Positions 1 to 64,000 of a stretch of 64,000 nucleotides of DNA are shown here, piece after piece. Both the position numbers and the translations under genes were made by a program. Location: positions 248,001 to 312,000 of the forward strand of contig NZ_OCNK01000004.1 of NCBI RefSeq assembly GCF_900230285.1, in the 5' to 3' direction. The stretch comes from Blastococcus haudaquaticus. GTDB lineage: Bacteria; Actinomycetota; Actinomycetes; Mycobacteriales; Geodermatophilaceae. Every line of letters begins with the position of its first letter. Positions within the stretch are counted from its first letter, which is position 1. Under the pieces are notes generated by a model that did not search any database, was not told the DNA's origin, and worked only from the letters and a program-made list of their open reading frames with translations.

Positions 1-1
1 C

Positions 2-463
2 TCGCGCACCTACTTCGACGGCCTCCCGCCGCGGCCGCACGGCTTCCGGGTGAACATGCTCGGTTCCGCGTCCGGGCGGGCCTACCTGGCCTTCTGCCCC
101 GAGCAGGAGCTGGAGGCGGTGCTGGCGCGGCTGCGGCTCAAGAAGGACCCGGCGTACCAGCTGGCGCAGGACGACGCCGCCGTGCGCCGGATGATCGAGA
201 GCACCCGGCGGCGCGGCTACGGCGTCCGGGCGCCCGACTTCGGCGGGGACCACGACCGGCCGCGCTCGGAGGCCGACGACGGGCGCGAGTCCATCGCGAT
301 GCCGGTCCTCGTCGACGACCGGGTGGTGGGGTGCATCAACCTCACCTGGCGCCGGGAGGTCCTGTCCCTGCCGACGGCGGTCCGGCGCCACCTCGACGAC
401 CTGCGGGCCGCGGTCAGGACGGTCGAGGAACGGGCGCGGGCGGCCGGTCTGGGACATGGCTGA
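2..463 (+). CDS. IclR-family transcriptional regulator, C-terminal part (cut by window edge)
   Basis: Only the last ~153 codons are present; the N-terminal winged helix lies off the left edge. The visible part is the IclR effector-binding domain: the stretch GSASGRAYLAF, then an acidic helix ending near KKDPAYQLA, then a segment SIAMPVLVDDRVVGCINL, which is how this domain's second half runs in the MhpR-like subgroup. These proteins bind small aromatic or carbon metabolites and control nearby catabolic operons. The target here is unknown because upstream genes are missing. The downstream hypothetical gene starts 64 bases later on the same strand and does not look co-regulated in any obvious way. 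Confidence 0.8.
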   Translation, partial: SRTYFDGLPPRPHGFRVNMLGSASGRAYLAFCPEQELEAVLARLRLKKDPAYQLAQDDAAVRRMIESTRRRGYGVRAPDFGGDHDRPRSEADDGRESIAMPVLVDDRVVGCINLTWRREVLSLPTAVRRHLDDLRAAVRTVEERARAAGLGHG

Positions 464-527
464 GGTCCCCGTCCGCGGCCGCCGACCGGCGGCGTGGCAC
501 CGACCGCTGGACGGCTAGCCTCCGGCG

Positions 528-944
528 GTGGGGTACTTCGGGAAGCTCGCGTACAGCGACGGTCGGTGGAGCACCGGTGGGCCGACCGCGGTGCCCTTCC
601 TCCTGGTCGACGTGCACGACAGCGACGTCGCGACCGTCGACTACCGCGCGGCCGATGCCTCGGGCGGTCGGTTCTACCTCGGCTACGAGCCGCGGATCTA
701 CTTCGAGGAACCCGGCGCCGGCGATCCGGTCGACACCACCGCCGAGGCGGAGGGGTTCGCCCGGTGGGCGAGGGAGGCGGCGGGGACGGACGTCGACCCC
801 GCCGAGGTGCAGGGGCTGATGGCGTCCCCGTCCGGGGCGCCGCCGGCGGACGAGGTCGTGGAGCAGACCGTCGAGAAGCTGCTCGCCCTCGCCGGTCTGC
901 CGCTGCCCGAGTGGCCCACGGACGACGACGCGCCCCCCGGCTAG
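528..944 (+). CDS. hypothetical protein, 138 aa
   Basis: I do not recognise this family. The protein is soluble, acidic and has no signal peptide or membrane segment. Its N-terminal half alternates short beta-like segments (VPFLLVDVHDSDVATVDYRA, then GRFYLGYEPRIYFEE); the C-terminal half is helical and ends in an acidic, proline-rich tail. The start is a GTG without a strong ribosome-binding site, so the N-terminus is uncertain. Its TAG stop sits inside the CTAG target of the IS481-family element that follows, and the insertion leaves the reading frame intact. Confidence 0.65.
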   Translation: MGYFGKLAYSDGRWSTGGPTAVPFLLVDVHDSDVATVDYRAADASGGRFYLGYEPRIYFEEPGAGDPVDTTAEAEGFARWAREAAGTDVDPAEVQGLMASPSGAPPADEVVEQTVEKLLALAGLPLPEWPTDDDAPPG

Positions 945-945
945 G
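940..945. repeat. target-site duplication, left copy (GCTAGG)
   Basis: GCTAGG lies directly outside the left inverted repeat and recurs directly outside the right one at 2061-2066. It fits the NCTAGN target consensus known for IS481. The upstream gene's stop codon (942-944, plus strand) and the transposase stop codon (941-943, minus strand) both lie in this copy. Confidence 0.93.
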
Positions 946-1930
946 TGTACTGACCGGACAGGTTGGTCAAGCGGCTGATCGGTGGGTGGCCGCCGATGCC
1001 GGTGTGGGGCCGATGATGGTTGTAGGTGTGTAGCCAAGCAGGGAAGGCGGCTCGGCGGGCGGCCTCGCTGGTGAACATCTCGACGAAGGCCCACTCGCTG
1101 GTCATAGTCCGGTTGAAGCGTTCGACTTTGCCGTTGGTCTGTGGCCGGTAAGGCCGGGTCCGTTTCGGGGTGATGCCGAGCTCGCCGCAGGCAGCCGTCC
1201 CGTTGCGGCTGCGGTAGCAGCCGCCGTTGTCGGTCAGCACTCGGCGTGCGGTGACGCCGCGGTCGGCGAACCAGGCCACCGCCCGGCGCAGCACCGCGGT
1301 CGCGGTGACGCCGAGCTCGTCGTCGTGGATCTCGGCGTAGGCCAGCCGGGAGTGGTCGTCGAGGACGACGTGGATGAAGCCGTGGCGCATCAGTGGGCCG
1401 TGATTGCGGCTGCGGGCACGGCCGCCGTCGGCGATCCGGTTGGCCTTGCCTTGTTCCCTGCCGAGGAACCGCCAGCCGCCACCAGCGGGGATGTTGCCCA
1501 GCTTCTTCACGTCGGCGTGCAGAAGATCGCCGGGTGAGGCGTGCTCGTAGCGCACAACGTCGCGCCCGCGGCGCTCGAGCCTGGATAGCCGGTTGATCCC
1601 GCAGCGGCGCAGCACCGCCCCGGCGGTGGAGGCCGCGACGCCGGTCTCGGCGGCCAGCCGCACCGCGCCCCATCGCTTGCGCAGTCGCAGCGACACGATT
1701 CGCTTAGTCGTCACCGGATCGGTCCTGGCCGGGCTGGAGTGCGGCCGGCTAGAGCGATCGACCATGCCGGCCTTGCCCAGGATCCGGTACCGCTCGGCCC
1801 ACCGGTCGGCGGTCTTCCAGGCCACCCCGAAGAACTCCGCAGCCCGGATCTTGGGCCAGTCGTCTTCGACGACCAGCTGGGCCAGGCGTAGGCGCTGGCG
1901 TGGGGTCAGGGCGGCGTTAGCGTGGAGCAC
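941..1930 (-). CDS. IS481-family transposase
   Basis: DDE transposase that cuts and joins the element's ends. From the chosen start (329 aa) there is an N-terminal helix-turn-helix region (about residues 10-60) followed by the rve/integrase core with D140 (LLHADVKKLG), D234 (LTDNGGCY) and E270 (NGKVERFN), a DD(35)E spacing. I chose the GTG at 1930 because GGAGG precedes it by 5 bases; the frame stays open upstream to 2002. The element itself carries no stop codon: the last sense codon is completed by, and the TAG is supplied by, the duplicated CTAG target (941-945). Confidence 0.93.
   Translation of the reverse strand: MLHANAALTPRQRLRLAQLVVEDDWPKIRAAEFFGVAWKTADRWAERYRILGKAGMVDRSSRPHSSPARTDPVTTKRIVSLRLRKRWGAVRLAAETGVAASTAGAVLRRCGINRLSRLERRGRDVVRYEHASPGDLLHADVKKLGNIPAGGGWRFLGREQGKANRIADGGRARSRNHGPLMRHGFIHVVLDDHSRLAYAEIHDDELGVTATAVLRRAVAWFADRGVTARRVLTDNGGCYRSRNGTAACGELGITPKRTRPYRPQTNGKVERFNRTMTSEWAFVEMFTSEAARRAAFPAWLHTYNHHRPHTGIGGHPPISRLTNLSGQYT
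946..965. repeat. IS481-family terminal inverted repeat (IRR, transposase 3' side)
   Basis: Sequence TGTACTGACCGGACAGGTTG, matched in inverse orientation at 2041-2060 with two differences. It overlaps the last codons of the transposase. Confidence 0.92.
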
Positions 1931-2040
1931 GAGGACCTCCGGGTGCGTGTCGTGGTCGCCTTCAGCAGCTCCACTCCACGTCCGGAGGTCCTCCCTCCAC
2001 AAGATCTGTCAGCTAGATCCCGTAGTCACATGCCCTCGAC

Positions 2041-2060
2041 CAACGTCTCCGGTCAGTACA
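2041..2060. repeat. IS481-family terminal inverted repeat (IRL, transposase 5' side)
   Basis: Read from the element's outside inward this is TGTACTGACCGGAGACGTTG, 18/20 identical to the other end. It is upstream of the transposase start. Confidence 0.92.
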
Positions 2061-2066
2061 GCTAGG
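2061..2066. repeat. target-site duplication, right copy (GCTAGG)
   Basis: Identical to 940-945. Removing the IS and one copy restores the upstream gene's end followed by ACGGCG. Confidence 0.93.
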
Positions 2067-2075
2067 ACGGCGTCC

Positions 2076-2360
2076 TCAGCTGAGCCGGTGCCGCAGCTGC
2101 ACCGTCACCTCGTCGCCCGCGCTGCCCTTGCCGATGGCCGTGCAGATCGCGGCCCGGAGCGGCAGCCAGTGCGGCCCGGACCCGGACGGCATGAGGGTGG
2201 CGGCGAACTCGTGACCGTCGACCACGCCCGCCACCTTGACCGCCTTCCGCGTGCCGAGCGCCTCGGCCGAGCCGGGCACGGTCACGAAGGTGGGGAACGA
2301 GCCGTCCTTCTCGATCGGCGCGGTGAAGGACAGGTCGAGCGGCTGCGCGGAAGCGGTCAT
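2076..2360 (-). CDS. DUF1905 domain-containing protein
   Basis: A 94-aa protein that is essentially one DUF1905 domain: an N-terminal strand (LDLSFTAPIEKDG), a central strand and turn (VKVAGVVDGHEFAATLMPSG), the GPHWLPLRAAI segment with a conserved R/K-rich helix, and a terminal strand EVTVQLRHRL. This domain occurs alone or fused to the YdeI/OmpD-associated family; its biochemical role is not established. The ATG at 2360 was chosen because the domain begins about eight residues later. It is transcribed away from the quinone oxidoreductase gene at 2430. Confidence 0.82.
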   Translation of the reverse strand: MTASAQPLDLSFTAPIEKDGSFPTFVTVPGSAEALGTRKAVKVAGVVDGHEFAATLMPSGSGPHWLPLRAAICTAIGKGSAGDEVTVQLRHRLS

Positions 2361-2429
2361 GACAGGGAGACCGTCCCGCCGCCCGGAACTCATCGCGCCC
2401 CGTCCCGCGCCGCGGGGTAGAAGTGGACC

Positions 2430-3443
2430 GTGCGCGCGATCTCCTACGACCGCCCCGGCGGCCCCGACGTCCTCGAGCTGACCGACCGGGCGATCCCGGA
2501 ACCGGGCCCCGGTGAGGTGCGCGTCCGCGTCGCCTACTCCGGCGTGAACCCGACCGACTGGAAGTCCCGCAGCAAGACGCCGCCGGAGCCCGGCGGGCAG
2601 GTGCCGAACCAGGACGGCTCCGGCACCGTCGACGCGGTGGGCCAGGGCGTCGACCCGGTCCTGGTCGGCGAGCGGGTCTGGATCTGGGAGGCGGCCTGGC
2701 AGCGGGCCTGGGGGACGGCGGCCGAGTTCACCGTCGTCCCGGCCCGGCAGACCGTGCTGCTCGGCGCCGGGCCGTCCTTCGAGCTCGGCGCCGCGCTGGG
2801 CATCCCCTTCCTCACCGCCCACCGCTGCCTGACCGTCGCGGAGTCGCTGCCCGACCGCATCGGGCCCGGCTCGCTGCAGGGCCGCACCGTCCTGGTGCAG
2901 GGTGGCGCCGGAGCCGTCGGCAACGCCGCCATCCAGCTCGCCCGCTGGGCCGACGCCACGGTCATCGCGACGGTGAGCGGCCCGGACAAGGCGCAGCTCG
3001 CCGCCGCCGCCGGTGCCGACCACGTCGTGAACTACCGGCAGCAGGACGTCGTCGCGGAGGTCCGCAAGGTCTCCCCCAAGGGCGTCGACTCCATCGTCGA
3101 GGTGTCGGCCGCGGTGAACGCCGGCATCGACGCGCAGGTCATCGGCATGCACGGGGCGGTCGCGATGTACGCCGACGACGGCGGCGCCGAGGTCACCGTG
3201 CCGGTGCGCCTGCAGATGGGGCCGAACGCCCGCTGGCAGTTCGTCCTGGTCTACACCGAGCCGGCGCGGGCCAAGGAGATCGGCGTCGAGGACGTGAACG
3301 CCGCGGTCCTGGACGGCGCGGTCCGGGTCGGCCGGGAAGCCGGGCTACCGCTGCACGTCTTCCCGCTCGGGCAGACCGCGCAGGCGCACCAGGCCGTCCA
3401 GGACGGCGTCGTCGGCAAGGTCCTGATCGACGCCACGGCCTGA
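2430..3443 (+). CDS. NADPH:quinone reductase-like zinc-independent alcohol dehydrogenase family protein
   Basis: Medium-chain dehydrogenase/reductase of the quinone oxidoreductase type, 337 aa. The GroES-like domain covers the first ~120 residues (EVRVRVAYSGVNPTDWKSR); the Rossmann domain follows with VLVQGGAGAVGNAAIQLA as the NADPH-binding motif. The structural and catalytic zinc cysteines of alcohol dehydrogenases are absent, which is typical of the quinone reductase branch. It probably reduces quinones or other electrophilic carbonyls in the cytosol; the substrate is unknown. The start is GTG. A cupin gene follows after 22 bases on the same strand and may be co-transcribed. Confidence 0.85.
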   Translation: MRAISYDRPGGPDVLELTDRAIPEPGPGEVRVRVAYSGVNPTDWKSRSKTPPEPGGQVPNQDGSGTVDAVGQGVDPVLVGERVWIWEAAWQRAWGTAAEFTVVPARQTVLLGAGPSFELGAALGIPFLTAHRCLTVAESLPDRIGPGSLQGRTVLVQGGAGAVGNAAIQLARWADATVIATVSGPDKAQLAAAAGADHVVNYRQQDVVAEVRKVSPKGVDSIVEVSAAVNAGIDAQVIGMHGAVAMYADDGGAEVTVPVRLQMGPNARWQFVLVYTEPARAKEIGVEDVNAAVLDGAVRVGREAGLPLHVFPLGQTAQAHQAVQDGVVGKVLIDATA

Positions 3444-3465
3444 CCGTCGTGCCTAGGCTGCGCGC

Positions 3466-3813
3466 ATGAGCACCGTCGACGTGCACCAGCTGTCCGCCGA
3501 ACTGCTCGACCGCGCTGCCCGGGGATCGGCGCACCGTGCGGCCAGCACCCTCCCGCACCCGGTCGACGGGCTCCGGCAGACGCTCATCGCGCTGCTGGCC
3601 GGCGCGGAGCTCGGCGAGCACGAGAGCCCCGGTCCGGCCAGCCTGCTCGTGCTCCGGGGCCGGGTCCGCCTCGTGGCAGGTGACCGGACGGTCGAGCTGG
3701 GCGCGCACCAGTTCAGCCCCGTCCCCGACCGGCGCCACCGCCTGCACGCGGACGAGGACGCCGTCGTCCTGCTGAGCGTGGCCGTTCCCGACCGCACCCC
3801 GCTCGCGGACTGA
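3466..3813 (+). CDS. cupin domain-containing protein
   Basis: A 115-aa single cupin. The central part (ESPGPASLLVLRGRVRLVAGDRTVELGAHQFSPV) is the two-motif cupin barrel, but the metal-binding histidines are mostly replaced: motif 1 retains only E..H.., and motif 2 has D-R-R-H-R-L-H. It is therefore probably a sugar, nucleotide or small-molecule binding cupin rather than a dioxygenase. It shares an orientation with the quinone oxidoreductase upstream. A strong inverted repeat lies just after the gene. Confidence 0.75.
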   Translation: MSTVDVHQLSAELLDRAARGSAHRAASTLPHPVDGLRQTLIALLAGAELGEHESPGPASLLVLRGRVRLVAGDRTVELGAHQFSPVPDRRHRLHADEDAVVLLSVAVPDRTPLAD

Positions 3814-3822
3814 CCCCTGGGC

Positions 3823-3840
3823 CGACACGTCGACGTGTCG
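3823..3840. repeat. 18-bp perfect palindrome
   Basis: CGACACGTCGACGTGTCG is its own reverse complement and has no loop. It lies 9 bases after the cupin stop and 12 bases before the larger hairpin at 3853-3903, in a convergent intergenic region. Confidence 0.7.
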
Positions 3841-3852
3841 CCCGACGCGCGA

Positions 3853-3903
3853 CTGTGCGCTGATCCACCTCGAAGTCGACGAATTCGGTGGATCAGCGCA
3901 CAG
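3853..3903. terminator. bidirectional terminator-like hairpin, 17-bp perfect stem
   Basis: Arms CTGTGCGCTGATCCACC (3853-3869) and its exact complement (3887-3903) flank a 17-base loop. It sits between two convergent genes, so it could end both transcripts. There is no T-run, as is usual in this GC range. Confidence 0.7.
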
Positions 3904-3915
3904 CGACGCTCGTGA

Positions 3916-5069
3916 TCAGCCGATGCCGAGGTCGCGGGCGATCAGCATCCGCTGCACCTCGCTCGTGCCCTCGCCGATCTCCAGGATCTTGGCGTCGCGG
4001 TAGAACCGGCCGACCGGGAAGTCGTTCATGAACCCGTACCCGCCGTGCACCTGGGTGGCGTACCGCGCGTTGTCCATGGCCACCTCGGAGCTGTACAGCT
4101 TGGCGATCGAGGCCTCGCGCTTGAACGGCTCCCCGCGCAGCATCTTCTCCGCCGCCCGGTAGTACGCCAGCCGCGCCGTCGAGGCACGGACCTCCATGTC
4201 GGCGATCATGAACTGGATCGCCTGGTTCTTCCCGATCACCTGACCGAACGCCTCGCGCTCGCCGGCGTACTTCACCGACTCGTCGACGCACCCCTGCGCC
4301 AGCCCGACCGACAGCGCCGAGATGGCGATGCGCCCCTCGTCGAGGATCGAGAGGAACTGGGCGTAGCCGCGCCCCCGCTCCCCCACCAGGTTCTCCTCCG
4401 GCACCCGGACGTCGGTGAACGAGAGCTCACGGGTGTCCGAGGCGTTCCAGCCGACCTTCGAGTACCGCTGGCCGACCACGAAGCCCGGCGTCCCCGACGG
4501 CACGATGATCGCCGAGATCTCCTTGCCACCGTCCGGTCGTGTGCCGGTCACAGCGGTGACGATCACGAGCTGCGTCAGGTCGGTGCCGGAATTGGTGATG
4601 AACGCCTTGGAGCCGTTGATCACCCAGTGCCCGTCCTCCAGGCGCGCGGTGGTCCGGGTGGCCCCCGCGTCCGAGCCGCCACCCGGCTCGGTCAGGCCGA
4701 AGGCGCCGAGCGCCTCGCCGGTGCACAGCCGGGGCAGCCACTCCTGCTTCTGCTCCTCGGTGCCGAACCGGAAGATCGGCATCGCCCCCAGGGAGACGCC
4801 GGCCTCCACGGTGATCGCCATCGAGCTGTCGACGCGGGCCAGCTCCTCGAGCGCCACGCAGAGATCGAAGTAGGTGCCGCCCGCGCCGCCGTACTCCTCG
4901 GGGAACGGCAGGCCGAACAGCCCGAGCTCGCCCATCTGGCGCACGATCTGCGTGGGGAACTCGTCGCGCTCGTAGAACTCCCCGATCTGCGGGGCGATGA
5001 CCTCCTGCGCGAACTCGCGGACGGTCGTGCGCAGTGACTCGGTCTCGTCGCTGAGCCGGTAGTCCAACA

Positions 5070-5070
<1 letters not shown>
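3916..5070 (-). CDS. acyl-CoA dehydrogenase (FadE19-like, branched-chain acyl-CoA)
   Basis: FAD-dependent acyl-CoA dehydrogenase, 384 aa, the family's normal length. The N-terminal helical domain, the middle beta domain (AFGLTEPGGGSDAGATRTTA) and the C-terminal domain are complete. The catalytic base is visible as E367 in EIGEGTSEVQ, the position used by short/medium-chain, isobutyryl- and 2-methylbutyryl-CoA dehydrogenases, not the position used by isovaleryl-CoA and long-chain enzymes. Its ATG shares one base (position 5070) with the stop of the biotin carboxylase gene, so the two are translationally coupled. The accD-accA-acd order matches mycobacterial accD1-accA1-fadE19, which supports a role in leucine/branched-chain degradation. 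Confidence 0.9.
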
Positions 5071-7073
<2,003 letters not shown>

Positions 7074-7094
7074 CGCGGTCACCGGCCCGTGCCG

Positions 7095-7123
7095 GGAAGG
7101 GCCGAAGTGGCCATTTCGGCCCT
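7095..7123. repeat. intercistronic palindromic repeat (copy 1)
   Basis: The core 7099-7122 is a 24-bp near-perfect palindrome (GGGCCGAA...TTCGGCCC around TGGCCA, with one G-T position). The 29-bp unit recurs at 46279-46307 with only two base differences. It lies in the 53-base gap between accD and accA, where it could act as an attenuator or as an mRNA-processing hairpin that sets the subunit ratio. Confidence 0.75.
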
Positions 7124-7126
7124 CCT

Positions 7127-8740
7127 CTACATCCGGAAGACGCCGTAGCCGACGTCCTCCACGGGCGCGTTGGCGCAGGCGGACAGGGCGAGGGCGAGGA
7201 CGGTGCGGGTGTCCGCGGGGTCGATCACGCCGTCGTCCCAGAGGCGGGCGGTCGCGTAGTAGGGATGACCCTGGGCCTCGTACTGCTCGCGGATCGGCGC
7301 CTTGAAGGCCTCTTCCTCCTCCGCCGGCCACTCCTCGCCACGGGCCTCCGCGCCGTCGCGGCGGACCGCGGCCAGTACCGAGGCAGCCTGCTCGCCGCCC
7401 ATGACCGAGATGCGGGCGTTCGGCCAGGTGAAGAGGAAGCGGGGCGAGTAGGCCCGGCCGCACATCGAGTAGTTGCCGGCCCCGAACGAGCCGCCGATGA
7501 CCACCGTGAGCTTCGGTACCCGGGCACACGCGACGGCAGTGACCATCTTGGCGCCGTGCTTGGCGATGCCCCCGGCCTCGTAGTCGCGGCCGACCATGAA
7601 CCCGGAGATGTTCTGCAGGAACAGCAGCGGGATCTTCCGGCGGTCGCACAGCTCGATGAAGTGCGCGCCCTTGAGCGCCGACTCGGCGAACAGCACGCCG
7701 TTGTTGGCGATGATCCCGACCGGGTGGCCGTGCAGCCGGGCGAAGCCGGTGACCAGCGTCGCCCCGTACAGCGGCTTGAACTCGGCGAACCGGCTCCCGT
7801 CGACCAACCGGGCGATGACCTCGCGGACGTCGTAGGGCGTCCGCGGGTCGGGCGGCACGACCTCGTACACCGACTCGGGCGCGTGCAGCGGCTCCTCGAC
7901 CGGCTCGACGTCCCACGGACGGGGTTCCCGCGGGCCGAGGGTGCCGACGATCTGCCGGACGATCTGCAGCGCGTGCGCGTCGTCGTCGGCCAGGTGGTCG
8001 GTGACCCCGCTGACCCGGCTGTGCAGGTCGCCCCCACCGAGGTCCTCGGCGGTGACGACCTCACCGGTCGCGGCCTTCACCAGCGGCGGGCCACCCAGGA
8101 AGATCGTGCCCTGGCCCCGGACGATCACGCACTCGTCGCTCATGGCCGGCACGTACGCGCCACCGGCGGTGCAGGAGCCGAGGACGGCTGCGATCTGCGG
8201 GATCCCCGCCTTGGAGAGGTTGGCCTGGTTGTAGAAGATCCGGCCGAAGTGGTCACGGTCGGGGAACACCTCGTCCTGCATCGGCAGGAACGCGCCACCG
8301 GAGTCGACCAGGTAGATGCACGGGAGCCGGTTCTGCAGCGCGACCTCCTGGGCGCGCAGGTGCTTCTTCACCGTCATCGGGTAGTAGGTGCCGCCCTTGA
8401 CGGTGGCGTCGTTCGCGACGACCACGCACTCGCGCCCGGAGACCCGGCCGATGCCGGTGATGATCCCGGCGGCGGGGGCATCGCCGTCGTAGAGACCGTG
8501 CGCGGCCAGGGGTGACAGCTCGAGGAACGGGCTGCCGGGGTCGAGCAGTGCGTCGACCCGCTCGCGGGGCAGCAGCTTCCCGCGGTCGACGTGCCGCTGA
8601 CGGGCCCGGTCACCGCCCCCACGGGCGACGAGGGCGAGCTGGTCGGCGAGATCGGCAGCCAGTTCGGCGTGCGCAGCCGCGTTGCGGCCGGCGCTGGCCG
8701 CATCGGCCGCGGCCACCGGGGAGAGCACGGGCGCGTCCAC
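7127..8740 (-). CDS. acyl-CoA carboxylase beta subunit (carboxyltransferase), AccD1/MCC-beta-like
   Basis: 537-aa carboxyltransferase that moves the carboxyl group from biotin to an acyl-CoA. The N-terminal half has [27 protein letters not shown] and [16 protein letters not shown]; the C-terminal half has [27 protein letters not shown] and [20 protein letters not shown]. These are hallmark stretches of methylcrotonoyl-CoA carboxylase beta rather than of propionyl- or acetyl-CoA carboxylases. It is the first gene of the minus-strand operon accD-accA-acd. The start is a GTG with only a weak ribosome-binding site. The divergent TetR gene begins 90 bases away. Confidence 0.91.
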
Positions 8741-8830
8741 GGCCTGAGGTTAACGCTCGTTCACTCGAAGGGTCCACCTCACACGCTCATCGGGTCAACG
8801 GCGGTTCACCCCGCTACTACGATCCGGACC
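8741..8830. promoter_or_regulatory. divergent promoter region between accD operon and TetR gene
   Basis: This 90-base spacer must hold the promoters of both units and very likely the TetR operator. It contains GTTAACGCTCGTTCAC near the accD side, an AT-richer patch than its surroundings, but I cannot define a clean inverted repeat. Confidence 0.45.
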
Positions 8831-9439
8831 GTGACCTCGACGCGACCGGCCCGCGATGCGGCGCTGCACGCGGACGCCGACCGGCCGTCGCGCCGCGAGC
8901 AGATCCTGCAGGCGGCGGCCCAGCTCTTCGCCGAGCGCGGCTCGCGGGCCGTCGGTGTCGACGACGTGGGCGCCGCCGTCGGCGTCACCGGGCCGGCCAT
9001 CTACCGGCACTTCTCGAGCAAGGACGCGATGCTCGCCGAGATGCTGGTGCGGATCAGCGAGCGCCTGCTCGCCGGCGGCAGCGAGGTCGTGGCGGTCGCC
9101 GGGGACGACGCGCCGGAGCAGCTCAGGGCGCTCATCGCCTTCCACGTCGACTTCGCGCTCGACAACCCGGCCCTCATCACGGTGCAGGACCGCGACCTCG
9201 GGAACCTCGCCGAGTCCGACGCCGCGCAGGTCCGGCGGCTCCAGCGGCGCTACGTCGAGGTGTGGGTCGCCGTCCTCGCCCGCCTGCATCCCGCTGCTGA
9301 TGCCGCGGCCTGCCGGGCGCGGGCGCACGCCGTCTTCGGGCTGATCAACTCCACGCCGCACAGCGCCGGCCGGCTCGGCCGTCCCGCGATGGCCGCGCTG
9401 CTGAGCGACATGGCCTGGGCGGCCGCGACCGCTTCCTGA
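8831..9439 (+). CDS. TetR-family transcriptional regulator
   Basis: 202-aa TetR regulator. The N-terminal helix-turn-helix reads REQILQAAAQLFAERGSRAVGVDDVGAAVGVTGPAIYRHFSSKDAML; the rest is the helical ligand domain (RALIAFHVDFALDNPALITVQDRD). It is divergent from the accD-accA-acd operon, like the TetR gene near mycobacterial accD1, so it likely represses that operon until an acyl-CoA intermediate binds. The GTG start at 8831 was chosen because the HTH begins ~22 residues later; the open frame further upstream runs into the accD promoter region. Confidence 0.88.
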   Translation: MTSTRPARDAALHADADRPSRREQILQAAAQLFAERGSRAVGVDDVGAAVGVTGPAIYRHFSSKDAMLAEMLVRISERLLAGGSEVVAVAGDDAPEQLRALIAFHVDFALDNPALITVQDRDLGNLAESDAAQVRRLQRRYVEVWVAVLARLHPAADAAACRARAHAVFGLINSTPHSAGRLGRPAMAALLSDMAWAAATAS

Positions 9440-9451
9440 GGTACCCCGTCC

Positions 9452-11206
9452 TCACTCGGTGGGGAACGGCGGGACCGGCAGCGCCAGGGCGGCGTCGGCG
9501 ATGCGGTCGATCTCGGCGGAGCCGCCTTCGGCGTCCTCCTCGACCCAGGCGCTCTCCACGATGGTCACGGCCGTACCGGAGACGGCGCTGGCGTACTCGG
9601 CACCCGACAGCTCGGCGGGGCTGCCGGTGTACCTGACGCCCTCGCGCAGCAGGTCGCTGACGTTGCCGCTGCCGTTCCGGTCGGTGAGCGCCTGGAGCGC
9701 GCGGGCCGTCGCGGTGTCGGGCATCTGCACCCGGACGACGGAGACGACCACCGGCGCCCCGTCGACCTGGGTCGAGTAGAGGGCCCGCGACAGTCCGGTG
9801 CAGTCGGTGTCGGTGAAGAAGTCCGCGGTGTCGCCGTAGGCGTGTCCGGCGCACGTGTCGTCCAGCTGGACGGCCTGGGCCGTGTACTCGACGCCGCCCA
9901 CCAGCTGGACGTCGCCGGCCGCGGGCCCCGCAGGTGCGGGCGCCGAGCTGGACGGTGCGGCGTCCGTGGCGCCTCCGTCCTCCGGGTCGCGCAGCAGCAA
10001 CCACCCGCCGAACGCCAGCCCGGCGACCAGCAGCAGCCCGACGAGCCCGATCAGCACGGCGCGGCCACGCCGGCCGGACGGCTCCTCGGGCTCCTCGTGC
10101 TGCTGGTTCTGGCTCCAGTACACCGGCGGCGACGCGGCCGGGGGCGGCTGCTCGAACACCGCGGTGCGCGGCGCCGCGGTGCGAGGTGCCGCGCTCCGCG
10201 GGGGGATCACCGTGCCCAGCGGGCGGTCCGGCTCCGCGCCGGCGAACAGGCCGCCGATCCCGCCGCCGTCGTCGGGAGGTGCGGGCGGGCCGTCGACGGC
10301 GACGGTGTCGCGGTCGGCCTGCACGGGAGGCGCTTCGGCCGCGGCGGCGGCGTGGCCGGCGGCCGCCGAGGCCGCGACGGCGGCGGCGATCGCCTCCTGG
10401 CTGGGCTGCTCCCGGGCCGGCGGCTCGGCCGACGCCGAGGCCGGCGCCTCCCGGGCCGGCACGTCCCGGGGCGGCACCTCGCGGGCCGGGGCACTCATGC
10501 CCGCGCTCGGCGAGGCGGCCATGGCCGCCGGGGTGAGCAGTTCGGGGCGGCGGAGCACGTACGGCGAGTACGGGAAGCCCTCGCCGTTGAGCTCCTCGAC
10601 CGTCGGCCCGCGACCGGAGAGCTCCAGCGCCTCCAGTGCCGCCCGGACGTCGGCCGTCGTCCACAGCCGGGGGTTGTCGACGCCCGCGTACTTGCTGGCC
10701 CGGGCGATGCCCAGCAGCAGCGACCGCGGCTCGAGCCGGGCCACCAGGTCGCCCTCGCCGAGGTCGCCGTCACCGGGGATCAGGCCGGTCACGTCGCCGA
10801 CCAGCACCGTGAGGCGCGCGATGCGGCCCGGTTCGAGACCGGCGCGGCGCAGCTTCATGGCGACGTCCATGCCGGCGCGCATCAACCCGTCCAGCGGGGT
10901 GGAACCGCCACCGGAGAGCTGGAGGGCCTGACCGGGGCCGGACTCGGGGGCGATCGTCCACGCCCCTTCGGGCACGGCCCTGATCACCCCGGACTGTCGC
11001 AGGACCTCGGCGATCCGGATGACCGCGATCCCCTCGGGCACGAACAGGATCGCGTCGGAGATGCGGCGCCCCAGCGGCCCGTCGATGAGCGGGATCGCGG
11101 CGACGACGGCGGCGCGGACCGAGGCGCCGGTGTCCCAGCGGGTCAGCTCTCCGAAGAGCGCTCGCTCTCCCGCGGTCTGCAGCGGCGCCGGGGTCAGGGC
11201 CAGCAC
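9452..11206 (-). CDS. membrane-anchored hypothetical protein with Ala/Pro-rich linker
   Basis: 584 aa, family not recognised. Three parts are visible. A cytoplasmic N-terminal region (~1-225) contains a compact strand-rich stretch RISDAILFVPEGIAVIRI, faintly like a NERD-type nuclease core but without the usual E-x-K. A low-complexity Ala/Pro/Glu linker runs to ~370. One transmembrane helix (about 378-400, VLIGLVGLLLVAGLAFGGWLLL) leads to an extracellular domain of ~180 residues with two cysteines (DTCAG...TDCTG) that could form a disulfide. The topology is N-in/C-out. The start is GTG with GGAGGA 8 bases upstream. It is convergent with the TetR gene, 12 bases away. Confidence 0.7.
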   Translation of the reverse strand: MLALTPAPLQTAGERALFGELTRWDTGASVRAAVVAAIPLIDGPLGRRISDAILFVPEGIAVIRIAEVLRQSGVIRAVPEGAWTIAPESGPGQALQLSGGGSTPLDGLMRAGMDVAMKLRRAGLEPGRIARLTVLVGDVTGLIPGDGDLGEGDLVARLEPRSLLLGIARASKYAGVDNPRLWTTADVRAALEALELSGRGPTVEELNGEGFPYSPYVLRRPELLTPAAMAASPSAGMSAPAREVPPRDVPAREAPASASAEPPAREQPSQEAIAAAVAASAAAGHAAAAAEAPPVQADRDTVAVDGPPAPPDDGGGIGGLFAGAEPDRPLGTVIPPRSAAPRTAAPRTAVFEQPPPAASPPVYWSQNQQHEEPEEPSGRRGRAVLIGLVGLLLVAGLAFGGWLLLRDPEDGGATDAAPSSSAPAPAGPAAGDVQLVGGVEYTAQAVQLDDTCAGHAYGDTADFFTDTDCTGLSRALYSTQVDGAPVVVSVVRVQMPDTATARALQALTDRNGSGNVSDLLREGVRYTGSPAELSGAEYASAVSGTAVTIVESAWVEEDAEGGSAEIDRIADAALALPVPPFPTE

Positions 11207-11388
11207 GTCGGGTGTCCTCCGGGGCGGTCGGTTCTCGGGGCTCGTCGGGACCGCGGACGCCTGGGTCGGTGAGCAGGGCGCCCCCCGGCGCGCACTGCCC
11301 GTGGGCCGAGGACCCGGCGCCGGCAGCTGCTCACGACGCTACGTCATCGAGTCGTGTCACATCCGGCCCCCGCGCCGGGGCGGGGCGA

Positions 11389-12573
11389 TCAGACGGGGGC
11401 GGGGACCTGCTCGGCCACCGGCTCGTCGGCGCTGCGCCACCGTGCCAGCCACCGGCTGCGCGCGACCAGGTCGACGCCGGCCCACAGCACGCCGAAGCCC
11501 ACGGCGACCGGGAGCAGCGACCACCAGTTCCACGGCGGCAGCAGGCCGAGGGACTCCTGCCCGTAGCCGACCCCGTAGACGACACCGGCCACGAGCGGGC
11601 CGGCGGCCCAGCCCGGCACGCGGTATGTGACCGCGAGATCGACCAGGACCGCACCCACGAGGAGCACCAGCGGGAGCACCGACGCCGGGAAGCCCATGCC
11701 GACCAGGGCCAGCCACATGACCGCCCGGTAGGCGAGGTAGACCGCGGCGATGGTGGTGGCCGTCCAGCGCAGGCCGACGATGCGGCGGGCCAGCACCAGC
11801 GAGAGCAGCCCCGCGCAGACGAGCCAGGCGGGATGCACCCACGAGGGCACCGGCAGCATGAACATCGCCGGCGACTGGCCCTGCGAGGCGGCGAAGTCGA
11901 GCAGCTGGGGCTCGGCCGTCGTCCGCCCGGCGTCGTAGGCCTCCAGCGACAGGACGCCGTACTCCTGGTGCTGGTTGGGGAAGAGCACGTTCTCCACGAA
12001 GAACAGCCAGAGCCCGAGCGAGACCAGATCGCGGCCGCGGCCGGGCGCGGCGTAGAGCCACCACCCGCGGATCGCGCCGGCCAGCATGATCGCCGTCCCC
12101 AGGTAGAGCAAAGCGTGGCTCGGGCTCCAGCTGGTGATGTCCAGGCCGTTGATCCGGTGGTTGAGGATGTCGATCGGGACGGCGATCAGGAACGCCCCGA
12201 TGCCCCACTGCATCAGCCGCAGGGCACGCCGGTCGACGCCGTAGCCGCTGTAGCTGTGGAAGATCACCAGGCCGACGACGACGACGGTGCCCGCGGAGTT
12301 CAGCAGGTGCGGAGGCGCCAGGTCGTCGCGCAGCCACTTGAAGTGCCACGAGACGTCCCACGTCGAGCCGAGCATCTTCAGCAGGAACGCACCGAGCCAG
12401 GCCGCGTAGATCCAGCGGAGCTCGGTCTCGGTCGTGGCCCGGCCGGGGCGGCCCGGCGTCATGTAGGCAGCCCAGAACCACCGGACCAGGGCGATCGGGT
12501 GGGCGAGCCCGGCGCGCAGAGTGCCCGGCGCCGGGGGGACCGCGGTCGGGGCGGGTGCTACGGGAGACGGCAC
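11389..12573 (-). CDS. multi-pass integral membrane protein, unknown function
   Basis: 394-aa protein with roughly nine to ten hydrophobic segments. The first follows ETELRWIYAAWLGAFLLKMLG, and the best-conserved-looking patch is STWDVSWHFKWLRDDLAPPH, rich in Trp, His and Asp on the edge of a membrane segment. More His residues sit at ILNHRINGLD, SPSHALLYLG and PNQHQEYG; this His/Asp/Glu distribution near membrane boundaries would suit metal or haem binding, but that is only inference. I chose the GTG at 12573 because GAGGAA precedes it by 6 bases. It is divergent from orn. Confidence 0.72.
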   Translation of the reverse strand: MPSPVAPAPTAVPPAPGTLRAGLAHPIALVRWFWAAYMTPGRPGRATTETELRWIYAAWLGAFLLKMLGSTWDVSWHFKWLRDDLAPPHLLNSAGTVVVVGLVIFHSYSGYGVDRRALRLMQWGIGAFLIAVPIDILNHRINGLDITSWSPSHALLYLGTAIMLAGAIRGWWLYAAPGRGRDLVSLGLWLFFVENVLFPNQHQEYGVLSLEAYDAGRTTAEPQLLDFAASQGQSPAMFMLPVPSWVHPAWLVCAGLLSLVLARRIVGLRWTATTIAAVYLAYRAVMWLALVGMGFPASVLPLVLLVGAVLVDLAVTYRVPGWAAGPLVAGVVYGVGYGQESLGLLPPWNWWSLLPVAVGFGVLWAGVDLVARSRWLARWRSADEPVAEQVPAPV

Positions 12574-12720
12574 GGGAACTTCCTCGACTCGGTGGACTGG
12601 CCCCGACCCTAGCGGCGACCAGCGCCGATTCCGAGCCTCCGACTGGCGTGGGGGCCACCCGTGCGCTACTGCCCGGGCAGGCGGGGCGCGCGGTGCGGAC
12701 GGTGCGTACTGTCGGGCGAC

Positions 12721-13401
12721 GTGGCAGAGAGCGCAGGGCACCTGGTCTGGATCGACTGCGAGATGACCGGGCTCGACATCGTCAAGGACAAGCTCATCGA
12801 GGTCGCGGTCGTGGTGACCGACTCGGAGCTGAACGTGCTCGACCCCGGGCTGGACCTGATCATCGGGGCCGACGACGCCGACCTGGACGGCATGAACGAG
12901 GTCGTCGTCGAGATGCACCGGAAGTCCGGGCTCACCGACCAGGTACGCGCCTCGACGCTGACGGTCGCCGAGGCGGAACAGCAGCTGCTGGCCTACATCA
13001 AGCGATGGGTGCCCGAGCGCCGCACCGCGCCCCTGTGCGGCAACTCGATCGGAACCGACCGGGGCTTCCTGGCCCGCGATATGCCCGAGCTCGACGACCA
13101 CCTGCACTACCGGATGGTCGACGTCTCCTCGATCAAGGAGCTGGCCCGCCGCTGGTTCCCGCGGGTGTACTTCGCCCAGCCGCAGAAGGGACTGGCCCAC
13201 CGGGCCCTGGCCGACATCATCGAGTCGGTGCGGGAGCTCGCGTACTACCGCCGCACCCTCTTCGTGCCGGCGCCCGGCCCGAACAGCGACCAGGCCAAGG
13301 GCGCCGCCGAGGAGGTCGTCGGCGCTTTCGCCGAGGTGCTGGCCGCCGGCGACGCCACCCCTGCGGACGACGCGCCTCCCCCGGCCGCGTCGGGAGCCTG
13401 A
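12721..13401 (+). CDS. orn: oligoribonuclease
   Basis: 3'-5' exoribonuclease that finishes RNA decay by degrading 2-5-mers (and pGpG) to mononucleotides. It belongs to the DEDDh family: D12 and E14 (WIDCEMTG), D113 ([11 protein letters not shown]), H160 and D165 ([11 protein letters not shown]) are all present. The 226-aa length includes an Ala/Pro-rich tail beyond the usual ~200. The GTG start gives the standard N-terminus just before [11 protein letters not shown]. It is divergent from the membrane protein gene and followed by tRNA-His, a neighbour order often seen in actinobacteria. Confidence 0.96.
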
Positions 13402-13411
13402 CGCTCTCCGG

Positions 13412-13417
13412 TATCGT
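13412..13417 (+). promoter_or_regulatory. possible -10 box for tRNA-His
   Basis: TATCGT within GGTATCGTTG, 44 bases before the tRNA. The same word GGTATCGTT occurs at a similar distance before tRNA-Lys (53273-53278). No convincing -35 box is visible. Confidence 0.35.
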
Positions 13418-13459
13418 TGCGCCGGTTCCCTCCGGGCGCGTGCGCCTGACGGGAGCGAC

Positions 13460-13536
<77 letters not shown>

Positions 13537-13539
13537 CGA

Positions 13540-13573
13540 CGAGGCCCCGGTCAGGCAACTGACCGGGGCCTCG
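13540..13573 (+). terminator. terminator hairpin after tRNA-His
   Basis: A perfect 15-bp stem (13540-13554 with 13559-13573) closes on a GCAA tetraloop, 4 bases after the tRNA. It can also serve the convergent MMPL gene. Confidence 0.88.
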
Positions 13574-13593
13574 TCCTGCAGGCTGCGGGTGGG

Positions 13594-15798
13594 TCAGCCA
13601 GGCATACCGGCGCGGACCGCGTCCGGGCGCCGGTCGGCGGCAGGCGCCTCGGGTCCCGGTCCGACGCCGGAGCCCGCGACCCGGTCGTCGTCCTCAGCCC
13701 CGACCTCGGCCTCGATGCTGGGAAGGAGGCGGTCGAGCCAGGCGGGGAGCCACCAGCTGCTCCGGCCCAGCAGGGTCATCGTGGCCGGCACGAGCACCAT
13801 CCGGACGACGGTGGCGTCGAGGAGCACCGCGACGGCCATGCCGAGGCCCAGCTGCCGGACGACGAGGTCGGCCTCGGTGGCGAACCCGAGGAAGACGACC
13901 ACCATCACGGCCGCGGCGGTCGAGATGACGCGTCCCGTCCCGGCGACGCCCTGCACCACGCTCGCGCGGGCATCCCCGCTCCGCAGCCAGTGTTCCCGGA
14001 TCCGCGAGAGCAGGAACACCTCGTAGTCCATCGAGAGGCCGAAGAGGATGGCGAACATCAGGATCGGCAGCCAGCTCGACACCGGCATCGCGTGGTCGAG
14101 CCCCACCAGGTCGGTCGCCCAGCCCCACTGGAACACGGCCGTCACCACGCCGTAGGCCGCGCAAATCGACAGCAGGTTGAGCGCGGCCGCCTTCAGCGGC
14201 ACGACGGCCGAGCGGAACATCGCGGCGAGCAGCAGCATCGAGACGGCCACCACGAAGACGACGACGATCCAGATCCGGTCCGAGAGCATGACGGAGATGT
14301 CGGAGAGCATCGCGGTGTTGCCGGTGACCCCCGCGCCGTCCACCTCGGCGCGCACCCGCTCCAGCAGATCGGGCGTTCGCTCGTCGGCGGGCCCGAAGAC
14401 CGGCTCCGCCGTGAGCACGGCGACCTGGCCGTCGGGCGAGACGACCGGCCCGGTGACCGCGACGACGTCGTCCACCGCGGCCAGCTGTTCGGCGGCTGCG
14501 GCGACGCCCTCGTCGCCGACCTCCGCGCGGTCGACCACCACGGTGATGGGCCCATTGGCACCGGCGCCGAACTCGGCGGCGACGAGGTCGAAGGCCTGCC
14601 GCGTCGTGCTGTCGGCGGCGTTGTTCGAGATGTCCCGCGGGAAGGTGCGCATGTCGAAGGCCGGCGCGGCGAGCGTCGCCATCAGCAGGAGCGCGGCCAG
14701 CGCCCACGGCACCGGTCGACGGGTCACCGCCGCTGCCCAGCGCGCCGACAACGGCGCCCGCGCCCGTCGGGGCCGGCGCGGCGGCAGACCCCGGCGCTCC
14801 CGCCGCGGAAGCAGCCGGCGGCCGAGGAGCCCGCAGAAGGCCGGCACGAGCGTGAGGGTGGCCGCGGCGACGGACACGACGGCGATACCTGTCGCGAACC
14901 CGTAGGACGAGTAGGTGGGCAGACCGGCGAGCGGGAGCCCCAGCAGGGACACGAGCACGATCGCCGCGGCGAACACCACCGAGCGGCCCGCGGTGGCGGT
15001 CGCCCTGCCCGCGGCCTCGACGACCGGGACGCCGGCGCGTACGTGCTCCAGGTGCCGGGTGATGAGCAGCAGCGCGTAGTCGATGCCGACGCCGAGCCCC
15101 ACCATCATCGCGACGGTCGGGGCGGTGGTACTCACGTCGGTGACCCCGGCCAGCAGGGTGACGCCGGCGACGGACACCGCCAGCCCGGCCAGTGCCACCA
15201 GCAGGGGCAGGCCGGCGGCCACGACCGTGCCCAGGACGACGACCATGAGCACGAGGGCGACGAGGACTCCGGCGACCTCGCCGGTGCCCTGCACCGCCTC
15301 GGGGGACGTGTTCGGCAGCTCGCCGCCGAGCTCCACCTGCAGGTCGGCGTCGGCGGAGCCCACCGCGGCCTCGAGCGCCTCCACGCCTAGCCCGCCCGCG
15401 AGGTCGGGATCGGTGACCGGCACGTCGAACACGACCTGCAGGAGGGCGGTGTCCCGGTCGTCGGACCAGCGCGGGGGCGCTACGGACGTGACGTGGTCGA
15501 CGTCGGCCACCGAGGCGGCCAACTCGGCGAGCTGGGCGTCGCTGACCTCACCGCCCTCGGGGTCGTGGACGACGATCTGCGCGGAGCTGCCGGCGGCGGC
15601 CGAGCCGGGGAAGTGCTCGCGCAGCGACTCGATGCCCGACAGCGCGGGAGCACCCTCGACGTCGAAGTTGTCCTGGGGCGCGCCGCCCACCGCGCCGGCG
15701 GTGACGGTGACCGCGACGGCAAGGAGCAGCCAGGCGGCGAGCGTGCGCCACGGATGGGCGGCCGTGCCCCGCCCGAGGCGTTGCAGGAACCGGGTCAT
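13594..15798 (-). CDS. MMPL/RND-superfamily transporter
   Basis: 734-aa membrane exporter of the MMPL type, used in actinobacteria to move lipids or hydrophobic compounds across the inner membrane. It is a tandem repeat of two halves: TM1, a large extracellular domain and 5 TM helices, then the same again. The first extracellular loop starts at QDNFDVEGAPALSGIESLREHFPG; conserved intramembrane stretches are VAMMVGLGVGIDYALLLITRHLEH and ILMFAILFGLSMDYEVFLLSRIREHW, which carry the proton-relay Asp residues. Its ATG overlaps the stop of the XRE regulator gene by ATGA, so the two form an operon. Confidence 0.9.
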   Translation of the reverse strand: MTRFLQRLGRGTAAHPWRTLAAWLLLAVAVTVTAGAVGGAPQDNFDVEGAPALSGIESLREHFPGSAAAGSSAQIVVHDPEGGEVSDAQLAELAASVADVDHVTSVAPPRWSDDRDTALLQVVFDVPVTDPDLAGGLGVEALEAAVGSADADLQVELGGELPNTSPEAVQGTGEVAGVLVALVLMVVVLGTVVAAGLPLLVALAGLAVSVAGVTLLAGVTDVSTTAPTVAMMVGLGVGIDYALLLITRHLEHVRAGVPVVEAAGRATATAGRSVVFAAAIVLVSLLGLPLAGLPTYSSYGFATGIAVVSVAAATLTLVPAFCGLLGRRLLPRRERRGLPPRRPRRARAPLSARWAAAVTRRPVPWALAALLLMATLAAPAFDMRTFPRDISNNAADSTTRQAFDLVAAEFGAGANGPITVVVDRAEVGDEGVAAAAEQLAAVDDVVAVTGPVVSPDGQVAVLTAEPVFGPADERTPDLLERVRAEVDGAGVTGNTAMLSDISVMLSDRIWIVVVFVVAVSMLLLAAMFRSAVVPLKAAALNLLSICAAYGVVTAVFQWGWATDLVGLDHAMPVSSWLPILMFAILFGLSMDYEVFLLSRIREHWLRSGDARASVVQGVAGTGRVISTAAAVMVVVFLGFATEADLVVRQLGLGMAVAVLLDATVVRMVLVPATMTLLGRSSWWLPAWLDRLLPSIEAEVGAEDDDRVAGSGVGPGPEAPAADRRPDAVRAGMPG

Positions 15799-16676
15799 GA
15801 CCGGTCCCCGGAACCAGCGCTGCGCGCGCCGGTGGAGGTGAGCGACTGGGCGCCGATCACCGCGAGCATCTCCAGCTTGTCGTGGCTCTCCGTGCCGGGC
15901 ACGGCGGTGTAGACCATCAGGCGCTGGGCCTGGTGCGGGTCGACGAGCGTCTGGCAGTTCACCTCGAGCCGGCCGACCTCGGGGTGCTGGTAGCGCTTGA
16001 CCTCGTCGAGGTGGATGCCGACCTCGTGGGTCTCCCACAGGGAGCGGAACTCCTCGCTCTCCTGCAGCAGGAGGTCGGCCAGGTACGCCGCCCGGGAAGC
16101 GGGACCCCGCATCGCGAGGAGGGCGCGGAGCCCGGCGGCGTAGATGCGCGACATGTGGGCGTGGTCCTCCGGCAGGTACAGCTCGCGGGCCGACGGGTCG
16201 GTGAACCAGCGGTAACCCCTGCTGCGCGCGGGCCCGGTGTACCGCGTCGCGTCGCCGACCAGGGCGACCGCGGGCGCGGTCTGCCGCAGGGTCTCCCCGA
16301 GCTCGGTGACGATCTCGGCGGGGGTGTCGCCCAGGCGGTCGAAGATCCGCAGCAGGCCGGGGCTGATGTGCTCACTGCTCGACCCGCGCGGCGGCGGCTG
16401 GTGGCCGGCGAGCCGGAACAGGTGGTCGCGCTCGTCCAGGGACAGGTGCAGCCCCTGCGCGATCGAGGCGATCATCTGCTCCGACGGCTGCGGGCCCCGC
16501 TCGCGCTCGATGCGTGCGTAGTAGTCGGTCGACATGTGGCAGAGGGCGGCGGCCTCCTCCCGTCGCAGCCCGGCGGTCCGTCGGCGCGGCCCCCGGGGCA
16601 GGCCGACGTCCTCGGGTTGCAGCGATTCCCGGCGGCCCCGGAGGAATGCCGCCAATCCGGCTCGATCGATTCCCAC
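15795..16676 (-). CDS. XRE-type helix-turn-helix regulator with MmyB-like ligand domain
   Basis: 293 aa. The N-terminal HTH ([20 protein letters not shown]...[26 protein letters not shown]) is the diagnostic start of the MmyB family; the C-terminal domain (from about residue 105, [15 protein letters not shown]...[20 protein letters not shown]) is the PAS-like MmyB fold that binds a fatty-acid-like ligand in a solved homologue. The GTG at 16676 has GAGGAG just upstream. It is divergent from an SDR gene, a very common pairing for this regulator, and co-transcribed with the MMPL exporter, so it probably controls both directions. Confidence 0.88.
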
Positions 16677-16763
16677 GTCTCTCCTCAAGGTGTGCGGTGC
16701 ACCGGCCTCGTCGGGGCGGCGAGCCATGTCTACCGGCGGGTCACGGGCACAACCACGGCCTGC

Positions 16764-16798
16764 CGATCCCCCTCTCAGCGGGCCTGAAGGGGGGATCG
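16764..16798. promoter_or_regulatory. inverted repeat in the XRE/SDR divergent promoter
   Basis: Arms CGATCCCCC (16764-16772) and GGGGGATCG (16790-16798) are separated by 17 bases, in the 206-base region between the regulator and SDR start codons. A plausible operator or leader hairpin. Confidence 0.45.
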
Positions 16799-16882
16799 AG
16801 AGGTCCTCCCTCGGGGCGACGGACCACGGGAAGGTGGCCCTCACGGCGCGAGCAGCGCACCCATGAGGACAGGACACCAGCG

Positions 16883-17884
16883 ATGGCCCGCACGACGATC
16901 GACATCCCCGTCCCCGACCTGTCGGGGAAGCGAGCAGTGCTCACCGGAGGCAGCGACGGCATCGGCGTGATCCTCGCCCGTCGTCTGGCGGCGGCCGGGG
17001 CCGACCTGGTTCTCCCGGTCCGCAACCGGGGCAAGGGCGAGGCGACGACCGCCGAGATCCGGGCGCGGGTCCCCCGGGCGAGCATCACGCTCCAGGTTCT
17101 CGACCTCTCCTCGCTGGACTCGGTCGCCGCCTTCGCCGGCACGCTCCTCGACGATGGCAGGCCGATCGATCTCCTGATCAACAATGCCGGCGTCATGACG
17201 CCCCCGGAGCGGCGGACGACGGCCGACGGGCACGAGCTGCAGCTCGGGACCAACCACCTGGGCCACTTCGCCCTGGTGGCGCACCTGATGCCGCTCCTCT
17301 GCGCCGGCCGGGCGCGCGTGACGTCGCAGGTGAGCCTCGCCGCGAACCGGAACTCGATCAACTGGGACGACCCGCAGTGGGAGCGCTCCTACGACGCCTT
17401 TCGCGCCTACAGCCAGTCGAAGATCGCCGTCGGCCTGTTCGGGCTCGAGCTCGACCGGCGCAGCAGGGCCCGCGGCTGGGGCATCACGAGCAACCTCTCC
17501 CATCCCGGCGTGGCACCGACGAACCTCCTGGCAGCGCAACCCGGGATCGGCCGCCCCCAGGAGTCACGCGAGATCCGCATCATCCGGCGGCTGTCGGCGA
17601 TGGGCATCGCGGGGACGCCGGAGACCGCCGCCCTGCCCGCGCTGCTCGCCTCGACGTCGCCGGACGACGCCGGCGGCCGGTTCTACGGCCCCCGCCGGTT
17701 CGGGCACCTCAGCGGGCCGCCCGCCGAGCAGAAGCCGTACCGGCGGCTCCGCGGCGTCGAGGACGCGGCGCGCATGTGGCGGCTGTCGGAGGAGCTGACG
17801 AACGTGTCCTACCCCGATGGCCGTCCCGACGACGGAACCGGCGAACCCCCCGTCCCGGTCCGCGAGCGCCACCTCCCGGCCTGA
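16883..17884 (+). CDS. SDR-family oxidoreductase
   Basis: 333-aa short-chain dehydrogenase/reductase of the retinol-dehydrogenase/protochlorophyllide-reductase-like branch. The NAD(P) motif is TGGSDGIG (about 25-32), then NNAG, then the catalytic YSQSK (Tyr and Lys) after a serine in TSQVSLAA. Ser-Tyr-Lys are all present. The C-terminal ~50 residues form a Pro/Arg-rich extension. The substrate is unknown; this subfamily beside MmyB-type regulators is often stress- or xenobiotic-responsive. The ATG gives an N-terminus that reaches the Rossmann fold in ~20 residues. Confidence 0.88.
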
Positions 17885-17892
17885 CGTCCCCC

Positions 17893-18531
17893 GTGGACGC
17901 CCTGGTCGAGCTGTGCGCCGTGCCCGCGCTGGGGGCTGTCGCCCTGGTGCTGGTCCTCGAGGCAGGTCTGCTGATCGGCGTCGTCCTCCCCGCCGGGTCG
18001 CTGGTCCTCGGCCTGGGCGTGCTCGGCGGGATCGGCGCCCTGTCCCTGCCACTCGTGGTGCTGTCCGTCGCCGCCGCCACTGTCCTCGGTGCTGCGCTCG
18101 GGCATCACGCGGTCAGGCGTCGATCGGCCGGCGGCTCGTCGGGAGGCGCCGGGCTCGGCCGTCACCTGCCGACCCGCGTCCTCCGGCTGGTCGACCGGAT
18201 CACCACGCCGTTGGGCGACGTCATCGGCCGCCGGCCGGTGCGGGCCGCCGCGACGGCGCAGTTCGTCGCCGGCGCGCGCACGCTGGCTCCGCGCCTGGCC
18301 GCGTCCGCAGGTGTCCCTCTCGCGACCATGCTGCGCGGCACAGCTCCGGCGGCGCTCGTCTGGTCCGGCGGGCTGGTCACGACCGGCGCGTTCGCCGGGG
18401 CTGCGATGCCACTGGTCCAGGACCTGCTCGCGGTCGTCGGCATCCCGCTGGTGCTGGTGGCGGCCGCTTCGCTGCTCGTCCGCCGCCGCCTCCGGCTCCG
18501 CACCCTCCGTCCCACGCATTCGTCGGCCTGA
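17893..18531 (+). CDS. DedA/VTT-domain membrane protein
   Basis: 212 aa, four to five hydrophobic segments. The segment QFVAGARTLAPRLAASAGVPLATML matches the DedA motif containing the conserved Arg and Pro (normally F-x-P-G-x-R-x2-x-P-x2-A-G), and the first half has the re-entrant-loop-like ..LIGVVLPAGSLVLGLG. DedA proteins help flip or position phospholipid/undecaprenyl-phosphate carriers and support proton homeostasis. It starts 8 bases after the SDR stop, so co-transcription is likely. The start is GTG. Confidence 0.75.
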   Translation: MDALVELCAVPALGAVALVLVLEAGLLIGVVLPAGSLVLGLGVLGGIGALSLPLVVLSVAAATVLGAALGHHAVRRRSAGGSSGGAGLGRHLPTRVLRLVDRITTPLGDVIGRRPVRAAATAQFVAGARTLAPRLAASAGVPLATMLRGTAPAALVWSGGLVTTGAFAGAAMPLVQDLLAVVGIPLVLVAAASLLVRRRLRLRTLRPTHSSA

Positions 18532-18571
18532 CCGACCCCCGGTTCCCGCCCTCATCGCTCGCTGTACGCCC

Positions 18572-18606
18572 GAGAGGCCCTGGTCAGAACCTGACCAGGG
18601 CCTCTC
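18572..18606. terminator. terminator hairpin between DedA-like and ADH genes
   Basis: A perfect 16-bp stem (18572-18587 with 18591-18606) closes on a 3-base AAC loop. It lies between convergent genes and can serve both. Confidence 0.88.
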
Positions 18607-18626
18607 CGCGTTCCGGGGCGGTGCGA

Positions 18627-19667
18627 TCAGCCGAGCGTCGCCGTGTCGATGACGAAGCGGTAGCGGACGTCGGAGGCCAGCACCCGCTCGTAGGCGTCGT
18701 TGATGCGGGCGGCGGCGATGACCTCGACCTCGGCGCCGATGCCGTGCTCGGCGCAGAAGTCGAGCATCTCCTGGGTCAGCGCGATGCCACCGATCATCGA
18801 GCCGGCGTAGTTGCGCCGAGCGCCGATCAGCGACATCACGTTGAGGCTCAGCGGCTCGGCGGGAGCGCCGACGTTGACCAGCGTGCCGTCGACGGCCAGC
18901 AGGGACAGGTACGCGTCGACGTCGATCGACGCGCTGACGGTGTTGACGATCAGGTCGAACCGTCCGGCCAGCTGCGTGAACGTGTCCGGGTCCGACGTCG
19001 CGAAGTAGTCGTCGGCGCCGAGCCGCAGACCGTCCTCCTGCTTCTTCAGCGACTGCGACAGCACGGTGACCTCCGCACCCATGGCGTGCGCGAGCTTGAC
19101 CGCCATGTGGCCGAGTCCACCGAGGCCCACGACCGCGACCTTCCTGCCGGGTCCGGCGCCCCAGCGGCGCAGCGGGGCGTAGGTGGTGATGCCGGCGCAG
19201 AGCAGCGGAGCGGCGGCGGCCGCGTCGATGCCGTCCGGGACCGACAGCACGTACCCGGCGTCCACGACGACGTGGGTGGAGTAGCCGCCCTGGGTCGTGG
19301 TGCCGTCGCGGTCGGTGCCGGCGTAGGTGGCGACCATGCCCTGGACGCAGTACTGCTCGTCGCCGCCCAGGCAGTTGGTGCACTCGCCGCAGGAGTTCAC
19401 CATGCAGCCGACGCCGACGCGGTCGCCGACCCGGTGCGTGGTGACGTCGGAGCCGACCTCGGCGACCACGCCGACGATCTCGTGGCCAGGGACGACCGGG
19501 AAGGGCTGCGGTCCCCAGTCCCCGTTCACGGTGTGGATGTCGGAGTGGCAGATGCCGGCGTACTGGATGGCGATGAGGACGTCGTTCGGTCCGACGTCCC
19601 GGCGCTCGATGGTCGTGGGGGCCAGGGGCCGGCCGGCGGCCGGGGCGGCGTAGGCGGGAACGCGCAT
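18627..19667 (-). CDS. NAD(P)-dependent zinc alcohol dehydrogenase (YahK/CAD-like)
   Basis: 346-aa zinc-containing alcohol dehydrogenase. The catalytic zinc ligands are in [15 protein letters not shown] and [12 protein letters not shown] (Cys, His-Glu) plus a later Cys ([10 protein letters not shown]). The structural zinc loop is [15 protein letters not shown] (four Cys). The cofactor motif [20 protein letters not shown] is complete, followed by S-Q-S-L-K-K, the phosphate-binding loop typical of NADPH-preferring aldehyde reductases. It probably reduces aldehydes. It is second in an operon with the cupin upstream, 32 bases apart. Confidence 0.92.
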
Positions 19668-19699
19668 TGCGGTAGTGCTCCTCGTTCTCGGTGGATGGA

Positions 19700-20107
19700 T
19701 CAGACGGTCGGTGCGGCCGCGTACTCGTCGTCGGTGACGGGGGTCAGCCAGTGCACGACGGCGTGGTCGGCGTCGGCCTCGTTGATGGCCAGGTGGACCA
19801 TGAGCCGGTTCGGCGCCGCGCCGTGCCAGTGCTCCTCGTCGGCCTCGAACAGGACGCGGTCGCCGGGTCGGATGACCTCGACCGGTCCGCCGCGGCGCTG
19901 GCACAGACCGACGCCCTCGGTGACGAAGACGGTCTGGCTCAGCGGGTGGCGGTGCCAGTGGGTGCGCGCACCGGGCATGAAGTGCACCAGGTTGGCGCTG
20001 AGCCGCGACGGCGCGGGCGCAGCGGCGACGACGTCGATGTAGACGTCACCGGTGAACCAGTCGGCCGGGCCCGTGACGGTGTCGACGGAGCTACGGGTGA
20101 TCTGCAT
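19700..20107 (-). CDS. cupin domain-containing protein ((R)-mandelonitrile-lyase-like / YhhW-type small cupin)
   Basis: 135-aa cupin. Motif 1 reads [20 protein letters not shown], with the two His and one Gln typical of metal-binding small cupins; motif 2 reads [19 protein letters not shown] with the fourth His ligand. It is probably a Mn/Fe-binding lyase or isomerase; cupins of this exact type usually accompany aldo-keto reductases or alcohol dehydrogenases in stress operons. The ATG at 20107 has GAGAG upstream. It is the first gene of the cupin-adh operon and divergent from an MmyB-type regulator. Confidence 0.82.
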
Positions 20108-20187
20108 GGCGCTCTCTCTCCGGATCGGTGGCCCTCGTGGCCCGCACACCACGGAACGCCCTCGTCCGCGGGCGCGGGAGGGCGGGT

Positions 20188-20202
20188 TTGTAGGGGGTAC
20201 AA
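20188..20202. promoter_or_regulatory. palindromic operator candidate TTGTA-N5-TACAA
   Basis: TTGTAGGGGGTACAA, perfect 5-bp arms around five G. It lies in the 138-base divergent region, 81 bases upstream of the cupin start and 44 bases upstream of the regulator start. The AT content stands out from the surroundings. Confidence 0.6.
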
Positions 20203-20245
20203 GCTCGACCTCCCTCGCGCGGCGCGCCGCCGTACCGTCGACGAG

Positions 20246-21130
20246 GTGGACAACCGCTCCGAGATCCGCGACTTCCTCGCCACCCGGCGCGCCCGCATCA
20301 CCCCCGAGCAGGCAGGTCTGCTGCCCGGCGGGGGCCGGCGTCGGGTGCCGGGCCTGCGCCGTGAGGAGGTCGCCGTCCTGGCCGGGGTGAGCACCGACTG
20401 GTACATCCGGTTGGAGAAGGGCCACATCGCCGGGGTCTCCGAGGACGTGCTCGAGGCCGTGGCCCGCGCGCTCCAGCTGGACGAGGCGGAGCGCGCCCAC
20501 CTCTTCGACCTCGCCCGGGCCGCCCGGCCGTCCCGCGCGATCCGGCGCCCCGGCAGGGTCCAGGTCCGGCCGCGGGTGCAGTGGATGCTCGACTCCATCG
20601 GCTCGTCGGCGGTCATCGCGCTCAACGGCCGGATGGACATCCTGGCCGCCAACACCCTCGGCCGGGCCCTCTACTCACCGGTCTTCGACGACCCCCGGCG
20701 ACCGGCGAACATCGCCCGCTTCCAGTTCCTCGACCCGCGGGCCCGCGACTTCCACCCCGACTGGAACGGCGCGGCGAACACGACGGCGGCGATCCTGCGC
20801 ACGGAGGCCGGCCGCGATCCGCACGACAAGGACCTGCGCGACCTGATCGGCGAGCTGTCCACCGTGAGCGAGGAGTTCCGCACCCGCTGGGCCGCGCACG
20901 ACGTCCGCATCCACCGCACTGGCATCAAGACCTTCCGGCACCCCGTGGTCGGCACGCTCGACCTGATCTACCACTCCACGTCCCTGCCGACCGAGGGCCA
21001 CGAGGACCTGGCGATGACCGTCTACACCGCCGAGCCCGGGACCGCCTCGGAGGACGCCCTCACGCTGCTGGCGACCTGGGCCGCCACCGACGCGCAGCAG
21101 GAGCAGGACGCCTCGGCCGACATGTCCTGA
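20246..21130 (+). CDS. XRE-type helix-turn-helix regulator with MmyB-like ligand domain (second copy of family)
   Basis: 294 aa. The N-terminus EIRDFLATRRARITPEQAGLLPGGGRRRVPGLRREEVAVLAGVSTDWYIRLEKG is the MmyB-family HTH; the ligand domain includes ILAANTLGRALYSPVF and VRIHRTGIKTFRHPVVGTLDL. It is divergent from the cupin-adh operon and probably its regulator. It is homologous in layout to the regulator at 15795-16676 but clearly a distant paralogue. The start GTG is assigned by homology; the ribosome-binding site is weak. Confidence 0.88.
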   Translation: MDNRSEIRDFLATRRARITPEQAGLLPGGGRRRVPGLRREEVAVLAGVSTDWYIRLEKGHIAGVSEDVLEAVARALQLDEAERAHLFDLARAARPSRAIRRPGRVQVRPRVQWMLDSIGSSAVIALNGRMDILAANTLGRALYSPVFDDPRRPANIARFQFLDPRARDFHPDWNGAANTTAAILRTEAGRDPHDKDLRDLIGELSTVSEEFRTRWAAHDVRIHRTGIKTFRHPVVGTLDLIYHSTSLPTEGHEDLAMTVYTAEPGTASEDALTLLATWAATDAQQEQDASADMS

Positions 21131-21163
21131 CCCGGCGCCCGGACCATCCGGTCGGGCGGCGGA

Positions 21164-22591
21164 TCAGGACACGGGCAGGCCCGCCAGGCCGGCGGCGAGC
21201 CCGAGCAGCGCGCACACGCCGAGCGTGCGGAGCACCGACCACCTGACCCGGAACAGCAGGACCCCGGCCACCAGCGCGATGACCACGGGCACGACCCGCA
21301 GCGTCGTGACGTCCGGCAGCTCCAGCGCCAGCGGTCCGCCGTCGACCCGGGAGCTCTCGGAGAACAGCGTGTGCACCGCGAAGTAGACGCCCAGGTCGGC
21401 GATGACGCCGACGACGGCGGCCGTGATGCCGGTGAGCGCCGCCGACAGCGACCGGTTGCCGCGCAGGCGCTCCATGTACGGGGCGCCGAGCAGCACGAAC
21501 AGGAAGCTCGGCACGAACGTCACCCAGGTGACGAGCAGCGAGGCCAGGACAGCGGCCACCCACGGGTCGAGGGACCCGGGGTCGCGGTAGGCGCCCAGGA
21601 AGGCCACGAACTGGACGACCATGATCAGCGGTCCCGGAGTGGTCTCCGCCAGCGCCAGGCCCCGGACCATCTCGCCCGGGGACAACCACCCGTAGACGGC
21701 TACGGCCTGCTGGGCGACGTAGGCCAGCACCGCGTACGCGCCGCCGAACGTCACGACCGCCGCGCCGGAGAAGAACAGACCCTGCTCGGTGAAGACACTG
21801 CCCGCGCCGGTCAGCACCGCGACGGCAGCCATCGGCACACCCCACACGAGCAGACCCACGACCAGCACCTTCACCGTCCGGCGGGTGGTGGGGGCCTCGT
21901 GGTGCAGGACGTCGTCCGAGATCACCGGGGGCGGGCCGGCGTCCGGACCGTCAGCGGCCTTCTTCCCGGGCAGCGCGGCCGGCCGCCAGCGGCCGAGCGA
22001 CCAGCCGGCCAGCCCGGCGAGCGCGACGACCACCGGGAAGGGCACCCCGAAGACCGCCAGCGCGAGGAAGGAGACGACCGCGAGGACCACCAGGGCGCGG
22101 CTGTCGAGCGCCTTCGTGGCGACCCGGACGACGGCCTGCACGACGATGGCGAGCACGGCCGCGGCGAGTCCGGCGAACACGGACGTGACCGCCGTCGTGT
22201 CGCCGAAGGCGACGTACACCGCCGACAACCCGAGGAGCGCGACGACGCCGGGGAGCACGAAGAGCCCCCCGGCGACGAGGCCGCCGCGGGTCCCGTGCAG
22301 CAGCCACCCGACGTAGGTCGCCAGCTGCTGGGCCTCGGGGCCGGGCAGCAGCGTGCAGTAGTTCAGGGCGTGCAGGAAGCGATTCTGGCCGATCCACCGC
22401 TTCTCGTCGACCAGCGTCCGCTGCATGACCGCGATCTGGCCGGCCGGCCCGCCGAAGGTCTGCAGCGAGATGCCGAACCAGGCGCGGACGGCGGTGCCGA
22501 AGGGCACCACCGCCTGCTCGTGGCCACCCGTCGTCGGCGCGCTCGGCGGGGAGGGGACGGCGTCCCGCTGCGGAAAGGCCTCGGACGTCAT
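21164..22591 (-). CDS. chrA: chromate transporter, long-chain (two CHR domains)
   Basis: 475-aa ChrA-type transporter that exports chromate. It is two homologous CHR halves: half 1 has FGGPAGQIAVMQRTLVDEKRWI and LLPGPEAQQLATYVGW, half 2 has TFGGAYAVLAYVAQQ and ETTPGPLIMVVQFVAFLGA. Glycine-rich T-F-G-G and P-G-P motifs appear in both halves as in the family. About 10-12 membrane segments, with a charged cytoplasmic linker near residues 205-240. The ATG at 22591 has GAGGGACC directly upstream. No chrB or other metal-resistance genes are adjacent, so resistance is plausible but not shown. Confidence 0.92.
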   Translation of the reverse strand: MTSEAFPQRDAVPSPPSAPTTGGHEQAVVPFGTAVRAWFGISLQTFGGPAGQIAVMQRTLVDEKRWIGQNRFLHALNYCTLLPGPEAQQLATYVGWLLHGTRGGLVAGGLFVLPGVVALLGLSAVYVAFGDTTAVTSVFAGLAAAVLAIVVQAVVRVATKALDSRALVVLAVVSFLALAVFGVPFPVVVALAGLAGWSLGRWRPAALPGKKAADGPDAGPPPVISDDVLHHEAPTTRRTVKVLVVGLLVWGVPMAAVAVLTGAGSVFTEQGLFFSGAAVVTFGGAYAVLAYVAQQAVAVYGWLSPGEMVRGLALAETTPGPLIMVVQFVAFLGAYRDPGSLDPWVAAVLASLLVTWVTFVPSFLFVLLGAPYMERLRGNRSLSAALTGITAAVVGVIADLGVYFAVHTLFSESSRVDGGPLALELPDVTTLRVVPVVIALVAGVLLFRVRWSVLRTLGVCALLGLAAGLAGLPVS

Positions 22592-22789
22592 GGTCCCTCG
22601 TGGGTCGGGCCGGCTCGCGGTCGAGCAGCACCCGCTCGCCCGGATCGCACTAGGTGGGGCGAGGAGTCCGGCACCGGAGCGATGGAACTATCGTCGCACC
22701 GCCTCGTCCACCCCGGTTCCAGGGACCTCCGCGTCCCGCCCGCGCGTCCGCCGGCCCGGGCCGCTCGCCGACCCGGGCCGACACGCCCG
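22592..22789. other. 198-base intergenic region
   Basis: Lies between chrA (start) and the chemoreceptor gene (stop), both on the minus strand. It contains GC-rich direct repeats of CCCGGGCCG-type (about 22755-22785) that could fold as a terminator for the chemoreceptor transcript. No gene is visible. Confidence 0.4.
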
Positions 22790-24115
22790 TCAGACCCCGT
22801 CGACGATGCGCTGCAGGTCGGCCGCCATGCGGGACGCCTCTCGCGACGCTCCCACGATGGCGTCCTGCGCCTGCGCGGTCGATGCGCTCTGCTCCTCCAC
22901 GGCGGCCGCGATGGTCGTCTGCGCCTCGACGACCCCCTGGATGACCTCCTGCACGCCGCTGAGCGCCGCGCCAGCCGCTTCGACGTCGCCACGCACGGCG
23001 TCGACGACCCGACGGATCCGTTCGGTCGCCCTCGCCGTCTCCCCGGCCAGGTCCTTCACCTCGCCGGCCACGACGGCGAATCCCTTGCCGGCCTCTCCGG
23101 CGCGGGCGGACTCGATCGTCGCGTTGAGCGCGAGCAGGTTGGTCTGGTCGGCGATCGTGGAGATGCTGCCGGCGATCTGGTCGATCTCGGTCATCGTCCC
23201 GGCGAGCCGCTCGACGGTCTCGGCGCTCTCCCGCGAGCCGGTGCTCGCCTGGTTCGCCGTCGTCGTGGCCGAGCCGGCCGCCGCGGCGATGTCGGCGATC
23301 GCCGCGCGCAGGCCGGCCATCACCGAGGTCGCCGTACCGACGTTCTCGTCGAGGCGCTGCCCGGCGTCGACCAGCTCGGCGAGCTGGTGCTCCAGCAGAG
23401 CGGTGCGCTGCGTGCGCTGCGCGAGCTCGGCAGCGGCGCTGTCGGCGGCCCGGGCGCGCTCGTCGGCGAGCTCGGCCTGGGCGGCGGCCTGGGCCAGCGC
23501 CTGCTCCTCCGCCCGCCGCTGTTCCGCGCGACGGCCGCGGTCGGCCTCTTCGGTGAACTTCCAGCCGTACGCGAGGAACGTGGCCTCGGCCAGCAGGAAG
23601 ACCGCGTGCAGCAGCGCGAACGCGATCGGGTTGTGATGCGCCTCGTGGGTGGAGAAGACCGACTCCGGCATCCACAGGCTCATCGCCGCGTGGTGCACGG
23701 CGACGAATCCCACGGCGACGAGGAACGGCGTCCACATCTGGTAGAGCGCCACGAGCGCCAGCAGCGCGTAGAACCAGATGTGCATGTCGGTGAGCCCGCC
23801 GCTGACGTGCACCAGCACGTCGGCGCCGATCATGAGCCCCAGGCTGACCGCGCTCGCCCGGGCGACCTGGGCCCGCACGGTCTGCCCGAGGACCAGCAGG
23901 ACGGCGATGGCGGCCAGTTGCCCCCACAGCAACCACCCGCTCACGTCGCGCGCCATGCCGATCGCCGCGAGTGCAGGCAGGTGCACCACCAGGACGGCGG
24001 AGATGATCCGGTGCCGGCCGAGGAAGCTGCGCTCGTCGAGCCGGGCACCCCGGGGGATGCTGCCCAGGAAGCCGGAGGGGCGCGACGACGTCGTCGCGGC
24101 CGGAGAAGTGGTCAC
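22790..24115 (-). CDS. methyl-accepting chemotaxis protein with polytopic membrane sensor region
   Basis: About 441 aa. Residues ~20-200 hold five to six hydrophobic helices ([89 protein letters not shown]) with no large external domain. A long Ala/Glu/Arg coiled coil follows, then the MA signalling hairpin with its conserved tip [20 protein letters not shown] and [13 protein letters not shown]. There is no HAMP domain. No che or flagellar genes are nearby in this window. The GTG start at 24115 gives the N-terminus before the first helix, but its ribosome-binding site is badly spaced, so the exact start is uncertain. Confidence 0.85.
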
Positions 24116-24294
24116 CCCCTCGTCTTCGGCAGCGCGGTAACCGTATTGAGCACAACCGATGGAGTCACTCCAGTCTCGGTGCGGGCGGGCACGTGCGGCC
24201 CTGCGAGCGGCAGGGAGGAATGCGTGATAACCCCTAACCACGCCGCCCGGCGCCGCGTCACCGTGATCTCCTCCGATCAGGAAGGAGAGGTGCG

Positions 24295-24546
24295 ATGCCT
24301 CTTTTCATGGATGTCCACCACAAGGTCGACGGGCTGACGGCCGAGGCAGTCGCCGGCGCCCACGAGAAGGACCTGGAGGTCCAGGGCAAGTACGGCGTGG
24401 ACTACCGGCAGTACTGGTTCGACCAGGCGTCGGGCAAGGTGTTCTGCCTCGTGGAGGCCCCGGACGCCGAGGCCGCCGTGCGGGTGCACCGGGAAGCCCA
24501 CGGTCTGGAGGCCGACGAACTGGTGCCCGTGGAGGAAGGGCGCTGA
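24295..24546 (+). CDS. DUF4242 / SCO4226-like small protein (nickel-binding family)
   Basis: 83 aa: [14 protein letters not shown] opens a ferredoxin-like fold seen in the SCO4226 family, followed by [29 protein letters not shown] and [16 protein letters not shown]. The Streptomyces SCO4226 homologue binds nickel; here candidate ligands are His8, His9 and the HREAH histidines. Physiological role unknown. AAGGAGAGG sits 4 bases before the ATG, one of the best ribosome-binding sites in the window, suggesting strong expression. Confidence 0.85.
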
Positions 24547-24589
24547 CGGTTCTGGCCTGAACCGGGCACCCGGCGGATAGTTGCGCCCC

Positions 24590-27511
24590 GTGGTGGTCGC
24601 CTCCCGCGTCTCGAGCCCCACCCTCGTCGGGCGGGCCGACGAGCTGGCGGCCCTGCGCGGCCTGCTCGACGACGTCGTCGCCGGCGGCACCGCGACCGCG
24701 GTCGTCGCCGGCGAGGCGGGCATCGGGAAGTCCCGGCTGGTCCGCGAGTCGGCCACCACCACCGCCGACGTCGAGGTCCTCACCGGTGGCTGCGTGGAGG
24801 TGGGCGCCGACGTCCTCCCGTACGCCCCCTTCGTCGAGGTACTGCAGCAGCTGGCCGCACGGCACGGGGAGCCTGCCGTGCGCGAGTGGGGCGGGCCGAC
24901 CGGCGACGAGCTGGCCCGTCTGCTGCCCGGGCTGGATGCCGCGGCCGCCGGGTTCACCCGGGCGAGCGCGAGCCGGCTGTACGCCGCGCTGCGATCGCTG
25001 GTGAACGGCCTCGCGGCCGACCGGCCGCTCCTGCTCGTGGTCGAGGACGTGCACTGGTCCGACCGGGCGACTCGCGAACTGCTCGGTCTGCTCGCCCGTG
25101 CGCTACCGCCCCGCGCGATGCTCGTCCTGACCGCCCGTACCGACGAGGCGGCCGGGCAGACGGTGCCCCGCTTCCTCGCCGGCCTCGTCGCCGCCGGAGC
25201 CCTCCGCGTCGATCTCGACCGGCTCACGCGGGAGGAGCAGGCCCTGCAGCTCAGCGGCATCCTCGGTCTGCCGCCGTCACGAGCCCGCGTGGAGCACGTG
25301 TTCGGGCGCGCCGAGGGCAATCCGTTCTTCGCCGAGGAGCTCCTCGCCCTCGGCGGGTCGGGGGCACTCCCGGGAACCGTCCGCGATCTCCTGCAGGCGC
25401 GCCTCGACGCCCTGCCGTCGGGCACCCGCCGGGTCGTGCGGGCGGCAGCCGCCGCGGGCCGACGGGTCGAGCACCCGCTGCTGGCCCGTGTGCTCGGCCT
25501 CGACGGGCCCGCGCTCGACGAGGCACTGCGTCCAGCGGTCGAGCACCACCTGCTGGTCCCCGGCGGAGCCGGCTACACCTTCCGCCACGCGCTGCTCCAC
25601 GAGACGGTGGCGGCGACCCTGCTCCCCGGAGAGCTGGCCCGCCTGCACCGCGCGCTGGCCGAGGCCCTGGTCGCCGATCCCGGCCTCGCCGCCGGAACGC
25701 ACGGGCTTGCCGGGCGGGTCGCCCACCACTGGCTGGCAGCGGGAGACCTGCCCCGTGGTCGCCAGGCGTCCTACGACGCCGCTCGCGAGGCGGAGCAGAC
25801 GCTCGCCTTCGACGAGGCACTGACCCACTACGAGCGGGTGCTGGCCCTGCCGGATGACGGCCGCCCCCTCCCGGTGCCCCGCTACCGGCTGCTGTGGGAC
25901 GCCGCCGAGACGGCGCACCTCGCTGGGGAGGGCGCCCGGGCGGCCCGGCTCATCGAGGAGGCCATTGCCTGCGTCGACCCGGAGCAGCACCACCACCGCG
26001 CCTATCTGCACGAGCGGCTCGGCCGGTACTCCTGGATGGCCGCCGACGGCGAGCGCGCCCTGGCCTCCTACCGACGCGCCGTCGAGCTGGTGCCCACCGA
26101 CCCGGTGACGTGCTGGCAGGCGGCGATCGTCAGCGGCTACTCCCAGGTCCTTATGCTGACCGGTCGGTACGACGAGGCCCGGGCACAGGCGGAGCAGGCC
26201 ATCCGGCTCGCCCGCCAGGTCCCGGACGGGCGCGCCACCGAGGGGCACGCGCGCAACAACCTGGGGGCCTCCCTCGCGCACCTCGGGGACGTCGACCGCG
26301 GGATCGCCGAGCTGCGGCTGGCCCAGCGGATCGCCGAGGAGGAGTTCGACGACGTCGACGACATCGCCCGCGCCATCGTCAACCTCCAGTCGGTCCTCTT
26401 CGACGCCGGGCGGTACACCGAGGCCCTGGACGTCGCCCGGCGCGGCATCGTCGTGGTCGAGCACCTGGGGCTGCAGCGGCGCAAGGGGACCTGGTGCCGG
26501 TGCGACGCCGTGGACTGCCTCATCGCGCTGGGCCGGCTCGACGAGGCGCACGCGGTACTGGACGACGCGGACGCCCTCCAACCCGGAGGGATCGACGCGC
26601 TCCGGGTCAGCGGCATGCGCGGGTTGCTGGCCCTGCGTCAGGGACGACTCGGCGTCGCCCGGACCGTGCTGGAGGAGGCGAGACGCGCCGGCCGGCACAT
26701 GCACGACGGCCACCTCATGATCCCGATCCACCGGGCGACCGCTGAGACCCTGCGGGAGCTCGGGCGGCCGACGGAGGCGATCGCGCTCGCCGACGAGGTG
26801 CTCGAGCTGCCCTGGGGCGAGGGGGACGGCGCCTACCTCGCTCACCTGTACGCGACTGCAACCGGAGCGGCCGCCGACGCCGCAGTAGGGGCTCGCGCGG
26901 AGCGTCGTCCTGGGCAGGCGCGACGCTGGGCCGAGGTGGCCGCCACGATCGAGGAGCGGGCGGGGGCGTCGACGGCACGACCGGACCACCTCCTGCCGCC
27001 TGCCACGACGGCGATGGACGTCGCGCGGGCGGAGCGCGCCCGCGCCCAGGGCGAACCGGACCCGGCCGCGTGGACGGCGGTGGCCGGTCGCTGGATCGAG
27101 CTGGGCGACACGTACCAGGGGGGCTGGGCCTTGCTGCGGCGGGCCGAGGCGGAACTCGCCCTCCGGCGCCGGGCAGCGGCCGGACGCACGATCTCCGAGG
27201 TGCAGCGGCTCGCCGCGGGGATCGGTGCGGCCCACCTCGGCGGCACCGCGGCCCGGCTCGCCGCTCGGGCCGGGGTGCCGACCGGAGGGTCACCGTCGGC
27301 CGCCCAGCCGTTCCGCCTCAGCGCCCGGGAACGGGACGTGCTGGCGCTCGTCGCACAGGGCCGCAGCGACCGGGAGATCGGGGCCGAGTTGTTCATCAGC
27401 CACCGCACCGTCGAGCGGCACGTGTCCAGCATCCTCGCGAAGCTCGACGCGCGGAGCCGGGCGGAGGTGGCCGCCATCGCGCACCGGGACGGCCTCGTGC
27501 CGAGCCGCTGA
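24590..27511 (+). CDS. LuxR-family regulator with N-terminal AAA ATPase and TPR-like region (LAL type)
   Basis: About 973 aa, normal for the large ATP-binding LuxR (MalT-like) class. The N-terminal ATPase has Walker A VVAGEAGIGKSRLV and Walker B RPLLLVVEDVHW. The middle ~450 residues are helical TPR-like repeats (ARLIEEAIACVD, YDEARAQAEQAIRLARQ, YTEALDVARRGIVVVEH). The C-terminal HTH is LSARERDVLALVAQGRSDREIGAELFISHRTVERHVSSILAKL. Such proteins sense an inducer through the TPR region and activate transcription. The start is ambiguous between TTG 24581, GTG 24590 and GTG 24593. It is convergent with the GMC gene and 14 bases away, so its targets may be that operon. Confidence 0.9.
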   Translation: MVVASRVSSPTLVGRADELAALRGLLDDVVAGGTATAVVAGEAGIGKSRLVRESATTTADVEVLTGGCVEVGADVLPYAPFVEVLQQLAARHGEPAVREWGGPTGDELARLLPGLDAAAAGFTRASASRLYAALRSLVNGLAADRPLLLVVEDVHWSDRATRELLGLLARALPPRAMLVLTARTDEAAGQTVPRFLAGLVAAGALRVDLDRLTREEQALQLSGILGLPPSRARVEHVFGRAEGNPFFAEELLALGGSGALPGTVRDLLQARLDALPSGTRRVVRAAAAAGRRVEHPLLARVLGLDGPALDEALRPAVEHHLLVPGGAGYTFRHALLHETVAATLLPGELARLHRALAEALVADPGLAAGTHGLAGRVAHHWLAAGDLPRGRQASYDAAREAEQTLAFDEALTHYERVLALPDDGRPLPVPRYRLLWDAAETAHLAGEGARAARLIEEAIACVDPEQHHHRAYLHERLGRYSWMAADGERALASYRRAVELVPTDPVTCWQAAIVSGYSQVLMLTGRYDEARAQAEQAIRLARQVPDGRATEGHARNNLGASLAHLGDVDRGIAELRLAQRIAEEEFDDVDDIARAIVNLQSVLFDAGRYTEALDVARRGIVVVEHLGLQRRKGTWCRCDAVDCLIALGRLDEAHAVLDDADALQPGGIDALRVSGMRGLLALRQGRLGVARTVLEEARRAGRHMHDGHLMIPIHRATAETLRELGRPTEAIALADEVLELPWGEGDGAYLAHLYATATGAAADAAVGARAERRPGQARRWAEVAATIEERAGASTARPDHLLPPATTAMDVARAERARAQGEPDPAAWTAVAGRWIELGDTYQGGWALLRRAEAELALRRRAAAGRTISEVQRLAAGIGAAHLGGTAARLAARAGVPTGGSPSAAQPFRLSARERDVLALVAQGRSDREIGAELFISHRTVERHVSSILAKLDARSRAEVAAIAHRDGLVPSR

Positions 27512-27525
27512 CCGAGCGCGGCGTC

Positions 27526-29259
27526 TCAGGCAGGCTGGTCCCGGGCCTCCTCCCGCGACCGGACGACGGTGAGCGGGAGCAGCCGCAGGGCCCCCGGGGC
27601 GTGCGCCGGGACGACGGGGCTCCTCGGCGGCACCGGCGCCACGGGGCGGTAGGGCTCCCCCGGGGCCGGGCGGACATCGGCCTCCCCCTTGTTGGGCCAC
27701 AGCGCCGTCGCCCGCTCCGCCTGCGCGGTGATGGTCAGCGACGGGTTGACGCCCAGGTTCGCCGACACCGCCGACCCGTCGACGACCGACAGCCCCGGGT
27801 AGCCGTGCACCCGGTGGTAGGGGTCGACGACGCCGTCGGCCGCGGTGGCGCCGATGACGCAGCCGCCCAGGAAGTGCGCGGTCATCGGGATGTTCGCCAG
27901 GTCGGTGAACGCACCGCCCGGGTCCCCGCCGATCTTGGCCGCGATCCGCCGGACGGCATCGTGCCCGCCGGGGATCCAGGTGGGCACCGGCTCCCCCGGC
28001 CCCGGTCGGCTGGTCAGCCGCCGGCCCCAGCGCCCCCTGCGTCCCGACACCACGATGCTGTTGTCCCGCGTCTGCATGACGAGCGCGATCAGCGTGCGCT
28101 CCGACCAACCGCGCACCGAGAGGGTGCGCACGAAGGCGGCCGGATTCCGGGCGATGACCCCCAGCGCCTCGAGCCAGCGCGGCAGCCGCCCGCCGCCGTC
28201 GACCAGCACCGTCTGCAGCAAGCCGATGGCGTTGCTGCCCTTGCCGTAGCGCACCGGTTCGACGTGGGTGTGGTCGTCGAGGTGGAACGACGACGTGATG
28301 GCCACGCCCCGGCTGTAGTCGGTCGGCCCGCCGCGGCGTCCGGTCGCGGCGAGCACCGCCTCGGAGTTGGTGCGGGTCTGGTGGCCGAGCCGCGGGGACA
28401 GCGCCGGCAGCGTGCCGCCGTCCCTCATGGCGTGCAGCAGCCGCTGGGTGCCGTAGGTGCCCGCCGCGAGCACGACCTGGTCGCAGGTCCACCGGCGCAC
28501 GGTGCGCCTGGCCACCCAGGCGCCGGTGCTCCGTACCTCCACCTCGTACCCGCCGCCGGGCCGCGGGCGGACCGCGGTCACCGTGGTCATCGGTTGCACG
28601 ACCGCGCCGCCCCGCTCGGCCAGGTACAGGTAATTCTTCACCAGGGTGTTCTTGCCGCCCACCTGGCATCCGGTCATGCACGAGCCGCACTCGGTGCACC
28701 CGGTGCGCTCCGGGCCGACGCCACCGAAGAACGGGTCGGGGACGGTCACGCCCGGCTTGCCGAAGAAGATGCCGACCGGCGTCGGGACGACGGTGTGCCC
28801 CACACCCATCTCCTCGGCGACCTCGCGGAAGATCTGGTCCGCCGCCGTGACCGTCGGATTGGTGGTGACGCCCAGCATCCGCGACGCCTGCTCGTAGTAC
28901 GGCGCGAGCTCGGCCTGCCAGTCGGTGATGCCCGCCCACTGCGGGTCCCGGAAGAACGCGGCGGGTGGCTGGTACAGGGTGTTCGCGTAGTTCAGCGATC
29001 CCCCACCGACGCCCGCGCCGGCCATCACCAGGACGTCGGGCAGCAGGTGGATGCGCTGGACGCCGTAGCAGCCCAGCTGCGGCGCCCACAGGTAGCGCCG
29101 CAGGTCCCACGAGGTCCTGGGCAGCTCCTCGTCGGCGAACCGGCGCCCGGCCTCGAGGACGGTGACCCGGTAGCCCTTCTCGGTCAGGCGGAGGGCCGCG
29201 GTGCTGCCGCCGAACCCGCTGCCCACGACGACGATGTCGGTGTGCTCAGTCCTTGGCAC
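27526..29259 (-). CDS. GMC-family oxidoreductase, cholesterol-oxidase-like (ChoD type)
   Basis: 577-aa FAD-dependent alcohol oxidase/dehydrogenase. The ADP-binding motif VVVGSGFGGSTAALRL is at residues 10-25, followed by LEAG. A distinctive four-cysteine loop C-x2-C-x2-C-x3-C (TGCTECGSCMTGC) precedes GGKNTLVKNYLYLAE, as in mycobacterial ChoD homologues. The C-terminal GMC segment includes NIPMTAHFLGGCVIGATAADGVVDPYHRVHGYPGLSVVDGSAV and NPSLTITAQAERA with the active-site His/Asn pair. It probably oxidises a secondary or sterol-like alcohol to a ketone. Its GTG start overlaps the monooxygenase gene by 14 bases, so it is the last gene of that operon. Confidence 0.88.
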   Translation of the reverse strand: MPRTEHTDIVVVGSGFGGSTAALRLTEKGYRVTVLEAGRRFADEELPRTSWDLRRYLWAPQLGCYGVQRIHLLPDVLVMAGAGVGGGSLNYANTLYQPPAAFFRDPQWAGITDWQAELAPYYEQASRMLGVTTNPTVTAADQIFREVAEEMGVGHTVVPTPVGIFFGKPGVTVPDPFFGGVGPERTGCTECGSCMTGCQVGGKNTLVKNYLYLAERGGAVVQPMTTVTAVRPRPGGGYEVEVRSTGAWVARRTVRRWTCDQVVLAAGTYGTQRLLHAMRDGGTLPALSPRLGHQTRTNSEAVLAATGRRGGPTDYSRGVAITSSFHLDDHTHVEPVRYGKGSNAIGLLQTVLVDGGGRLPRWLEALGVIARNPAAFVRTLSVRGWSERTLIALVMQTRDNSIVVSGRRGRWGRRLTSRPGPGEPVPTWIPGGHDAVRRIAAKIGGDPGGAFTDLANIPMTAHFLGGCVIGATAADGVVDPYHRVHGYPGLSVVDGSAVSANLGVNPSLTITAQAERATALWPNKGEADVRPAPGEPYRPVAPVPPRSPVVPAHAPGALRLLPLTVVRSREEARDQPA

Positions 29260-30727
29260 GGGCCCCTCCGGGGATCGCGACGGGAGCCGGCTCGAACTGC
29301 TCGAGCCGGAGCCGCCGGAGCCGACGGCGGAAGGTGAGGGTGGAGGCCGGCCAGTTCTGCGTGTTGCGGCCGTGCTCGTCGATGTACCAGCTGGTGCAGC
29401 CGCTCGCGAAAACCGTGTGCCCGACCCGCTCCTGCACCCAGGCGTCGAAGGCCTCGGCGACGTCGCGGCGGATCTCCAGCAGGCGGGCCCGGCCCTCGGC
29501 GAGCGCGCGGACACCCTGCACGACCCACCCGACCTGCGCCTCCAGCATCACGATGATCGAGTTGTGCCCCAGGTTGGTGTTCGGGCCGTAGAGGACGAAC
29601 AGGTTGGGGAAGCCCGGGACGACGGTGCCGAGGTAGGCGCTGGCACCGCCCTTCCACTGCTCGTGCAGGTCCCGCCCGCCGCGGCCGGTGATCCGCATCG
29701 GCGCGAGGAACTCGGTGGCCGCGAAGCCGGTGCCGAGGACGATGGTGTCGACCTCCCGCTCCGCGCCGTCCACGGTGACGACCGAGTGCGGACGGACCTC
29801 GGCGATCCGGTCGGTCACCACCTCGACCTGGGGCAGCTGGAGGGCGGAGTACCAGTCGTTGGACATCAGGATGCGCTTGCAGCCCATCGGATCGGTGGGC
29901 GTCAGCTTCTCCCGCAGCGCGGGGTCGGCCACCGCCTCGCGCAGGTGCCTGCGGTAGGCGGCCCGGTGGGCGAACAGCAGCCGGGGCTCGGTGTTGAAGC
30001 CGAGCGAGCGCAGCTCGTTGGAGAAGTAGTTCCCCTCGCGGGAGAGCCGCAGCAGCCCCGGCACACGGGCGAACGCCTTCTTGGCCCGTGCCCGGTAGGC
30101 GCGGTCGGGCTTGGCGAGCACGTACGGCGCCGACCGCTGGAACACCGCCAGGGACGCCGTCCGAGACGCGATGGCGGGCACGAACTGGATGGCGCTGGCG
30201 CCGGTGCCGAGGACGGCGACCCGCTCGCCGGTGAGGTCGTGGTCGTGGTCCCACTCCGCGGAGTGGAACATCGTCCCCTCGAACCGGTCGAGGCCGACGA
30301 TCGCCGGCGTGCTGGGGCGGCTCAGCTGCCCGGTGGCCGTGACGAGGACGTCCGCCTCGTGCTCGCCGCCGTCCGCGAGGTGCAGCCGCCAGGTACCGCT
30401 GTCCGCGTCGAACGCCGCCCCGCGCACCTCGGTGCCGAACCGGATGTGCCGCAGGACGTCGAAGTCGCGGGCGACGTCGCGCAGGTACTGGTGGATCTCG
30501 GCCTGCGGGGCGAACCGACGTGACCAGTCCGCCTTGGGCGCGAAGGACAGCGAGTAGAGGTGGGACGGCACGTCGCAGGCGGCGCCGGGATAGGTGTTCT
30601 CCCGCCACACCCCGCCGACGTCGTCGCTCTTCTCGAACAGCACGAGGTCGGAGATGCCGGCCTGCTTCAGCCGGACGGCGGCGGCGAGCCCGCCGAACCC
30701 GGTGCCGATGATGGCGACCCTGGTCAT
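29246..30727 (-). CDS. flavin-containing / Baeyer-Villiger-type monooxygenase
   Basis: 493-aa class B flavoprotein monooxygenase. The FAD motif IIGTGFGGLAAAVRL is at the N-terminus, the NADPH motif VLGTGASAIQFVP is near residue 180, and between them is the Baeyer-Villiger-like fingerprint F-x-G-x3-H-x3-W (FEGTMFHSAEWDHD); the usual final Pro is replaced by Asp. It would insert oxygen next to a ketone, forming an ester or lactone, or oxygenate a heteroatom. It sits between the enoyl-CoA hydratase and the GMC oxidoreductase, which could supply its ketone. The ATG at 30727 follows GGGGGA by 7 bases. Confidence 0.88.
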   Translation of the reverse strand: MTRVAIIGTGFGGLAAAVRLKQAGISDLVLFEKSDDVGGVWRENTYPGAACDVPSHLYSLSFAPKADWSRRFAPQAEIHQYLRDVARDFDVLRHIRFGTEVRGAAFDADSGTWRLHLADGGEHEADVLVTATGQLSRPSTPAIVGLDRFEGTMFHSAEWDHDHDLTGERVAVLGTGASAIQFVPAIASRTASLAVFQRSAPYVLAKPDRAYRARAKKAFARVPGLLRLSREGNYFSNELRSLGFNTEPRLLFAHRAAYRRHLREAVADPALREKLTPTDPMGCKRILMSNDWYSALQLPQVEVVTDRIAEVRPHSVVTVDGAEREVDTIVLGTGFAATEFLAPMRITGRGGRDLHEQWKGGASAYLGTVVPGFPNLFVLYGPNTNLGHNSIIVMLEAQVGWVVQGVRALAEGRARLLEIRRDVAEAFDAWVQERVGHTVFASGCTSWYIDEHGRNTQNWPASTLTFRRRLRRLRLEQFEPAPVAIPGGARAKD

Positions 30728-30746
30728 GGCGTGTCCCCCCGCTTCC

Positions 30747-31538
30747 TCAGCTCGCCGTCCACGAGGGGGACCGGCGCTCGATGAACGCGACGATGCCCTC
30801 CATCGCGTCGGCACTCTGCCCGACCGCGGCGATCTCGGCGTCGTTCCGGTCCCAGGCAGCGGCCTCGTGCGGCAGGTCGCCGTCGACCATGCCGAGGGCC
30901 AGCCGCTTGCTCGCCTGCACCGCCAGCGGCGCGTTGCCGGCGATCCGCTCGGCGAGCGCCAGCGCCGTGGGCAGCACGTCGGCCGCCGGCACCACCTCGT
31001 TCACCAGGCCCCAGCGCAGCGCGTCCTCCGCGGGCATCACGTCACCGGTGAGGATCAGCCGCATCGCGACCTTGCGCGGCAGCTGCTCGGGGAGGCGGAG
31101 CACTCCCCCGGCGGCGGCGACGATGCCGCGCGAGATCTCGGGCAGCCCGAACGTGGCGGTGTCGGCAGCGACGGCGAGGTCGCTGGCCAGGACCAGCTCC
31201 GTGCCGCCACCGAGCGCGGTGCCGTTGACCGCGGCGATCACCGGGGTGCTGACCGGGTGGCGGACGAAGCCGGCGAAGCCGTACTGCTCCCGGCCGGGTG
31301 CGATCGGCGACTCTCCGCGCCCGAGGGCCTTGAGGTCGGCGCCGGCGCAGAAGGACCTGTCCCCCGCGCCGGTCAGCACGATGCACCGGACCTCGCGGTC
31401 GGCGTCGCCCTGCTCGAGCGCATCGGCGAGGCGTGCGGCGACGTCGGCGTCCACGGCGTTGCGCGCGCCCGGCCGGTTGAGCGTGATGACCAGCGTGGCG
31501 CCGGTCCGCTCGGTGAGGACGCTCGGCTCGTCGGTCAT
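30747..31538 (-). CDS. enoyl-CoA hydratase/isomerase family protein
   Basis: 263-aa crotonase. The oxyanion-hole segment SFCAGADLKALG and the second segment AAVNGTALGGGTELVLASD are intact. Both catalytic glutamates of a true hydratase are present: E114 (GGGTELV) and E134 (LPEISRGIV). It probably hydrates a 2-enoyl-CoA in the degradation pathway encoded by this operon. Its ATG overlaps the stop of the thiolase-like gene as ATGA. Confidence 0.9.
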   Translation of the reverse strand: MTDEPSVLTERTGATLVITLNRPGARNAVDADVAARLADALEQGDADREVRCIVLTGAGDRSFCAGADLKALGRGESPIAPGREQYGFAGFVRHPVSTPVIAAVNGTALGGGTELVLASDLAVAADTATFGLPEISRGIVAAAGGVLRLPEQLPRKVAMRLILTGDVMPAEDALRWGLVNEVVPAADVLPTALALAERIAGNAPLAVQASKRLALGMVDGDLPHEAAAWDRNDAEIAAVGQSADAMEGIVAFIERRSPSWTAS

Positions 31539-33082
31539 GCGAGGTCTCCCGGTGGGACGGTGACGGCCGGCCGGCCGCCGCGCAGGGACAGCCGCACGGT
31601 GCGGCCGACGTGGGTGATGGCTCCCGGTGGCAGGCTCACCAGCGAGAGGGCCGCGGCGGTCGCCGAGTCGTCGGGGGCGGACTGGACGGCGATCCGGTCG
31701 CCGGTCGGGGTACGGCCGACGACGAACGCCTGCTGCGGCGCTCCGCTGCGGCCGTGCTCGACGGTGACGGTCTCGACGGTCAGGTCCACGCCGTCCGCGG
31801 CGGCCGTCGCGGCGTCGAGGACGGTCGGGGCGTCCGGATGCGCGACGGCGGCCGGCTCGGGCTCCCCGACGTAGCCGTCGGGGTGCGGCCGGGCACCGAG
31901 CAGGACCGTGTGCTGGTAGGAGAGGTAGCCGCCGTTGGCGTGCACCAGTCCGGTGGACGCCCCGGCGCGCAGCCGGTGGACGAGTGTGGCGATCGCGTGC
32001 AGCGAGTAGGTGTTCAGCGGCCCGCCGAAGGAGGAGTGGCCACCAGCGACACTCAGCACCGCCTCGCGGTCCAGCCCGAGGTGCAGCGCGGCGAGCTTGG
32101 GGACGATCGGGAAGCAGCTGTAGACGTCGACCAGGTCCACCTCGCCGATCGGAACGCCGGCCAGCTCCAGCGACCGGTCCAGCGCCCGGCCGAGGGCGAT
32201 GGACCCTCCGAAGCCGGTGCGCCGCAGCGGGTCGGGCGGGTCGTCGACGCCGGCGCCACCCCACACGTAGGTGAACCGGTCGGCCGGGATGCCGTGCGCC
32301 CGGGCGGTGGCCAGCGACGTGACGACGACGGCCACGGCCTGGTCCACGTTGGGCATCGCGTTCATCGACAGGGGGTAGGGCTCGCACACCATGCGGTTGC
32401 CGGGCCCGACGGCGCCGACCTGCTCGGCGGTCAGCTCCTCTGGCGCCCAGGCGAACGGGTTCTGCGCCGCCACCCGGCTGAGGTCGGCGTAGATCCGCGC
32501 GGACCAGGCGGCGTTCTCCTCGGGCGGAAGGCCGAGATCGGCCTGGAGGCGGTTCTCGAAGAGCGGGTACATCCGTGGCGGCAGGAAGAGCCCGGCGGCC
32601 AGCATCTGCTCCGACCCCAGGTCGCCGAGGTCCAACGGCGGCGGGCCACCCGGGGAGCTGCTCCAGCCCCGGTCGACCGGGTCGATGCCGGCCTTGGCCA
32701 AGGCGTTCGCCGAGGCCTGCGCCTCCCCGCCGACGACGACGGCCACCTCGCTCTCCCCCGCCCAGATCGCGGCGGCCGCCCGGTCCAGCAGCCGGGCCGG
32801 GAGCTGGCCGCCCAGCGCCGTGTTCACGCAGGTGCGCGGGGTGGCACCGATCCGCGCGGCGACCGAGCCGGCCAGGTCGTCGTACGCCCAGCTCGCGGTG
32901 CGGATCCCGTACACGGCATCGGCCCCGGCCAGCAGCCCGGGCGCACCGGCGTCCTCCTCCGCCAGCCGCAGGGCCCGGGCCATCAGCTCGAGCGGTTCGC
33001 GGGCGCAGTCCACCGTCCGCTCCCGGTTGGCGCGGAGCTGGCCGACCCCCACCAGGACGGGCGTGCGGGACTGGTCGGGCAC
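31535..33082 (-). CDS. thiolase-superfamily protein (acetyl-CoA acetyltransferase-like, with C-terminal extension)
   Basis: 515 aa: a thiolase fold plus ~110 extra C-terminal residues resembling the OB-like TAE domain of this subgroup. The N-terminal half has GVGQ and VVVGGEAQASANALAKAG; the C-terminal half has VAGGHSSFGGPLNTYSLHAIATLV and HANGGYLSYQHTVLLG. At the position where degradative thiolases carry the nucleophilic cysteine, this protein has TCVNTALGGQLPARLL, so a standard thiolase reaction is doubtful. Related proteins without that Cys act as retro-aldol or SCP-x-like enzymes in sterol side-chain degradation, though usually with a DUF35 partner, which is missing here. GAGGAG precedes the GTG start by 5 bases. 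Confidence 0.82.
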   Translation of the reverse strand: MPDQSRTPVLVGVGQLRANRERTVDCAREPLELMARALRLAEEDAGAPGLLAGADAVYGIRTASWAYDDLAGSVAARIGATPRTCVNTALGGQLPARLLDRAAAAIWAGESEVAVVVGGEAQASANALAKAGIDPVDRGWSSSPGGPPPLDLGDLGSEQMLAAGLFLPPRMYPLFENRLQADLGLPPEENAAWSARIYADLSRVAAQNPFAWAPEELTAEQVGAVGPGNRMVCEPYPLSMNAMPNVDQAVAVVVTSLATARAHGIPADRFTYVWGGAGVDDPPDPLRRTGFGGSIALGRALDRSLELAGVPIGEVDLVDVYSCFPIVPKLAALHLGLDREAVLSVAGGHSSFGGPLNTYSLHAIATLVHRLRAGASTGLVHANGGYLSYQHTVLLGARPHPDGYVGEPEPAAVAHPDAPTVLDAATAAADGVDLTVETVTVEHGRSGAPQQAFVVGRTPTGDRIAVQSAPDDSATAAALSLVSLPPGAITHVGRTVRLSLRGGRPAVTVPPGDLA

Positions 33083-33096
33083 GGGATCTCCTCGCG

Positions 33097-33708
33097 TCAG
33101 AGCCGGGCGGCGGCGGTGTAGAGGGCGGTGAGCCGGTCGAGCAGCCGGTCGAGGGAGGCCGGCGTCATGCGCTCCTCGGCCCCGGCGATGAGCAGCTCCA
33201 CCAGGCCTCCGGTGAGCACCGCGGCGCTGGTCTCCAGCGACCGGTCGTCGCGCCCGTCGGTGCGCAACGAGCGCATGAGCCGGGCGGTGAGCGAGCCGAA
33301 GCCCTCGAGCAGCTCCCGCCGTTCCCGGCGGAACTCCTCCGTGGCCAGCGATTCCATGAGGACCACGCGGACGGTGCGCGGATCGGCGGTGAAGTACTCG
33401 GCGAGGGCGGCCAGCACGCCGCGAGCCCGCTCCTGCGGGTCGAGGTCCGGGGCGGCGACGGCGGCCCGCACGGTGGCCCGCACCTCGTCGCCGATCCGGG
33501 TCGTGACGGCGCGGAAGAGGTCCTCGCGGCTGCCGAAGAGCTCGTAGAAGTACCGGGGGCTCAACGCTGCCTCACGACAGACGTCACCCACCGTCGTGGT
33601 CGACCACCCGCGGGCGGCGAAGACCTCCAGGCCGGCGGCGAGGAACTGCTCGCGCCGCCGCCTGGAGCGCTCCTCGGCGCTCATGCCGCCGTACACCCGC
33701 TCCGCCAT
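33097..33708 (-). CDS. TetR-family transcriptional regulator
   Basis: 203 aa. The HTH reads REQFLAAGLEVFAARGWSTTTVGDVCREAALSPRYFYELFGSREDLFRAV, close to the KstR/FadR-like TetR branch with the YFYE(L/H)F motif. The C-terminal ligand domain is helical. It is the first gene of the minus-strand operon tetR-thiolase-ech-monooxygenase-GMC and divergent from the acyl-CoA dehydrogenase, so it likely controls both by binding the intergenic repeats at 33726-33770. GGGAGG lies 6 bases before the ATG. Confidence 0.88.
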   Translation of the reverse strand: MAERVYGGMSAEERSRRRREQFLAAGLEVFAARGWSTTTVGDVCREAALSPRYFYELFGSREDLFRAVTTRIGDEVRATVRAAVAAPDLDPQERARGVLAALAEYFTADPRTVRVVLMESLATEEFRRERRELLEGFGSLTARLMRSLRTDGRDDRSLETSAAVLTGGLVELLIAGAEERMTPASLDRLLDRLTALYTAAARL

Positions 33709-33725
33709 GGTCACCTCCCGGACAG

Positions 33726-33770
33726 CATCTTGAGCGGAACTGTACAAGATGAAATGGCTCGTACAAGATG
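33726..33770. promoter_or_regulatory. TetR operator candidate: TACAAGATG repeats
   Basis: TACAAGATG occurs twice as a direct repeat (33743-33751 and 33762-33770, exactly 19 bases apart), and CATCTTG at 33726-33732 is the inverted half of CAAGATG. The region is the only AT-rich patch between the TetR start (33708) and the acyl-CoA dehydrogenase start (33821). Confidence 0.6.
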
Positions 33771-33820
33771 TTGCGACCGCCACGTCCCGGTCCTGCCGGG
33801 CAGCCGACAGGAGGAGCGAC

Positions 33821-34960
33821 GTGAGCACCTGGGACACCGACGAGCGCACGGCACTGCGGGCCTCGGTCCGCCGCTTCGCCGAGGCCGAGATCGTCCCGAA
33901 CCTCGGTGCCTGGGAGGCTGCCGGCGCCCTACCGCTCGAGCTGCACCGGAAGGCCGCTCGGGCCGGACTGCTCGGCGTCGGCTTCCCGGAGTCCGCGGGC
34001 GGGCAGGGCGGGACGCCGATCGACACCTGGGTGATCGCCGAGGAGCTCATCCAGGCAGGCGGCTCCAGCGGTCTGGTCGCGGCACTGTTCACGCACGGCA
34101 TCGGCCTGCCGCACCTCATCGAGGCCGGCGACCCGGCACTGATCGAGAAGGTCGCGAAGCCCGTGCTCGCCGGCGAGCGGATCGTGTCGCTCGCGGTCAC
34201 CGAGCCCGACGGCGGCTCCGACGTCGCCGGCCTGACCACCCGGGCCGTGCGGGACGGCGACGAGTACGTCGTCACCGGGGCGAAGCTCTACATCACCTCG
34301 GCGACCCGGGCGGACTTCTTCACCGTCGCCGTCCGCACCGGGGGCGACGGCGCGGGCGGGATCTCGTTGCTGCTGCTCGAGCGGGGCATGCCGGGCCTGA
34401 CAGTGTCGGCGCCGCTGCAGAAGATGGGCTGGCTGTGCTCGGACACCGCCGAGCTGACCTCCGACGGCGTCCGCGTCCCCGTGGGCAACCTGATCGGCAC
34501 GGAGAACGAGGGCTTCTACGCGATCATGGGCCAGTTCGCGGCGGAACGGCTCAGCCTCGCCGTCCAGGCCTACGCGACGGCGCAGCGCTGCCTCGACCTC
34601 ACCCTCGCCTGGGTCAGGGAGCGGAAGACGTTCGGCCGGCCGCTGTCGAGCCGCCAGGTGGTGCAGCACCGCGTGGCCGAGATGGCCCGGCAGACCGACG
34701 TCGCCCGCACCTACACCCGCGCCGTCATCGACGACTGGCAGGCGGGCGAGGACGTGTTCCGCCAGGTGGCGATGGCGAAGAACACCGCGGTGGCGGCCTG
34801 CGACTTCGTCGTCGACAACGCCGTCCAGCTGTTCGGCGGCATGGGCTACATGCGCGAGACCGAGGTCGAGCGGCACTACCGCGACAGCCGGATCCTCGGC
34901 ATCGGCGGCGGGACGAACGAGATCATGACCGAGATCGTCGCCAAGCTCCTCCTGGCCTGA
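33821..34960 (+). CDS. acyl-CoA dehydrogenase
   Basis: 379-aa FAD-dependent acyl-CoA dehydrogenase. The middle domain has VSLAVTEPDGGSDVAGLTT and YITSATRADFF. The C-terminal MCAD-type Glu is replaced by Gly (ILGIGGGTNEIM), but the alternative catalytic Glu used by long-chain and isovaleryl-type enzymes is present in AAERLSLAVQ, so it should be active. The GTG start is supported by AGGAGGAG 6 bases upstream. It is divergent from the tetR operon and probably supplies the enoyl-CoA for the hydratase encoded there. Confidence 0.9.
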   Translation: MSTWDTDERTALRASVRRFAEAEIVPNLGAWEAAGALPLELHRKAARAGLLGVGFPESAGGQGGTPIDTWVIAEELIQAGGSSGLVAALFTHGIGLPHLIEAGDPALIEKVAKPVLAGERIVSLAVTEPDGGSDVAGLTTRAVRDGDEYVVTGAKLYITSATRADFFTVAVRTGGDGAGGISLLLLERGMPGLTVSAPLQKMGWLCSDTAELTSDGVRVPVGNLIGTENEGFYAIMGQFAAERLSLAVQAYATAQRCLDLTLAWVRERKTFGRPLSSRQVVQHRVAEMARQTDVARTYTRAVIDDWQAGEDVFRQVAMAKNTAVAACDFVVDNAVQLFGGMGYMRETEVERHYRDSRILGIGGGTNEIMTEIVAKLLLA

Positions 34961-35066
34961 TCCGACTCCCGCGCGCGGGGCCTCGCCCCGGCGTGACCTC
35001 CCCGTGACGAGGCATGCCTACTCTCGCCACATCGCGCACCGGCCCGGCGAACCACCGGAGACAGGC

Positions 35067-36041
35067 ATGGAGCTGCTGGCAGGACCCCGCGGAACCGTCG
35101 TCCAGGCCTATCTGAACTCCCGGCCGACGGCGACGGAGCCGCACGACGCCGTCCTCGTGCGCTCGGCCGAACCCGAGCCGCACATGCGGGCCCACCCCTG
35201 GCAGATCGGCCGGATCGCCGCGTGCGGCTTCCTCGACACCGCGGACGTCGTGGTGACGCCACTGGCGACCCGCCGCTTCCCCGGGTACTACCTCGGGGTT
35301 CTGCTGGAAGGCCGGGGCACGCTCACCCAGCCGGGGGCCGACGGTGCCGAGCACACCATCACGCTCGGTGCCGACCGGGTCGGCATCTACTCGCGCATGC
35401 GCCCGTTCCGCCTGCAGATCAACGGGCCGTACCACTACCTCGTGCTCGAGGTGACTCCGGAGGCCCTGGGCGTGCACCAGTCGTTGCTGGCCGGCGCCAC
35501 CACCAGCGAGGAGCTCGCGGCCGCGCCGTCGGCAGCCCTGCTCACCGGCCTCCTCGGTCAGCTGTCGAGCCTCGCGCCGCGGATGTCGCCGGCGCTACGG
35601 ATGCAGGCGGGTGACGCGGTCACCTCGCTCCTGGCCGGTCACCTGCGTGCGGGGACCACTCCGTGCGCCGCCCGCGGTCCGCTCGACGAGATCCTGCTGT
35701 GGATCGAGGAGCGGGTCGGCGATCCGGACCTGTCACCGCACCGGATCGCCGCCGCCCACCACATCTCCACGCGGTACCTGCACAAACTGTTCAACCAGCA
35801 GGCACTGACCGTGGCCGGCTACGTGCGGGCACGCAGACTGGAGCTGGTCCGGCGGGATCTGGGCGACCCGGGTCTGCGAGACGTCTCGGTCTCCGCTCTC
35901 GGCCGTCGCTGGGGCATCACCGATGCCAGCCAGCTCAGCAAGGCGTTCCGCGGCCGGTACGGCACCACCCCCCGTGGCTTCCGCGAGCAGGCCGCCACGG
36001 TCCTCGCCGACGACGGCCTGCTCACCGGAGGGGCGGGCTGA
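35067..36041 (+). CDS. AraC-family transcriptional regulator
   Basis: 324 aa. The N-terminal ~170 residues form the cupin-like AraC_binding_2 ligand domain (YYLGVLLEGRGTLTQPGADGAEHTITLGADRVGIYS). The C-terminal AraC/XylS double HTH runs from LDEILLWIEERVGDPDLSPHRIAAAHHISTRYLHKLF to ALGRRWGITDASQLSKAFRGRYGTTPRGFRE. I chose the ATG at 35067 because GGAG lies upstream at normal distance; GTG at 35004 is possible. It ends 7 bases from the convergent amidase gene. It may activate the amidase/ABC operon or the acyl-CoA dehydrogenase unit. Confidence 0.88.
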   Translation: MELLAGPRGTVVQAYLNSRPTATEPHDAVLVRSAEPEPHMRAHPWQIGRIAACGFLDTADVVVTPLATRRFPGYYLGVLLEGRGTLTQPGADGAEHTITLGADRVGIYSRMRPFRLQINGPYHYLVLEVTPEALGVHQSLLAGATTSEELAAAPSAALLTGLLGQLSSLAPRMSPALRMQAGDAVTSLLAGHLRAGTTPCAARGPLDEILLWIEERVGDPDLSPHRIAAAHHISTRYLHKLFNQQALTVAGYVRARRLELVRRDLGDPGLRDVSVSALGRRWGITDASQLSKAFRGRYGTTPRGFREQAATVLADDGLLTGGAG

Positions 36042-36048
36042 CCCGGGA

Positions 36049-37461
36049 TCAGGGAAAGCCCGGCGGCCGGCGGTCGGCCCACGGCATCGCCTGCTCCAGG
36101 GCGGCGGCCAGCCGGACGAGCACGTCCTCCCGCCACGGCCCGGCGACCAGTTGCACGCCGATCGGCATGCCGTCGCCGGCCACGTGCAGCGGCAAGGAGA
36201 TCGCCGGGAGGCCGGCCAGGTTCACCCAACTGGTGAACGAGACCATCCGCAGTTCGGTGAACCGCGGTCCCTCGGGGTCGGCGTTGGCCTCGTCGACCAG
36301 CTTCCCGGCCGGCACGGGGACGGTCGCCATGGTCGGGGTCAGCAGGACGTCGAAGTCACGGCCGAACTGCGCCACCACCTGACGGCTCTCCCGCTGCAGC
36401 CGGTGCGCCGAGGCCACGTAGTCCGCGGCCGACGCCCGACGGGCCCGCTCCATCCGGTACTGCAGGTAGGGCTCGGCCAGCTCCGGGCGCTCGTACGGCA
36501 GCGCCGTGACCGAGGCGTCCATGACGTGGGTCAGGTAGCCGACGACTGCCTCCTGGCTGTAGCCGGCGAGGGTCGCCGGCTCCACCGTGTGTCCCAGCTC
36601 CTCGAGCACCTTCGCCGCCCGGAGGGCCCCCTCGACGCAGTCCTCGTCGACCGGCACGCCGGTCGGGGCGTCGATCACCAGGCCGATCCGCAGCCGGCCG
36701 GCCGCCGCACCGAGCTCGTCGACCAGCGGCCGGGCCAGCGGCGGGGCGTTGTAGAGGGCCAGCGGGTCCGGGTGGCTGATGGCGTCGAGGACGGCGGCGG
36801 CGTCGCGCACCGTGCGGGTCTCCGCGCCGTCGGTGGCGGCGTGCTCCCAGCCCGACACCGACGCCGGCACCCGACCACGGCTCGGCTTGAGCCCGACCAC
36901 CCCGCAGCTGGACGCCGGCATCCGGATCGATCCGCCGCCGTCCGAGGCGTGCGCGACCGGCGCCAGGCCGGCGGCCACCGCCGCGCCCGCGCCGCCACTG
37001 GAACCGCCGGGCGAGCGGGTCGGGTCCCAGGGGTTGCGGGAGATGCCGAACCGGCGACTCTCGGTGACCGACATCGTCCCGGCCTCCGGGGCGGCGGTGC
37101 GGCCCATGAGCACGAAGCCGGCGGTCAGCAGCTGGTCGACGACCGGCTCGCTCTCCTCCGCCGGCGTGTCCGGCGTGCCGAGCGAGCCGAAGTAGCAGGG
37201 CTGGCCCTTGGCCGGGGTGAGGTCCTTGATCGGCACCGGGACGCCGTGGAACGGGCCGACCTCGGCGCCGCCGGCCAGGGCCGCGTCCGCCGCCCGGGCG
37301 GCGGCCAGCGTGGCCTCGGGATCCACCCACACGACGGCGTTGATCCCGGGGTTCAGCCGCTCGATGCGGTCCAGGTAGCCGGAGACGACCTCCACGGAGG
37401 TGAGCTCGCGGCGGCGGATCAGAGCGGCGATCTCGGTGGCGGGCAGGAACGGGTCGAACAC
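36049..37461 (-). CDS. amidase (amidase-signature family)
   Basis: 470 aa. The Ser-cisSer-Lys triad is visible: K79 (VPIKDL), S154 (SPGGSSGG), S178 (GGGSIRMPAS), with the same 75- and 24-residue spacings as fatty-acid amide hydrolase. It hydrolyses an amide to acid plus ammonia/amine in the cytosol. It is the last gene of the ABC importer operon (55 bases after the ATPase gene), so the importer probably brings in its amide substrate. The GTG start follows GGAGG by 5 bases. Confidence 0.91.
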   Translation of the reverse strand: MFDPFLPATEIAALIRRRELTSVEVVSGYLDRIERLNPGINAVVWVDPEATLAAARAADAALAGGAEVGPFHGVPVPIKDLTPAKGQPCYFGSLGTPDTPAEESEPVVDQLLTAGFVLMGRTAAPEAGTMSVTESRRFGISRNPWDPTRSPGGSSGGAGAAVAAGLAPVAHASDGGGSIRMPASSCGVVGLKPSRGRVPASVSGWEHAATDGAETRTVRDAAAVLDAISHPDPLALYNAPPLARPLVDELGAAAGRLRIGLVIDAPTGVPVDEDCVEGALRAAKVLEELGHTVEPATLAGYSQEAVVGYLTHVMDASVTALPYERPELAEPYLQYRMERARRASAADYVASAHRLQRESRQVVAQFGRDFDVLLTPTMATVPVPAGKLVDEANADPEGPRFTELRMVSFTSWVNLAGLPAISLPLHVAGDGMPIGVQLVAGPWREDVLVRLAAALEQAMPWADRRPPGFP

Positions 37462-37516
37462 GGAGTCCTCCGGACGGTGGGGTGGGAGCCGGACGGCTCG
37501 GGACGGGAACGGGTCC

Positions 37517-38206
37517 TCAGCGGAGGACGAGCAGGTCGGACACCCGGGCGGCGGTCTCCTCGGTGACCACCTCGTCGAGCACCAGCCGGCCGGCCTCCAT
37601 GACCAGGACGCGGGAGCACCACTGCGTGAGCACCGAGGGCGACTGGTCCACCAGCAGCAGGCCGACGCCGGCCGCGGCGAGCTGCGTGGCCACCTCGAGC
37701 ACCTGGGTCACGATCGAGGGCTGCAGGCCCTGGGTGAGTTCGTCGACGGCGATGAGCCGGGAGCCGGCGAGCACGGCGCGGGCAAAGCCCACGAGCTGCT
37801 GCTGGCCACCGGAGAGGGTGCCGGCCGGCTGCCCCGCGCGCTCGGTGAGCAACGGGAACACGTCCCGCGGATCGACGGCGGGGCGGTAGCCGCGGCGCCG
37901 CGCGAGTTCGAGGTTCTCCGCCACGCTCAGCGTGGGGAAGACCCCGCGGTCCTCGGGCATGAAGCTGGCGCCCAGCCGCGCGGGGAGGTCGGGACGGCGC
38001 GGCGGCACGGGGGTGTCGGCGACGACGACCTCGCCGCCGAAGCGGGTGGCCAGTCCGAAAGCCGTCCGCAGCGTCGTGGACTTGCCCATGCCGTTGCGTC
38101 CGGCCAGGCCGACCAGCTCACCGGGCCGGACCTCCAGGTCGACGTCCCGGACGAACGGCACGGCACCCTGGCCTCCGGTCAGGCCGGTGAGACGGAACAG
38201 CGTCAC
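37517..38206 (-). CDS. ABC transporter ATP-binding protein, LivF-like
   Basis: 229-aa ATPase of a branched-chain amino acid/amide-type (HAAT) importer. Walker A GRNGMGKSTTLR, Q-loop ASFMPEDRGVFP, signature LSGGQQQLVGFARAVL, Walker B RLIAVDELTQGL. Its GTG start overlaps the stop of the upstream fused gene as GTGA, indicating coupled translation. It pairs with the ATPase half of the fused protein. Confidence 0.92.
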   Translation of the reverse strand: MTLFRLTGLTGGQGAVPFVRDVDLEVRPGELVGLAGRNGMGKSTTLRTAFGLATRFGGEVVVADTPVPPRRPDLPARLGASFMPEDRGVFPTLSVAENLELARRRGYRPAVDPRDVFPLLTERAGQPAGTLSGGQQQLVGFARAVLAGSRLIAVDELTQGLQPSIVTQVLEVATQLAAAGVGLLLVDQSPSVLTQWCSRVLVMEAGRLVLDEVVTEETAARVSDLLVLR

Positions 38207-39936
38207 GGGACCCCCAGGTACGCGGTGCGCACGCTGTCGTGCGCGACGATCTCGTCCATCGACCCGTCGGCGATCACCGCACCGCGGGACAGCACGACGA
38301 CGCGGTCGGCCAGCTGGCGGACCAGCTCCATGTCGTGCTCCACGACGACGATGCCGCAGCGCTCGGCGGCCGCCACTGCGCGGATCCGCGCGGCGAGCGC
38401 GCCGGTCTCGTCGTGCGACAGGCCCGCGGCCGGCTCGTCCAGCAGCAGGAGCTCCGGCGACCCGGTGAGCACCATGTCCAGCTCCAGGTGGCGCCGATCG
38501 GCCATCGACAGCTCGCCGGCCACCCGGTCCTCCTCGCCGGCGTGCACCGCGAGGTCCTCGGCGCCGACCCCGGCCATGACCGCCGCGGCCCGCCGGTTGT
38601 CGGCGACCGAGAGCTGGTCGAAGACGCGGGGCACCTGGAACATCCGCGCCATGCCGTGCCGCACCCGGCGGTGGGTGGGCTGAGCGGTCACGTCCACGCC
38701 CTCGAACCAGACCGAGCCACGAGCCACCTCGACGGTGCCTGCGACCGCGCCGAGCAGGGTGGACTTGCCGGCGCCGTTCGGGCCGATCAGGCAGACCACC
38801 TCGCCGCGGTCCACGGTCAGCGAGGTGCCCTGGAGCACCGGGGTGCCGCCGAAGGAGACCTCGACGTCGCGCACCTCCAGCACCCGGTCACCCGCCGTCT
38901 CGGGTGCGGCCGGCCGGTGCACCGGCCGGATCCGACGCGGCAGCGCCGGCACGTCCCGCCCGCGACGCAGTGCTCTCCGGACCAGGCCGGCCAGCCCGTC
39001 CGGCGCCACTTGGACGACGAGGATGAACAGCGCCGCCGTGCCGAGCACGTACCAGCTCTGCAGCGTCCCTCCGAGGGTCTGCGTGCCGATGGTGAGCAGT
39101 CCCGCGCCGAGGAAGGGCCCGGCGATCGAACCCTTGCCGCCCACGGCCAGCCACACCAGCACGCTCGCCGACAGCGCCAGGCCCAGCGACGCCGGGGTGA
39201 CGATGCCGGAGACCGGCGCGAACAGGACACCTGCCAGCGCGGAGACCGCGCCGGCCGCTGTGAACGCCACCCAGCGGGTCGCCCGCAGGTCGACGCCGAG
39301 GTGCTCGGCCCGCAGCGGGTTGACGAGGGAGGTCAGCTGGAACAGCCCGCGCCGGCCCTTGACCAGCAGGCCGGCGGTGAGTGCCACGGCGACGGCGCAG
39401 CTGGCGAGGACGACGTAGTAGCCCTGGACCAGGTCGAACACCGGCGCCAGACCGCCGTTCGCGCCGCCGGTGAGGTTCCGCAGCGAGGTCGCCGTCCGCT
39501 GCAGCAGTTGGCTGGCGCCCAGCGTGAGCAGGATGAGCAGCGGCACGCCGGTCGCCTCCGGCACCGACAGCGCGACCGCGCCGATCAGTGCCGCGAGCAG
39601 CGCCCCGGCCACCACGCCCAGCAGGCCGGCCACGGGGAGGGAGAGCCCCGCGTCGGTGCCGATGACCACGGCGTAGGCGCCGGCGCCGAAGAAGGCGGCC
39701 TGCCCGACGCTGATCAGCCCGACGCGGCCCCAGGCCAGGTCCAGGCCGTAGGTGAACAGCCCGTAGACCAGCCCGAGGGTGAGGATGCCCAGCGCGTGCG
39801 GCGCCAGCCCGAACGGCGCGAGCGCCAGGACCCCGACCGCGGCGGCGGCGAGCGGGGCGGCCCACCGCCGGACGACCGGCCCGCGGGCACGGGTCGCCCG
39901 GTCGTGGGCCGGCGCGGCGACGGCGGTGGCCGTCAC
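38203..39936 (-). CDS. fused ABC permease and ATP-binding protein (LivM-LivG fusion)
   Basis: 577 aa. Residues ~1-320 are a LivM-type permease with about ten membrane segments (GLDLAWGRVGLISVGQAAFFGAGAYA; GGKGSIAGPFLGAGLLTIG). After a short Arg/Pro linker, residues ~345-577 are a LivG-type ATPase: Walker A GPNGAGKSTLLGAV, Walker B PELLLLDEPAAGLS, H-loop VVVEHDME. The signature motif is unusual, LSMADRRHLELDM in place of the common LS-x-G-x-Q-R form. The start GTG overlaps the substrate-binding-protein stop as GTGA. Such fusions are known in this transporter family. Confidence 0.91.
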   Translation of the reverse strand: MTATAVAAPAHDRATRARGPVVRRWAAPLAAAAVGVLALAPFGLAPHALGILTLGLVYGLFTYGLDLAWGRVGLISVGQAAFFGAGAYAVVIGTDAGLSLPVAGLLGVVAGALLAALIGAVALSVPEATGVPLLILLTLGASQLLQRTATSLRNLTGGANGGLAPVFDLVQGYYVVLASCAVAVALTAGLLVKGRRGLFQLTSLVNPLRAEHLGVDLRATRWVAFTAAGAVSALAGVLFAPVSGIVTPASLGLALSASVLVWLAVGGKGSIAGPFLGAGLLTIGTQTLGGTLQSWYVLGTAALFILVVQVAPDGLAGLVRRALRRGRDVPALPRRIRPVHRPAAPETAGDRVLEVRDVEVSFGGTPVLQGTSLTVDRGEVVCLIGPNGAGKSTLLGAVAGTVEVARGSVWFEGVDVTAQPTHRRVRHGMARMFQVPRVFDQLSVADNRRAAAVMAGVGAEDLAVHAGEEDRVAGELSMADRRHLELDMVLTGSPELLLLDEPAAGLSHDETGALAARIRAVAAAERCGIVVVEHDMELVRQLADRVVVLSRGAVIADGSMDEIVAHDSVRTAYLGVP

Positions 39937-41177
39937 TGGCAGCTGACCGTGACGTCGTCGACGACGCCGTGGTCCTCGGCGACGGCGTAGCCGTCCTCGG
40001 TGACCGTCGCGGTCAGCATGTCCGCCTGGAACAGGTGGCCGCCGCCCTCGGTGTCGACGAACCGGGTGCCCTCGCCCAGCGGGGAATCGAAGGAGAACCC
40101 GGCGAGCGCCTCGTTGATCTCCTCGCGCGTGCCGGCTCCGCTGTCGTTGATGGCTCCGGCGATGAAGAGCATCGCGTAGTAGGCGTTGGCGGCGACCTCG
40201 GAGACCGGCACCTGCAGTCCGGTCTCCTCCACGTAGTCCTCGACGAACGCCTGGCTGTCCTCGTCCTCGAGGCCGTCGGCCCACCGGACGACGTGCTCGC
40301 GGCCGGTGGTCACCGCCGACACCGCGCCGAAGTAGTCGCTGTCCAGCGGTGCACCCTCGTAGCCCATCTCCGGGGTCAGGAGCCCGAACTGGGCGCCCTG
40401 CAGGGTGAAGGTGACCGCGTCGCTGCCGACCACCATGGCGAGGATCGCGTCGGGCTGAGCCGCCGAGAGCCGGCCGATGGTCGACTCGAAGTCGGTGGTG
40501 CCCAGCGGGCTGTACTCCTCGGCGATGAGCTCGCCACCGTTGGCCTCGATCAGCTCCTTGGCGGCTTCGGCGTAGTCGCGGGGGAAGTTGTAGTCGGAGC
40601 CGACGAAGGCGATGCGCGGGCCGTAGTCCTCCATCAGGTTCGCGACCTGGATGGCGAGCAGCTGACGGCTGGACTCGCCGAACGGCCAGGCGTAGGGCGA
40701 GCAGACCGGCGGGTCGCCGAGGATCGCGGTGGCGAAGGGCATGCCTGCCTCGTCGGCGATCGGCTGGACGGCCGCGGCGGTGTCGCCGGTGATGGTGCCG
40801 AACAGCATGTCGACCGCGTTGTCCTGGCTGTAGCGCCGGGCGATCTGCGAGGTGGTGGCCGGGTCGCCCGCGTCGTCCTGGATCTCGTAGGTGACGTCCT
40901 GGCCGTTGACGCCACCGTCGGCGTTGATCCGCTCGACGGCGAGCTCGAACCCGGCCTGCATCGCCAGGCCGGTCGCCGAGGCCAGGCCGGTCGCCGGGAC
41001 GATGAAGCCGATCTTCAGGTCGTCGCCCTCGGCCTCCTCGGCGCCCCCGACGCTCGATCCGCACGCGGCGAGGACGAGCGAGAGCGGCAGCAGCGCGGCG
41101 GGGAGGGCGCGGCGCAGCTGCGTCCTGCCGCTCACGCGGGGACGCTGCGCGCGGGGCGTGCCGGACGAGCGGACCAT
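39933..41177 (-). CDS. ABC transporter substrate-binding lipoprotein (branched-chain amino acid/amide family)
   Basis: 414 aa. Lipoprotein signal: basic N-region, hydrophobic ALLPLSLVLAAC with the lipidated C39, then an acidic linker. The mature part is the periplasmic-binding fold type I (LKIGFIVPATGLASATGLAMQAGFELAVERINADGG; FGTITGDTAAAVQPIADEAG), closest in style to amide/urea-binding members rather than to LivJ. It presents the ligand to the Liv-type permeases encoded beside it. GGAGG lies 7 bases before the ATG. The start overlaps the LivH gene's 3' end by 46 bases. Confidence 0.9.
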   Translation of the reverse strand: MVRSSGTPRAQRPRVSGRTQLRRALPAALLPLSLVLAACGSSVGGAEEAEGDDLKIGFIVPATGLASATGLAMQAGFELAVERINADGGVNGQDVTYEIQDDAGDPATTSQIARRYSQDNAVDMLFGTITGDTAAAVQPIADEAGMPFATAILGDPPVCSPYAWPFGESSRQLLAIQVANLMEDYGPRIAFVGSDYNFPRDYAEAAKELIEANGGELIAEEYSPLGTTDFESTIGRLSAAQPDAILAMVVGSDAVTFTLQGAQFGLLTPEMGYEGAPLDSDYFGAVSAVTTGREHVVRWADGLEDEDSQAFVEDYVEETGLQVPVSEVAANAYYAMLFIAGAINDSGAGTREEINEALAGFSFDSPLGEGTRFVDTEGGGHLFQADMLTATVTEDGYAVAEDHGVVDDVTVSCQ

Positions 41178-42022
41178 GACAGGAGCCTCCTGGTGTGGGG
41201 GTTGGCGCGGACGACGACGGCCACGAGGACGACGACGTAGAACAGGGAGTCGGCGACCGTGTCGGAGAAGTACCGGCGCAGGGTCACCTGGAGGGCGACG
41301 ACCAGCGCGACGGCCAGCACGGCACCGCGGAACGACGCCGGGCGGGCGAGCAGGACGGCGACGAACCCGGGGATGAGGAGTGAGAACCCCATGGCCGGCG
41401 TGACACCGAGCAGCGGGCTGTACAGCGCACCGGCGAGCACGGCGAGCAGGCCGGCGACGGCGAACACCAGCGCGCGGGTCCGGGCGGGGCGGGTGCCCAT
41501 CAGGGCAGCCATCTCGACGTTGTCGGCGACCGCGCGCAGACGGAGGCCGGCCCGGGTGCGGTAGGCGACCACGAGGACGGCGACGACCACGGCCAGACCC
41601 ACCGCGGCGATGACCAGCCGGTAGGTCGGGTACACCGAGCCCAGGACGGTCGTCGACCCGGCGATCGGTTCGGTCACCGAGCGCGGCCTCGCCGTGTAGA
41701 CCACCTCGAAGACCTGCCGGATGGCCAGGCCGATGCCCCAGGTGACCAGCATCCCGGCCAGCCCGTCACGGATGCGGCCGAGCAGTCCGCGCTCGAGCAG
41801 GTAGAGCACCGGCGCCAGGACGACCAGGGTGAGCACGATCCGCAGCCCGAACGGCAGACCCGCGGTCGCGACCATGGCGTAGGCGCCGACCGCCGCCAGG
41901 TCGCCGACCGCCAGGTTCACGATGCGGCTGACGCCGAAGACGAGGGCCAGGGACAGCGCGAGCAGGGCGTAGAGCCCCAGCTGGGTGATGCAGGAGAGCG
42001 CCAGCTCCACCAGCGCCCTCAT
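41132..42022 (-). CDS. ABC transporter permease, LivH-like
   Basis: 296-aa inner-membrane permease of the HAAT importer family with about eight hydrophobic segments. Recognisable stretches are LALVFGVSRIVNLAVGDLAAVGAYA near the N-terminus and LRAVADNVEMAALMGTRPARTRALVFAVAG, the cytoplasmic coupling region. It is the first gene of the operon permease-lipoprotein-fused permease/ATPase-ATPase-amidase. Confidence 0.91.
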   Translation of the reverse strand: MRALVELALSCITQLGLYALLALSLALVFGVSRIVNLAVGDLAAVGAYAMVATAGLPFGLRIVLTLVVLAPVLYLLERGLLGRIRDGLAGMLVTWGIGLAIRQVFEVVYTARPRSVTEPIAGSTTVLGSVYPTYRLVIAAVGLAVVVAVLVVAYRTRAGLRLRAVADNVEMAALMGTRPARTRALVFAVAGLLAVLAGALYSPLLGVTPAMGFSLLIPGFVAVLLARPASFRGAVLAVALVVALQVTLRRYFSDTVADSLFYVVVLVAVVVRANPHTRRLLSWSARPARPARSVPA

Positions 42023-42248
42023 CGTGCGGATCGCTGCACGGTCATCCGCTCCTCCGGCCGGGGACTGGTCTGACGCACCGCCGTGGCTGCGCGGTGGCTC
42101 ACTCCACCAGCCGGCGTCCTTTCGTTCTTGTGGCAGAGCGCACCGCAGTCGTCGATCCGCGCCCAGCGGTGACGTCGTGCACCCGGGACAGCGCAGGGCC
42201 CCTCCGCCGTAGCCGCGGAGGGGCCCTGCCGTGCCGTGGGACCGGACG
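42023..42248. other. 226-base intergenic region upstream of the importer operon
   Basis: Holds the promoter of the importer operon and the terminator of the TetR gene at 42193-42229. No further gene is visible. Confidence 0.6.
42193..42229 (-). terminator. terminator hairpin after TetR gene
   Basis: A perfect 15-bp stem (42193-42207 with 42215-42229) with a 7-base loop, 20 bases after the TetR stop. Confidence 0.85.
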
Positions 42249-42797
42249 TCAGGACGTCGGGGTCAGCGCCTCGATGACGGTCAGCCAGTGGTGGAGGAAC
42301 AGGCCGCGCGGAGCGTCGGGCTGCAGCGCGTAGGTCATGGCCTGCCCGCGCATGGAGGTGAGCAGCACCTGGTACATCGCCTCGGCGGCCGGGTGCCGGG
42401 CGACCTCCTCGCCGAAGACCTCGAACGCCAGGGCCCGCAGCTGGACGCCGAGCCGGCGCTCGTGCGGCAGCAGCGCCACCCGCAGCTCGGGGTCGGTGCG
42501 GGCCGCCGTCCACAGCTCCATGGCCGCGACGAACAGCGGGCCGTGGAACCGTTCCCAGACCAGCTCGACGCCGAGCCGGACGCGTGCCGCCGACTCCTCC
42601 GGCAGCTCGACGGCGGCCTCGCGGACGCTGGCGCTGAACTCCTCGTAGAGGTGGTCGACGGCGGCCAGCATCAGCTCCGCCTTCGACGTGAACTGGTGGG
42701 TGAGCGCGCCCCGGGAGACCCCCGCCCGGCGCTGCACCTCCTGGGTGGTCGTGCGGGCGTAGCCGAGCTCGACGAGCGACTCGACCGTCGCGCGCAC
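42249..42797 (-). CDS. TetR-family transcriptional regulator (true start probably further upstream)
   Basis: 182 aa from the first standard start (GTG 42797). The HTH is VRATVESLVELGYARTTTQEVQRRAGVSRGALTHQFTSKAELMLAAVDHL; this start would clip the first helix. In the same frame upstream the codons encode TQAERRAATRAAL, a typical TetR lead-in, but no ATG/GTG/TTG is found. A CTG at 42881 overlaps the stop of the upstream fadB-like gene as CTGA, mimicking the ATGA/GTGA overlaps of neighbouring operons, and would give 210 aa. It is last in the acd-fadA-fadB-tetR operon and is the natural candidate to bind the operator at 47519-47546. Confidence 0.83.
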   Translation of the reverse strand: MRATVESLVELGYARTTTQEVQRRAGVSRGALTHQFTSKAELMLAAVDHLYEEFSASVREAAVELPEESAARVRLGVELVWERFHGPLFVAAMELWTAARTDPELRVALLPHERRLGVQLRALAFEVFGEEVARHPAAEAMYQVLLTSMRGQAMTYALQPDAPRGLFLHHWLTVIEALTPTS

Positions 42798-42877
42798 CAG
42801 GGCAGCGCGGGTCGCCGCCCGCCGCTCCGCCTGGGTGCGGCGGAGCGGCGGGCGGGACCCGCGGATCGCGATCTCGG

Positions 42878-45028
42878 TCAGTTCGCCACTGCTGCCCGGA
42901 GGCTGCCCGCCGGGACGGCCCGCTCGAGCAGGATCGCCGGTGGCCGGAACCGCTCGCCGTAGGCGTCGGCCAGCTCGTCGGCCCGCGCCACGAACCCGGC
43001 GACACCGCCGTCGTACTGGTCGACGTACTGCAGCACGCCGCCGTACAGGGGCGGGAAGCCGATGCCCATGATCGAGCCGATGTTGGCGTCCTCGACGCTG
43101 TTCAAGACCTTCTCCTCGACGCAGCGCGCCGTCTCGACGGCCATGGCGAACAGCAGCCGCTCCTGCGCGTCGGCGAACGGCACGGCGTCGGACGACGGGA
43201 AGAGCTCGGTGAGGCCGGACCAGACCCGCTTCTCCGGCTCCCAGTCGAAGAAGCCCTTTTCGGCGGACTTACCGGTGCGCCCGTGCTCGACCAGCGCGCG
43301 CAGCACGGCGACGCCCGGGTGGTCGTCGGTCGCGCCGGCCTTGGCCGCCTCGTCGCGGATCTTCAGCGGCAGGGTCAGCGTGACCTCGTCGAGCAGGGTC
43401 AGCGGCCCGGCCGGGAAGCCGGCCTGCAGCGCCGCCCGCTCGACGCTCATCGGCGCCAGGCCCTCGGCCAGCAGCGACGCGCCCTCCATCACCAGGGTGC
43501 CGAACACCCGGCTGGTGAAGAAGCCCCGGCTGTCCTGGACCACGATCGGCGTCTTGCCGATCTGCCGGACGGCGTCGTAGGCCCGGGCGAGCGCGGTGTC
43601 CGACGTCCGCTCCCCCACGATCAGCTCGACCAGCGGCATCTTGTCGACCGGCGAGAAGAAGTGCATGCCCACGACGTCGGCCGGCCGCTGGACACCCTCG
43701 GCCAGCCCGGTGATCGGCAGCGTGCTCGTGTTGGACGCGAGCAGGGCGTCGGGCAGGGCGTGGGCCTCGGCCTCGCCGAGCACCCGGTGCTTGAGCGCCT
43801 GGTCCTCGAAGACGGCCTCCACGATGACGTCGCAGCCGGCCAGGTCGGCGGCGTCGCCGGTCGGGGTGATCCGCGCGAGGACGGCGTCCGCCTTCTCCTG
43901 TGTCATGCGGCCGCGGGAGACCTGCTTGCCGACCAGCGAGGCGACGTGCGCCTTGCCCTTCTCCGCCCCCTCGAGGTCGACGTCCTTGAGGACGACGTCC
44001 ACGCCGACATTGGCGAAGGCGTGCGCGATGCCCGCGCCCATCATCCCGGCGCCCAGGACGCCGACCTTCGACGCCGCGAACGTCTCCGACACCGCCGGCC
44101 GGGAGCCGCCGCCGTTGATCCGGTTCAGGTCGAACCACAGCGCCTGGATCATGTTGGTCGAGACCTGGCCGACGACGAGGTCGACGAAGTACCGGCCCTC
44201 GACCGTGAACGCGGTGTCCACGTCCACCTGCAGGCCCTCCACGGCGGCGGACAGGATCGCGTACGGCGCGGGGTACGGCGCCCCCTTGAGCTGCTTGGTC
44301 AGGTTCGCCGGGAAGGCGGGCAGGGTCGACGCCAGCGACGGCGACGACGGCGTGCCGCCGGGCACCTTGTAGCCCGTGACGTCGTAGGGCTGCCGCGCCG
44401 ACTCGTTCGCCAGGACCCACTGCTTCGCCTTGGCCAGCAGCTCGTCCCGGTCGGCGGCGAGCTCGTGGACCAGGCCCAGCTCCATCGCCTTCGATGGGCG
44501 CAGCTGCTGGCCCTGGAGCAGCAGCTCGAGCAGCGCCGTCGTCAGACCGAGCAGGCGCACCGAGCGGACGATGCCGCCGCCACCGGGCAGCAGGCCGAGC
44601 GTCACCTCGGGGAAGCCGAGCTTGACCTTCGGGTCGTCGAGGACGACGCGGTGGTGGGCCGCCAGCGCGATCTCCAGACCGCCGCCCAGGGCGGCGCCGT
44701 TGATCGCGGCGGCGACCGGGATGCCCAGGGTCTCCAGTCGGCGGAGCTGGCTCTTCACGAGCGTCACCTGGGCGAGGACCTGGTCACGGGTGTCCGGGGT
44801 TGCCCGGATCAGGCTGCCGAGGTTGCCGCCGGCGAAGAAGGTCTCCTTCGCGCTGGTGAGCACGACCCCCCGGACCGACTCCTTCTCGCGCTCGAGCCGG
44901 TCGACGGTCTCGCCCATCGACCGCACGTACGCGTCGTTCATGGTGTTGGCCGACGACGAGGGGTCGTCGAGGGTGAGGGTGACGACGCCGTCGGCGTCCT
45001 GCTCCCAGCTGATCGTGCTGTCAGACAT
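42878..45028 (-). CDS. fadB: fatty-acid oxidation complex alpha subunit (enoyl-CoA hydratase/3-hydroxyacyl-CoA dehydrogenase)
   Basis: 716-aa bifunctional enzyme. The N-terminal crotonase domain has AAINGAALGGGLEIALAAHH with E119 and FPEVTLGLLPGGGG with E141, both hydratase glutamates. The NAD-binding 3-hydroxyacyl-CoA dehydrogenase domain starts with KVGVLGAGMMGAGIAHA (Gly motif from residue 326), followed by SNTSTLPIT and GMHFFSPVDKMPLVELI with the catalytic His. The C-terminal helical domain ends near the stop. It works with the thiolase encoded 13 bases upstream. Fits actinobacterial FadB/FadJ length. Confidence 0.94.
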   Translation of the reverse strand: MSDSTISWEQDADGVVTLTLDDPSSSANTMNDAYVRSMGETVDRLEREKESVRGVVLTSAKETFFAGGNLGSLIRATPDTRDQVLAQVTLVKSQLRRLETLGIPVAAAINGAALGGGLEIALAAHHRVVLDDPKVKLGFPEVTLGLLPGGGGIVRSVRLLGLTTALLELLLQGQQLRPSKAMELGLVHELAADRDELLAKAKQWVLANESARQPYDVTGYKVPGGTPSSPSLASTLPAFPANLTKQLKGAPYPAPYAILSAAVEGLQVDVDTAFTVEGRYFVDLVVGQVSTNMIQALWFDLNRINGGGSRPAVSETFAASKVGVLGAGMMGAGIAHAFANVGVDVVLKDVDLEGAEKGKAHVASLVGKQVSRGRMTQEKADAVLARITPTGDAADLAGCDVIVEAVFEDQALKHRVLGEAEAHALPDALLASNTSTLPITGLAEGVQRPADVVGMHFFSPVDKMPLVELIVGERTSDTALARAYDAVRQIGKTPIVVQDSRGFFTSRVFGTLVMEGASLLAEGLAPMSVERAALQAGFPAGPLTLLDEVTLTLPLKIRDEAAKAGATDDHPGVAVLRALVEHGRTGKSAEKGFFDWEPEKRVWSGLTELFPSSDAVPFADAQERLLFAMAVETARCVEEKVLNSVEDANIGSIMGIGFPPLYGGVLQYVDQYDGGVAGFVARADELADAYGERFRPPAILLERAVPAGSLRAAVAN

Positions 45029-45041
45029 CTGGTCGTACTCC

Positions 45042-46256
45042 TCAGACTCGTTCGACGACGGTGGCGATGCCCATGCCGCCGCCGACGCACAGGGTGGCCA
45101 GGCCGTAGCGCAGGTCGCGCCGCTCGAGCTCGTCGACGAGCGAGCCCAGGATCATCGCGCCGGTGGCGCCCAGCGGGTGCCCCATCGAGATCGCGCCGCC
45201 GTTGACGTTGACCTGCTCGTGGTCGAAGCCGGTGTCGGCCATGAAGCGGAGGACCACGGCGGCGAAGGCCTCGTTCATCTCGACGAGGTCGATGTCGTCG
45301 ACGGTGAGGCCGGCCTTGGCCAGCGCCTTGAAGGTGGCGGGCGCCGGCCCGGTCAGCATGATCACCGGGTCGGCGCCCGACACGGCGGCGCTCAGGATCC
45401 GGGCGCGCGGGGTCAGCCCGTTGCGGGTGCCCGCCTCCTCGGTGCCGACGACGACCAGCGAGGCGCCGTCGACGATGCCGCTGGAGTTGCCGGCGGTGTG
45501 CACGTGGTCGATCCGCTCGACCCAGTGGTACTCGTTCAGCGCGACGGCGTCGAAGCCGCCCATGTCGCCGATGCCGGCGAACGCCGAGGGCAGCCCGGCG
45601 AGCGACTCGACGGTCGTGCCGGGCCGGACCAGCTCGTCGGTGTCGAGCACGACGGTCCCGTTCCGGTCGGTCACCGGGACGACGGAGCGCTCGAAGTAGC
45701 CGTTGGACCACGCTTTCGCGGCCCGGGCGTGGGACTCGGCGGCGTAGGCGTCGACGTCCTCGCGGCTCCAGCCGGCGAGGGTGGCGATCAGGTCGGCGCC
45801 GATGCCCTGGGGCACGAACTTCGTGGCCGACGCGGTCTCCGGGTCCATCGGCCAGGCGCCGCCGTCGGAACCCATGGGCACGCGCGACATCGACTCGACG
45901 CCGCCGGCGAGGACCAGGTCCTCGAAGCCGGAGCGCACCTTCTGCGCGGCCAGGTTGACGGCCTCCAGACCACTCGCGCAGAACCGGTTGATCTGCACGC
46001 CGGCAACGGTGTCGGGCAGTCCGGCGGCGAGCGCAGCGGTCCGCGCGATGACAGCGCCCTGCTCCCCGACCGGCGAGACGACGCCGAGGACGACGTCGTC
46101 CACCAGCGCGGGGTCCAGACCGGGGTTGCGGTCGCGGACCGCGTCGATCAGGCCCGTGGTGAGGCTGATCGGCTTGACCGAGTGGAGCGCACCGGTCTTC
46201 TTGCCCTTGCCGCGCGGCGTGCGCACGGCGTCGTAGATGAACGCCTCGGCTGTCAT
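45042..46256 (-). CDS. fadA: acetyl-CoA C-acyltransferase (thiolase, beta subunit of fatty-acid oxidation complex)
   Basis: 404-aa degradative thiolase. Nucleophile C93 ([12 protein letters not shown]), H360 ([15 protein letters not shown]) and C390 ([10 protein letters not shown]) are all present, along with NEAFA. It cleaves 3-ketoacyl-CoA with CoA. The ATG at 46256 has GAGAGG 6 bases upstream. It lies between the acyl-CoA dehydrogenase and fadB genes in a beta-oxidation operon; the 64-base gap upstream contains copy 2 of the palindromic repeat. Confidence 0.94.
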
Positions 46257-46278
46257 GCGGGTCCTCTCGGAATGTTCC

Positions 46279-46307
46279 GGAAGGGCCAAAGTGGCCACTT
46301 CGGCCCT
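46279..46307. repeat. intercistronic palindromic repeat (copy 2)
   Basis: The 24-bp core 46283-46306 (GGGCCAAA...TTCGGCCC around TGGCCA) has one mismatch in the palindrome. The 29-bp unit matches 7095-7123 at 27 positions. As in copy 1, it lies in the gap between two minus-strand genes of one operon. Confidence 0.75.
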
Positions 46308-46320
46308 GGGTGAGTCGGGG

Positions 46321-47463
46321 TCAGACGCCGAGCGAGCGGCCGATGATCTCCTTCATGATCTCGGTCGTCCCGCCGTAGATCGTCTGGATGCGGGAGTCGA
46401 CGAACGCCTTCGCGACCGGGTACTCGAGCATGTAGCCGTAACCCCCGTGCAGCTGCAGGCACCGGTCGATGACGCGCTTCTGCAGCTCCGTCGTCCACCA
46501 CTTCGCCATCGCGGCGTCCTCGACGGTGAACCGGCCGGCGTTGTGCTCGAGGATCGCCTTCTCGAGGTAGGTCTCGGCGATCGACACCTCGGTGTGCATC
46601 TCGGCGAGCTCGAAGCGGGTGTTCTGGAACTTCCCGATCGGCTTGCCGAACGCGGTGCGCTCCTTGCAGTACCCGACGGTCAGGTCGAGCACGATCCGGG
46701 CCGAGGCGACGGCGCCCGCGGCGATCGAGAGCCGCTCCTGCGGCAGGTTCTCCATGAGGTGGAAGAAGCCGTGCCCCTCGGTGCCGAGCAGGTTGGCCGC
46801 CGGCACCCGCACGTCCTCGAAGAACAGCTCGGCGGTGTCCTGCGCCTTGAGGCCGACCTTCTCGAGGTTGCGGCCGCGCTCGAAACCGGGCATCCCCCGC
46901 TCGACGACGAGCAGCGAGAAACCACGGGCGCCGGCCTCGGGATCGGTACGGGCGACGACGATCACCAGGTCGGCGTTGATGCCGTTGGTGATGAACGTCT
47001 TCGACCCGTTGAGCACCCACTCGTCGCCGTCCCGGCGGGCGGTCGTCGTCAGGCCCTGCAGGTCCGACCCGGCGCCCGGCTCGGTCATGGCGATCGCGGT
47101 GATGATCGCGCCGCTGACGACCCCGGGCAGCCAGCGCTGCTTCTGCTCCTCGGTGGTGAGCCCGATCAGGTACGGCGCGACGACGTCGTTCTGCAGCGTG
47201 AACCCCAGGCCGCTGGCCCCGACCCGGCTGATCTCGGCGGAGAGGATCGCGTTGTAGCGGAAGTCCTTGACCCCGCCGCCGCCGTACTCCTCGGGCACGT
47301 CCATGCCGAGCAGGCCCTGCTCACCGGCCCGGAGCCAGACCGACCGGTCGACGACGCCGGCCGCCTCCCAGGCGGCGTGGTGCGGGACGACCTCCGTGGC
47401 CAGGAAATCCCGCAGCATGGCGCGGAACGCTTCGTGGTCGGCCTCGTAGAGCGTGGACTGCAC
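46321..47463 (-). CDS. acyl-CoA dehydrogenase (long-chain type)
   Basis: 380 aa. The middle domain has [22 protein letters not shown] and [10 protein letters not shown]; the C-terminal domain has [38 protein letters not shown]. The MCAD-position Glu is absent (YGGTTEIM), while the long-chain/isovaleryl-type Glu is present in [10 protein letters not shown]. It catalyses the first step of beta-oxidation. The GTG start follows GGAGGG by 5 bases. It is the first gene of acd-fadA-fadB-tetR and divergent from the acyl-CoA ligase gene. Confidence 0.92.
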
Positions 47464-47518
47464 AGGAACCCTCCGGGGAGCGTGATCGTTCGCGGCCACA
47501 AGGAATGCCGGAAACCTC

Positions 47519-47546
47519 AACATACAGACCATCCGTTCTGTATGTT
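47519..47546. promoter_or_regulatory. 28-bp perfect inverted-repeat operator
   Basis: Arms AACATACAGA (47519-47528) and TCTGTATGTT (47537-47546) are exact complements around an 8-base spacer. It lies midway between the divergent acyl-CoA dehydrogenase (start 47463) and acyl-CoA ligase (start 47589) genes, is AT-rich, and has the size expected for a TetR dimer site. Confidence 0.82.
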
Positions 47547-47588
47547 CGCGACCCAGGTCACAGCGCCGTGCCCACGACAGGAGCCCCC

Positions 47589-49379
<1,791 letters not shown>

Positions 49380-49494
49380 CGCGTCGCGATCCGCCCATGG
49401 GCGTGTCGTCGTCCTCGCGGTATCGCAGCGATCCTCGCGGTCCACCGCGCGGTCGGCCGCCCGGGGGCGCGGTCGACAGCCGGCGCGCAACCAC

Positions 49495-49540
49495 GACAGC
49501 CACCGTGCAGACCGGCTCCGGCGGTTGCACGGTGGCTGTC
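49495..49540 (+). terminator. hairpin with 15-bp perfect stem downstream of acyl-CoA ligase
   Basis: Arms 49495-49509 (GACAGCCACCGTGCA) and 49526-49540 are exact complements around a 16-base loop, 116 bases after the ligase stop. Probably the transcript end; the distance also allows a 3' regulatory hairpin. Confidence 0.6.
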
Positions 49541-49630
49541 CCGGCGACGGGTGGGGTCGGTGGGACGCGTGCGGTCGACACGTGACCGGCGGTGCTGGCG
49601 TGCGGGGCGTGCGCCTCGGACTCTGGAGGC

Positions 49631-49873
49631 ATGACCAGCGTCTACGCGTACGGAACAGCCCACGCGGTGGTGATGGTCGGCTCCTTCGGCGCCGAGGGCC
49701 TGAAGCCGCGGCAGATCGGCCCGGCACACGCCACCATCGGCCGGGTCAGCGGCCAGAGCCGCAAGGCGCTCTGCGGGGCCTACGTCTCCATCGACGAGCA
49801 GCAGCCGTGGCCGCCGGAGAACCACGACGCCCAGCAGCTCTGCGACGCCTGCGCCGAGCTCGCCGCCCTCTGA
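49631..49873 (+). CDS. small hypothetical protein with Cys residues
   Basis: 80 aa, family not recognised. MTSVYAYGTAHAVVMVGSFG begins with a strand-rich segment, then KPRQIGPAHATIGRVSGQSRKALCGAYVSI. The C-terminus has QQLCDACAEL. Three cysteines (ALCG and C-D-A-C) plus nearby His residues could form a small zinc site. GGAGG is only one base from the ATG, so initiation may be unusual or use another start upstream (49592, 93 aa). Confidence 0.6.
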   Translation: MTSVYAYGTAHAVVMVGSFGAEGLKPRQIGPAHATIGRVSGQSRKALCGAYVSIDEQQPWPPENHDAQQLCDACAELAAL

Positions 49874-49890
49874 CGTAGGCCCGCGGCGTC

Positions 49891-49937
49891 GTCCCTGAGG
49901 CGGACATCCGGCGGCCCGGAATGACCGCCTGAGGGAC
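49891..49937. terminator. imperfect hairpin between convergent genes
   Basis: Arms GTCCCTGAGGCGG (49891-49903) and CCGCCTGAGGGAC (49925-49937) pair with one mismatch. Probable bidirectional terminator. Confidence 0.5.
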
Positions 49938-49973
49938 ACCGCCACCAGCGCAGCGCCCCTCCAGCGGCCCGGC

Positions 49974-50255
49974 TCAGCCGCCGGCGACCGAGGGCAGGAC
50001 CTGGACCTCGGCGCCGTCCGGCACGGGCGCGGCCAGTCCCCCCTGGTAGCGCACGTCGTCGCCGTCGACGTAGACGTTCACGTAGCGGCGCACCGCGCCC
50101 GTCTCGTCACGGATCCGCCGGCCGAGCATGGGGTGCTCGGTGGCGAGCGCGTCCAGCAGATCGGCCAGCGTCCCGCCCCCCGCTTCGACGTCCACGTGCT
50201 TGGCGCCTCCGGTCAGCGAGGCCAGCGCACCGGGGAGCAGCACCTGCACGCTCAT
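49974..50255 (-). CDS. MoaD/ThiS-family ubiquitin-like sulfur-carrier protein
   Basis: 93-aa beta-grasp protein: strand VQVLLPGALASLTGG, helix TLADLLDALATEHPML, RYVNVYVDGDDVRYQGG, then PDGAEVQVLPSVAGG. It ends exactly in Gly-Gly, as needed for adenylation and thiocarboxylation by an E1-like enzyme. Such proteins donate sulfur in cofactor or metabolite synthesis. No moa, thi or E1-like gene is adjacent; instead it overlaps the stop of the beta-propeller gene as ATGA, so the two are translationally coupled. Confidence 0.9.
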   Translation of the reverse strand: MSVQVLLPGALASLTGGAKHVDVEAGGGTLADLLDALATEHPMLGRRIRDETGAVRRYVNVYVDGDDVRYQGGLAAPVPDGAEVQVLPSVAGG

Positions 50256-51334
50256 GGCAGCCGGGCCGCGCGCACGGTCAGGACGTCGGGCAGGTGGTCG
50301 GCGACCAGCGTGAAGGTGTCGCCCTCGTCCGCGCTCGCGTACACGCAGCCGTCCCGGGTGCCGAAGTAGATCCCGGTGCGCTCGTGGTCGTCGGCGCAGA
50401 ACGCATCCCGCATGACGGCGCTCCAGTTCCCGTCGGGCAGGCCGTCACCGAGCTCGGTCCAGCTGTCGCCGGCGTCGCGCGTGCGGTGGACCCGGAGCCG
50501 GCCGTCCGGGGGCACCCGCTGCATGTCGGCGACCAGCGGGATGACCCAGGCGGTGCCCGGGGTCCGCGGCGAGGAGACGATGGGGAAACCGAAGTCGACC
50601 GGCAGCCCGTCGGCGATCGACGTCCACGCTCTCCCGGCGTCGTCGCTGCGGAAGACGCCGAAGTGGTTCTGCGCGTACAGCCGGTCGGGGTCGCCCGCGT
50701 CGACGGCGACCTTGTGCACGCACTGGCCGTACTCGGGCAGCGGGTCGGGTCCGAAGGTCACCGTGATGCCGCGGTTGCGCGGCTCCCACGACTCGCCGCC
50801 GTCCGGGCTGACGTAGACGCCGCCGGTGCTCATCGCGATCGTCACGCGGTCCGTGGCCTGGTCCGGGAGGATCGTGTGCACGGCCCCTCCCCCTCCGCCG
50901 GGCTCCCAGGTGGGCCGGTGCGGGTGGTCGTGCAGCCCACGCACCAGCTCGAAGGAGCAGCCGCCGTCGCTGCTGCGCCACAGCGAGTGCGGCTCGCACC
51001 CGGCCCAGACGACGTCCGGCCGGTCGGCGCTGTCCGGGCGCAGCTGCCACACGCGGGCCAGGGCGGCGCCGGTGTCCTGCGGGAAGCTGATCGCGCCGTG
51101 GTCGGTCTCGTCCCAGGTGGCGCCGAGGTCGTCGGACCGCATCACGGTGGGCCCCCAGTGCCCGTACTGGATGCCCGCCAGCACCCGCGGGGCCGACCGC
51201 CGGGTGTCGATCGACACGGCGGCGACCTCCTGCGCCAGGAGGTGGGGTGCGCTCACCGTCCAGGTCCGTCGGTCGTCGTCACTGCGGGCGAGCCACAGCC
51301 CCTTGCGCGTCCCGATGGCCAGCAGGTCTGTCAT
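50252..51334 (-). CDS. sialidase-like beta-propeller (BNR-repeat) protein
   Basis: 360 aa, cytoplasmic by sequence (no signal peptide). Several BNR Asp-box motifs (S-x-D-x-G-x-T/S-W) are visible: MRSDDLGATWDE, WRSSDGGCSFE, VSPDGGESWEP, FRSDDAGRAWTS, HRTRDAGDSWTE, ASADEGDTFTL; they mark the blades of a propeller. There is no evidence for sialidase catalytic residues. Function unknown. Translational coupling with a MoaD/ThiS protein suggests the propeller acts with, or is modified by, the sulfur carrier. GGAGGGG lies upstream of the ATG. Confidence 0.85.
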   Translation of the reverse strand: MTDLLAIGTRKGLWLARSDDDRRTWTVSAPHLLAQEVAAVSIDTRRSAPRVLAGIQYGHWGPTVMRSDDLGATWDETDHGAISFPQDTGAALARVWQLRPDSADRPDVVWAGCEPHSLWRSSDGGCSFELVRGLHDHPHRPTWEPGGGGGAVHTILPDQATDRVTIAMSTGGVYVSPDGGESWEPRNRGITVTFGPDPLPEYGQCVHKVAVDAGDPDRLYAQNHFGVFRSDDAGRAWTSIADGLPVDFGFPIVSSPRTPGTAWVIPLVADMQRVPPDGRLRVHRTRDAGDSWTELGDGLPDGNWSAVMRDAFCADDHERTGIYFGTRDGCVYASADEGDTFTLVADHLPDVLTVRAARLP

Positions 51335-51470
51335 GGCGCCCCTCCACGGTCGACGGATCGACGTGAGGGCGACCGTAGGCCCGGATGCCGTCGGGATCGA
51401 CGGCATCCGGCGCGGTGCTCGTGCCCGCGCACGCCCTCACAGGAGGGCAGACCGTGCGGGGCGCCGGAAC

Positions 51471-51887
51471 TCAGCGGCGGGTGGCGCCGCCGTCACCGGG
51501 GTGGTCGGGGTGCGGGACACCGGTGCGCTGCGTGTGCCCGTCCTGCGCCAGGTCGGGGGCCAGCTTCTCGGCCTTGGCCCGCAGCTGGTCGGCCTCGGAG
51601 CGGGCCTCGCCGGCGCGGGCGGCGCGCTCGCGCGCCTCCTGCTCGGCGAGCCGGGTGCGCTCCTCCACCTCGGCGCGCTCGCGGCGGGCACGCGCGGCCT
51701 GTTCCTCGGCGAGCGCCTGCTCCTTCTCCGCCTGGGCGCCACGCAGCTGCGCCTCCTGCAGGTGGTCGCGCGCCTGCTCGCGCTTGCGCAGCTTGCTCAC
51801 CTTGGAGCGCTTGCTGAGGGCGACCGCCAGTGCCAGGAGCACGACGATCGCGACGACGACGATCAGGATGATGACCCAGGTCTCCAC
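51471..51887 (-). CDS. small membrane-anchored coiled-coil protein
   Basis: 138 aa. One N-terminal transmembrane helix (residues 4-24, WVIILIVVVAIVVLLALAVAL) followed by basic residues and a ~80-residue Ala/Glu/Arg coiled coil (EQALAEEQAARARRERAEVEE). The tail (from ~115) is polar and disordered. The basic residues after the helix suggest the coiled coil is in the cytoplasm. Typical small actinobacterial envelope protein; function unknown. Confidence 0.75.
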   Translation of the reverse strand: METWVIILIVVVAIVVLLALAVALSKRSKVSKLRKREQARDHLQEAQLRGAQAEKEQALAEEQAARARRERAEVEERTRLAEQEARERAARAGEARSEADQLRAKAEKLAPDLAQDGHTQRTGVPHPDHPGDGGATRR

Positions 51888-51962
51888 GGCGACCCCTCCT
51901 TCGGAAGCGGGGATCTTGTGCCCGGGAGCCCGAGCGGGGAAACGCCGGGGCGGGTCAGCCGG

Positions 51963-53132
51963 TCACTTCAGCGCGCTGCCGGCCTGCCACTGGTCCCACG
52001 GGATCGTCCAGTCGTCGATGTCGGAGCTGAGCGTGCCGGCGCTGGAGCCGCGGACCTCCACGACGTCGCCCGGGATGGAGAAGTTGAAGAACCAGGCGGC
52101 GCGGTCGGTCGAGAGGTTGATGCAGCCGTGCGACACGTTGCTGTTGCCCTGCTGCGCCACCGACCAGGGGGCCGCATGCACGAACTCACCGCTGTCGGAG
52201 ATGCGGACCGCGTACTCGACCGGCGTGCGGTAGCCGTCCGGGCTGTCGACCGGCACCCCGTAGGTGCTCGAGTCCATGACGCGGTCGCGGTTCATCTCGG
52301 TGACCACGTGCGCGCCGTTGTAGCTCGGGTTGTCCGGGCTCCCGGCGCTCATCGGCCAGCTCTGCACGAGCTGGTCGCCGTCGTAGACCTCCATCGTGTG
52401 GGTGGAGGCGTCGGCGATCGAGACGTGCTTGGCGCCGATGGAGAAGGACACGGTGCGGTTCTTCTCGCCCCAGATGCCCTCGCCGAAGTTCACGCCGTAC
52501 AGGTTGGCGTCCAGGCGCACGTCGGTGTTCGCCGGCCAGTACTGCGACGGCCGGAAGTGCACCTCCGCGTCGTCGACCCAGTTCCACACGCCGTCGGTCG
52601 GGGTGGAGCTGGTGACCACGAGGTGGCTCTCGACGGCGGCCTTGTCGGCCACCGGGTCGTCGAAGTACACCCGGATCGGCATGCCGACGCCGACCGTCTG
52701 GCCGTCCAGGGGGCCGACCGACGGCGTCGAGACAGCGGCCGGGGTGACGGTGGTGAAGGTGGTGGACGCCGAGGTCTCCTCGTCGTCCGCGTTCACCGCC
52801 GAAGCGGTCAGCGTGTACTGGGTGCCGTAGGCCAGCGGGGCCTCGGGCGTCCAGACGGCGGACTCCCCACCCTCCGGCTCGACCGCGGCGCCGGGCACAG
52901 CGGTACCGGCGGCGTCGACCAGCGTGACGCCCGCGAGCTCGCCGTCGGTCACCGCGATCTCGAGCGGGGTCACGGGCGAGACGTCGACCGAGCCGTCGAC
53001 CAGGGCGAGCGACACCTGGGCATCCGGCGCCGGCGCGGCGGACTCCTGCGAGCCACTGCCGGCGTCATCGCCGCTGCACCCCGCCAGGAAGATCATCGCG
53101 CCCGCGGTGATCATGGCTGCTGTCCTGCGCAC
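51963..53132 (-). CDS. L,D-transpeptidase lipoprotein (Ig-like domains + YkuD domain)
   Basis: About 389 aa. N-terminal lipoprotein signal MITAGAMIFLAGC with lipidated Cys about residue 19. Two Ig-like domains (~45-150 and 155-265) resemble the Mycobacterium LdtMt2 layout, followed by the YkuD catalytic domain with SHGCINLSTDRAAWFF containing the nucleophilic Cys and catalytic His. It forms 3-3 cross-links in peptidoglycan on the outer face of the membrane. The GTG at 53132 gives a Lys/Arg-containing n-region; ATG 53114 is possible. Confidence 0.93.
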   Translation of the reverse strand: MRRTAAMITAGAMIFLAGCSGDDAGSGSQESAAPAPDAQVSLALVDGSVDVSPVTPLEIAVTDGELAGVTLVDAAGTAVPGAAVEPEGGESAVWTPEAPLAYGTQYTLTASAVNADDEETSASTTFTTVTPAAVSTPSVGPLDGQTVGVGMPIRVYFDDPVADKAAVESHLVVTSSTPTDGVWNWVDDAEVHFRPSQYWPANTDVRLDANLYGVNFGEGIWGEKNRTVSFSIGAKHVSIADASTHTMEVYDGDQLVQSWPMSAGSPDNPSYNGAHVVTEMNRDRVMDSSTYGVPVDSPDGYRTPVEYAVRISDSGEFVHAAPWSVAQQGNSNVSHGCINLSTDRAAWFFNFSIPGDVVEVRGSSAGTLSSDIDDWTIPWDQWQAGSALK

Positions 53133-53272
53133 GCTGCGCCGTCCTCTCCCCTGGGCCACGGACCGATCGAGGTCCGGGCCGTCCACCTGCGCACCAGTGT
53201 CCACGGCGGCGCAACGAGACGGACGAGTCGAGTGTCACGCCGGGCGCCCGGACCGGCCCGGGGCGGCGCTGG

Positions 53273-53278
53273 TATCGT
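53273..53278 (+). promoter_or_regulatory. possible -10 box for tRNA-Lys
   Basis: TATCGT in GGTATCGTTC, 33 bases before the tRNA, matching the word upstream of tRNA-His (13412-13417). Confidence 0.35.
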
Positions 53279-53310
53279 TCTCCCTCGTCGCCCAGCACGC
53301 CGGGCGACAC

Positions 53311-53383
<73 letters not shown>

Positions 53384-53391
53384 CCCTCTCG

Positions 53392-53423
53392 GAACGGCCC
53401 GGTCCGCGCGGACCGGGCCGTTC
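53392..53423 (+). terminator. terminator hairpin after tRNA-Lys
   Basis: A 14-bp perfect stem (53392-53405 with 53410-53423) with a GCGC loop, 8 bases after the tRNA. Confidence 0.88.
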
Positions 53424-53462
53424 TGCGTTCCGCCATGCATCCGATCGGGCCGCTGCGCACGA

Positions 53463-53711
53463 ATGTCTCTCGTGAGGTCGCTCTCCCCGCAGCAGCACGA
53501 GTGGGTCATCCGTCCCCTGCTCGACGCCGGCGTCGGTCTGGACCACATCCGGGACCTGCTGTTCCGGCTCGGGTTCGAGGCGATCGTCAGCGAGGGCCGG
53601 GGCACCGCAGCCCAGGTGAGCACGCTGGTCAGCGACCAGCCCGGCCACGTGCAGGCGGCCTGGACCGAGGTCATCGACCGGATGATCTCCCTGGACCGGT
53701 CGAACGCCTGA
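53463..53711 (+). CDS. small hypothetical protein, 82 aa
   Basis: Not recognised. Mostly helical: LSPQQHEWVIRPLLDAGVGLDHIRDLLFRLGFEAIVSEG, then VSTLVSDQPGHVQAAWTEVIDRMISLDR. No membrane segment. It follows the tRNA-Lys terminator and ends 6 bases from a convergent regulator gene. The ATG lacks a clear ribosome-binding site. Confidence 0.55.
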   Translation: MSLVRSLSPQQHEWVIRPLLDAGVGLDHIRDLLFRLGFEAIVSEGRGTAAQVSTLVSDQPGHVQAAWTEVIDRMISLDRSNA

Positions 53712-53717
53712 CGGCGG

Positions 53718-54014
53718 TCAGCCCTCTTCGCGCCGCACCAGGCGCAGGTGCGGCCGGGTGGTGATGCTGTCCCGCTCGTCCGGGACCAGCGGCAGACCGG
53801 CCGCTCGGCGCACCCGGTTCTCCGGCACGTCGAGGGCACGCGCCAGGAACTCGGCCATGCCCTCGCTGATGAAGCTGGTGCCGCCGGTACGGGCCATGCG
53901 CTTGAGCGTCTCCGGCGGGATCACCCAGCGGGACAGGCGCGACGCATCGTCCGCCGTCCGGGCGAGCTCCCAGAGACGGCGGCGCACGAGGTCCTGCAGG
54001 TCCTTGTTGACCAT
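53718..54014 (-). CDS. small XRE-like helix-turn-helix protein
   Basis: 98 aa. The central region LSRWVIPPETLKRMARTGGTSFISEGMAEFLARALDVPENRVRRAAGLPLV has the layout of an XRE-type HTH followed by the short helix usual in small repressors. Residual similarity is weak, so DNA binding is probable but not certain. It starts 9 bases after the K+-channel gene stop and may be in that operon. Confidence 0.65.
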   Translation of the reverse strand: MVNKDLQDLVRRRLWELARTADDASRLSRWVIPPETLKRMARTGGTSFISEGMAEFLARALDVPENRVRRAAGLPLVPDERDSITTRPHLRLVRREEG

Positions 54015-54023
54015 CCCAGCAGG

Positions 54024-55862
54024 CTAGGCCCGGCGGCCCGCGCGTGCACCCGGTGGCGCCTCCACCGTCTCCTCCGCTCTCGTCAGGCGCCGCCAGATCC
54101 AGCCCGACGGCACCCGGCGGCCGGTGACGAGGTACTCGAGGACACCGGGGACGAGCAGCACCGTGTCCAGCGCGCGCCGGGCGGCGGACCACCCGGCGAG
54201 CAGCAGTTCGTCACCCGGACGCAGGACGAAGTCCCCGTCCGGCGCGAGGGTGACCTCGCGGTCGCGCAGCACGAGCAGCACGAGGGCGTGCAGGGGCTCG
54301 CGGTCCTCCGGGTTGCGCAGCAGGCCGGCCACCGTCGCCCGGCCCGAATCCAGCCACGCCCCGAGCGTCGGCGCCTCCTGCGGTGTCAGGCGGACCTTCC
54401 ACAAGGTCTGCAGCTGCGTACCGCACAGCTCGCTGAGCCGGTCGACGATCTCGGCCGCCCAGGCGTCCCCCTTGGCCGGCATCTCGCGCAGGAAGCGCCA
54501 CAGCAGCGGCGTGGACAGCTGGGCGTAGACCTCGTGCGCCACGACCTCGGTGGGCACGAGGAGGGCGTCGATCTCCATCGCCGCGAACAGCGGCGCGGTG
54601 GCGACCCGGTTCTGCCGGGCGGCGATGAAGAGCCCTGGCTGGCTGCGTCGGGCGGCGGCCACGAGCGACAGGTTGGTGGTGTCGTTGTCCGTCCCGGCCA
54701 CGAGCCCCACCGCCCGGTCGAGGTCGGCCTGCGCCAGCACCCAGGGGTCCGAACCGTCGCCCTCCAGCAGGTCGGCGTCCTCCACCTGCGCGCCCGCCGC
54801 CTCGATGACGGTCACGTCGAGGCCCTCGGCACGCAGATCCTTGGTCAGCTCCCGGCCGAGCCGGCCGTAGCCGCAGATGATCCACCGCCCGGTGCGCGGA
54901 GGGGACCCACGCTCGGGGCGGGCCGCGCCGGGTCCGCTCTCCAGCCAGGCCATCAGCTGGTAGGACGCCGGCGCGCGGAGGGCCAGGCGCAGGTGGTCGC
55001 CGAACCGGTCGAAGGGGTTGACGGTGCTCGGGCTCCCGAAGGCCTGCATGCGCTCGGTGATCGCCCGCGAGGTCACCCGCGCGATCACCGGGATCTCCGG
55101 CCGGAGCAGGGCCGCGGCCATCACGATCGCGAGGTTGGCCTCCTCGTCGTCGGTCAGGGCGACCACCGCCTCGCAGCAGGAGTGGCCCAGCCCCGCGACA
55201 GCGAGGTGCCCCGGCACCCGGGCGTCGGCGGCGAGACCCGGTACGTCGGCGTGGTAACTGCCCAGCTCCAGGTCGTCGATGCGCTCGTCGTCGATGTCGA
55301 GGACGACGAACCGGCGGCCCAGCTTGTCGAACGAGTGCCCCAGCAGCTCCCCGGTGCGGCCGTAGCCGGCGATGAGCAGGAACGGCTCACGCAGCCGGGT
55401 GACCTTCCGGCTGAAGTGCTGCAGCGCCAGCGCCGACCGGAACGAGCGGTCCTGCAGCAGCGCGAGCAGCGACCCGATCGCGTACGCCCAGCCGATCACC
55501 GTCAGGTAGATCGAGATGGTCACCCACATGCGCTGGCTGTAGGTGAACGGGTACGGGATCTCGCCGAAGCCGATGGTGGTCGCGGTGTAGCTCATGACGT
55601 AGAAGGCGTCGAAGAAGCCCATCCGCATCGGGTCGCCCTCGGCGTCCTGGCCGGGGATCACCGTCAGCCCGAGCACGCTGACCGAGAAGATGACGATGAG
55701 CACGATCAGCGGCGCGCGCATGCGGCGCAGGATCAGGAAGATCGTCGCCGAGGCCTGCGCGGCCGAGGTGGCGGCGACGCGGATGGTCGCCCGGCGGATC
55801 CGCCGCTCGTCGTCGTCGCGGCCGAAGATGTTCTTCCAGAAGGCGAGCAGCGGGTTGCTCAT
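54024..55862 (-). CDS. potassium-channel-like protein with two RCK/TrkA domains
   Basis: 612 aa. Membrane part: a helix at ~49-70, pore helix and filter T95-T-I-G-F-G-E101 (the usual form is TVGYGD), and an inner helix ~112-135. Then two complete regulator-of-K-conductance units, each with a nucleotide-binding Rossmann start: IAGYGRTGE (165-172) and ICGYGRLGRE (329-337), and a TrkA_C-like segment near the C-terminus (VTLAPDGDFVLRPGDELLLAG). Two tandem RCK units with one pore per chain make a BK/MthK-like gating ring. It is preceded by a small membrane protein gene 12 bases upstream. Confidence 0.88.
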   Translation of the reverse strand: MSNPLLAFWKNIFGRDDDERRIRRATIRVAATSAAQASATIFLILRRMRAPLIVLIVIFSVSVLGLTVIPGQDAEGDPMRMGFFDAFYVMSYTATTIGFGEIPYPFTYSQRMWVTISIYLTVIGWAYAIGSLLALLQDRSFRSALALQHFSRKVTRLREPFLLIAGYGRTGELLGHSFDKLGRRFVVLDIDDERIDDLELGSYHADVPGLAADARVPGHLAVAGLGHSCCEAVVALTDDEEANLAIVMAAALLRPEIPVIARVTSRAITERMQAFGSPSTVNPFDRFGDHLRLALRAPASYQLMAWLESGPGAARPERGSPPRTGRWIICGYGRLGRELTKDLRAEGLDVTVIEAAGAQVEDADLLEGDGSDPWVLAQADLDRAVGLVAGTDNDTTNLSLVAAARRSQPGLFIAARQNRVATAPLFAAMEIDALLVPTEVVAHEVYAQLSTPLLWRFLREMPAKGDAWAAEIVDRLSELCGTQLQTLWKVRLTPQEAPTLGAWLDSGRATVAGLLRNPEDREPLHALVLLVLRDREVTLAPDGDFVLRPGDELLLAGWSAARRALDTVLLVPGVLEYLVTGRRVPSGWIWRRLTRAEETVEAPPGARAGRRA

Positions 55863-55874
55863 GGCTGCACCCGT

Positions 55875-56261
55875 TCAGCCGCGGCGGAAGGAGACCGTCT
55901 CCACGACGAGCAGGACGACGGAGACGATGTTGGCCAGCAGCGCGCCGCCCGACAGCGAGACGACGCTGGCCGTCCAGCTCTCGTTCATCCCCGCGGTGGA
56001 GACGTAGGTGGCGTAGCCGAACAGCAGTGCGGCGCCGATGAGCTGGAGGTCGGCGACCAGGCTGGTGGCCAGGTGCACCGCGCCGATCTGCGTCCGGTCA
56101 CCGAACTTCAGCACCGTCGCGATGAGGTTGACGACGACGGCCGCGAACAGCTCGTAGGGGTTGTGCAGGTCGGGGTCGTCGATGTCGCCGATGAAGAAGC
56201 CGAAGTTCAGCGTGGCCGCGAGCAGCACGAAGAACCCGAAGACCACCTTCTCCAGGTTCAT
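55875..56261 (-). CDS. small membrane protein (DUF6394-like), partner of the channel gene
   Basis: 128 aa with four hydrophobic segments (VVFGFFVLLAATLNFGFFIG; LFAAVVVNLIATVLKF; LIGAALLFGYATYV; ALLANIVSVVLLVVETV). The DUF assignment is from memory and less certain than the topology. It is 12 bases upstream of the channel gene on the same strand, so they probably form an operon and might form a complex. No catalytic motif seen. Confidence 0.7.
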   Translation of the reverse strand: MNLEKVVFGFFVLLAATLNFGFFIGDIDDPDLHNPYELFAAVVVNLIATVLKFGDRTQIGAVHLATSLVADLQLIGAALLFGYATYVSTAGMNESWTASVVSLSGGALLANIVSVVLLVVETVSFRRG

Positions 56262-56342
56262 GCGCGACCCTCCCGTCCACCTGGCGACGATCTTGGCCCG
56301 CCGTCCCGGATTCCGCGCGTCGGGCCGCGTAGCGTCCCGGCC

Positions 56343-57506
56343 GTGCGGGGGGCGACTGCGGGTCGACGGCAGCTGGACGCCCTGACCTTCGCCCTGTTCT
56401 CAGTGGCCCTGGGCACCAACGTGCCCACTCCCCTGCTGCTGGTGTACCGGGACACCCTGGAGCTGTCGGAGTCCGACCTCACCGCGATCTTCGGCTGCTA
56501 CGCCGTCGGCCTGATCCTGGCGCTCAGCGTCTCCGGGGCGGCATCGGACCGGTTCGGACGACGGGCCCTGGTCATCCCGTTCGGCGTCGTCGCCGGCCTG
56601 GTCTCGCTGCTGTTCATCCCGGCCGCGGAGAGCCTGCCCCTGCTCTACGCCGGGCGGCTGCTGCAGGGCGCCGTCTCCGGCGTCGTCTTCTCAGTGGCCA
56701 ACGCCTGGCTGCAGGAGCTCGCCGGTCCGGAGGGTCAGCAGTCGGCGGCCACCCGCGGCGCGGTGTCGACGTCGCTCGGCTTCGCCATCGCCCCCGCGAT
56801 GAGCGGCGTCCTGGCGCAGTACGGCCCGGCGCCGACCGCACTCCCCTACCTCGTGCACGTGGGTGTCCTGGTGCTGGGGCTGGCCGCGTTGCGGGGGGTG
56901 CCGGAGACGGTGCACGAGCGCCGCCCGGGCCGGCTGATGCACCTCGGCCTCCCCCGGGAGGCGCGCCGGCCCTTCCGGGCGCTGCTGGCGCCGACCGCGC
57001 TGGGGATCTTCGCGTTCCCCGCGGTCGCGGCCACACTGCTGCCACTCCTCGTGGTCCCCGACGGCGTGGGCGTCGCCTACGCCGGGCTCCTCGGCGGGCT
57101 CGCGCTGGGTTCGAGCGCGGTGGCTGCCCGGGTCGGCCGGACGGCGGAGCGGGGGGCGCCCCTGGGCATGGCGCTGGGCGCGGTCGGATTCGCCGTCGGG
57201 GTCGTCGCCGTCGTCCTGGAGTCCGAGCCCGTGCTGCTGCCCTCGGCGGTGCTGCTGGGCGCCGGGGGCGGCCTGTGCCTCACCGCAGGGCTCACCCTCA
57301 CCGCACGGCTGGCACCCGCGGAGACGAGGGGCGCGATGAACAGCGCCTTCTACGCCTTCGCCTACATCGGCTTCGGCACGCCGCTGCTGCTCGCCTGGCT
57401 GACGTCGGCGTTCGGGGCCGTGCCGGCGCTCGCCGCCTTCGTCGCGGTCCCCGCCGGCCTCGCCGTGTGGCTGTGGTCCGAGCTGCGGCGGACCGTGCCC
57501 GACTGA
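56343..57506 (+). CDS. MFS transporter
   Basis: 387 aa, twelve predicted membrane segments. The loop 2-3 signature is SGAASDRFGRRALVIP, and helix 4 has YAGRLLQGAVSGVVFSVANAWLQEL. Typical of drug/metabolite efflux MFS members; substrate unknown. The GTG at 56343 follows only a modest ribosome-binding site and is divergent from the small membrane protein gene. Confidence 0.87.
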   Translation: MRGATAGRRQLDALTFALFSVALGTNVPTPLLLVYRDTLELSESDLTAIFGCYAVGLILALSVSGAASDRFGRRALVIPFGVVAGLVSLLFIPAAESLPLLYAGRLLQGAVSGVVFSVANAWLQELAGPEGQQSAATRGAVSTSLGFAIAPAMSGVLAQYGPAPTALPYLVHVGVLVLGLAALRGVPETVHERRPGRLMHLGLPREARRPFRALLAPTALGIFAFPAVAATLLPLLVVPDGVGVAYAGLLGGLALGSSAVAARVGRTAERGAPLGMALGAVGFAVGVVAVVLESEPVLLPSAVLLGAGGGLCLTAGLTLTARLAPAETRGAMNSAFYAFAYIGFGTPLLLAWLTSAFGAVPALAAFVAVPAGLAVWLWSELRRTVPD

Positions 57507-57556
57507 CCCCGGGGAAGCCCGCGCGCTGCCGCGGCGTTGGTGCGGTCGTGGAGGGC

Positions 57557-58636
57557 ATGCGGGACGTCGACGTCGTCGTGATCGGCGCCGGGCAGGCAGG
57601 ACTCTCCACCGCCTGGTCGCTGGCCCGGCAGGGCTTCGCGCCGGAGACCGGCTTCGTCGTCCTCGACGCCGACGACGCACCCGGCGGGGCGTGGCAGCAC
57701 CGCTGGCCGTCGCTGACCCTCGGCACCACGCACCGCGTGCACGACCTGCCCGGTCTCCGGTTCGAGCCCCCGGACGACACCACACCTGCCGTCGACTCCG
57801 TCCCCGCCTACTTCGCCGAGTACGAGCGTCGCTTCGACCTCCCGGTGCACCGGCCGGTCCGCGTCCGCGCCGTCCACCGCACCGACGACGACCGGTTCCG
57901 CGTCGAGACCGACGCCGGCGAGTGGACGGCGCGCGCGATCGTCAACGCCACCGGCACCTGGACCCGCCCGTTCGTCCCGCGGTACCCCGGCCAGGACCTC
58001 TTCCGCGGCCGGCAGCTGCACACCGTCGACTACCGCGCGGCGGAGGACTTCGCCGGACAGCACGTGGTCGTGGTCGGCGGCGGCGCCTCGGCCACCCAGC
58101 TGCTGGGTGAGATCTCCCGGGTCGCGTCGACCACCTGGGTCACCCGCCGCCCGCCCGTCTGGCGGGACGGGGTGTTCGACGAGGACGCCGGCCGCGAGGT
58201 GGTCGCGAAGGTGGAGCAGGCCGTGCGGGAGGGCCGCCGCCCCGGCAGCGTCGTCGGCCTCACCGGCCTCCTGGTCTCCACCCCGTACATCGCCGACGGG
58301 CTCGAGCGGGGCGTCTTCGACCGGCTGCCGATGTTCGACCGCATCACCGAGGACGGCGTCGCCTGGGACGGGGACGGCGGCCGGTTCGTGCGGGCCGACG
58401 CCATCCTCTGGGCCACCGGCTTCCGGGCAGCGGTGCAGCACCTGGCCCCGCTGCACCTGCGGGGGGCGGGCGGGGGCATCCGCATGGACGGCACGCACGT
58501 GGCCGACGAGCCGCGGGTCCACCTCGTCGGCTACGGCCCCTCGGCCAGCACGATCGGCGCCAACCGCGCGGGCCAGGCGGCGGCCCGCCAGCTGCGCCGA
58601 CTGCTGCACGACCCGGAACTCCCCCGCACCGCCTGA
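57557..58636 (+). CDS. FAD-dependent monooxygenase/NAD(P)-binding oxidoreductase
   Basis: 359 aa. FAD motif VVVIGAGQAGLSTAWSL at the N-terminus, ATGTWTRPFVPRYPG (the linker typical of flavin monooxygenases), then the second nucleotide motif VVVVGGGASATQLLGEI. It is shorter than Baeyer-Villiger enzymes and resembles the CzcO/YhiQ-like flavoprotein group. Substrate unknown. It follows the MFS gene by 50 bases and may share its transcript. GTG 57548 is an alternative start. Confidence 0.84.
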   Translation: MRDVDVVVIGAGQAGLSTAWSLARQGFAPETGFVVLDADDAPGGAWQHRWPSLTLGTTHRVHDLPGLRFEPPDDTTPAVDSVPAYFAEYERRFDLPVHRPVRVRAVHRTDDDRFRVETDAGEWTARAIVNATGTWTRPFVPRYPGQDLFRGRQLHTVDYRAAEDFAGQHVVVVGGGASATQLLGEISRVASTTWVTRRPPVWRDGVFDEDAGREVVAKVEQAVREGRRPGSVVGLTGLLVSTPYIADGLERGVFDRLPMFDRITEDGVAWDGDGGRFVRADAILWATGFRAAVQHLAPLHLRGAGGGIRMDGTHVADEPRVHLVGYGPSASTIGANRAGQAAARQLRRLLHDPELPRTA

Positions 58637-58670
58637 CCAGGGACGCCCCCGGCGGGTCCCACAGGAGACC

Positions 58671-58699
58671 TTCAGGGTCCGTTCAGGGTCGGTTCAGGG
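58671..58699 (+). promoter_or_regulatory. three 11-bp direct repeats (TTCAGGG) upstream of ABC exporter
   Basis: TTCAGGGTC at 58671, TTCAGGGTC at 58682 and TTCAGGG at 58693, starting exactly 11 bases apart. The spacing equals one helical turn and matches binding boxes of OmpR/PhoB-type response regulators. A possible -10 (TGTATCC) lies about 12 bases downstream. Confidence 0.72.
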
Positions 58700-58780
58700 C
58701 TCTCCCCGATGTATCCGGGGTGCCCGCACCGCCATCGTTCCTGGCATGACTTCTCCCCACGCCGGCCGCGGATCGCTCGC

Positions 58781-59716
58781 ATGATCACCGCCCAGAGGCT
58801 GACCAAGATCTACGGCGACAAGCCCGCGGTCGACGGCATCTCCTTCACCGTCGAACCCGGACGGGTCACCGGCTTCCTCGGCCCCAACGGCGCCGGCAAG
58901 TCGACGACGATGCGGATGGTGCTGGGGCTCGACCGGCCGACCTCCGGCCGCGTGCTGGTGAACGGCCGTCGCTACGCCGACTACCCGGCCCCCCTGCGCG
59001 AGGTCGGAGCGCTCCTCGAGGCGCGCGCACTGCACCCGGGGCGCTCGGCACGCGACCACCTCCGCTGGCTGGCCGCGAGCAACGGCATCCCCCGCACGCG
59101 GGTCGACGAGGTGCTCGGGCTCGTGGGGCTGGAGTCCGTCGCCGACAAGCGGGTGGGCAAGTTCTCGCTCGGCATGGGCCAGCGACTCGGCATCGCCGTG
59201 GCGCTCCTCGGTGACCCGCCGGTCGTCGTCCTGGACGAGCCGGTCAACGGACTGGACCCGGAGGGCATCCGCTGGGTCCGGACCCTCGCCCGCGAGCTGG
59301 CCGCGCAGGGCCGGACGGTCTTCGTGTCCAGCCACCTCATGTCGGAGATGGCGCTGACCGCCGACCACCTGGTCGTCGTCGGCCGCGGCCGGATCCTCGC
59401 CGACTGCTCGATGACCGACTTCATCGCCGACCACGCCACGTCCTACGTGCGGGTCGCCAGCCCTCAGCGGAGCGAGGTCGCCGACCTGTTGCGCCGGCAG
59501 GGGCTCGACGTCGCCCTCCACGACGGGGAGCTCCGCGTCCAGGGGCTCGACGCCGCGTCCGTGGGTGAGCTCGTCGGGAAGAACGGGCTGCTCCTGCACG
59601 AGCTGACCCTCGTCCGGTCATCGCTCGAGGACGCCTTCATGACGCTCACCGCGGACAGCGTGGAGTACTCCGCCCACTCCGTGCCCACCACCACGACCAC
59701 CGGGATCCCCGCATGA
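58781..59716 (+). CDS. ABC transporter ATP-binding protein (exporter type)
   Basis: 311 aa. Walker A GPNGAGKSTTMRM, signature FSLGMGQRLGIAVAL (S-L-G-M-x-Q), Walker B PPVVVLDEPVNGLDPEG, H-loop VSSHLMSEMAL. The C-terminal ~80 residues are the extension typical of BcrA/CcmA-like ABC-2 exporters involved in antibiotic or lipid export. Its last codons overlap the permease start (ATGA). The promoter region has three 11-bp direct repeats. Confidence 0.92.
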   Translation: MITAQRLTKIYGDKPAVDGISFTVEPGRVTGFLGPNGAGKSTTMRMVLGLDRPTSGRVLVNGRRYADYPAPLREVGALLEARALHPGRSARDHLRWLAASNGIPRTRVDEVLGLVGLESVADKRVGKFSLGMGQRLGIAVALLGDPPVVVLDEPVNGLDPEGIRWVRTLARELAAQGRTVFVSSHLMSEMALTADHLVVVGRGRILADCSMTDFIADHATSYVRVASPQRSEVADLLRRQGLDVALHDGELRVQGLDAASVGELVGKNGLLLHELTLVRSSLEDAFMTLTADSVEYSAHSVPTTTTTGIPA

Positions 59717-60546
59717 CCACCACCGAGTTCTCCCGGACCGTCGACCTCGACCCCGACCGCAACGTGCCGGGCGCCCCCCGGCCGGGGTTCGGGCACACCC
59801 TGCGGGCGGAGTGGATCAAGTTCTGGTCGGTGCGGTCGACGTTCTGGTCGGCGGCGATGCTCTTCGTCATCGGGGTCGGCCTGACCGTCCTGGTCTGCGC
59901 CACCAACGCCGAATGGCTGGCCAGCGACGGAGCCGACGAGCACCCCGGTTCCTTCATCACCTTCGGCATGACGTTCGCGCAGATCACCGCGATCGTCCTG
60001 GGCACGCTGGCCGTCACCTCCGAGTACGGCACCGGCATGATCCGGGCGACGCTGGCCGCGACACCCCGGCGCGGTGCCGTCCTCGCCGCCAAGGCGCTGG
60101 TGCTGACGGGGACGCTCTTCGTGGCCGGCACCGTCACCGCCTTCGCGGGCTACCTCGGCGGGAACTGGTTCCTCGGCAACGAGGGCATCGGCCTGGCCCT
60201 GAGCGACGACGGAGTGCTGCGGTCGATGTTCGGCAGCGGCCTGTACATGGCTGGTCTGGGCCTGCTCGCGGCCGGCGTCGGGCTGCTGCTGCGGCACACC
60301 GCGGCCGCGCTGTCGACCGTCCTGGCGTTGGTCTTCGTCGTCGGCAACATGGTGTTCCTGCTCCCCGGCGCCTGGGGTGAGTGGGCGGGCAAGCTGATGC
60401 CGGGCAACGCCGGATCGGGTGTCGCCGCCCCGGTGTCCTTCAACCCCGACCTGCTCGACCCCTGGATCGGCTTCGCGGTGTTCGCCGGCGAGGTCGCCGT
60501 CGTGCTCGTCATCGCCTGGGTGACCTTCCGGCGCCGGGACGCCTGA
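59713..60546 (+). CDS. ABC-2 type permease
   Basis: 277 aa, six hydrophobic segments: LFVIGVGLTVLVCAT; ITAIVLGTLAVTSEY; ALVLTGTLFVAGTVTAFAG; MAGLGLLAAGVGLLL; TVLALVFVVGNMVFLLPG; FAVFAGEVAVVLVIAWV. Soluble N-terminal tail of ~40 residues. The partner of the ATPase encoded upstream (4-base overlap). The E-Y-G-x-G-M-I-R-x-T segment after the second helix is typical of this permease family. Confidence 0.9.
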   Translation: MTTTEFSRTVDLDPDRNVPGAPRPGFGHTLRAEWIKFWSVRSTFWSAAMLFVIGVGLTVLVCATNAEWLASDGADEHPGSFITFGMTFAQITAIVLGTLAVTSEYGTGMIRATLAATPRRGAVLAAKALVLTGTLFVAGTVTAFAGYLGGNWFLGNEGIGLALSDDGVLRSMFGSGLYMAGLGLLAAGVGLLLRHTAAALSTVLALVFVVGNMVFLLPGAWGEWAGKLMPGNAGSGVAAPVSFNPDLLDPWIGFAVFAGEVAVVLVIAWVTFRRRDA

Positions 60547-60559
60547 CCCCCGCCCCGCC

Positions 60560-60588
60560 TGTGCCCCGGCCCTCCCGGCCGGGGCACA
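60560..60588 (+). terminator. terminator hairpin after ABC exporter operon
   Basis: Perfect 12-bp stem (60560-60571 with 60577-60588), loop CTCCC, 13 bases after the permease stop. Confidence 0.82.
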
Positions 60589-60596
60589 GTGGTGTC

Positions 60597-61022
60597 GTGA
60601 CCTCACCCGATCCGCTGGTCGAGGGCGCCCGTCGCGCCGACCACTTCCTGACCCTGCTCGCCACCGACGACACCGCCGCGGGCGAGCTGCTCGAGAGCCT
60701 CGCCGAGATCCGCGACCTGGTGTTCCTGGGCGCCGGACTCAGCGCTGTCGCCCGCAGCGAGGCCCGCTCGCTGCCGCCGGCGCAGCGCGCACAGGCCAAC
60801 ACCCGCCAGCTCCGGCTGGGCGTGCTCCGCGACGCCAACCGCAGCAACCCCGCGGGACTGCGGACGTGGCTGCGCCGGGCCGGCGAGGAGATCCTGCTGA
60901 TCCGCTCGCAGCAGACGATCGCCGACCGCCTGGAGATCGCCGATCAGGAGCGGATGGCGACCCGGGCAGCGGCCGAGGCCAGCGGCACGGCTCCCGCCAG
61001 CAACGCCGCGACGACGACGTAG
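60597..61022 (+). CDS. hypothetical protein, 141 aa
   Basis: Not recognised. All-helical, charged: ADHFLTLLATDDTAAGELLESLAEIRDLVFLGAG, then LPPAQRAQANTRQLRLGVLRDANRSNPAGLRTWLRRAGEEILLIRSQQTIADRLEIADQERM; the tail is Ala/Thr-rich. No membrane segment. Its last 79 bases overlap the convergent MFS gene; the overlap falls on the low-complexity tail, so the stop of the functional part may be earlier in evolution. GTG start 8 bases after a terminator. Confidence 0.6.
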   Translation: MTSPDPLVEGARRADHFLTLLATDDTAAGELLESLAEIRDLVFLGAGLSAVARSEARSLPPAQRAQANTRQLRLGVLRDANRSNPAGLRTWLRRAGEEILLIRSQQTIADRLEIADQERMATRAAAEASGTAPASNAATTT

Positions 61023-62113
61023 GTCCAGTCCAGCCCGATCCCGGCGGCGAGGAAGCCCAGGGCCAGGGCGCCGATCGCGGTGCCCGCGTCGAAGGAGGCG
61101 TTCCACATCGCGCTGGCCGTCGTCGTCCCGCCCTCCCCGGCCCGGGCGAACGCCGCGACGAGCGTGAGGTTCTGCGCGGCGCCGTAGCCCGCGCCGAACA
61201 CGGCGGCGCCGGCCAGGACCCAGCCCGCCCCCGCGTCCAGCCCGACGGCGGTGACGACCATGCCGACCGCGGCCACGACCAGCGCCAGTGGCAGGAGCAG
61301 GCCGGTTCCGAGCCGGTCGGACAGCGTGCCCGAGCGCCAGCGGGTCACCGCGCCGGTCACGCCGAACACCAGCAGGGCGACGGTCGCCAGCACGCCGTCC
61401 GGACGCTCGATGGGCAGGAACGTGACCAGCCCGCCGCCGGCCATGGTGACGAGGAACAGCACCGCCGACGGCAGCAGGGCTGCCCGCACCGCGGCGCGTC
61501 CGGAACCGGCAGGTCCCGGGCCGGGCTGCGGTCCCACCGACCGGACCAGCCGCGGCACCAGGAACGCGCCCAGCACCGGGGAGGCCGCCAGCCAGGAGAG
61601 CCAGCCCACGTGACCGTCGAGCACCAGGGCGACCCCGGCAGGTACGGCGACCAGGTTGGGGATCGCGATCGCGAGACCGTAGAGGCCGACGGACTCGCCG
61701 CGGCGTTCCGGCGGGGCGACCCGGGCGGCCAGCGTCGCGCCCAGCACGGTGAGGACGGCGAAGCCGGCACCGCGCACCGCGGAGAGTGCGCAGATCCAGG
61801 CGAGGCCGTCGTCCACGACGTAGAACGGCGACGGGAGGCCCATCGCCAGCAGCCCCGCGACGAGGACCGGCCCCACGCCGAAGCGTGTGGTCAGCGCCGG
61901 GATCGTCGCCTGGAAGGCCACGGTCACCACGAGGAAGACGGCGGTGACGAGGCCCGCCGTGCTCGCGGCCGCGCCACCGCCCACCGCGTACACGGGGAGG
62001 GACGCCAGGGTCAGGCAGAAGCTGGCGAAGCCCAGCACCGTCACACCGATCAACGCCTGCATGCCGCGGCTGCGCCACAGGGCCGTCCGCACCTCTGCCA
62101 CTCCCCCACTCAC
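60944..62113 (-). CDS. MFS transporter
   Basis: 389 aa, twelve hydrophobic helices. Features are FLVVTVAFQATIPALTTRFGVGPVLVAG (helix 2 and loop), LGATLAARVAPPERRGESVGLYGLAIAIPNLVAVPAGVALV (helix 5), and a loop 8-9 TRWRSGTLSDRLGTGLLLP. Probably exports a drug or metabolite. GTG start at 62113; an internal GTG at 62101 with GGGGG upstream is an alternative. The 3' end overlaps the convergent hypothetical gene by 79 bases. Confidence 0.86.
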   Translation of the reverse strand: MSGGVAEVRTALWRSRGMQALIGVTVLGFASFCLTLASLPVYAVGGGAAASTAGLVTAVFLVVTVAFQATIPALTTRFGVGPVLVAGLLAMGLPSPFYVVDDGLAWICALSAVRGAGFAVLTVLGATLAARVAPPERRGESVGLYGLAIAIPNLVAVPAGVALVLDGHVGWLSWLAASPVLGAFLVPRLVRSVGPQPGPGPAGSGRAAVRAALLPSAVLFLVTMAGGGLVTFLPIERPDGVLATVALLVFGVTGAVTRWRSGTLSDRLGTGLLLPLALVVAAVGMVVTAVGLDAGAGWVLAGAAVFGAGYGAAQNLTLVAAFARAGEGGTTTASAMWNASFDAGTAIGALALGFLAAGIGLDWTYVVVAALLAGAVPLASAAARVAIRS

Positions 62114-62167
62114 CCCTCGAGTCTCCCCGCCCGTTCGCGGGACGCGGCCACCGGGTAGTCAGAGCGC

Positions 62168-62689
62168 ATGCCGCTGCTCACCGTCGGTCACGGCCCGCAG
62201 GACCGGGCGGCCCTCGGCGCGCGCCTCACCGGTGCCGGCGTCGAGCGGCTCGTCGACATCCGGCGCTTCCCCGGCAGCCGGAACAATCCCGACGTGAGCC
62301 GGGAGTCCCTCGAGCAGTGGCTCCCGGAGACCGGCATCGGTTACCGGTGGGAGGAGCGGCTCGGCGGGCGGCGCCGGCTGCCGCCCGGGGAGCCGGTGGA
62401 GGACGACTGGTGGACGGTCGCGCAGTTCGCCGCCTACGCCACCCACACGCGGACGCCGGAGTTCTCGGCCGCGCTGGACGAGGTGCTGGAGGAGGCGGCC
62501 GGGGCCGTGGTCGCGGTGATGTGCAGCGAGAGCCTCTGGTGGCGCTGCCACCGGCGGTTGGTCGCCGACGTCGCCGCCCTGGCGCGGGGCGTGCCAGTCA
62601 CGCACCTCATGCCCGACGGCCGGCTGGCCCCGCACCGCGCTTCCGACGGCGCCGTCCTCGCCGACGGCGTCCTCACCTGGCCGGCCTGA
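62168..62689 (+). CDS. DUF488 family protein
   Basis: 173 aa, the normal length for DUF488. VDIRRFPGSRNNPDVSRESLEQWLPETGIGYRWEERLGGRR is the family's N-terminal core, and VAVMCSESLWWRCHRRLVADVAA the C-terminal core, with a Cys-x-Glu/Trp-Trp-x-Cys-His-Arg signature. Function not established (a nucleic-acid or small-molecule enzyme has been proposed). Divergent from the MFS gene (54 bases). Confidence 0.9.
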   Translation: MPLLTVGHGPQDRAALGARLTGAGVERLVDIRRFPGSRNNPDVSRESLEQWLPETGIGYRWEERLGGRRRLPPGEPVEDDWWTVAQFAAYATHTRTPEFSAALDEVLEEAAGAVVAVMCSESLWWRCHRRLVADVAALARGVPVTHLMPDGRLAPHRASDGAVLADGVLTWPA

Positions 62690-62717
62690 AGGGCCTTTAT
62701 CGCCATAAGGGCCCTTC
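62688..62717. terminator. terminator hairpin between DUF488 and pruA genes
   Basis: Arms GAAGGGCCTTTAT (62688-62700) and ATAAGGGCCCTTC (62705-62717) pair with one mismatch around CGCC. It begins inside the DUF488 stop codon. It shares the GAAGGGCC start with the two intercistronic repeats at 7095 and 46279. Confidence 0.8.
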
Positions 62718-62722
62718 GGGGC

Positions 62723-64000
<1,278 letters not shown>

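Follow-up and report, generated by a model that had tools for sequence, protein, structure and literature searches.

Sulfur carriers are named by their acceptors, which include ThiG, MoaE, CysM and the thiosugar enzymes of antibiotic makers. The CysO of Amycolatopsis serves a second, non-cysteine acceptor through MoeZ, and PDB entry 4n6e is presumably this carrier with BexX, of 2-thiosugar synthesis. In MoaX, the MoaD-MoaE fusion of Mycobacterium tuberculosis, cleavage falls between Gly82 and Ser83 and depends on Gly81, and function requires both glycines (excerpt of PMC4326299). Among beta-propellers, the structure 3b7f is tabulated as seven-bladed with its function given as "not known" (excerpt of PMC2716378).

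A carrier gene and a propeller gene overlapping on the minus strand

The DNA analysed here (the window, 64,000 nucleotides of Blastococcus haudaquaticus) carries two overlapping genes on its minus strand, the propeller gene first and the MoaD gene downstream.

49974..50255, minus strand: MoaD/ThiS-family (CysO/SAMP1-like) sulfur-carrier-type protein, 93 aa, C-terminal end ...VLPSVAGG
49977..49982, minus strand: C-terminal Gly-Gly codons of the window MoaD, from the translation; motif kept in relatives
50252..50255, minus strand: ATGA overlap, propeller stop and MoaD start
50252..51334, minus strand: Asp-box (BNR) beta-propeller of the 3b7f family, 360 aa, probably seven blades

The coordinates and an Asp-box scan bear out a preliminary description of the window, in which a 93-residue carrier ending in Gly-Gly overlaps by ATGA with a propeller of six BNR motifs. 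Its remark that molybdopterin and thiamine genes are not nearby also holds for the six flanking ORFs scanned, which include none; MoeZ, CysO, Mec and a further MoaD are encoded elsewhere in the genome, the MoaA/MoaD genes on a contig other than that of the pair. An NTGA overlap occurs in 83 of 106 rows with MoaD downstream and in 15 of 25 with MoaD upstream, a weak signal in that any TGA stop without a preceding C qualifies. A possible ORF of 93 aa with four cysteines (window 49592-49873, plus strand) is convergent with the pair and has no Pfam match.

Recurrence was measured on 246 genomes drawn evenly from the phylum; the propeller profile matches 74 of them at 1e-20. From 81 rows, 70 strong propeller loci in 69 genomes (E <= 5.5e-65) were kept and 11 weaker, partial rows dropped, five genomes holding nothing but the latter. 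With a wider MoaD profile, 58 of the 70 strong loci (57 of 69 fetched sample loci plus the window) have a MoaD gene next to the propeller and on its strand, lying downstream in 30, upstream in 17 and fused in frame in 11; a first MoaD search had already placed MoaD beside the propeller in at least 42 of 70, none of the 42 on the opposite strand. As a rough estimate of chance gives about 0.05 adjacent pairs in 69 genomes, the pairing of 57 of 69 sample loci is more than chance. The remaining 12 strong loci comprise seven from a single Streptomyces-type family, four from family f46 and one cut by a contig end, and a repeat search with a wider profile at high sensitivity found no MoaD beside the solo propellers.

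Relatives of a single query protein, of which the best 80 of 289 were kept, come nearly all from Geodermatophilaceae and other actinobacteria, and the nearest named ones among these 80 belong to Blastococcus and Geodermatophilus; MoaD is adjacent in 73 of the 80 and not adjacent in seven. Loci from a plasmid collection have MoaD adjacent in 10 of 16 and not adjacent in six. The MoaD gene is upstream in plasmid records of Pseudomonas aeruginosa, Burkholderia, Cupriavidus, Paraburkholderia and Mitsuaria (Roseateles), and propellers on Rhodobacterales and Roseomonas plasmids are solo; these cases outside the phylum amount to at most 14 plasmid records and are not an even sample. The solo propeller of Rhodobacter sp. 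CZR27 (L007 4983-6110) adjoins egtB and egtD of ergothioneine synthesis, on the opposite strand. On a Tsukamurella plasmid (NZ_LR134452.1 314593-314862), a MoaD/ThiS protein match coincides with genes annotated as MoaD/ThiS and M67 metallopeptidase.

Mapped on a tree of 69 non-redundant propellers (fusions represented by 9 of the 11), the position of MoaD as downstream, upstream, fused or none requires 13 changes; shuffling gives a mean of 33.4. By parsimony the fused state requires five changes, though the starred branches force just one origin. No third gene travels with the pair among heuristic ORFs clustered around 79 loci: besides the MoaD clusters, one cluster of 16 ORFs covers 10 families, its members varying in position and strand, and the others cover four families or fewer.

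Taken together, the data indicate that MoaD and the propeller almost certainly work together, as a two-gene module conserved both as neighbours and as fusions. The preliminary description had called the pair recurrent in actinobacteria and had offered co-occurrence as a point on which the idea could fail; the count of 58 of 70 upholds it. Its proposal of two proteins that act together, in amounts predicted to be equal, is strengthened as to partnership by the natural fusions; the pair extends more widely than actinobacteria, and a strict one-to-one partnership is weakened by the 12 of 70 loci without an adjacent MoaD. A literature search that covered few subscription papers returned no paper on the carrier-propeller pair, which is not proof of its being unpublished. 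The main text of a survey of prokaryotic ubiquitin-like genes (PMC1779556) contains none of the words "propeller", "BNR", "WD40" or "sialidase", the sole "propeller" in PMC1949818 stands in an unrelated figure legend, and PMC11895460 and PMC3495685 are likewise unrelated to the pair.

Propeller fold and conserved residues

The window propeller has six Asp-boxes, at residues 67, 121, 176, 230, 285 and 334, and a hydrophobic leader was not seen by eye at its N-terminus. Its closest solved relative is 3b7f (E 2e-73), with homology over the full length (residues 4-358), and since 3b7f is seven-bladed the six boxes probably correspond to seven blades in the window protein as well. The AlphaFold2 model of a natural fusion (L100) superposes on 3b7f with Z 50.0 and rmsd 1.8 over 349 residues in VIA-align, and 3b7f is first in Foldseek too. 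Homology, together with the same fold in this modelled relative, places the window protein among 3b7f-type propellers, of which the genome encodes one. The next fold matches are GH74 enzymes with Z about 27, and DAIP, Ycf48 and sortilin stand lower in the Foldseek list.

Conservation was counted over 69 non-redundant propellers (57 paired and 12 solo, 9 of the 11 fusions included). T9, K11, W96, H153, H207, Q222, H224 and R309 are each kept in 0.99 to 1.00 of these. C205 is kept in 0.93, and none of the cysteines is fully invariant among the 69. Codons for the conserved Lys, His, Gln and Arg residues lie in the window as follows.

51302..51304, minus strand: Lys11 codon, 0.99 of 69; loop after the first strand in the model
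50876..50878, minus strand: His153 codon, 1.00 of 69; strand start in the model
50714..50716, minus strand: His207 codon, 0.99 of 69; strand start in the model
50663..50671, minus strand: Gln222 and His224 codons, 0.99 each of 69
50516..50518, minus strand: Arg273 codon, Arg in 0.87, His in other paired rows; long loop in the model
50408..50410, minus strand: Arg309 codon, 0.99 of 69; immediately ahead of a strand in the model

In the L100 model the conserved residues occupy strand starts or the loops that follow them, and we infer from strand order, rather than from coordinates, that the Lys/His/Arg set would lie on one face of the propeller. Solo propellers carry identical conserved residues, so this face need not be made for a linked MoaD and may instead serve a different ligand or a different carrier. 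A second CysO-like protein is encoded elsewhere in two Streptomyces-type genomes. In one of them (G107), this protein, which bears Gly-Gly (L180 3845-4276, plus strand), lies between a threonine synthase-like ORF (2652-3947, plus strand) ahead of it and a GroEL-like ORF (5303-6925, plus strand) after it, both assigned by eye; the other genome (G128, L179) encodes a similar protein.

The carrier, its Gly-Gly tail and a proposed role of the propeller

The window carrier contains a ThiS-family domain (PF02597, 51.4 bits, cut-off 22.5), ends in AGG and is encoded in a genome with an E1-like activating enzyme, as is characteristic of the ThiS/MoaD family. Against the molybdopterin synthase model TIGR01682 it scores 17.7 bits, below the cut-off of 66.15, and the moaA-linked MoaD of the same genome reaches merely 30.8 bits on that model. 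Its PDB matches are 4n6e_B, the best (E 4.4e-16), and the CysO chain 3dwg_C, and it is 47% identical to the genome's own CysO. PF02597 has three matches in the genome, namely the window MoaD, a CysO whose neighbours are a Mec-type JAMM protein and CysM, and a MoaD encoded next to MoaA; with CysO and the MoaA-linked MoaD present elsewhere, the window protein is a separate, third carrier. The genes cysM and mec adjoin the other carrier (L162) and not the window MoaD. In a tree of 87 carriers over 93 columns (L156, L114 and L004 left out), which is poorly resolved and holds few CysO rows, the six CysO rows cluster with the two CysO-like ones (SH-aLRT 99) in a group that includes no paired carrier, and by this sequence comparison the paired carriers are distinct from the CysO clade. 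The single strong E1 of the genome is a MoeZ that includes a rhodanese domain (742 bits against a cut-off of 647). As mycobacterial MoeZR sulfurates MoaD proteins and CysO alike (excerpt of PMC3227635), it is plausible that MoeZ is shared among the carriers.

The Gly-Gly tail, whose loss the preliminary description had set as grounds for refutation, is conserved (AGG, SGG or TGG) in 140 of the 142 MoaDs that are paired or fused, or in 139 of 141 distinct rows, the window being present twice (L002, L004). The two exceptions are L006, which ends in ALA, and L156, which is cut by a contig end. The former is the paired MoaD of Nonomuraea gerenzanensis (L006 5084-5392), full-length and without Gly-Gly, beside an intact propeller. 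Of 131 unfused rows, 21 have one to 25 residues, mostly one or two, after Gly-Gly. The window pair is likewise unfused; among its relatives, all 11 fusions have Gly-Gly at the junction between carrier and partner, and the next residue is Ala, Ser or Glu. Two fusions from different tree branches (L100 with 74 rows, L113 with 50 rows) were modelled with AlphaFold2, giving mean pLDDT 95.1 and 94.8 and pTM 0.85 and 0.82, and the sole stretch under pLDDT 50 is Ser-Gly-Gly in each (S84-G86 in L100, S83-G85 in L113). This fits a MoaX-like predicted cleavage and does not show it.

Enzymes that could activate and cut such tails are common in the propeller genomes. ThiF/E1 proteins occur in 67 of 69, being missing in G200 and G245 (84% complete), and Prok-JAB proteins in 66 of 69, against 45 of 80 propeller-free genomes (39 of 80 over the cut-off), an enrichment with Fisher values of 1e-8 and 5e-11, uncorrected for kinship, in which the control comprises 80 of 172 propeller-free genomes, roughly every other one. 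JAB is present in all 11 fusion genomes. Among genomes in which the carrier is fused or its tail extended, 26 of 27 have it, compared with 40 of 42 others, and it is so common that a link to fusions or extensions is not separable. The MoaDs of two complete JAB-free genomes (G008, G085) end exactly at Gly-Gly, and a third, incomplete one (G245) encodes a MoaD with a single Ser beyond Gly-Gly. Streptomyces-type CysO proteins also bear residues after Gly-Gly (five of five, with CysM adjoining in five of five and Mec in four of five fetched stretches), which makes trimming at this point likely in the carrier class as a whole. The extensions of these CysO proteins beside CysM (L174-L178, around 4000) are Met-Ala, Met-Arg or, in L177, 13 residues.

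The best explanation of these features is that the propeller is the acceptor of the carrier's Gly-Gly (thiocarboxylate) tail, which we hold tentatively and at somewhat less than an even prospect, the chemistry being inferred. MoeZ would adenylate and thiocarboxylate the Gly-Gly end; if this end is followed by further residues or by an entire propeller, a protease would first cut after Gly-Gly, Mec/JAB being the natural candidate; the freed tail would then enter the conserved propeller face, and the propeller would serve as acceptor enzyme or receptor for the thiocarboxylate or for a plain carboxylate. Tail capture is known in propellers of the Asp-box or seven-bladed kind: sortilin holds the C-terminal tail of progranulin (excerpt of PMC3115958) and the C-terminal extension of D1 is a site of interaction with Ycf48 (excerpt of PMC8909930), which suggests that a Gly-Gly tail may be held likewise. 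The main evidence against an acceptor role is that 12 of 70 strong-locus propellers have no adjacent MoaD; the full-length L006 carrier without Gly-Gly and the lack of a fully invariant propeller cysteine also count against it. The more detailed scheme, in which the propeller takes the thiocarboxylate of a dedicated carrier into its Lys/His/Arg face and either catalyses sulfur transfer or stores or senses it, outside the pathways to thiamine, molybdopterin and cysteine and with the JAMM protease Mec cutting natural fusions at Gly-Gly, is doubtful when all of its parts are taken jointly.

The same fusions and exceptions bear on a second explanation, in which MoaD is a non-covalent subunit that stabilises or regulates the propeller without sulfur chemistry and the fusions work uncut. 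Such a subunit would be compatible with a Gly-Gly that is internal in 11 fusion loci, with carrier and propeller domains that are both predicted well while fused, with the loss of Gly-Gly in L006 and with the persistence of MoaD-less propellers whose conserved residues are unchanged. A structural tail, however, is not expected to keep Gly-Gly in 140 of 142 carriers and, internal and disordered, in 11 of 11 fusions, and MoaX provides a precedent for such a junction as a cleavage site; we regard a purely structural role as unlikely.

A SAMP/Urm1-like modifier, with the propeller as target or target-presenting factor and an isopeptide formed via Gly-Gly and removed by JAB, has a distinctly small probability. 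The window MoaD does score over the cut-off of the NCBIfam SAMP1 model for ubiquitin-like small modifiers (NF041918, 64.6 bits, cut-off 60), JAB is present in 66 of 69 propeller genomes and the genome's JAMM protein matches a desampylase model, albeit at 66.2 bits and under the cut-off of 130. The genome's own CysO, however, also passes the SAMP1 model, with 61.2 bits, so the score does not separate a modifier from a carrier, and the sole near-invariant propeller lysine, K11, belongs to the conserved set and is at most a putative exposed acceptor. A glycoside hydrolase with an incidental neighbour, as suggested by the Asp-box repeats, by the public-record labels of the propeller genes (exo-alpha-sialidase or sialidase family protein, also in the plasmid records) and by GH74 enzymes as the next fold matches, is very improbable given 66.9 bits against a cut-off of 175 for NCBIfam glycosyl_F510_1955 (NF045728), a closest structure listed without a known function and a linkage in 58 of 70 loci, with fusions, that is not incidental.

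Comparison with known systems

In 58 of 70 loci of the even phylum sample, and also in proteobacterial plasmid records, a single type of carrier goes with a single type of propeller. If the acceptor role is correct, this propeller would be a further acceptor class for thiocarboxylate chemistry and the sialidase label would be corrected. CysO is the nearest well-studied carrier to the window MoaD through the match to 3dwg_C; the CysO-CysM-Mec system differs in that Mec and CysM have a CysO of their own next to them in this genome and in that no paired carrier groups with the CysO clade. The best PDB match, the presumed Amycolatopsis CysO/BexX entry 4n6e, also concerns a carrier of this kind, and the acceptor there, BexX, is not known to be a propeller. 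The structure 3b7f, a putative BNR glycosyl hydrolase of Ralstonia (Cupriavidus) eutropha, shares its propeller family with the window protein and was solved alone. Sortilin and Ycf48 differ in being extracellular or lumenal and in having partners that are neither ubiquitin-like nor sulfur carriers. The propeller fusions resemble MoaX in placing a MoaD-type domain ahead of its partner, with Gly-Gly at both junctions; the residue after it is Ser in MoaX, and in the propeller fusions it is Ala, Ser or Glu. In MoaX the partner is MoaE, not a propeller, and cleavage has been shown for MoaX alone; the Gly-Gly at a disordered junction makes the predicted cutting of the propeller fusions directly testable.
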